A stretch of 22,678 nt of DNA from IMG/VR virus record IMGVR_UViG_3300027712_000740, positions 1 to 22,678 of that record; one strand, written 5' to 3'. The stretch is from a virus. Of this stretch, positions 1-22,678 are shown piece by piece. Below the pieces are notes generated by a model. That model was not told where the DNA came from. It saw only the letters and a list, made by a program, of their open reading frames with translations, and did not search any database. How positions within the stretch are numbered: the stretch's first letter is position 1; every line of letters starts with the position of its first letter. Position numbers and translations under genes: made by a program.

Positions 1-1180
1 CTAAAGTGTTATTTTCCACACTATAATAAATGCTAGGCGTAACACCCGCTCGTGTGCATTTTTCTTCAATGTGTTTCAACATATCCCGCATAATACGAAC
101 TTGGCTTTGTATAGGTGTCAAGTTATGATGCCACTCTGCAACTTGTTCCATACTAGGAATTTCAAATATTTCAATAGCGCCAAAATCCCCACCTGTTCCT
201 AAACTAGGATCTAAACTAACAAGGTATGTAAACTTGGGATTGATCTTTTTATACCAACGGGCTTGACCCATTTTCATTTTAGGTTCAACACCTTCTAATG
301 TAGTCAAGCACATACTGCTAATTAATGTTTCGTCAAAGATCAAAAATTTACATTCGTGTTCACGTTCAAACTGTTCGTCACCCAACTGAGCACGCATTTC
401 TTTGGCCCATTTTTCATCACGGTCTGGATGTTGATTCCAAATGGCCATATATGGATAGTAGCCATTTTTGCCTAGTAGTGTAGTATTGCCAAATTCGTCA
501 GTACGATTGTTTGCTTCATTCCAAATCAACGCAAACTGATCTTCGTCGCTGTTTGGAGTACTGGTAATAATAGCCTTACCGCCTGTTGCTAGTGTAGGAG
601 CAATGGAAGTCCAGAACTCAGTGGCAATGTTTGGTGGAACGTATGCAAACTCGTCGCAGTATAGAAGCGATATAGACATACCACGACCAGTTGTTTCAGT
701 TGTTGTCTGCGCTACGATACGTGAGCCGTTTTCAAATTCAATACTTTGCTTGTTATAGCTGGTAACACCTGCACGAACAAAGTCGGGACAGGTTTCATAT
801 GCGTAACGCAAACGCTGCATAATTTCTTGTGCGCCCGAATACTTGTGAGCACAGATTAAAATGGTACTGTCTGGAACAAACATTGCGTACCATAGCAAGT
901 ATCCAACAGCAGTGGTTGTCTTTCCCATCTGTCGTCCCAACATATTAACGCTGAAACGATTTGTATGATAACTGTATAATAATTCGTCTTGGTAATCAAA
1001 TGCATCGTATTTGATTTTACCTTTTTTGGCGTGTTGGATAAAGAAGAAATTCTTTAAGAAATACTTAGGCCCATCTACAGGATCCATACACGCGGCCATA
1101 TGTGCCAGATCTTCATCTGTCCATCGTTGTGTTGTGTTTGCCTTTTTTATTAAGACGCCATCTAAATTTTTTGATCCCAT
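1..1180 (-). CDS. gp17: Terminase large subunit gp17, C-terminus cut by window edge
   Basis: This is the ATP-driven DNA packaging motor and headful nuclease that docks on the portal. I translated about 393 residues from the ATG at 1180; the C-terminal end lies outside the window. Visible ATPase motifs are Walker A GRQMGKTT (about residues 82-89), Walker B LLYCDEFAY (D176/E177) and the coupling motif TSTPN (206-210). The RNase H-like nuclease begins with SLDPSLG (D324), then GGDFGA (D332), and SVENN near 387-391 supplies the expected second acidic position. These follow T4 gp17 in order and spacing. The gene is separated from its partner gp16 by two other genes and by a terminator. It has no Shine-Dalgarno sequence; a GTAAATA late promoter ends 5 nt before the ATG, so its transcript is probably separate and leaderless. 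Confidence 0.96.
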   Translation of the reverse strand, partial: MGSKNLDGVLIKKANTTQRWTDEDLAHMAACMDPVDGPKYFLKNFFFIQHAKKGKIKYDAFDYQDELLYSYHTNRFSVNMLGRQMGKTTTAVGYLLWYAMFVPDSTILICAHKYSGAQEIMQRLRYAYETCPDFVRAGVTSYNKQSIEFENGSRIVAQTTTETTGRGMSISLLYCDEFAYVPPNIATEFWTSIAPTLATGGKAIITSTPNSDEDQFALIWNEANNRTDEFGNTTLLGKNGYYPYMAIWNQHPDRDEKWAKEMRAQLGDEQFEREHECKFLIFDETLISSMCLTTLEGVEPKMKMGQARWYKKINPKFTYLVSLDPSLGTGGDFGAIEIFEIPSMEQVAEWHHNLTPIQSQVRIMRDMLKHIEEKCTRAGVTPSIYYSVENNTL

Positions 1181-1185
1181 AATGT

Positions 1186-1192
1186 TATTTAC
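1186..1192 (-). promoter_or_regulatory. Late promoter of gp17 (GTAAATA), 5 nt before ATG
   Basis: On the minus strand GTAAATA is followed by ACATT and then the gp17 ATG. T4 late promoters (TATAAATA) start transcription about six bases after the motif, which would place the start at the A of the ATG. The motif lies directly after the U-run of the terminator at 1195-1222, so gp17 appears to be an independent unit. The function is inferred from the motif and its spacing. Confidence 0.6.
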
Positions 1193-1194
1193 TG

Positions 1195-1222
1195 AAAAAA
1201 ATAGCCTCCGAAGAGGCTATTT
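1195..1222 (-). terminator. Intrinsic terminator with UUCG loop, upstream of gp17
   Basis: Read on the minus strand, a perfect 10-bp stem (AAATAGCCTC paired with GAGGCTATTT) closes a TTCG tetraloop and runs into a T tract of about seven. It lies 18 nt after the stop codon of the 330-aa gene and would end that operon's transcript just before the gp17 promoter. Confidence 0.88.
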
Positions 1223-1239
1223 GGTTTGATTGTATATGA

Positions 1240-2232
1240 TTATCTTTCCATAGCGGCTCTACGGTCATTTCTCATACGCTCTTTCTTATCGTGTAATGCT
1301 TGCAAATGCTTTTTAGCAGATTCGTCACCTGTACCGGCTCGTTTCTTTAAATCATCTTCGTGTGATTTTTCTAAACTACGACGATGTTCTGCATCAACAC
1401 TGTTAGGGTTATATGCTTCGCTGGCATTTTCATCTACACCTAAGTAATCAGCTAGGTTTTGTCCAATGTACTCGCTAGCATCTGCATCATAGTTTATAAT
1501 ATCACCATTGTTGAAATGATAATCCCATAGTGCTGATTCTAAGTCATAATCTAATTCGCCACCATCTTTAAAGTCTTGGACCTGTTGAGGAAAACGACGT
1601 AATACATCCTCATACGAAGATTCGTTAAGTGTACTCTCAGAAATAAACTGTTTGTACTGGGCCATCAACTGTTGCTCCATTGTCATGTCTGCTTTCTTTT
1701 CTTCCTCGTGTTTTGATGGATCACCGTGAGGATTGTTCTTTGTAGCACGACCGTGGGCACTTCCACTATTTGGACGATATGCATATTGATTGGTGTCAAC
1801 TGCTGGTGGCTTTGTAGGATCGTTTGGTGTAGTGTCTACGCCAGGAATGCCATATTCGTCGGCACTTTCATCAGTTTCTGCTTCATCTCCCATATCGTGC
1901 ATTTTATCTAATACACTACGCATACTATCACGTTCTGCATCAGCGCCCATTGTAGGCTCAGCAGTCATTGTTGCTACTGGAGGTTCAGCACCCAAATGCT
2001 CTGGCTCAACTTTATGAACACCTGCCAATTGCATAAGTGCGGCCAACATACTACCTAGTTCTTCGCCACTGCCTGCTGTAACGCTTAGACTAGCAGGAGT
2101 ACTTGGAGCGGTAGACATACCATCCATCATTCCCATTGGTCCGCATTCTGCTACTTCAGTTGACTCTTTAATAACATTAGGGTTTTTAGCATCTAGCTCA
2201 GCTAGTCGTTTTAGTACATTGATCATTTGCAT
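1240..2232 (-). CDS. Unknown acidic protein between terminase subunits, possibly head-associated
   Basis: This 330-aa protein has no function I can assign. It appears modular and largely disordered: an N-terminal helix, a Gly/Met/Ser-rich stretch followed by a short hydrophobic helix (SMLAALMQLAGVHKV, about 81-95), a long acidic, Pro/Asn-rich linker, and a highly charged C-terminal helix rich in Lys, Arg and Glu (about 280-330). Around residue 195 there is YKQFISES, which resembles the (I/L)-x-E cleavage signal of the T4 prohead protease gp21. It starts 1 nt after the preceding gene, with an AAGGA Shine-Dalgarno sequence, and ends at a strong terminator. Position between gp16 and gp17 suggests a virion or prohead role; that is inference. 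Confidence 0.75.
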   Translation of the reverse strand: MQMINVLKRLAELDAKNPNVIKESTEVAECGPMGMMDGMSTAPSTPASLSVTAGSGEELGSMLAALMQLAGVHKVEPEHLGAEPPVATMTAEPTMGADAERDSMRSVLDKMHDMGDEAETDESADEYGIPGVDTTPNDPTKPPAVDTNQYAYRPNSGSAHGRATKNNPHGDPSKHEEEKKADMTMEQQLMAQYKQFISESTLNESSYEDVLRRFPQQVQDFKDGGELDYDLESALWDYHFNNGDIINYDADASEYIGQNLADYLGVDENASEAYNPNSVDAEHRRSLEKSHEDDLKKRAGTGDESAKKHLQALHDKKERMRNDRRAAMER

Positions 2233-2233
2233 A

Positions 2234-2833
2234 TTATTTTTTCCTTGGATCAGTAGCCTGAGCTAACATAATTTTAGTATCAGCAGGAGTGTCTGTGTTA
2301 AATTTAGCAACTCCTTCTGTTGGAATCTCTTCACCTCGAGCTTTGCGCTGTAGTTTTAAGATGTCATTTAATTCTTTTACGAACCCACTGTTATACTTGT
2401 CGCCATAGTAATCTTCAAATTGTGGACTACCGGCTTCTTTATAATCTGGATCATCAAGTAGTGCACCTTCTCGCTTTTCTACTGGAGTTTGATATTGTTC
2501 GCTAGGTTCGCCAGGGCGGACAACTACTAATTTTTCTCGACTAACGCCAAGTCCTGAGGACAAATATTCTGTTAATTCTTGCTGTGTAGTTGGATAATCT
2601 ACAGTAACTTCAAAAATATGAACTTCGCAGTTTCGTACCTGAGGAAAATCAAGTGGCAAACTTTGAATTGGTGTAATACCAACTTTTTTGAATGCATCCA
2701 CTTGGAATCGTTCCATCATGGTCTTTAATTTGCCTTCTTGTTCAGTGGTGAAGTCTCCAGCCACTTTAACACGGAATTGATGCTTCTTTGTGGAAACGCC
2801 TTCGGATAGATAGTCTTTGAAGTTCTTAGTCAT
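2234..2833 (-). CDS. Conserved phage protein with capsid-targeting-like N-terminus
   Basis: This 199-aa protein is of a type I associate with T4-like aquatic phages, but I know no proven function. Its N-terminus, MTKNFKDYLSEGV, resembles the capsid-targeting sequences of T4 internal head proteins (which begin MKTYQEFIAE) and fits the gp21 prohead protease consensus L-x-E followed by G. A compact alpha/beta section follows (about 18-105: HQFRVKVAG, LPLDFPQVRN, VHIFEVTVDYP). The C-terminal half is charged and low in complexity. No membrane segment is seen. It lies in an operon 6 nt after gp16 and 1 nt before the 330-aa gene. A structural or co-packaged role is inferred. Confidence 0.8.
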   Translation of the reverse strand: MTKNFKDYLSEGVSTKKHQFRVKVAGDFTTEQEGKLKTMMERFQVDAFKKVGITPIQSLPLDFPQVRNCEVHIFEVTVDYPTTQQELTEYLSSGLGVSREKLVVVRPGEPSEQYQTPVEKREGALLDDPDYKEAGSPQFEDYYGDKYNSGFVKELNDILKLQRKARGEEIPTEGVAKFNTDTPADTKIMLAQATDPRKK

Positions 2834-2839
2834 AGTGTT

Positions 2840-3328
2840 TTATTTATTCAGATTCTTGAGTTTTTCCAGAATGCTATTACGATCTGTTAGTATATAGCCC
2901 TGTCCTTCAATAGGATCATCACCGCCACCTTTGTCGCCATTCTTACGGTCAATGGCCAACTTTTTAAGTTGCAAATCAACCATCTTTAATTTCTTATCAA
3001 TCTTGTTTGTCTTGGCCTGTATTGCAGCATTCATCATCTGTGCCGCTACTTCAAACATCTTAGTACCATAACGGGCGTCTACATTCATACCTAGATCCAT
3101 TAAATCATCATATGCTTGTTCTGCTTTGTTGGCCAACGCATCTAGTTCGGCATCGCTAATATCGCCTAGACCTTTTACTCTAGGCAAGGCTGCGGAAATT
3201 TTATCAAATTCTTCTAATTTATCCTGTAGATCAATCAAAGGAGTTGGTGTAATTTCCTCTGGTTGTGGCATCATAGGAGGCTCATTGTTTTCAGGTAAGT
3301 TGAAAAGTTCTTCAAGTTTTTTGGTCAT
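2840..3328 (-). CDS. gp16: Terminase small subunit gp16
   Basis: This is the DNA-recognition subunit that forms a ring and regulates gp17. At 162 aa it matches T4 gp16 (164 aa). It has an acidic, Pro-rich N-terminus (1-35), a helical central section (about 60-130) containing LMDLGMNVDARYGTKMFEVAAQ and AKTNKIDKKLKMVDLQLKK, which is the coiled-coil oligomerisation core typical of T4-like small terminases, then a Gly/Asp-rich linker and a short C-terminal helix. It follows gp4 by 4 nt and has no clear Shine-Dalgarno sequence, so translation may be coupled to gp4. In T4, gp16 directly precedes gp17; here two genes and a terminator separate them. Confidence 0.88.
   Translation of the reverse strand: MTKKLEELFNLPENNEPPMMPQPEEITPTPLIDLQDKLEEFDKISAALPRVKGLGDISDAELDALANKAEQAYDDLMDLGMNVDARYGTKMFEVAAQMMNAAIQAKTNKIDKKLKMVDLQLKKLAIDRKNGDKGGGDDPIEGQGYILTDRNSILEKLKNLNK
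2841..2847 (-). promoter_or_regulatory. Possible late promoter (ATAAATA) before the 199-aa gene
   Basis: AATAAATA on the minus strand ends 7 nt before the ATG at 2833. It overlaps the last codons and stop of gp16, where coding constraint (Asn-Lys-stop) could create it by chance. The spacing also differs from the 5 nt seen at four other genes, so this is only a candidate. Confidence 0.3.
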
Positions 3329-3332
3329 ACTA

Positions 3333-3782
3333 TTACTTATTTCTTTTCTTACCAGTATTGGAAAAAATATCGTGTTCGTTAATCACACGAAACTTAATTC
3401 CTTGATTCCTGCACCAAGCACCTGCTGCTTCCCATTTGGCCATATTTTTAATATACTGTGCTTGATTATAGGGATTCTTACCCACTTGCTCAATCATCAT
3501 TTGATTTGCAGGTTTAATCTCAATCATTTCAATGTGTTTTCTATTGTTCTTATCTATGTAAGTAACTAAAAAATCAGGAACATAAACAGTTTGTTTGCCG
3601 GTCAACGGATCACGATAGGGGATTTTAAGAGGTTCACTAGCCCAAGACTCTACTGCTGGATTGTTGTCGCAAAACATACAAAATGTAGTTTCCCAACTGC
3701 TACGGCAAAAAGGAATCTTTGACCCTACATATTTTTCAGGGTTTTTTAGTGTGTATGGCCCTTGGGCAAATTTCATACTCAT
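3333..3782 (-). CDS. gp4: Head completion protein gp4 (TnsA/PD-(D/E)XK nuclease fold)
   Basis: T4 gp4 (also called gp50/gp4) acts after packaging, before neck attachment, and is about 150 aa, as here (149 aa). The N-terminal GPYTLKNPEKYVG, the RSSWETTF segment (E31) and the nuclease-like core VPDFLVTY (D70) followed by MIEIKPANQ (E88, K90) match the family and form a complete PD-(D/E)XK signature, as in the TnsA N-terminal domain. It overlaps the upstream gene by ATGA at 3779-3782, so translation is coupled. A second ATG two codons downstream (MSM) is also possible. Whether the nuclease site is active is not known from the sequence. Confidence 0.9.
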   Translation of the reverse strand: MSMKFAQGPYTLKNPEKYVGSKIPFCRSSWETTFCMFCDNNPAVESWASEPLKIPYRDPLTGKQTVYVPDFLVTYIDKNNRKHIEMIEIKPANQMMIEQVGKNPYNQAQYIKNMAKWEAAGAWCRNQGIKFRVINEHDIFSNTGKKRNK

Positions 3783-4162
3783 GCTAGGATGTTTCGTTGA
3801 ACTTCGTGATAAGGTTTGATTGCAGAGGAATATCCCAGAAAACTACTTTTAAATCTATTGTAATTTAATATCTGTGTGGCCAGTTCACTTATTTCTAACC
3901 CATCTAAACCAGTTAGGCCATCTAGTACTGTCATTGGGTTGTATCCATCAGTTTGCGCCTGTGTTATAATAATTGCAGCAATAGCATTTGAAGTTGTGAT
4001 ATCAAACCCACGACTTTCAAAAAATCCTGTCATAGCATTTAATGTTCCTGCATCAAATTCAGTAGGTGCAGTATAATAACTGTTGAATGATTGTACTGTA
4101 CCATTACTAGTGTATATACTGGGTGTAGGAGTGGTTGGTAAATTACTGTAGGTGGTTTTCAT
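3779..4162 (-). CDS. Small virion protein of unknown function
   Basis: This 127-aa protein lies between a tube-fold tail protein and gp4, overlapping both by ATGA, so the three genes are translationally coupled. The N-terminal 35 residues are rich in Ser, Thr, Pro and Asn and probably disordered. The rest appears helical, with a recognisable core (DAGTLNAMTGFFESRGFD, then AIAAIIITQAQTDGYNPMTVL and LATQILNYNRFKSSFLGY). Similar small proteins occur at this place beside gp4 in aquatic T4-like phages, where they are called structural; I infer the same here. There is no signal peptide; the short hydrophobic AIAAIII run is too short for a membrane span. Confidence 0.75.
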   Translation of the reverse strand: MKTTYSNLPTTPTPSIYTSNGTVQSFNSYYTAPTEFDAGTLNAMTGFFESRGFDITTSNAIAAIIITQAQTDGYNPMTVLDGLTGLDGLEISELATQILNYNRFKSSFLGYSSAIKPYHEVQRNILA

Positions 4163-5235
4163 ATGTTACCGTTTTTAAATGTTCTATTTTGTTCTGGCAG
4201 AGGTTCAGTGGTAACACTGGCGGCGGCAGCAAAAACCGCATCACTAAGTGCATTAGTTAGTACATTCTTTGGATTAAAACCATATACTTGCCAAGCCAAT
4301 CTTGGATTTTCCAATAACTGTCTTGCAACACCCACAGCCCGTAATGTAGAACCTATTGCTAATAGTGATTTTGATAATTCACCAGTACTTGGTGGTTTAA
4401 CTACATCCAACGGTGGTCTAAAATCAGTCTCTTCTAAAATAGATCCAGAGCGTGCACCCAAGTTTGGTGCCCCGTAAATCAATGTACTGGGAGTGTTGTC
4501 GCGATACTCGTTGGCAAGTCCAGTTAAATTTGTTAATGCTACGTTGGTTCCAATTGTGCCCTCTTGATAAAATACGTCTTCGTACATTAGGGACATACTA
4601 TTTTTTAAAAATTTGCTGCCGTTTTCCTGATCCAATGAATCATGTTCCCACGATGTTATTAGGGGATTGATCAAAGACATTTTGGTATAGTTGTTCTGAT
4701 GCAATACAAAAATATCAATACTTGTAAAAAAAGATTTCTGTTTTGCATTTTGATAACCATATTGATAATCTATTGTACCAAATTTAGTATCACTCAATTC
4801 TTTGGCAGTTTCATTTTTCTTAGGAGAATAATTAGGATCGGTATAATAATATTTGAAATAGTTTTTCCAAAGCCCAGTTGTGTTTGATGCCATATCATCG
4901 TGGAATTCAAGTTTTACAGGTTCATAATTAAGTTTGGTTTGTATATTTGTTTTTCTATTATATTGGTTGATAGTTTCAGTGGCAATTTTAAATTTGGGCA
5001 ATTGAACGTTCTTTGCCAGTAATCCTGCTGCTAAGTTATCCCAACCATCTAGTTTTGCTTCTTTATTAATATTGAAATACACATAATATAAAAATGCTGA
5101 TTTAGGAGTAAGAGCTGAGTTATTTGAACTATATAACTTAGATGCGTGATTAGAACTACGCAACCACGGGCGACCGTATTCACCTGTAGTATAGGGACCG
5201 GCGGCTTCTTGACTGATGTTACTATTATTGGGCAT
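4159..5235 (-). CDS. Tail-tube-fold structural protein, possibly gp54-like tube initiator
   Basis: This 358-aa protein has the features of tail-tube-fold proteins: LLAKNVQLPKFKIATETIN (about 71-90), then YNRKTNIQTKLNYEPVKLEFHDD (92-114), then FFTSIDIFVLHQNNYTKMSLINPLITSWEHDSLD later, the strand order seen in gp19/gp54-type proteins. It is longer than gp19 and has a C-terminal helical tail with Ala-rich segments, which resembles T4 gp54 (320 aa), the baseplate protein that starts tube assembly. The gp54 assignment is inference; a generic virion structural label is safe. It follows a terminator and has no Shine-Dalgarno sequence; ATAAATA ends 5 nt before the ATG, predicting a leaderless transcript. 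Its stop overlaps the next start. Confidence 0.85.
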   Translation of the reverse strand: MPNNSNISQEAAGPYTTGEYGRPWLRSSNHASKLYSSNNSALTPKSAFLYYVYFNINKEAKLDGWDNLAAGLLAKNVQLPKFKIATETINQYNRKTNIQTKLNYEPVKLEFHDDMASNTTGLWKNYFKYYYTDPNYSPKKNETAKELSDTKFGTIDYQYGYQNAKQKSFFTSIDIFVLHQNNYTKMSLINPLITSWEHDSLDQENGSKFLKNSMSLMYEDVFYQEGTIGTNVALTNLTGLANEYRDNTPSTLIYGAPNLGARSGSILEETDFRPPLDVVKPPSTGELSKSLLAIGSTLRAVGVARQLLENPRLAWQVYGFNPKNVLTNALSDAVFAAAASVTTEPLPEQNRTFKNGNI

Positions 5236-5240
5236 AGTTA

Positions 5241-5248
5241 TATTTATG
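5241..5248 (-). promoter_or_regulatory. Late promoter (CATAAATA), 5 nt before ATG at 5235
   Basis: On the minus strand CATAAATA is followed by TAACT and the ATG of the 358-aa tail gene. This differs from the T4 late consensus TATAAATA only at the first base. It sits between the terminator at 5253-5281 and the start codon, copying the arrangement at gp17. Confidence 0.65.
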
Positions 5249-5252
5249 TCAT

Positions 5253-5281
5253 AAAAAAACCCCAGATTTTAGCCTGGGGTT
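5253..5281 (-). terminator. Intrinsic terminator after tail tube gene gp19
   Basis: On the minus strand an 8-bp stem, AACCCCAG paired with CTGGGGTT, encloses an 8-nt loop and is followed by a T run (seven Ts counting the stem end). It lies 17 nt after the gp19 stop codon and ends the gp18-gp19 transcript. Confidence 0.88.
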
Positions 5282-5297
5282 ATGTATCAAATATTAA

Positions 5298-5912
5298 TTA
5301 AAGTGCGTTAATACTTACTGTACGTAATGGTGCGCCACCTGTTAATAGGCCACCTGCTGCATTGGTTTGCAATGCGTTATCGTAACAGATTTCCATTTCA
5401 ACTTCTAATGGATCTGCCTTGGAATAATCAACTGCGCTATATTGCACAGACTTTAACCAGCAGCCATCGAGTTCAAAGGATTCCAACGTGACCACTTGAG
5501 CACCGTTGCCGCCGTCTAAGATTTCAATAACCATAGAGAATTTGTAATCTTGTCCACTAGCACCGCTGGATTGATTGTAAAAGTCAAACTGTTTCTGAAC
5601 TTGTTGTCCAACTACTGTTGATACAGCGTTAGTTACATCATCACGAACTTTTAACTTAAGGTTGTTCCATTTGTATTTTCCCTGTACCTTAACAACACTG
5701 TTATAACTGTGTAATTCAACTTCAGTAAAATCCGCTTTGGGACGATCAACACTCATAACTTGTTTGGTAATTTCAGTTGGGTTGCCGCCTGAAATAGCAC
5801 CAAAGTTAAACAAGGTAACGCGAAAGCGATACCCTAACTTTGGCATCAACATACCTTGATTATTTGAACCGGATAACGGAACTGAAAAATTTGATAAACT
5901 TGCGATTGGCAT
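5298..5912 (-). CDS. gp19: Tail tube protein gp19
   Basis: This is the main subunit of the inner tail tube through which DNA is ejected. It has 204 aa against 163 in T4. Family features are the N-terminal LGYRFRVTLFNFG strand, KQVMSVDRPKADFTEVELHSYNS (about 50-72), GKYKWNNLKLKVRDDV (77-92), and the C-terminal pair LESFELDGCWLKSVQYSAVDYS and LEVEMEICYDNA. A loop around residues 110-125 (SSGASGQ) and a Gly-rich C-terminal tail account for the extra length. A strong AAGGAGC Shine-Dalgarno sequence (5919-5925) lies 6 nt before the ATG, as expected for an abundant protein. It is transcribed with gp18 (26-nt gap) and followed by a terminator. Confidence 0.94.
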   Translation of the reverse strand: MPIASLSNFSVPLSGSNNQGMLMPKLGYRFRVTLFNFGAISGGNPTEITKQVMSVDRPKADFTEVELHSYNSVVKVQGKYKWNNLKLKVRDDVTNAVSTVVGQQVQKQFDFYNQSSGASGQDYKFSMVIEILDGGNGAQVVTLESFELDGCWLKSVQYSAVDYSKADPLEVEMEICYDNALQTNAAGGLLTGGAPLRTVSINAL

Positions 5913-5938
5913 TTATATGCTCCTTATTCTTTTACTTT

Positions 5939-8900
5939 TTACTGTCCACTACTGGTAGTGCTGTTACCACTTAATTGTGATCCATAGTTACCAGAAGCAA
6001 TAGCACCAGTATTCAACAATCTTAATGGAATGTAGATAAACTCAACACTCTTAACTGGCTCAATGGCAACGTCTACCCAAAGCTCATTGCGATCAATTCT
6101 AGTAGGTGTATTGTTAGTTTGATCACATACTACAACAAAGTCGTATAGTGCACGTTGGCTAACTAATCCAGATAATAATGATTCAATTGATGTTTTAATG
6201 CTCTTACGAGTTTGATTGTCGTTAGGTTCAAACAAGTATGGTTTAGCTAACACACCTAGTTGTCTACGTAGATAAGTTACTAATCTAACTACGTTAACAC
6301 GATCTAATGAACTTGCACCAGCAGCACGAGTATATTGTCCCATTACAGTTAAGCCAGCACTTGGTAATGTAGCAATTGGGTTAACTTCAACAGCAGCCAA
6401 CACATTGCGTAGACTTTCGTGCAACGACACAGTTTTAAATTTGCCTGTAGTGCTGTCAACATAACCTACTGAACTTGCATTATTTACAATACCCCTGCGT
6501 GTTCCTGCTGGAGCAAACCAAGGATAACTCACATTGTCGCTGCTAATAATTGTATTCAACATCATATGGCTTGGTGGAACAACAATGCTATTACCCTTGT
6601 TGTCATTTGTATGACCACTTGGATAGTAAACTGCTGTGTAAGCATCGTAACTTACTAGACCATCATCACCGTTGTCAGTTGCTAGAGCAGTATTCTTACC
6701 CCAGTTATTCAACGATGTTGCATCTGCTGGCAAGCGGAATGGTGCATCTCCAACAACCAATGCTAACTGTCCAATATCACTGTTTAAATTAATCATGTTA
6801 GTGATCAATTCGGTGTAACCCGGAGTTGCGATTAAGTTGTAGTTTAAAGTATCTGTATCACGAATTGCTTGGCTTGTAGATACCAATGCCTTCAACGCTT
6901 CAACAACCACAGCACGTTGTGCCATACGACCAAATGCACTACCACTTTCAGTCACCCAACGATCTGCAAAATAGTGTGTAGTAGATTCGTTAGAAGCATC
7001 ACTTGGATAACGTGGGTTTACTGTGCTAAAGTTAGTAGGAATAAAGTTAGAGTAATATCTCTTAACATTGTTACCACTACGACGAGTATTGAATAAACGT
7101 GTTCCTTTTGGATATAACAACGGATCTGGACAATCTGGATCAACAAAGTTACTTGTTAACATTGAACTGATTGGTGTCAACACTTCCATATTAGTTGTAC
7201 TTGTGTTGCTCCAACGTGCATCTGCAAAAACCCATCCATTAGGACTGTAATTGTCATTGACGTCTTGCATTACCCACTTTTGTCCAACAGCATTTGTACT
7301 ATTGTAAACATAGATATTTTGTCCATACATATCTGGAACACTGGTGTCAACCCAAATATCGCCAGTAACCAATGCTGAGCCTTGGCTATTAACTGTAGGA
7401 GCAGTTGCACTGATTAACGGACCATTTGGATCACTAGCAGTGAATGCGCCTGAATTTCTATAACCAACCCACTTAGTTCCATCATTATACATGATGTCAA
7501 CTGCGGAAATGTTATTGTCAAACCATAGTTTTCCATCTGCTGGAGCAGCACTAGGTGCGTAAGATAAAGCAGTATAAGCCAATGGGGCCCAATTGCTGAC
7601 TAAAAATACTGTAGCTGGACTTCCAACGAATGACAAATGATCGCCTGCTGGTGCAGGATATACATTGGCCTTGGTAGCACTAATGCCAGCAGCAGTCAAG
7701 TATGCGCCGGACTGATCATCAGTAATTTCAAAATCGCCACCCAATGCGTGTGTAATAGTTAGAACGCTAGTTCCGGCATTCCAAACAGCGTGTAAATTAC
7801 CAGCACTAATACTATTATTTAATGCTGTAGTAATTTGGGATCCAATTGGTGTTGCGCTTGCTGCCATGGACAGTGTAGTAACACTTGTCCAAGTTCCATT
7901 AGCAGCGGTTTGTCTAACAAAAATATTACCACTGCTGCCCAATGTTGTTCCTGCACTTACAGTAAGTGTAGTTGGAGAACTTGCATTACGTTTCCATAAT
8001 TTAAATGATGCGCTGGCCTTACCTAATGCTGTTAGATTATTATAATCATATTCAACAAAAACAGTACCTACTGGAATATTTACACCGCCTCCAACAGAAT
8101 CTAGACTGTTAATAGCAGATTGTGTGCTGCCAAATAATGGAGCATTGACAGTTTTCCAAGCAGCAGTAGCAGCATTAAACTGTTTTACATCCCAGTTAGC
8201 ACCTTGACCAGGAACATTAGTTTTGACCCAAACACTTCCAGTTGCAGTGTTTGCTGTAAATGGCGGGTATTGATAGTTGGGGCTCAAATAAACAGATTTA
8301 CCTAATGTATCAAATGTATTTGTAACTGTAGTCCAGCTACTTGTAGTTTTATACCATAATTGATTAGTATTTGCACTAGTTAATACCATTGCATAACTAC
8401 CAATAGAACCAAAACCTGTATTTGGGGTATATGTTATGTTTCCAAAATAGTCAGGGCTGGATACAGTTGCATTAGTAGCAGTGGTACTATCGTCAATAAT
8501 GTTTACTGATTTTACAGTAAATGAATTGGTTGTTGTAGACCATTCGTTAACACCAAATGTGCTATCAGATGTGTCAATCCAAATACTGCCGTCAGCAGGT
8601 GTACTACTTGGCGGATTAGCAGATCCAGCTAATGCACCTAAGTCAACATCTGCACGAACAACATATGCTTGGCTACTTGCACCCAATACACTATATGCAG
8701 ATTGTAAACCGTACTCGCTAAGTTCACTAGCGTTTACTGGATTATTACTACTGTCTGTTTGGAAATACGGTGTGCCAAAAGTGTCAGTTAGATCACGTTG
8801 ACTTGTGATGACCCAAACTGTGCCTGCATTGGCTTTAGTGGTTCCTTGAGCAATACCAGTTGCACTGGCATTGGACTTATTTTCGGCAGTTGCTACGAAA

Positions 8901-8992
8901 ATTAACGGAACGGTTCCTGGCGCAGCTGGTGTATAGAAACTTTGATCTATAACGGATACGTTTACGCCCGGGGATGATAATGATTGTGCCAT
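5939..8992 (-). CDS. gp18: Tail sheath protein gp18 with long modular insertion
   Basis: This is the contractile sheath subunit. The N-terminus (SSPGVNVSVIDQS, then LIFVATAENKS, RDLTDTFGTPYF and AYVVRADVDL, to about 118) and the C-terminal third (about 690-1000: AQRAVVVEALKALV, VMGQYTRAAG, VNVVRLVTYLRRQLG, VDVAIEPVKSVEFIYIPLRL) are typical of T4-type sheath. At 1017 aa it is far longer than T4 gp18 (659 aa). The extra sequence, about 120-610, is Ser/Thr/Asn-rich and contains repeated short modules such as ADGSIWIDTS (133-142), TGSVWVKTN, VGTVFVEYD, ADGKLWFDNN (486-495) and TGDIWVDTS (543-551), most followed by an aromatic W-V/K strand. These probably form surface-exposed beta domains. It has an AAGGAGT Shine-Dalgarno sequence (9001-9007) and a CTAAATA promoter. 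Confidence 0.95.
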   Translation of the reverse strand: MAQSLSSPGVNVSVIDQSFYTPAAPGTVPLIFVATAENKSNASATGIAQGTTKANAGTVWVITSQRDLTDTFGTPYFQTDSSNNPVNASELSEYGLQSAYSVLGASSQAYVVRADVDLGALAGSANPPSSTPADGSIWIDTSDSTFGVNEWSTTTNSFTVKSVNIIDDSTTATNATVSSPDYFGNITYTPNTGFGSIGSYAMVLTSANTNQLWYKTTSSWTTVTNTFDTLGKSVYLSPNYQYPPFTANTATGSVWVKTNVPGQGANWDVKQFNAATAAWKTVNAPLFGSTQSAINSLDSVGGGVNIPVGTVFVEYDYNNLTALGKASASFKLWKRNASSPTTLTVSAGTTLGSSGNIFVRQTAANGTWTSVTTLSMAASATPIGSQITTALNNSISAGNLHAVWNAGTSVLTITHALGGDFEITDDQSGAYLTAAGISATKANVYPAPAGDHLSFVGSPATVFLVSNWAPLAYTALSYAPSAAPADGKLWFDNNISAVDIMYNDGTKWVGYRNSGAFTASDPNGPLISATAPTVNSQGSALVTGDIWVDTSVPDMYGQNIYVYNSTNAVGQKWVMQDVNDNYSPNGWVFADARWSNTSTTNMEVLTPISSMLTSNFVDPDCPDPLLYPKGTRLFNTRRSGNNVKRYYSNFIPTNFSTVNPRYPSDASNESTTHYFADRWVTESGSAFGRMAQRAVVVEALKALVSTSQAIRDTDTLNYNLIATPGYTELITNMINLNSDIGQLALVVGDAPFRLPADATSLNNWGKNTALATDNGDDGLVSYDAYTAVYYPSGHTNDNKGNSIVVPPSHMMLNTIISSDNVSYPWFAPAGTRRGIVNNASSVGYVDSTTGKFKTVSLHESLRNVLAAVEVNPIATLPSAGLTVMGQYTRAAGASSLDRVNVVRLVTYLRRQLGVLAKPYLFEPNDNQTRKSIKTSIESLLSGLVSQRALYDFVVVCDQTNNTPTRIDRNELWVDVAIEPVKSVEFIYIPLRLLNTGAIASGNYGSQLSGNSTTSSGQ

Positions 8993-9024
8993 CTTACAAA
9001 ACTCCTTAATGGATTACTTTGTTT

Positions 9025-9031
9025 TATTTAG
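9025..9031 (-). promoter_or_regulatory. Late promoter of gp18-gp19 (GCTAAATA)
   Basis: GCTAAATA on the minus strand lies 32 nt before the gp18 ATG, leaving a leader that contains the strong AAGGAGT ribosome binding site. Unlike the promoters of gp13, gp14 and gp17, this one gives a conventional leader. Confidence 0.6.
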
Positions 9032-9053
9032 CACCAAACTTAAAAAAACTATG

Positions 9054-9060
9054 GTAAATA
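9054..9060 (+). promoter_or_regulatory. Possible late promoter (GTAAATA) of the HNH-like gene
   Basis: GTAAATA on the plus strand is 31 nt before the ATG at 9092. A second partial match, CTATAAAG, lies at 9077-9084. Together with the gp18 promoter this makes the 99-bp spacer 8993-9091 a likely divergent control region. The ribosome site is weak (AAAGGGCGG). Confidence 0.35.
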
Positions 9061-9091
9061 TCTTGTGGAAAAGGCGCTATAAAGGGCGGAT

Positions 9092-9427
9092 ATGAGAAAG
9101 TTATGTAAGAAATGCAGTGATAAGCCAGTGGCAATCAACTATCATAAAGATGGTAAAACTTTCTACAGGTCTATGTGTGACCACTGTGCCAAAGGGAGAA
9201 AACAGTCTCGTCCATTGTGGGCGCTGGCCGGATACAGAAAAAAATTACTTTGCGAAAAGTGTAATTATACTTCTCCGCATAGTGAACAGTTTAATGTGTT
9301 TTATATCGACGGTAATTTAACTAACAATAGATACACTAATCTAAAAACTGTATGCGCCAACTGTCAACGCATACTACATAAAGAGGGCATCAAGTGGCGA
9401 CAGGGAGATTTAATTCCGGATTTGTGA
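9092..9427 (+). CDS. Small Zn-finger, degenerate HNH-like protein
   Basis: This 111-aa basic protein has two Cys pairs at the N-terminus (C5/C8 and C29/C32) and two more flanking an HNH-like core (C54/C57 and C88/C91), so it probably binds two zinc ions. The core, YIDGNLTNNRYTNLKTVCANC, has the Asp-Gly-Asn, Asn-Leu and Cys-x2-Cys of beta-beta-alpha HNH proteins, but the usual catalytic His pair before IDGN is replaced by Phe-Tyr (F70, Y71). My recollection is that small proteins of this type are common in aquatic T4-like phages and often annotated as HNH endonucleases. Activity is doubtful; DNA binding or a structural role is possible. Its last 38 bp overlap the 3' end of gp1 on the other strand. 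Confidence 0.8.
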   Translation: MRKLCKKCSDKPVAINYHKDGKTFYRSMCDHCAKGRKQSRPLWALAGYRKKLLCEKCNYTSPHSEQFNVFYIDGNLTNNRYTNLKTVCANCQRILHKEGIKWRQGDLIPDL

Positions 9428-10052
9428 CAAGCAGGCCCAACTGTTCAAACAGAGCATCAATGGTGGTGTCATTTGAAACCACACTGTCAAATTTGCTGCC
9501 AACCCAGGAGTACTCACTTGCGTGTATCTTCATAGTTTCCAATTTCATTTTACTTAGAGACCAAGTAGAGTTGCCATCAGGGCCGTGATTGAAAGAAATA
9601 GCAGCGTCATACCATTCAGGATCTGGACCACGCTTTACACGAATAACTTGTCCACCTGCATTATGTATTGCTTTGATTTCGTTAGGAAAACGCACATCAC
9701 TGATCACAATATTATCCCCAGTCTTACGCATTTTGTTTTCTAGACTAGCGATCCAAATATCGTCGTGGAATCCGTGTCTGCATACCTCTGTGCCCCAGTA
9801 TTGTAAAATCCAACGAGGAGTAAGGTTGGGTTTATTTAAACGCTCTGCCCACCAAGGATCTACTTGTTCGCGCCATTCACGGGCTTCTTTTGTTCGACCT
9901 TCTAACAGTGTTCTGTCCCACCCAAACACACAAGCCACTGCATCTTTAAGTGTGTTGGCAAAACTGTCTCGTCTAAATCCGTGATAGTTAACAAGGTAGT
10001 CTGCGGCTGTATCTTTACCAGCGCCTATTAATCCGACGAAACCAATAATCAT
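9390..10052 (-). CDS. gp1: Deoxynucleoside monophosphate kinase gp1
   Basis: This 220-aa protein matches T4 gp1 (241 aa), which phosphorylates dTMP, dGMP and 5-hydroxymethyl-dCMP for phage DNA synthesis. It begins with the P-loop GLIGAGKDTAADYL (about 7-20), then the substrate-lid section SFANTLKDAVACVFGWDR, and has ILQYWGTEVCRHGFHDDIWI (about 83-102) and the DVRFPNEIKAIHNAGGQVIRVKR element (about 120-142), all characteristic of this NMP kinase family. A GGAG Shine-Dalgarno sequence lies before the ATG. It follows gp13 by 58 nt, where TATAAACT may be a weak promoter. Its 3' end overlaps the convergent HNH-like gene. A nucleotide-metabolism gene among tail genes is unusual compared with T4. 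Confidence 0.9.
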   Translation of the reverse strand: MIIGFVGLIGAGKDTAADYLVNYHGFRRDSFANTLKDAVACVFGWDRTLLEGRTKEAREWREQVDPWWAERLNKPNLTPRWILQYWGTEVCRHGFHDDIWIASLENKMRKTGDNIVISDVRFPNEIKAIHNAGGQVIRVKRGPDPEWYDAAISFNHGPDGNSTWSLSKMKLETMKIHASEYSWVGSKFDSVVSNDTTIDALFEQLGLLVTNPELNLPVAT

Positions 10053-10110
10053 AAGTATCTCCAGTGATACATAAGTTTATAACAGTTTTATTACAAGGTC
10101 AATGATTATT

Positions 10111-10869
10111 TTAGCCAGTTACCCAAGTAAGTGGTTGACTGCCTTCTTTGTAGTTGATTAGATCTAACTCAAGTTGATCCATTTCTGCTTTGGCTTCTGC
10201 CTTAAGTGTGGCACCATTTAACCCTGATCCGCCTTGTGGACTAGAAATAGTAGGAAATTTTTCACGTGCCTGGCCTAGCATCATTTTGGCATTGGCTAGT
10301 GAATAGTCTTTTAACCACTGGCCAGCATATACATCTTGCAGCAAATTAAAATCTGGGCGATAATTGTACATCCAAACTAGTAATTCTTCACTAGTCTGTG
10401 CACGTTGTTGTATTGTTAACATTTTGGTAGTGGGATTAAAAGTAAAATTAATGTCACTACCAAACATTTTACCCACTTGCTTTTGATATGATGCAAATGA
10501 ATAGTATGTGGCCAAGCCGCCCATATTAGTACTTGCTAACAAATAAGTATTAGAATATGCTAAATTGAACGGTTCAAATAAACTGCCACCATCTCCTCCG
10601 CCACTTCTACTTCCAATGCTACGTCTAAACAACTGTCGTACGCTCATTACTTCTTTGGGCAGTTGATATTCATTAACATCTGTCGTTAATGTTAAAAAGC
10701 CCATACTTTCCTCTACAGCATTACTGCTACGTTGACGGTATTTAGACAATGCTTTATCAATAGCAATAGTATAATCTCGGGGATCTAGTTCCACATCAAC
10801 CATACTTCCGCCTAGGAAAGCATTGATGTATTCTACGATTTGTTCACGGGCTTGTATAGTTTCTTCCAT
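10111..10869 (-). CDS. gp13: Neck protein gp13
   Basis: gp13 works with gp14 in the head-tail neck. The protein is 252 aa against 309 in T4. The N-terminal helical REQIVEYINAFLGGSMVDVELDP section, the IDKALSKYRQR segment and the C-terminal WLKDYSLANAKMMLGQAREKF, a Gly-containing loop, an acidic helix and the final TWVTG all follow the T4 gp13 pattern. A Gly/Ser-rich loop lies near 85-97. It starts divergently from gp14 over a 47-bp spacer. It has no Shine-Dalgarno sequence: CTAAATA ends 5 nt before the ATG, so the message is probably leaderless. In T4 genes 13, 14 and 15 are consecutive on one strand; here gp13 faces away from gp14 and gp15. Confidence 0.87.
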   Translation of the reverse strand: MEETIQAREQIVEYINAFLGGSMVDVELDPRDYTIAIDKALSKYRQRSSNAVEESMGFLTLTTDVNEYQLPKEVMSVRQLFRRSIGSRSGGGDGGSLFEPFNLAYSNTYLLASTNMGGLATYYSFASYQKQVGKMFGSDINFTFNPTTKMLTIQQRAQTSEELLVWMYNYRPDFNLLQDVYAGQWLKDYSLANAKMMLGQAREKFPTISSPQGGSGLNGATLKAEAKAEMDQLELDLINYKEGSQPLTWVTG

Positions 10870-10874
10870 ACAAA

Positions 10875-10881
10875 TATTTAG
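10875..10881 (-). promoter_or_regulatory. Late promoter of gp13 (CTAAATA), 5 nt before ATG
   Basis: GGCTAAATA on the minus strand is followed by TTTGT and the gp13 ATG. With the T4 late-promoter geometry, transcription would begin at the start codon. Confidence 0.65.
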
Positions 10882-10904
10882 CCAATTACTACAACCACAG
10901 TGGG

Positions 10905-10911
10905 CTAAATA
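10905..10911 (+). promoter_or_regulatory. Late promoter of gp14 operon (CTAAATA), 5 nt before ATG
   Basis: GGCTAAATA on the plus strand is followed by TACGT and the gp14 ATG at 10917. It is the only late-type promoter I find for the plus-strand group gp14, gp15 and Nudix hydrolase. Confidence 0.65.
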
Positions 10912-10916
10912 TACGT

Positions 10917-12122
10917 ATGACCAGGCTCAGTTTATACCGCCCCGAAAAAGGCAAAGATTTTAAATTCATCGATCGTGTAGTTAACGAACGCTTTCAAGTG
11001 GGTGGCGTGGATGTATATATCCACAAATACCTAGGCCCAGTTGATCCTGCAACTGGCACTGCTACACCCACTACCCCCACAAATGCCAATCCCATTAAAG
11101 AATTAGGCATTCAAGATGTATTGTTTATGGAAACTAGGGATCGCAATTATGATCCGGATGTATATGTACTCCGTGGCATTTATACAATGCAAGATTTAGA
11201 TTTTAATCTAAGTCAATTTGGCCTGTTCCTACAGAATGATACTATAATGATGCACTTTCATCTTAGTACCAGTGTTGATGCATTAAGTCGTAAAATTATG
11301 GCCGGTGACGTCATAGAATTGCCTCATTTAAAAGACGAATATGCAATGGATGACAACTATGTAGCGTTGAAACGTTTTTACGTTGTCCAAGATGTAAGTC
11401 GTCCTACAGCAGGTTTTAGTCAAACTTGGTATCCGCATTTATTAAAAGCCAAATGCGTACCATTAGTTGACAGTCAAGAATTTAAACAAATATTGGATCA
11501 AGACAGCGGTAATGGCGATGGCAGTAGCCTACGTGATTTGCTATCTACATACAATAAGAGTATTGAAATCAATGATCAGATTATTGAACAGGCCATGGCA
11601 GATGCGCCTGTTAGCGGGTATAATACTAGAAGTTTTTATGTTATACCAACTCGTGATAATGGCTTGATCGACGTTGCTGATACTAGTGATATTTGGAGTG
11701 ATGCCAGCATCGACCAGTCAATATTAGATGCCAGCGCAGTTTTACGTAGTCCCAAAGGAACGTTATATCTAGGATATAACACAGGTAATGGAATTCCACC
11801 AAACGGTGCACCATTTACACAAGGATTAGAATTTCCACACAGTCCTGCAAACGGGGCATTTTGTTTAAGAACTGATTATATTCCTAACAATTTATACAGA
11901 TATAATGGCAAAGTTTGGTCCTTGTATTCTACCAAAGTTCAAATGACATTGAACGAGTTTGGCTATGAAGATGTTGCCAGCGGCGTGTTTGCTGGCCAAG
12001 ATGTACGTTTGACCGAAAAGACTGGATTTATTAATAACAATAATACCACTACAGTACACGGAAGCATTGTACCAGAACGCCAAGCATTAAGCAAGGCATT
12101 AAAGCCAGTAGCAGATAATTAA
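10917..12122 (+). CDS. gp14: Neck protein gp14 with C-terminal extension
   Basis: gp14 joins gp13 to complete the neck that receives the tail. Residues 1-190 fit the family: FKFIDRVVNERFQVGGVDVYIHKYLGP, the FMETRDRNYDPDVYVLRGIY section, FGLFLQNDTIMMHFHLS, and GDVIELPHLKDEYAMDDNYVALKRFYVVQDV followed by WYPHLLKAKCVPL. The protein is 401 aa against 256 in T4. Most of the extra length is C-terminal (about 230-400) and includes SPANGAFCLRTDYIPNNLYR and then YNGKVWSLY (309-337), a module like those inserted in gp18. Ala/Thr/Pro-rich residues 41-58 form a linker-like loop. It has no Shine-Dalgarno sequence and probably a leaderless message. gp15 follows at once. Confidence 0.86.
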   Translation: MTRLSLYRPEKGKDFKFIDRVVNERFQVGGVDVYIHKYLGPVDPATGTATPTTPTNANPIKELGIQDVLFMETRDRNYDPDVYVLRGIYTMQDLDFNLSQFGLFLQNDTIMMHFHLSTSVDALSRKIMAGDVIELPHLKDEYAMDDNYVALKRFYVVQDVSRPTAGFSQTWYPHLLKAKCVPLVDSQEFKQILDQDSGNGDGSSLRDLLSTYNKSIEINDQIIEQAMADAPVSGYNTRSFYVIPTRDNGLIDVADTSDIWSDASIDQSILDASAVLRSPKGTLYLGYNTGNGIPPNGAPFTQGLEFPHSPANGAFCLRTDYIPNNLYRYNGKVWSLYSTKVQMTLNEFGYEDVASGVFAGQDVRLTEKTGFINNNNTTTVHGSIVPERQALSKALKPVADN

Positions 12123-12130
12123 AGGGGCAT

Positions 12131-13495
12131 ATCATCGATCATTTTTATGACGGTCAAGTACGCAGATATTTGACACAATTTATAAGAGTAATGAGCAACT
12201 TTGCTTATAAAGATGCTACGGGCAAACTTGTTCAGATCCCAGTTATGTATGGCGATCCTAGTCGCCAGTCTGCCAGTGTTTTGAAAAAGAATACAGAAAA
12301 TACTATACCCAGTGCTCCATTTATTGCTTGCTATATAAAAGGGCTGGAGTATGATCAAACTAGATTACAAGATCCAACCTTTGTAAGTAAGGTGCAAGTT
12401 CGTGAACGTGCTATTGATGATACAACAGGCGAGTATATAACAACTCAAGGTCAAGGTTTTATGGTTGAGCGTATTATGCCAAGTCCGTACAAACTGACAT
12501 TTGCTGCCGACATATGGACCACTAACACAGATCAAAAATTACAAATATTTGAACAAATTGCTTATTTGTTTAATCCTAGTTTGGAATTACAAACTAGCAA
12601 TAATTATTTAGATTGGACCAGTTTGACTGTATTGCAACTAAAAAGTAATGTATGGACCAGTAGACAAATTCCGCAAGGCGTTGAACAGAATATAGATATT
12701 TTGAATATGACGTTTGAAACTCCTATTTGGATTACTCCTCCTGCAAAAGTTAAACGATTAGGAATCATTACTAAAATTATTGCCAATGCATTCATTGATT
12801 CGCCAGGCACTATTAATTTAGACTACAACGATAACCTTGCCGTATATCCATCCTTAGGAGATCCCTTGTTTAAAACAGTAGTCACTCCTGGTAATTTTGA
12901 ATTGTTAGTATTAAACAATACCGCAGGCCTAATGGTAAATGATGCCAGTATTGCAGAAAATCTAACCGCAGTTAAGACTAATGGCATATCTTGGCATAAA
13001 TTATTAGATTTATATCCAGGACAATTTAGAGCAAATCTAAGTCAATTAAGATTAACTACACCAACTGGTAATCAAATTGTGGCGTATATTAATTTAGATC
13101 CAGTTGATGATTCAAAGATGATACTGCATTTTGACGTGGATACTATACCGCACAGTACAATATCAATCAATGCCATTATCAATCCTGAAACATTTAAACC
13201 AGTTAATCCAGTTACAGGGGTAAAATATCTTATCTTAGAACCAATTAATTCAGTTACAAACGTTGGCCCTGCTGCTTGGTTTAATAGCGATGCGTCTGGA
13301 TTTAGTGCTAATGCTAACGATATTATTCAATGGACTGGTACAAATTGGGAAATTATATTCGATTCTACTGCACCACAAGATATAACTTATATAACTAACT
13401 TATATACAGGTATACAATACAAGTGGCAAAACGGTGAGTGGAGTAAGAGTTTTGAAGGAATATACTCAAAAGAGTCCTGGTCGCTTGTGCTATAA
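12131..13495 (+). CDS. gp15: Tail completion/sheath stabiliser gp15, no standard start codon
   Basis: gp15 forms the terminal hexamer that caps and stabilises the tail before it joins the neck. The first 200 residues fit the family: HFYDGQVRRYLTQFIRVMSNF, VQIPVMYGDPSRQ, RLQDPTFVSKVQVRER, PSPYKLTFAADIWT, then TFETPIWITPPAK. A long C-terminal region (about 215-454) ends with DIIQWTGTNWEII and YKWQNGEW modules; T4 gp15 has only 272 aa. The reading frame opens at 12119 but has no ATG, GTG or TTG until a TTG at 12170, which would cut off the conserved IDHFYDGQVRRY. I place the start at ATC 12131 (12134 also possible), just after GGGG at 12124-12127. Either ATC is used, or the base at 12133 is a mutation or error. 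Confidence 0.85.
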   Translation: MIDHFYDGQVRRYLTQFIRVMSNFAYKDATGKLVQIPVMYGDPSRQSASVLKKNTENTIPSAPFIACYIKGLEYDQTRLQDPTFVSKVQVRERAIDDTTGEYITTQGQGFMVERIMPSPYKLTFAADIWTTNTDQKLQIFEQIAYLFNPSLELQTSNNYLDWTSLTVLQLKSNVWTSRQIPQGVEQNIDILNMTFETPIWITPPAKVKRLGIITKIIANAFIDSPGTINLDYNDNLAVYPSLGDPLFKTVVTPGNFELLVLNNTAGLMVNDASIAENLTAVKTNGISWHKLLDLYPGQFRANLSQLRLTTPTGNQIVAYINLDPVDDSKMILHFDVDTIPHSTISINAIINPETFKPVNPVTGVKYLILEPINSVTNVGPAAWFNSDASGFSANANDIIQWTGTNWEIIFDSTAPQDITYITNLYTGIQYKWQNGEWSKSFEGIYSKESWSLVL

Positions 13496-13502
13496 TTAAT
13501 TA

Positions 13503-13940
13503 ATGGACAATAAATTAAATCAAATTGTGTGCAGTGGTGGGATATTTTTAGCCCGAGATACTAAACGATTTTTATTCTTACTACGCACCCAAGGCAAAAC
13601 TGCCAACACCTGGGGTCTAGTTGGTGGTAAGAAAGAGCCTACAGACACTACTGCTTACGAAGCACTTGATAGAGAAATTTCTGAAGAAGTCGGGAAGACT
13701 CCACCTATCAAGAAAGTAATTCCTTTAGAATTGTTTACCAGCAATGATCAAAATTTCCAATACAACACCTATGTATTGATAGTAGATAAGGAATTTATTC
13801 CTACACTAAATGAAGAGCATAGCGGTTATGCTTGGTGTAGTTTTGATCTATGGCCTAAACCATTGCATCAAGGTGTTAAGAACAGCTTCAACAATAAGGC
13901 AGTTAGAGCTAAGTTGGAATTGTTGTTAGAATTAATCTAA
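13503..13940 (+). CDS. Nudix hydrolase
   Basis: This 145-aa protein is a single Nudix domain, an enzyme family that hydrolyses nucleoside diphosphates linked to another moiety. The fold begins with IVCSGGIFLARDTKRFLFLLRT, then TWGLVGGKKEP, and the catalytic helix DREISEEVGK carries the metal-binding RE-x2-EE-x-G. The spacing between GG and RE is one residue longer than the standard Nudix box, and the acidic residue expected at the end of the loop is an Asp one position earlier (TD-TT), so the loop is atypical. Its substrate cannot be told from the sequence. It starts 7 nt after gp15 with no clear ribosome site and overlaps the convergent DUF2061 gene by 9 bp. Confidence 0.88.
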   Translation: MDNKLNQIVCSGGIFLARDTKRFLFLLRTQGKTANTWGLVGGKKEPTDTTAYEALDREISEEVGKTPPIKKVIPLELFTSNDQNFQYNTYVLIVDKEFIPTLNEEHSGYAWCSFDLWPKPLHQGVKNSFNNKAVRAKLELLLELI

Positions 13941-14138
13941 TCTACCCCATTTAATTCTGTTCCATATTCTCTCGTGGAACCAATATAAAATACTATTAGC
14001 AAATAGCTGAGTTATTGCAATTCCAGAACTTAAGAATAATTGTCCGGTAGTTAAGTATACAATTAAAAAAGTTGAACCGCTACCGGTTATTCGCCAAGTA
14101 ACGGTTTTAACTATACTTCGAATGTTTGTGTCACTCAA
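13932..14138 (-). CDS. DUF2061 small membrane protein
   Basis: This 68-aa protein has the full DUF2061 pattern: RSIVKTVTWRITGSGSTF at the start, two short hydrophobic segments (about 20-36 and 38-55), and the conserved LYWFHERIWNRIKWGR end. It is predicted to lie in the inner membrane with two spans and a basic cytoplasmic tail. The start is a TTG that overlaps the end of the APS-kinase fusion gene by 8 nt, which indicates coupling; no ATG is available. From memory, DUF2061 genes often occur near sulfate-activation genes in bacteria, which fits the neighbour here, but its function is unknown. It is the last gene of the minus-strand operon. Confidence 0.85.
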   Translation of the reverse strand: MSDTNIRSIVKTVTWRITGSGSTFLIVYLTTGQLFLSSGIAITQLFANSILYWFHERIWNRIKWGRLD

Positions 14139-14988
14139 GACCTAAACTCTTTCTAATCTTAGTAGCAGAAATATCGGTAATGCTTTCATCAAATGTTTCT
14201 TCCCCGTGAGTATATCCTACACCACGACCCCAGCCAATGTGTACAATATTAGGTACAACTTGTATTTCGTATTGACCTTGAAACAACGGATCTAAATCAC
14301 GTTTAATAAAGCCCCTAACTTGATCAATGGCAAATGGATTAGAACCCTGCCATCCCTGTACATCGCGTACTTGAATGACAACTTGGCCAGTCTTTGCAAT
14401 CAATCTTTCAAATAATGCACGATGTCCGGCGTGCCAAGGTTGCCAACGTCCCAGCATCTGTACAGTTTCTTTCTGCCAATCAAATTTAGGGCGGTGGCGG
14501 TTTTCTAAAATATGTGAACCAATAAACTCGGCCCATTTTTCTGCATTTTGCTCAGTGACTCGGAAGTCGTAAATAGAGGGAGGGATAAATGCTTTATTAG
14601 TATCATCAAACCGCCCAGACTCAATAGTGTCTACCCAAATAGTCCAGTCTGCTTTGAAGTTATTACGCATTTCTACCAAAGGTGCAACAAAATCACAAAT
14701 GACATAATCACCTGATGAATTTAATGCAAAGTCTGCCATTCGTAAACTTTGACGAATTCGGCCTTCTTTACTAAAATCCCAATCATTATAACGCTTTCTA
14801 ATTTCATCAGCATTGAACCAATCTACTCGAACACGAAAATCTGAATTTGAGGGAATGCCCTCGTTATTCATTAATCTGCCTGGATTGATCTTAAACAGAT
14901 CACCGTGTGTTTCTAAGTATTTTTTTAATGCTGTTGCTAGATAAGTTTTACCCGAGCCAGGGAGGCCCATGATTAGAATTTTTTGCAT
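14131..14988 (-). CDS. APS-kinase-like / nucleotidyltransferase fusion
   Basis: This 285-aa protein has two enzyme domains. Residues 1-165 resemble adenylylsulfate kinase: P-loop GLPGSGKT (8-15), DWFNADEIRKRYNDWDFS (56-73), the GRIRQSLRMADFA helix, CDFVAPLVEMRNNF (98-111) and the TIWVDT strand. Compared with CysC there is an insertion of about 25 residues near 28-53. Residues 175-285 form a small HIGH-type nucleotidyltransferase: GRWQPWHAGH (180-189) and DISATKIRK (272-280), the ISxTxxR signature. An APS kinase would make PAPS, the donor for the two sulfotransferases upstream; the second domain may be an adenylyl- or cytidylyltransferase. It is not a typical ATP sulfurylase, so a complete PAPS synthase is unproven. 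It starts 6 nt after the 98-aa gene. Confidence 0.88.
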   Translation of the reverse strand: MQKILIMGLPGSGKTYLATALKKYLETHGDLFKINPGRLMNNEGIPSNSDFRVRVDWFNADEIRKRYNDWDFSKEGRIRQSLRMADFALNSSGDYVICDFVAPLVEMRNNFKADWTIWVDTIESGRFDDTNKAFIPPSIYDFRVTEQNAEKWAEFIGSHILENRHRPKFDWQKETVQMLGRWQPWHAGHRALFERLIAKTGQVVIQVRDVQGWQGSNPFAIDQVRGFIKRDLDPLFQGQYEIQVVPNIVHIGWGRGVGYTHGEETFDESITDISATKIRKSLGLE

Positions 14989-14994
14989 CAGTTA

Positions 14995-15291
14995 TTACCC
15001 GCCTAAAATTTCAGTAAGTCTTGCCATTAGGTCTTCATTGCGCCAGGTGTCACGAACTGCATCGTAATCCGCGCCTTCCCATACTGTTACCCCACGCCCG
15101 CCTGATCCACGAGTTTCTGTGCGGCCATCTGGAAAAGTTTCGGTAGTAAATGGACCGAGGTCAATTTCTACTTGCACGCGGCGTTGTTGAACGTTTTCTT
15201 GAATTTGGCGAATAACAAATTCATTTGTTACTTTTCGTTCTGCAAGAACAATTTCGTTGTCCAATGTTAATGTATCTACAATAGTTGTCAT
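14995..15291 (-). CDS. Small conserved-looking protein, function unknown
   Basis: This is a 98-aa soluble protein with no recognised domain. The N-terminal third looks like beta-strand then amphipathic helix (NEFVIRQIQENVQQRRVQVEI); the middle is Gly/Arg-rich (about 55-68, RTETRGSGGRGVTVW); the end is a helix (LMARLTEILGG). No signal peptide or membrane span is seen. It has the best late promoter of the window (TATAAATA at 15323-15330) and a strong AAGGAG ribosome site (15298-15303), so it should be highly expressed. That argues for a protein needed in quantity, perhaps a virion component, placed within the glycan operon. The following APS-kinase fusion gene can be read from the same promoter. 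Confidence 0.8.
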   Translation of the reverse strand: MTTIVDTLTLDNEIVLAERKVTNEFVIRQIQENVQQRRVQVEIDLGPFTTETFPDGRTETRGSGGRGVTVWEGADYDAVRDTWRNEDLMARLTEILGG

Positions 15292-15322
15292 ATTATCTCC
15301 TTAAGAATGACGATTTCAGTAA

Positions 15323-15330
15323 TATTTATA
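15323..15330 (-). promoter_or_regulatory. Perfect T4-type late promoter (TATAAATA) of the 98-aa gene
   Basis: TATAAATA on the minus strand is identical to the T4 late consensus. It overlaps the stop codon of the sulfotransferase gene and lies 31 nt before the ATG at 15291, leaving a leader with AAGGAG placed 6 nt from the start. It would allow the last three genes of the operon to be expressed late. Confidence 0.75.
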
Positions 15331-16207
15331 GTTGTTTGCCTAGCGTAGGTAGTATCTTTTTAGCACCTGGCGCCGTTTGCATACCTGTGATCCAATTTAA
15401 GTTTTTCTTTTGATCAAAGTTTTGTTTCCAAAAACTCTTGGGGCTGTATGTATCCCATAATTCGCCTGGCAAAATACTACGTCTTTCTTTATATTCTACT
15501 CGTCGACGCACAGTATGCAATCCTGTTATTTTAGCCTGAACGTCAAACTCGTCGTAACTATCTTCAACATTTTCAAAATCATGCTCATACCAAGATTCGC
15601 CTAAGAATTGATAAATTTGTTGAAGTACAGCTTTGGGATTTTTAACCAGTGTGTCATATTCTACATAACAAATTTGATTAATTTCGTTACAAAACATACT
15701 TTGCTGTACGTTGATTAACGGTCCGTGAACATAGCCACCAAAGTTTGGCACCTTTCCCATTAACATACTGCATCGATCGTGAATATTGCCCAACTCTTGA
15801 TGATGATATAACGGTTTGATTGTATGGGGATTCTTTGCATTGAGTTGTTCAAAGCTATCCAAGATCCACGGAACATCTCTAAGACAAACAATCATCTTAA
15901 AGTCGGGGAATAAATCTTTTAATAAAGCAGTGTCTGCACTCCAACCACGATTGGTATTAAAGCATACTTGGTTACCATATTTGTAAAAGCTATCAAATAG
16001 GTCACGCATTAGTTCACGTCGCCGTTCAAGCGGAACTGCGGCATCCATTCCTACGGCAGTATTAGTATCTTTAGTGATACTATGCATATAGCTAGCCAAA
16101 GGATCACTTATTCCTGCTGTAAATCTAGGATTCTGTTTTAAGATGGCACTTAATAAGGTTGATCCAGATCTAGGTAATCCAGAAATAAAGTGGTAAGTTT
16201 TGCTCAT
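15326..16207 (-). CDS. Sulfotransferase family protein (PAPS-dependent type)
   Basis: This 293-aa protein fits the cytosolic-type sulfotransferase fold, which moves sulfate from PAPS to a hydroxyl or amine, here probably on a sugar. The 5'-phosphosulfate loop is SGLPRSGSTLL (9-19), at the very N-terminus. The 3'-phosphate site is IVCLRDVPWILDSF (106-119): R110 and S118 have the Arg-x7-Ser spacing of known sulfotransferases. YVEYDTLVKNPKAVLQQIYQFLG is the conserved later segment. Its ATG overlaps the stop of the carbamoyltransferase gene (ATGA, 16204-16207). The acceptor is unknown. A second, diverged sulfotransferase lies at 20279-21079. Confidence 0.9.
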   Translation of the reverse strand: MSKTYHFISGLPRSGSTLLSAILKQNPRFTAGISDPLASYMHSITKDTNTAVGMDAAVPLERRRELMRDLFDSFYKYGNQVCFNTNRGWSADTALLKDLFPDFKMIVCLRDVPWILDSFEQLNAKNPHTIKPLYHHQELGNIHDRCSMLMGKVPNFGGYVHGPLINVQQSMFCNEINQICYVEYDTLVKNPKAVLQQIYQFLGESWYEHDFENVEDSYDEFDVQAKITGLHTVRRRVEYKERRSILPGELWDTYSPKSFWKQNFDQKKNLNWITGMQTAPGAKKILPTLGKQL

Positions 16208-17901
16208 TTATTTTTCTTAACAAGTTTACCAACATCGGGCAAATACAAATATTCAATATCACTGTTAAACAAAGTAACTAATGCATCAATAATTGTTTCA
16301 ACTAGTGGCTGGCCAGCTAGATTAAAACTAGTATTGAACAACAAAGGCACCCCTGTGAGTTTTTGGAACTCACTAATCAGTTCATAGTAATGAGGATTTT
16401 GATCTGGATTGACAGTTTGCACTCTGCAAGTATTATCTACGTGTGTTACTGCTGGAATTTGTTCAATTTTATCTTCACGAACATCTACAGCATACATCAT
16501 AAATGGACTAGATGTCATTCCTGCCATATCAAACCATTCATTAGCGTGTTCTTCTAAGACAGATCCAGCAAATGGGCGGAACCATTCGCGACGTTTAACA
16601 CGATTAACAAAGTCTTTGCCATCAGGTCTACGTGGATCAAACAATATACTACGATTGCCTAATGCACGTGGGCCTCCCTCTGCACGACCTTGGAATAGTG
16701 CAACAATATTTCCTTGATCAATTAACTGTGCAATATCGCTAGCAGTCGCATCAACAACTTCAGCATTAAGTTTATTTTGTTCAATTAAACTTAATTGACT
16801 ATAATCAGGAGGAGCACTTAGATATACTGTAGATAATTCTTTTGGCGTAGTTTCTAAAGATTGAACAAACCAAGCATACCTTGCAAGACCAATAGCAGTG
16901 CCGCCATCGTGAGCAATGGGGTCAATATAGAACTTCAAATTAGGAAAACGTTTAACAAATTTATAATTTGCCACACAATTTAGACCAAAACCTCCAGAAA
17001 TAACCACGTTTGTTTCACCAGTAATATCAACAGCCTTTTGTATTAGATCATACATCTGTTCTTCAACAGCCTGTTGTACGTGATATGCAAGATTCTTATC
17101 CACATCACGAATAAGATTAAAATCGTTATGCCATTCTTTAGGTTCAGCAAAACGTTTCAAATAAGGATTACGGTTTTCGTCAATACGTGCGCCAGCAGGA
17201 TATAATGGCATCAATAAATTCTTATTGCCCTTACCATTAATAAAAAATTCAGGAATATATTCATCGCGCTCGCCGTATGGCGCAAGCCCCATAGTCTTAC
17301 CCGCTTCGATAAAGCCAAAACCTAGATAATCACTCACTGCTTCGTACGCTTTGGTAATAGTTACTGAGTTATCAAATTCTTGGATACCGTTATCATAATA
17401 TGCAGCATTGCCATCTGCATAACGTTTGTATACTGCATTAAATTCGTGAGGATAGGAACATTGATAAATTGTTTCAGTTTCAAATCCCCCTACTACAAAG
17501 TTTTCATTTACTTGTTCTTGATGAAATGACCCAGCGCCGTCCACAATAATTGCTACCGCAGAGTCAAAACCTGACCCATAAAATGTATTTGCTGCGTGTC
17601 CTAAATGATGTAAATGACCCATCTTTGTAATTTTAACATTAGGATTGAATTTACGGGCAAGTGCAGAATACGCATCTTCTCCAGTCCACGGTAATTGTGA
17701 TAATTGATTAGTGGTCCCGCCAATAACGATTTCATCAACTACGTGATTGATTAAAACGTGTATCATTGCTCTAAATGGATTGCCGTCATATTTCATACGG
17801 CTTAATCTTTCTTCTTCTGAATAATAAACAACTTCGCCGTCGACTACTAGTGCAGCCGAACCGTTATGTCCAGGATTAATTGCTAAAATGCTGTATGTCA
17901 T
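16204..17901 (-). CDS. O-carbamoyltransferase (NodU/TobZ/CmcH family)
   Basis: This 565-aa enzyme is full length for the family, which uses carbamoyl phosphate and ATP to carbamoylate a hydroxyl group through a carbamoyl-adenylate. The N-terminal domain begins ILAINPGHNGSAALVVDG and has MGHLHHLGHAANTFY (94-108, metal-binding His residues) and IIVDGAGS (118-125). GKTMGLAPYG (201-210), GGFGLNCVAN (303-312) and HDGGTAIGLA (331-340) follow. The C-terminal domain holds the RAEGGPRALGNRSIL motif (406-420), REWFRPFAGSV and FNTSFNLAGQP. All key motifs are intact. In this cluster the acceptor is probably a sugar; modified DNA bases are an alternative. It overlaps the GT9-like gene as TAATG at 17899-17903. 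Confidence 0.95.
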   Translation of the reverse strand: MTYSILAINPGHNGSAALVVDGEVVYYSEEERLSRMKYDGNPFRAMIHVLINHVVDEIVIGGTTNQLSQLPWTGEDAYSALARKFNPNVKITKMGHLHHLGHAANTFYGSGFDSAVAIIVDGAGSFHQEQVNENFVVGGFETETIYQCSYPHEFNAVYKRYADGNAAYYDNGIQEFDNSVTITKAYEAVSDYLGFGFIEAGKTMGLAPYGERDEYIPEFFINGKGNKNLLMPLYPAGARIDENRNPYLKRFAEPKEWHNDFNLIRDVDKNLAYHVQQAVEEQMYDLIQKAVDITGETNVVISGGFGLNCVANYKFVKRFPNLKFYIDPIAHDGGTAIGLARYAWFVQSLETTPKELSTVYLSAPPDYSQLSLIEQNKLNAEVVDATASDIAQLIDQGNIVALFQGRAEGGPRALGNRSILFDPRRPDGKDFVNRVKRREWFRPFAGSVLEEHANEWFDMAGMTSSPFMMYAVDVREDKIEQIPAVTHVDNTCRVQTVNPDQNPHYYELISEFQKLTGVPLLFNTSFNLAGQPLVETIIDALVTLFNSDIEYLYLPDVGKLVKKNK

Positions 17902-18830
17902 TATTTTGTCTTTCTATCAATGTCTGCTACAATACTACTGTAAATAGAATTCAATTCTATATCGCTAAAATTCATAGCGTTTTCATTTAACCGATTGGAT
18001 AGGGATACATCCAAACCTGCAATACGAATTGGGCTGTATTTTCTAATCTTACCCATATCGATACAATTGAAATAGTCGGGATAACTTGTATTAATTGGGA
18101 ATGTACTACCAAAGATAACTGATCCAGGTGTACCTACGGCTCGAGCCAAATGCTGGCCCACTGAATCACATCCAATAAAGTAATCAGCTTCTGCAATCAA
18201 TGCGCCCCACTGACGCAGATCGCACGTATATTTCTGTGCGTATGTATCTTGTTTTAATTGAAATTCTGGTTCGCCAAAGAAAACCATATTATATTTTTGT
18301 GACAATTTACGAACTAAGAACAAATAATCTTTTTGTCCAAGGCTGCGACTTTCTTCGTCGATAACTTGCTCACGATCCATTTTGGCACCACGGCCAAATG
18401 GTTGGAAGATAACAGTCTTAGGACGTTTTTGCAAATTCTTTAAATCGTTGATTGTATTTTCTGCAACTAATTGTTCTTGACGATTGAACACCAATGAAGG
18501 AACACCAAGATCGCTATGATCAGTAGTGTTGTTGATCTCACGGTCAAATGCTTGTACCAAACTAATTTCTTGACGGAAGTATGCAGGATTACGATATGGC
18601 TCGGGGGTAATAATTAAATCTGCATTTTTAACTACGTTATCGAACACACCTTTAGTGTCCAAATTATATGCACGATCTTGTAATTCTGGAATACCCCAAA
18701 GCAAGAAGTCCCACGCCCCAATTAGTACTGCCCAATCTGTATTAGGATTTAATCTGTTGTATTTTAACAAAGCAGGAATTGCTGCTACCACACGGCCTGC
18801 ACCGCCATCGATCCAAAATATCTTCTTCAT
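17901..18830 (-). CDS. GT9 / heptosyltransferase-like glycosyltransferase
   Basis: This 309-aa protein resembles GT-B enzymes of the ADP-heptose:LPS heptosyltransferase family. It has an N-terminal Gly loop (IDGGAGRVVAAIPALLKY, 7-24), the inter-domain strand TVIFQPFGRGAKMD (139-152), and the sugar-nucleotide site ADYFIGCDSVGQHLARAVGTPG (215-236) followed by VIFGSTFP. It is slightly shorter than bacterial heptosyltransferases (about 330-350 aa). The ATG has an AAGGAAA ribosome site. It is first in a coupled set with the carbamoyltransferase and a sulfotransferase, so the same glycan may be built and decorated by these three. Donor and acceptor are unknown. Confidence 0.82.
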   Translation of the reverse strand: MKKIFWIDGGAGRVVAAIPALLKYNRLNPNTDWAVLIGAWDFLLWGIPELQDRAYNLDTKGVFDNVVKNADLIITPEPYRNPAYFRQEISLVQAFDREINNTTDHSDLGVPSLVFNRQEQLVAENTINDLKNLQKRPKTVIFQPFGRGAKMDREQVIDEESRSLGQKDYLFLVRKLSQKYNMVFFGEPEFQLKQDTYAQKYTCDLRQWGALIAEADYFIGCDSVGQHLARAVGTPGSVIFGSTFPINTSYPDYFNCIDMGKIRKYSPIRIAGLDVSLSNRLNENAMNFSDIELNSIYSSIVADIDRKTK

Positions 18831-18849
18831 TATATGTTTCCTTGTCTAT

Positions 18850-18856
18850 TATTTAA
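18850..18856 (-). promoter_or_regulatory. Possible late promoter (TTAAATA) of the GT9-carbamoyl-sulfotransferase unit
   Basis: ATTAAATA on the minus strand lies 19 nt before the ATG at 18830, in the only gap (57 bp) within the upstream glycan genes. A short leader carries the AAGGAAA ribosome site. A 4-bp hairpin (GCAG/CTGC, 18860-18873) precedes it but has no T run. Confidence 0.45.
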
Positions 18857-18887
18857 TGCGCAGTTAATGCTGCTTAACAATTCTTGA

Positions 18888-20282
18888 TTAGCGGTACCAG
18901 AACCAAACATTCTTACTAGTATGTTGTATTTCTGTAGTAATGTCAAGCTCTTTTCTAAAATCATTTACTGCTCGATTTACTTCAGGCAAGTTCCAATCGT
19001 GTCCTGCAAATATCCCGCCAGGTTTTACTTTGGACCAATATGCTCTAAGATCTCGGCTCACTGCGGCATAGCTGTGGTCACCATCAATAAAAATATAATC
19101 CAATTCATTATCTGCAATATGATCTGCCGCTGCAATAGAATCCATCTCTAACATTTCAATTTGATCTGCATAGGGGGCAAGCAAGCTAACAGCGTGATTA
19201 CGCCACACATCAACCATATCCTGTGTCACAGGTCCCCACCAATCTTGATATGGCTGGTAAGCATCAATAGCATAAACTTTATTAATTTCACTGGAGTGGT
19301 CTAAAAAGTACCTCAATGTCCAGGCCCAACATACTCCTAGTTCACAGCCAACTAAATTTGTGCCTAATTTTTTAATATAGGCCAACAGGCCATCTGCACT
19401 TACCTTATCCATAGGAACTATACTATTACCCTGTTTAATCCATAACATCTGTTTAATCATACCAGTGAAATTATTATTTTGAAAATAATTCCATAGTTGG
19501 TATTTGTCTGCTACACGTCTTGCATCGCCGCCAGTCAATAATAAATTTGTTAACTCACTACCCCAAAGTTCAACAAATCTTTGATAATATTGAGTATCAC
19601 GCTGTTTAGTTTCTTGTGCAGTTTCTACCCCACTCCAACTGCTTTTTCCTTGAAAGTGCAGCAGATAAGATTGACTAACGTACTTTACATCAAATCCTGC
19701 TTGAATAGCTCTGATTCTATAATCAACATCTTCCCCGCCGTGACCGTACAACTCATCAAAGCCGCCAATTTTCTTATAAATTTTAGAAGGAATTTTAACA
19801 GCGTAAAACGGTATGAGGTGGCGGTCAAATAGACCTGGTTTAACTGAGGATTTATGTTGACGTACTATATTGTTTAACTCATACTCATTGTATTGATCAA
19901 TATTCATCGCCGATTCTAATGTAAAATTATCACTAGAATATATATGAGTTTGATTGCAACTTGGCACAACAATACAGTTACTATATCCTTGAAGAGGCAC
20001 AGCCCAATCAGGAGTAAATGCAATATCATTGTTTAAGATTACAACATCTTTACCATCAGCCAATGCAATAATTTTGTTAACATTTTTAGCAAAATTCTGC
20101 GGCACTTCATTTGCAATAATCGTAACTGCTTTATCACCGTGTGCACCAACTGCATCGTTATCAATTAGATAAAATTTATCATCAGGTCCAAGTTTTGTAT
20201 ATTTTAAAAATGTATCAATTGCAAGGCCTGTATAAAAATCAGATTTTGCAGTAGATATAATTGCGTAAACAGTACCTTTCAT
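18888..20282 (-). CDS. Glycosyltransferase (GT2-type) fused to SAM methyltransferase
   Basis: This 464-aa protein has two domains. The N-terminal GT-A domain (about 1-225) shows VVILNNDIAFTPDW (the NND metal site, 84-86) and GGFDELYGHGGEDVDYRIR (173-191, the ED catalytic motif). The C-terminal domain (about 290-464) is a class I methyltransferase: LVGCELGVCWAWTLRYFL (310-327, Gly-rich SAM loop), VYAIDAY, LDYIFIDGDHSYAAVSRDL (394-412) and PGGIFAGHDW. It could add a sugar and methylate it. I start it at the ATG at 20282, which has GGAG 6 nt upstream and forms an ATGA overlap with the sulfotransferase gene, instead of the TTG at 20294. A 57-bp gap follows it. Confidence 0.9.
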   Translation of the reverse strand: MKGTVYAIISTAKSDFYTGLAIDTFLKYTKLGPDDKFYLIDNDAVGAHGDKAVTIIANEVPQNFAKNVNKIIALADGKDVVILNNDIAFTPDWAVPLQGYSNCIVVPSCNQTHIYSSDNFTLESAMNIDQYNEYELNNIVRQHKSSVKPGLFDRHLIPFYAVKIPSKIYKKIGGFDELYGHGGEDVDYRIRAIQAGFDVKYVSQSYLLHFQGKSSWSGVETAQETKQRDTQYYQRFVELWGSELTNLLLTGGDARRVADKYQLWNYFQNNNFTGMIKQMLWIKQGNSIVPMDKVSADGLLAYIKKLGTNLVGCELGVCWAWTLRYFLDHSSEINKVYAIDAYQPYQDWWGPVTQDMVDVWRNHAVSLLAPYADQIEMLEMDSIAAADHIADNELDYIFIDGDHSYAAVSRDLRAYWSKVKPGGIFAGHDWNLPEVNRAVNDFRKELDITTEIQHTSKNVWFWYR

Positions 20283-21079
20283 TTCTTTCTCCAAAATTCT
20301 AAATGCATATTTCTATACATATTAGTCAACTCTCTGCCAATAACTTCTTCAGGTGGGGGACTGGCTTTCTTCAATGTAGGCCTAACATCGTGTAGTCCAA
20401 CAAGGCCGCCGTGAAACCCATCATTCTCATCCATGGGCTGTAGATTATTTGTATCTAATTTAAATGTATCAATGTTGATAAAATTACAAATCTTATCAAT
20501 AGTTTCTTGACCATTGCCTACAATATCTTTGTATTCTAAAAATAACATTTCAACATCGCCCGAATTAACACCAATACGTAAACTAGTATAAGGATGGGAG
20601 ATGTATTTTTCCCAAAGTATTTTACATCGATTTTTAGTGTTGACTGGTAAACCCGAATCAATTAAATCCTGGTCGACGAATGTAACTCTATCATTATTAC
20701 GCTCAATCAATAAACAGTATGATGCTAGAATATCAGGAATACTACGAACCGTACAAATAATCAATGGCTTGAATCCAAACACTTGTCTAGTAATGGCGCC
20801 ATATCTGGGCCACAATCTATTTTTATCAACGATTGTTTGTTTATCAATATGTTTATATGCACCATCGATTGCACCCAACATAATATTGCTGTACTGTTTG
20901 GGGTGCGGATCAACTAATGCTTGACTAATATTAGGCCACTGTTCGCCAATTATGCCAACTAGGTCTGCTACTGGGCTGGTAGTTGATGCATATATTTCTG
21001 GATGTTGATTTAACATTGAACTGAGTACTTGACTGCCAGATCTAGGAATTCCAGAAAGCATAACAAAATTCTTGTTCAT
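20279..21079 (-). CDS. Second sulfotransferase family protein
   Basis: This 266-aa protein has the same layout as the sulfotransferase at 15326-16207: SGIPRSGSQVLSSML (9-23) as the 5'-phosphosulfate loop and LIICTVRSIPDILASY (106-121) as the 3'-phosphate site, with R112 and S120 at the expected spacing, then MLFLEYKDIVGNGQETIDKICNF. Identity to the first copy appears low outside these motifs, so they probably act on different acceptors. The C-terminal section GLHDVRPTLKK resembles GLHTVRRRVEY of the first copy and suggests a shared subfamily. It overlaps the genes on both sides by ATGA, so translation is coupled. Confidence 0.88.
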   Translation of the reverse strand: MNKNFVMLSGIPRSGSQVLSSMLNQHPEIYASTTSPVADLVGIIGEQWPNISQALVDPHPKQYSNIMLGAIDGAYKHIDKQTIVDKNRLWPRYGAITRQVFGFKPLIICTVRSIPDILASYCLLIERNNDRVTFVDQDLIDSGLPVNTKNRCKILWEKYISHPYTSLRIGVNSGDVEMLFLEYKDIVGNGQETIDKICNFINIDTFKLDTNNLQPMDENDGFHGGLVGLHDVRPTLKKASPPPEEVIGRELTNMYRNMHLEFWRKK

Positions 21080-21798
21080 AATTGTCTACGGGGCAACGAT
21101 GGAATTTTAGGCACAACAGGTTTTACTATTGCGGGCGGAGTAATAGTTGCGGGTCGGCCAGCTTTGGACCAAACAGAATAATCACCTTGGAATTTATAAG
21201 GACCGATGTGACTGCAAGTCATACTGGGATCTAACCAAATTTTAAATCCACCGTCTATTAATTTTTGTAATGCATAAATGTCTTCACTCATCAAATCGTT
21301 ATCAGTTACAATGACATCAAAAATCATTCTGCGTTCTTTGTTGTCTTTCTTGTCAATATAAGATTTATTAGTATCCCACAAGTATTGCATTGCCTTACGA
21401 TTCATACGTAGGAACCCAGTCCCTAAACCTTGAACTTCTATTAAGCCAGTTTTTGAATCAATTGGACCAGGGACTCTAACAACATACTCTTCTCGGTCAC
21501 CTTTTTTTCGATAAGTGCCGCCCACAACATCAACTGGATATTCTAGCAGTTTGAAGAACCATTCAGGTTGCCATTCGATGTCACTGTCAATCCAGATGAG
21601 ATCGTCGATGCCTGTTTCCAATGCAATATGAATAGTATCATTACGGGCACGCTGTATTAATGCATCAAAGCTGACCCACATTGGGGTGATTTCTACGTCG
21701 TGTTTGGCTGCTTGTTTAATAGTGTTTACTAAACTATTCGTATACCAAACATCTAATCTTCCGTCGTAGCACGGAGTACCTATCATTACTTTACGCAT
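21076..21798 (-). CDS. GT-A fold glycosyltransferase with DSD motif
   Basis: This 240-aa protein resembles the small GT-A glycosyltransferases common in T4-like aquatic phages. It has MIGTPCYDGRLDVWYTNSL at the start, LIQRARND (47-54), the metal-binding LIWIDSDIEWQPEW (67-80, D71/D73), VDVVGGTYRKK (89-99), the GLGTGFLRMNR stretch, SEDIYALQKLIDGGFKIWLDP (171-191) and CSHIGPYKF with a likely metal-binding H197. The C-terminal 25 residues are Pro-rich and probably disordered. Donor and acceptor are unknown. It overlaps its neighbours by 13 and 4 nt in the operon. Confidence 0.85.
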   Translation of the reverse strand: MRKVMIGTPCYDGRLDVWYTNSLVNTIKQAAKHDVEITPMWVSFDALIQRARNDTIHIALETGIDDLIWIDSDIEWQPEWFFKLLEYPVDVVGGTYRKKGDREEYVVRVPGPIDSKTGLIEVQGLGTGFLRMNRKAMQYLWDTNKSYIDKKDNKERRMIFDVIVTDNDLMSEDIYALQKLIDGGFKIWLDPSMTCSHIGPYKFQGDYSVWSKAGRPATITPPAIVKPVVPKIPSLPRRQL

Positions 21799-22678
21799 AT
21801 TTTATTAAAAAACTCCAACCATTCTCGAGCACGAGTGTGCCAAGAATATTGTTCATTGAACCAAAGACTTTGTTCATTTATAGTATAGCTGTTAGCCCAA
21901 TATGAGTCAATGGCAGCGTTTAGCGTTTCTGCATATCTTTCTGCCAAAAGATCCAAATCATCGCCGTATTGATAATCAACGTAAGTTGCCCATTTATCAC
22001 AAGTTTCGGGTAGTGCTCCTAGATCAGTAGTTACAATTTTACATCCTGCTGCACCCGCTTCTATGGCAGCAAGGCAACTGGTTTCTTCATATATGCTAGG
22101 GTAGGCTAATATATGGCTTTGCTGTAATGCTTGTCTCACTGCCTTGTTCATTGCATACCCACGATAAATTATGCCGGGAGTCGTACGACATTGATGAAAT
22201 AAATGGTCGTGAGCGCCAGCAAGCTGATTGCTATATCCCTTACCATAAATTATATTACTGGAAAATACTGTTAGTTCAATATCTTTTCTATTGAGTATTT
22301 TAAACGCCTTGAGCAATACTTCCAAACCTCTATTTGGTGTAGAAGTATATATCAATTTAATTTTATCTTTTGGTTTTTCTTTAAACTCGATGGGCTCTAT
22401 AGCATTTTTGATTACGTGATTTTGACTTAGATTGATAGGGAATCTATTTTGAAATTGGGCCAGTTGCCAATCGCTAACATAAACAAAGTGATCAATGGCT
22501 TCTATAAAATTAGTGTCAGCCATTCCTGCAATTGCACCTTGATCGTAGGCAAGATGTTGCCAAACAACATTAACACGATTGGGATCAATGTATGCAGGAT
22601 CACACACGCTTAGAACAAGATTGACTTTTCTTTGCCAATCTTGTCCAGCGTATTTTAAGAGATTATTGTTTAATATTT
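21786..22678 (-). CDS. GT4-family glycosyltransferase, N-terminus outside window
   Basis: The reading frame stays open to the window edge, so the start and the N-terminal Rossmann domain's beginning are missing; the GTG at 22607 is internal, not a start. Visible features are VYVSDWQLAQFQ (acceptor domain), KIKLIYTSTPNRGLEVLLKAF at the start of the donor-binding domain (the usual Gly-x-Leu segment), GIIYRGYAMNKAVRQALQQS, and the HILAYPSIYEETSCLAAIEAGAAGCKIVTTDLGALPE signature, in which E-x7-E falls as in retaining GT-B enzymes. It is the most upstream glycan gene seen, and the operon probably extends beyond the right edge. Confidence 0.87.
   Translation of the reverse strand, partial: ILNNNLLKYAGQDWQRKVNLVLSVCDPAYIDPNRVNVVWQHLAYDQGAIAGMADTNFIEAIDHFVYVSDWQLAQFQNRFPINLSQNHVIKNAIEPIEFKEKPKDKIKLIYTSTPNRGLEVLLKAFKILNRKDIELTVFSSNIIYGKGYSNQLAGAHDHLFHQCRTTPGIIYRGYAMNKAVRQALQQSHILAYPSIYEETSCLAAIEAGAAGCKIVTTDLGALPETCDKWATYVDYQYGDDLDLLAERYAETLNAAIDSYWANSYTINEQSLWFNEQYSWHTRAREWLEFFNKICVK

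Follow-up and report, generated by a model that had tools for sequence, protein, structure and literature searches.

Late promoter boxes five nucleotides before the start codon point to leaderless late mRNAs in an uncultured clade of T4-related phages

The window analyzed here is a viral DNA stretch of 22,678 nucleotides (IMG/VR record IMGVR_UViG_3300027712_000740, positions 1 to 22,678). Matches to phrog profiles identified genes for gp13, gp17, gp18, gp19, and a gp4-like protein, and the window therefore derives from a T4-related myovirus. The nearest isolates, as judged from the terminase, are distant jumbo phages, with identities of 55% to PA5oct relatives, approximately 50% to Sinorhizobium phage Phosso, and 48% to Atu_ph07. 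The gene for a gp13-like neck or head-tail adaptor protein (252 aa; 10111..10869, minus strand; phrog_211) diverges from that of a 401-aa protein (10917..12122, plus strand) matching phrog_11591, “virion structural protein”. The partner had been named gp14 in the preliminary description, a name that is unsupported, as comparison of the window proteins with phrog profiles gave no match to any T4 gp14 family. The spacer between the two starts, at 10869 and 10917, is 47 nt and carries a perfect 10-bp inverted repeat (10874..10912) with arms ATATTTAGCC (10874-10883) and GGCTAAATAT (10903-10912), which can be extended to 17 nt each (10867-10883 and 10903-10919) at 88% complementarity. Each arm contains a gp55-type TAAATA late box, at 10875..10880 on the minus strand for gp13 (context GGCTAAATAT) and at 10906..10911 on the plus strand for the 401-aa gene (context GGGCTAAATAT). 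Both boxes end 5 nt before an ATG and are kept in relatives. These coordinates confirm, in the window, the earlier observation of mirror-image divergent late promoters with identical spacing. Both genes are predicted to produce leaderless mRNAs, with +1 at 10869 and 10917, respectively.

The same 5-nt spacing had been noted for two other genes, and the sequence agrees. The large terminase gp17 (2..1180, minus strand, cut by the window end) has its box at 1186..1191, 5 nt from the ATG at 1180, and a 358-aa tail-tube-like protein, which is a second gp19-like protein (4159..5235, minus strand), has its box at 5241..5246, 5 nt from the ATG at 5235. Both are predicted to be leaderless. On the same strand, a strong intrinsic terminator consisting of AAATAGCCTCTTCGGAGGCTATTT and a T run (1199..1222) lies 7 nt upstream of the gp17 box, where it would cut off read-through leaders, and another, AACCCCAGGCTAAAATCTGGGGTT and a T run (5258..5281), lies 11 nt upstream of the 358-aa box. 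Four window genes thus have TAAATA ending exactly 5 nt before ATG, where 0.02 are expected (P ~6e-9). A box missing from the preliminary description precedes the 199-aa gene (2841..2846, minus strand); it lies 7 nt before the ATG at 2833, an offset that recurs among relatives, and overlaps the stop codon of the preceding 162-aa gene. The leadered class is represented by the sheath gene gp18, with its box at 9025..9030, 32 nt from the ATG, and AAGGAG at 9002..9007, and by a 98-aa gene, with its box at 15323..15328, 31 nt from the ATG, and AAGGAG at 15297-15302 (both genes on the minus strand). The AAGGAG leaders first reported for gp18, gp19, and the 98-aa gene are all present, that of the tail tube gene gp19 at 5920..5925 on the minus strand, but within the window no TAAATA box belongs to gp19. 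Overall, the hexamer is about two-fold rarer in the window than in shuffles (17 occurrences vs an average of 35.8), as would be the case under selection against spurious late promoters. Few late boxes occur at 15326-22678, where the structural block is followed by a cluster of sulfotransferase-like (identified by eye), carbamoyltransferase (phrog_1601), and glycosyltransferase-like genes. The start codons are probably correct, as alignments to distant homologues begin at residues 1-8.

The window was compared with approximately 200 related contigs and three large genomes. Start codons were taken from a simple ORF scan, with crude gene calling, and most loci were retrieved via gp13, gp17, and the 401-aa gene, so that these families are over-represented, which the family counts correct. 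Because the loci are related and raw counts are not independent, the family counts are the safer figures. Evenly distributed spacing had been named earlier as grounds for rejecting the idea; across this set, the distances from box to ATG are not evenly spread but bimodal, with a sharp peak at 5 nt and a broad class at 16-36 nt accompanied by Shine-Dalgarno sequences. The first 36 related contigs and the window together gave 30 distinct starts at 5 nt, and no other offset had more than 6. Over 2.5 Mb of related contigs, the distinct starts at 5 nt comprised 297 ATG, 1 GTG, and 1 TTG, and same-composition hexamers produced no 5-nt peak. Counted by protein family, a box at 5 nt is found in 39 and one at 4 nt in 21, and no other offset exceeds 18. 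Each of the large genomes G001, G002, and G004 (280-355 kb) has its own 5-nt peak, made up of 12, 20, and 16 genes, respectively (including two short ORFs that begin with GTG), together with the broad leadered class. Searching nine clade genomes for the bare pattern TAAATA-N5-ATG gave 125 occurrences vs 25 for the reversed control. Chance in AT-rich DNA is rejected by the same-composition hexamers, the reversed-pattern control, and the outgroup genomes.

We next consider how such boxes might function. Each of the seven large clade genomes has genes for a gp55-type sigma factor (phrog_12791, E 1e-81 or better, and phrog_234) and a Gp23 capsid protein; the sigma evidence comes from these genomes, as the window is too short to show that of its own phage. 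The TAAATA core is found in both the 5-nt and the 16-36 nt classes and stands before virion genes (neck, terminase, sheath, and tube-like), as in a T4-type system. The T4 late promoter TATAAATA occupies positions -13 to -6 (PMC1524935; PMC2988020). A phage sigma of the gp55 family would direct the host RNA polymerase to the TAAATA late box, and because the last A of the box would be -6 in T4 numbering, a 5-nt spacer would place +1 on the A of the ATG. The four window genes, and about one third of the box-driven genes of the clade, would then give late leaderless mRNAs that start with 5'-AUG and use the 5'-AUG route of translation instead of Shine-Dalgarno pairing. Another group, with the same box 16-36 nt upstream, would give Shine-Dalgarno leaders and hold the high-copy sheath and tube. 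Bacterial RNA polymerase usually prefers a pyrimidine at -1 and a purine at +1. At 5-nt boxes, the base before the ATG is T or C in 37/39 families vs 64/122 in the leadered class (P 3e-7), and the same comparison without gene calling gave 111/125 in the clade vs 42/78 in the outgroup genomes (P 3e-8). This Y(-1)A(+1) signature supports a +1 at the A of the AUG, and it would also discourage slippage to -1. From the T4 register and the signature combined, we infer a 5' end at or near the AUG. The leadered class has no clear Y(-1)R(+1) at the T4 register, so its exact choice of +1 may vary. No pyrimidine bias was seen in the 21 protein families with a box 4 nt before the ATG.

Leaderless translation is associated with a preference for AUG and the absence of a Shine-Dalgarno sequence (PMC9031893). 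The 5-nt starts are almost exclusively AUG rather than GUG or UUG, and SD-like sequences precede 17/275 near genes vs 288/390 leadered genes. The earlier statement that the 5-nt genes have no Shine-Dalgarno sequence stands as an observation, but the geometry of the short spacer partly forces it. A phage initiator tRNA would favor leaderless mRNAs; bacterial initiator tRNAs are not known to begin with G, and all four tRNA-Met(CAT) genes that were read do, so no phage initiator is claimed. Late leaderless mRNAs driven by a gp55-type sigma, as a variant of the T4 late system, are the most likely reading of the 5-nt genes, with a probability of about 0.82. The leaderless mode proposed in the preliminary description is thus favored by the bimodal spacing, the AUG-only starts, the Y(-1)A(+1) signature, the terminators upstream of the boxes, and a box-to-ATG distance that is kept while the spacer drifts, all of them products of sequence comparison.

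Among the relatives, the mode follows the gene family. Boxes are near (4-9 nt) in 94/99 gp13 neck genes, 77/79 genes for the 358-aa protein, 67/80 for the 401-aa protein, and 56/71 for the terminase. Leaders are found in 85/86 sheath and 48/48 tube genes, mostly with an SD-like sequence. The major capsid gene is Shine-Dalgarno-led and lacks a nearby box of its own; it has AAGGAG in the three genomes where the full reading frame was read. To judge from the strong AAGGAG of the capsid, sheath, and tube genes, the host appears to use Shine-Dalgarno pairing. We assign no host, as scanning genome contigs with the terminase gave no match and a capsid scan matched MAG contigs of unrelated phyla. In T4 virions, the near-type and leadered-type proteins correspond to low-copy and high-copy components. 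The two translation modes originally suggested, leaderless for moderate products and Shine-Dalgarno for abundant ones, therefore hold as a pattern across families, but their purpose is another matter. Because the near class also includes peptide deformylase, HNH nucleases, and unknown proteins, we put forward a tuning of protein amounts only as a hypothesis. Tentatively, and with the odds somewhat against it, one late sigma could serve two modes conserved by family, leaderless for low-copy and Shine-Dalgarno for high-copy proteins, and virion stoichiometry would be set in part by the distance from promoter to AUG, possibly with the help of a phage bS21 and peptide deformylase. An equally serious reason is the compaction of promoter space, which explains part of the pattern. 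Compaction alone, acting through the same leaderless mechanism and without any role in protein amounts, is a genuine contender at just short of even odds; it concerns purpose and overlaps with the explanation favored here. It fits divergent spacers of down to 24 nt, leaderless genes that often directly follow a terminator, and leaderless genes for enzymes outside the virion. The stability of the mode by family across divergent phages speaks against it, with sheath and tube essentially always leadered and the 358-aa and neck genes nearly always near. As with the actual 5' ends and the route of translation, dose tuning or compaction is a reason that we infer.

Several genes related to translation were also observed in the large genomes. 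Peptide deformylase genes (G001:280741-281193, G002:63745-64200, and G005:64407-64862) start with TAAATA-N5-ATG in all three cases, and a fourth copy is present in G006. Ribosomal protein bS21 genes are encoded by the four largest genomes (G001:37144, G002:347482, G003:134235, and G004:15466) and were not found in the three shorter records of the seven large genomes scanned. Since bS21 contacts the region of the Shine-Dalgarno helix (PMC9723584), a phage copy might influence how the two modes are balanced. In each of the three large genomes that were read completely, ARAGORN reported putative permuted tmRNA-like genes (L221:5174-5753, L225:7244-7616, and L241:7573-8023).

It is improbable, but worth weighing, that transcripts of the near genes carry leaders of just 1-4 nt, or start at mixed positions, instead of beginning exactly with 5'-AUG, in which case translation would still be effectively leaderless. 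Boxes at 4, 6, 7, and 8 nt occur in 21, 11, 12, and 9 families, the contigs L029-L036 keep an 8-nt spacer between box and ATG, and the leadered boxes have no fixed +1, all of which would suit such leaders. The sharp excess at exactly 5 nt and the pyrimidine before the A in 37/39 families argue for the exact 5'-AUG start. Within the 401-aa family, a box at 7 nt is commoner than one at 5 nt (41 vs 16), which implies a 2-nt leader or a shifted start. Some relatives differ again in this family (L010, at about 5978, and L014-L017): the N-terminus of the homologue has no in-frame ATG or GTG and no nearby TTG, and the likely start is ATT, with aaggag or aggag about 7 nt upstream. Here, a leaderless AUG seems to have been replaced by a Shine-Dalgarno-led AUU start.

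Read-through from upstream promoters, with SD-less starts on AU-rich leaders and a secondary role for the nearby box, is very unlikely. Phage operons are often read through, and sigma-70-like sequences do exist in this DNA, but at the level expected from shuffles (54 vs 54.2). Against this reading, the gp17 and 358-aa boxes each have a terminator immediately before them, gp13 is transcribed away from the 401-aa gene, and the starts are AUG-only. More broadly, a terminator lies within 70 nt upstream of the box in 116/329 near genes vs 15/427 leadered genes and 0 in shuffled sequence, a ratio not to be over-read, as the scan used a simple rule of our own and a few gene families are over-represented in the near class.

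The inverted repeat itself is weak evidence taken alone, because the window has four 10-bp inverted repeats and simple shuffles give 0-6. Among relatives, the spacer of the gp13 and 401-aa pair ranges from 24 to 47 nt while the box spacing is kept (5 nt for gp13; 4, 5, 7, or 8 nt for the 401-aa gene), and the two boxes of L191 directly adjoin each other as TATTTATAAATA, forming a 24-nt two-way promoter. As the gap between the arms drifts to zero and the distance from box to ATG is conserved, the symmetry of the repeat is best seen as a by-product. That the repeat acts as a hairpin, a terminator, or a dimeric operator for both genes was rejected as extremely improbable: the arms are perfect over 10 bp, but the gap between them is unconserved, and two relatives, L023 and L089, have the gp13 box at a distance of 17-19 nt, followed by an SD-like leader, with the box of the partner still at 5 nt. 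By this comparison, the repeat is without a role of its own, and the pair at 10867-10919 is a minimal two-way promoter formed by the two divergent boxes.

Phage leaderless translation is mostly known from single genes, and leaderless transcripts also occur in other jumbo phages such as phiKZ. We found no published leaderless late genes driven by gp55 in searches of an open-access library, which is not proof of absence. If an entire late class is leaderless in this abundant uncultured clade, promoter position would be tied directly to translation mode, and dose control via the presence of a leader would become testable. There is also a practical rule for annotation: when TAAATA ends 5 nt ahead of an ATG, that ATG is probably the genuine start, and for several of the genes studied here a gene caller that takes the longest ORF overlooks it.

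The leaderless genes of Deinococcus-Thermus likewise have a -10 element few bp before the ORF (PMC12340547). Their promoters, of the form TANNNT, are served by the cellular RpoD and not by a phage late sigma. The leaderless cI mRNA of phage lambda uses host sigma-70. It is a phage leaderless mRNA too (PMC9031893), but concerns one gene rather than a genome-wide late class. Late promoters of the T4 type lack a -35 element and are activated by the sliding clamp gp45 via gp33. The clade shares with T4 a -10-type box of the TATAAATA form and the gp55-type sigma. However, perfect boxes in T4 lie 13-34 nt from the ATG, with one at 52 nt and none nearer, whereas the clade has a large set of genes at 5 nt. 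Position -12 is always A in T4 and is A or C in the clade, where the T at -13 is unconserved. The bare pattern occurs 10 times in T4 vs 5 for the control, and just 2 of its starts at 5 nt lead into an ORF of at least 80 aa. The whole genomes of Aeh1, KVP40, S-PM2, 121Q, PA5oct, Atu_ph07, and SCTP-2 have no clear 5-nt excess over control. At gp13 and its partner, GGCTAAATA matches the late promoter variant CTAAATA of Aeh1 (PMC1524935, PMC2988020), but the Aeh1 genome contains a single TAAATA-N5-ATG. Homologous gp13 and 401-aa genes are present in PA5oct, Atu_ph07, and SCTP-2, with TAAATA upstream in PA5oct and Atu_ph07, and in those two phages a longer leader separates box and gene, in most cases containing an SD-like sequence. 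Atu_ph07 keeps the divergent pair with longer leaders, and both genes are leadered in PA5oct. In neither T4 nor any of the other relatives examined did we find the two-mode layout, and from this comparison the leaderless starts look like a derived feature of the clade.
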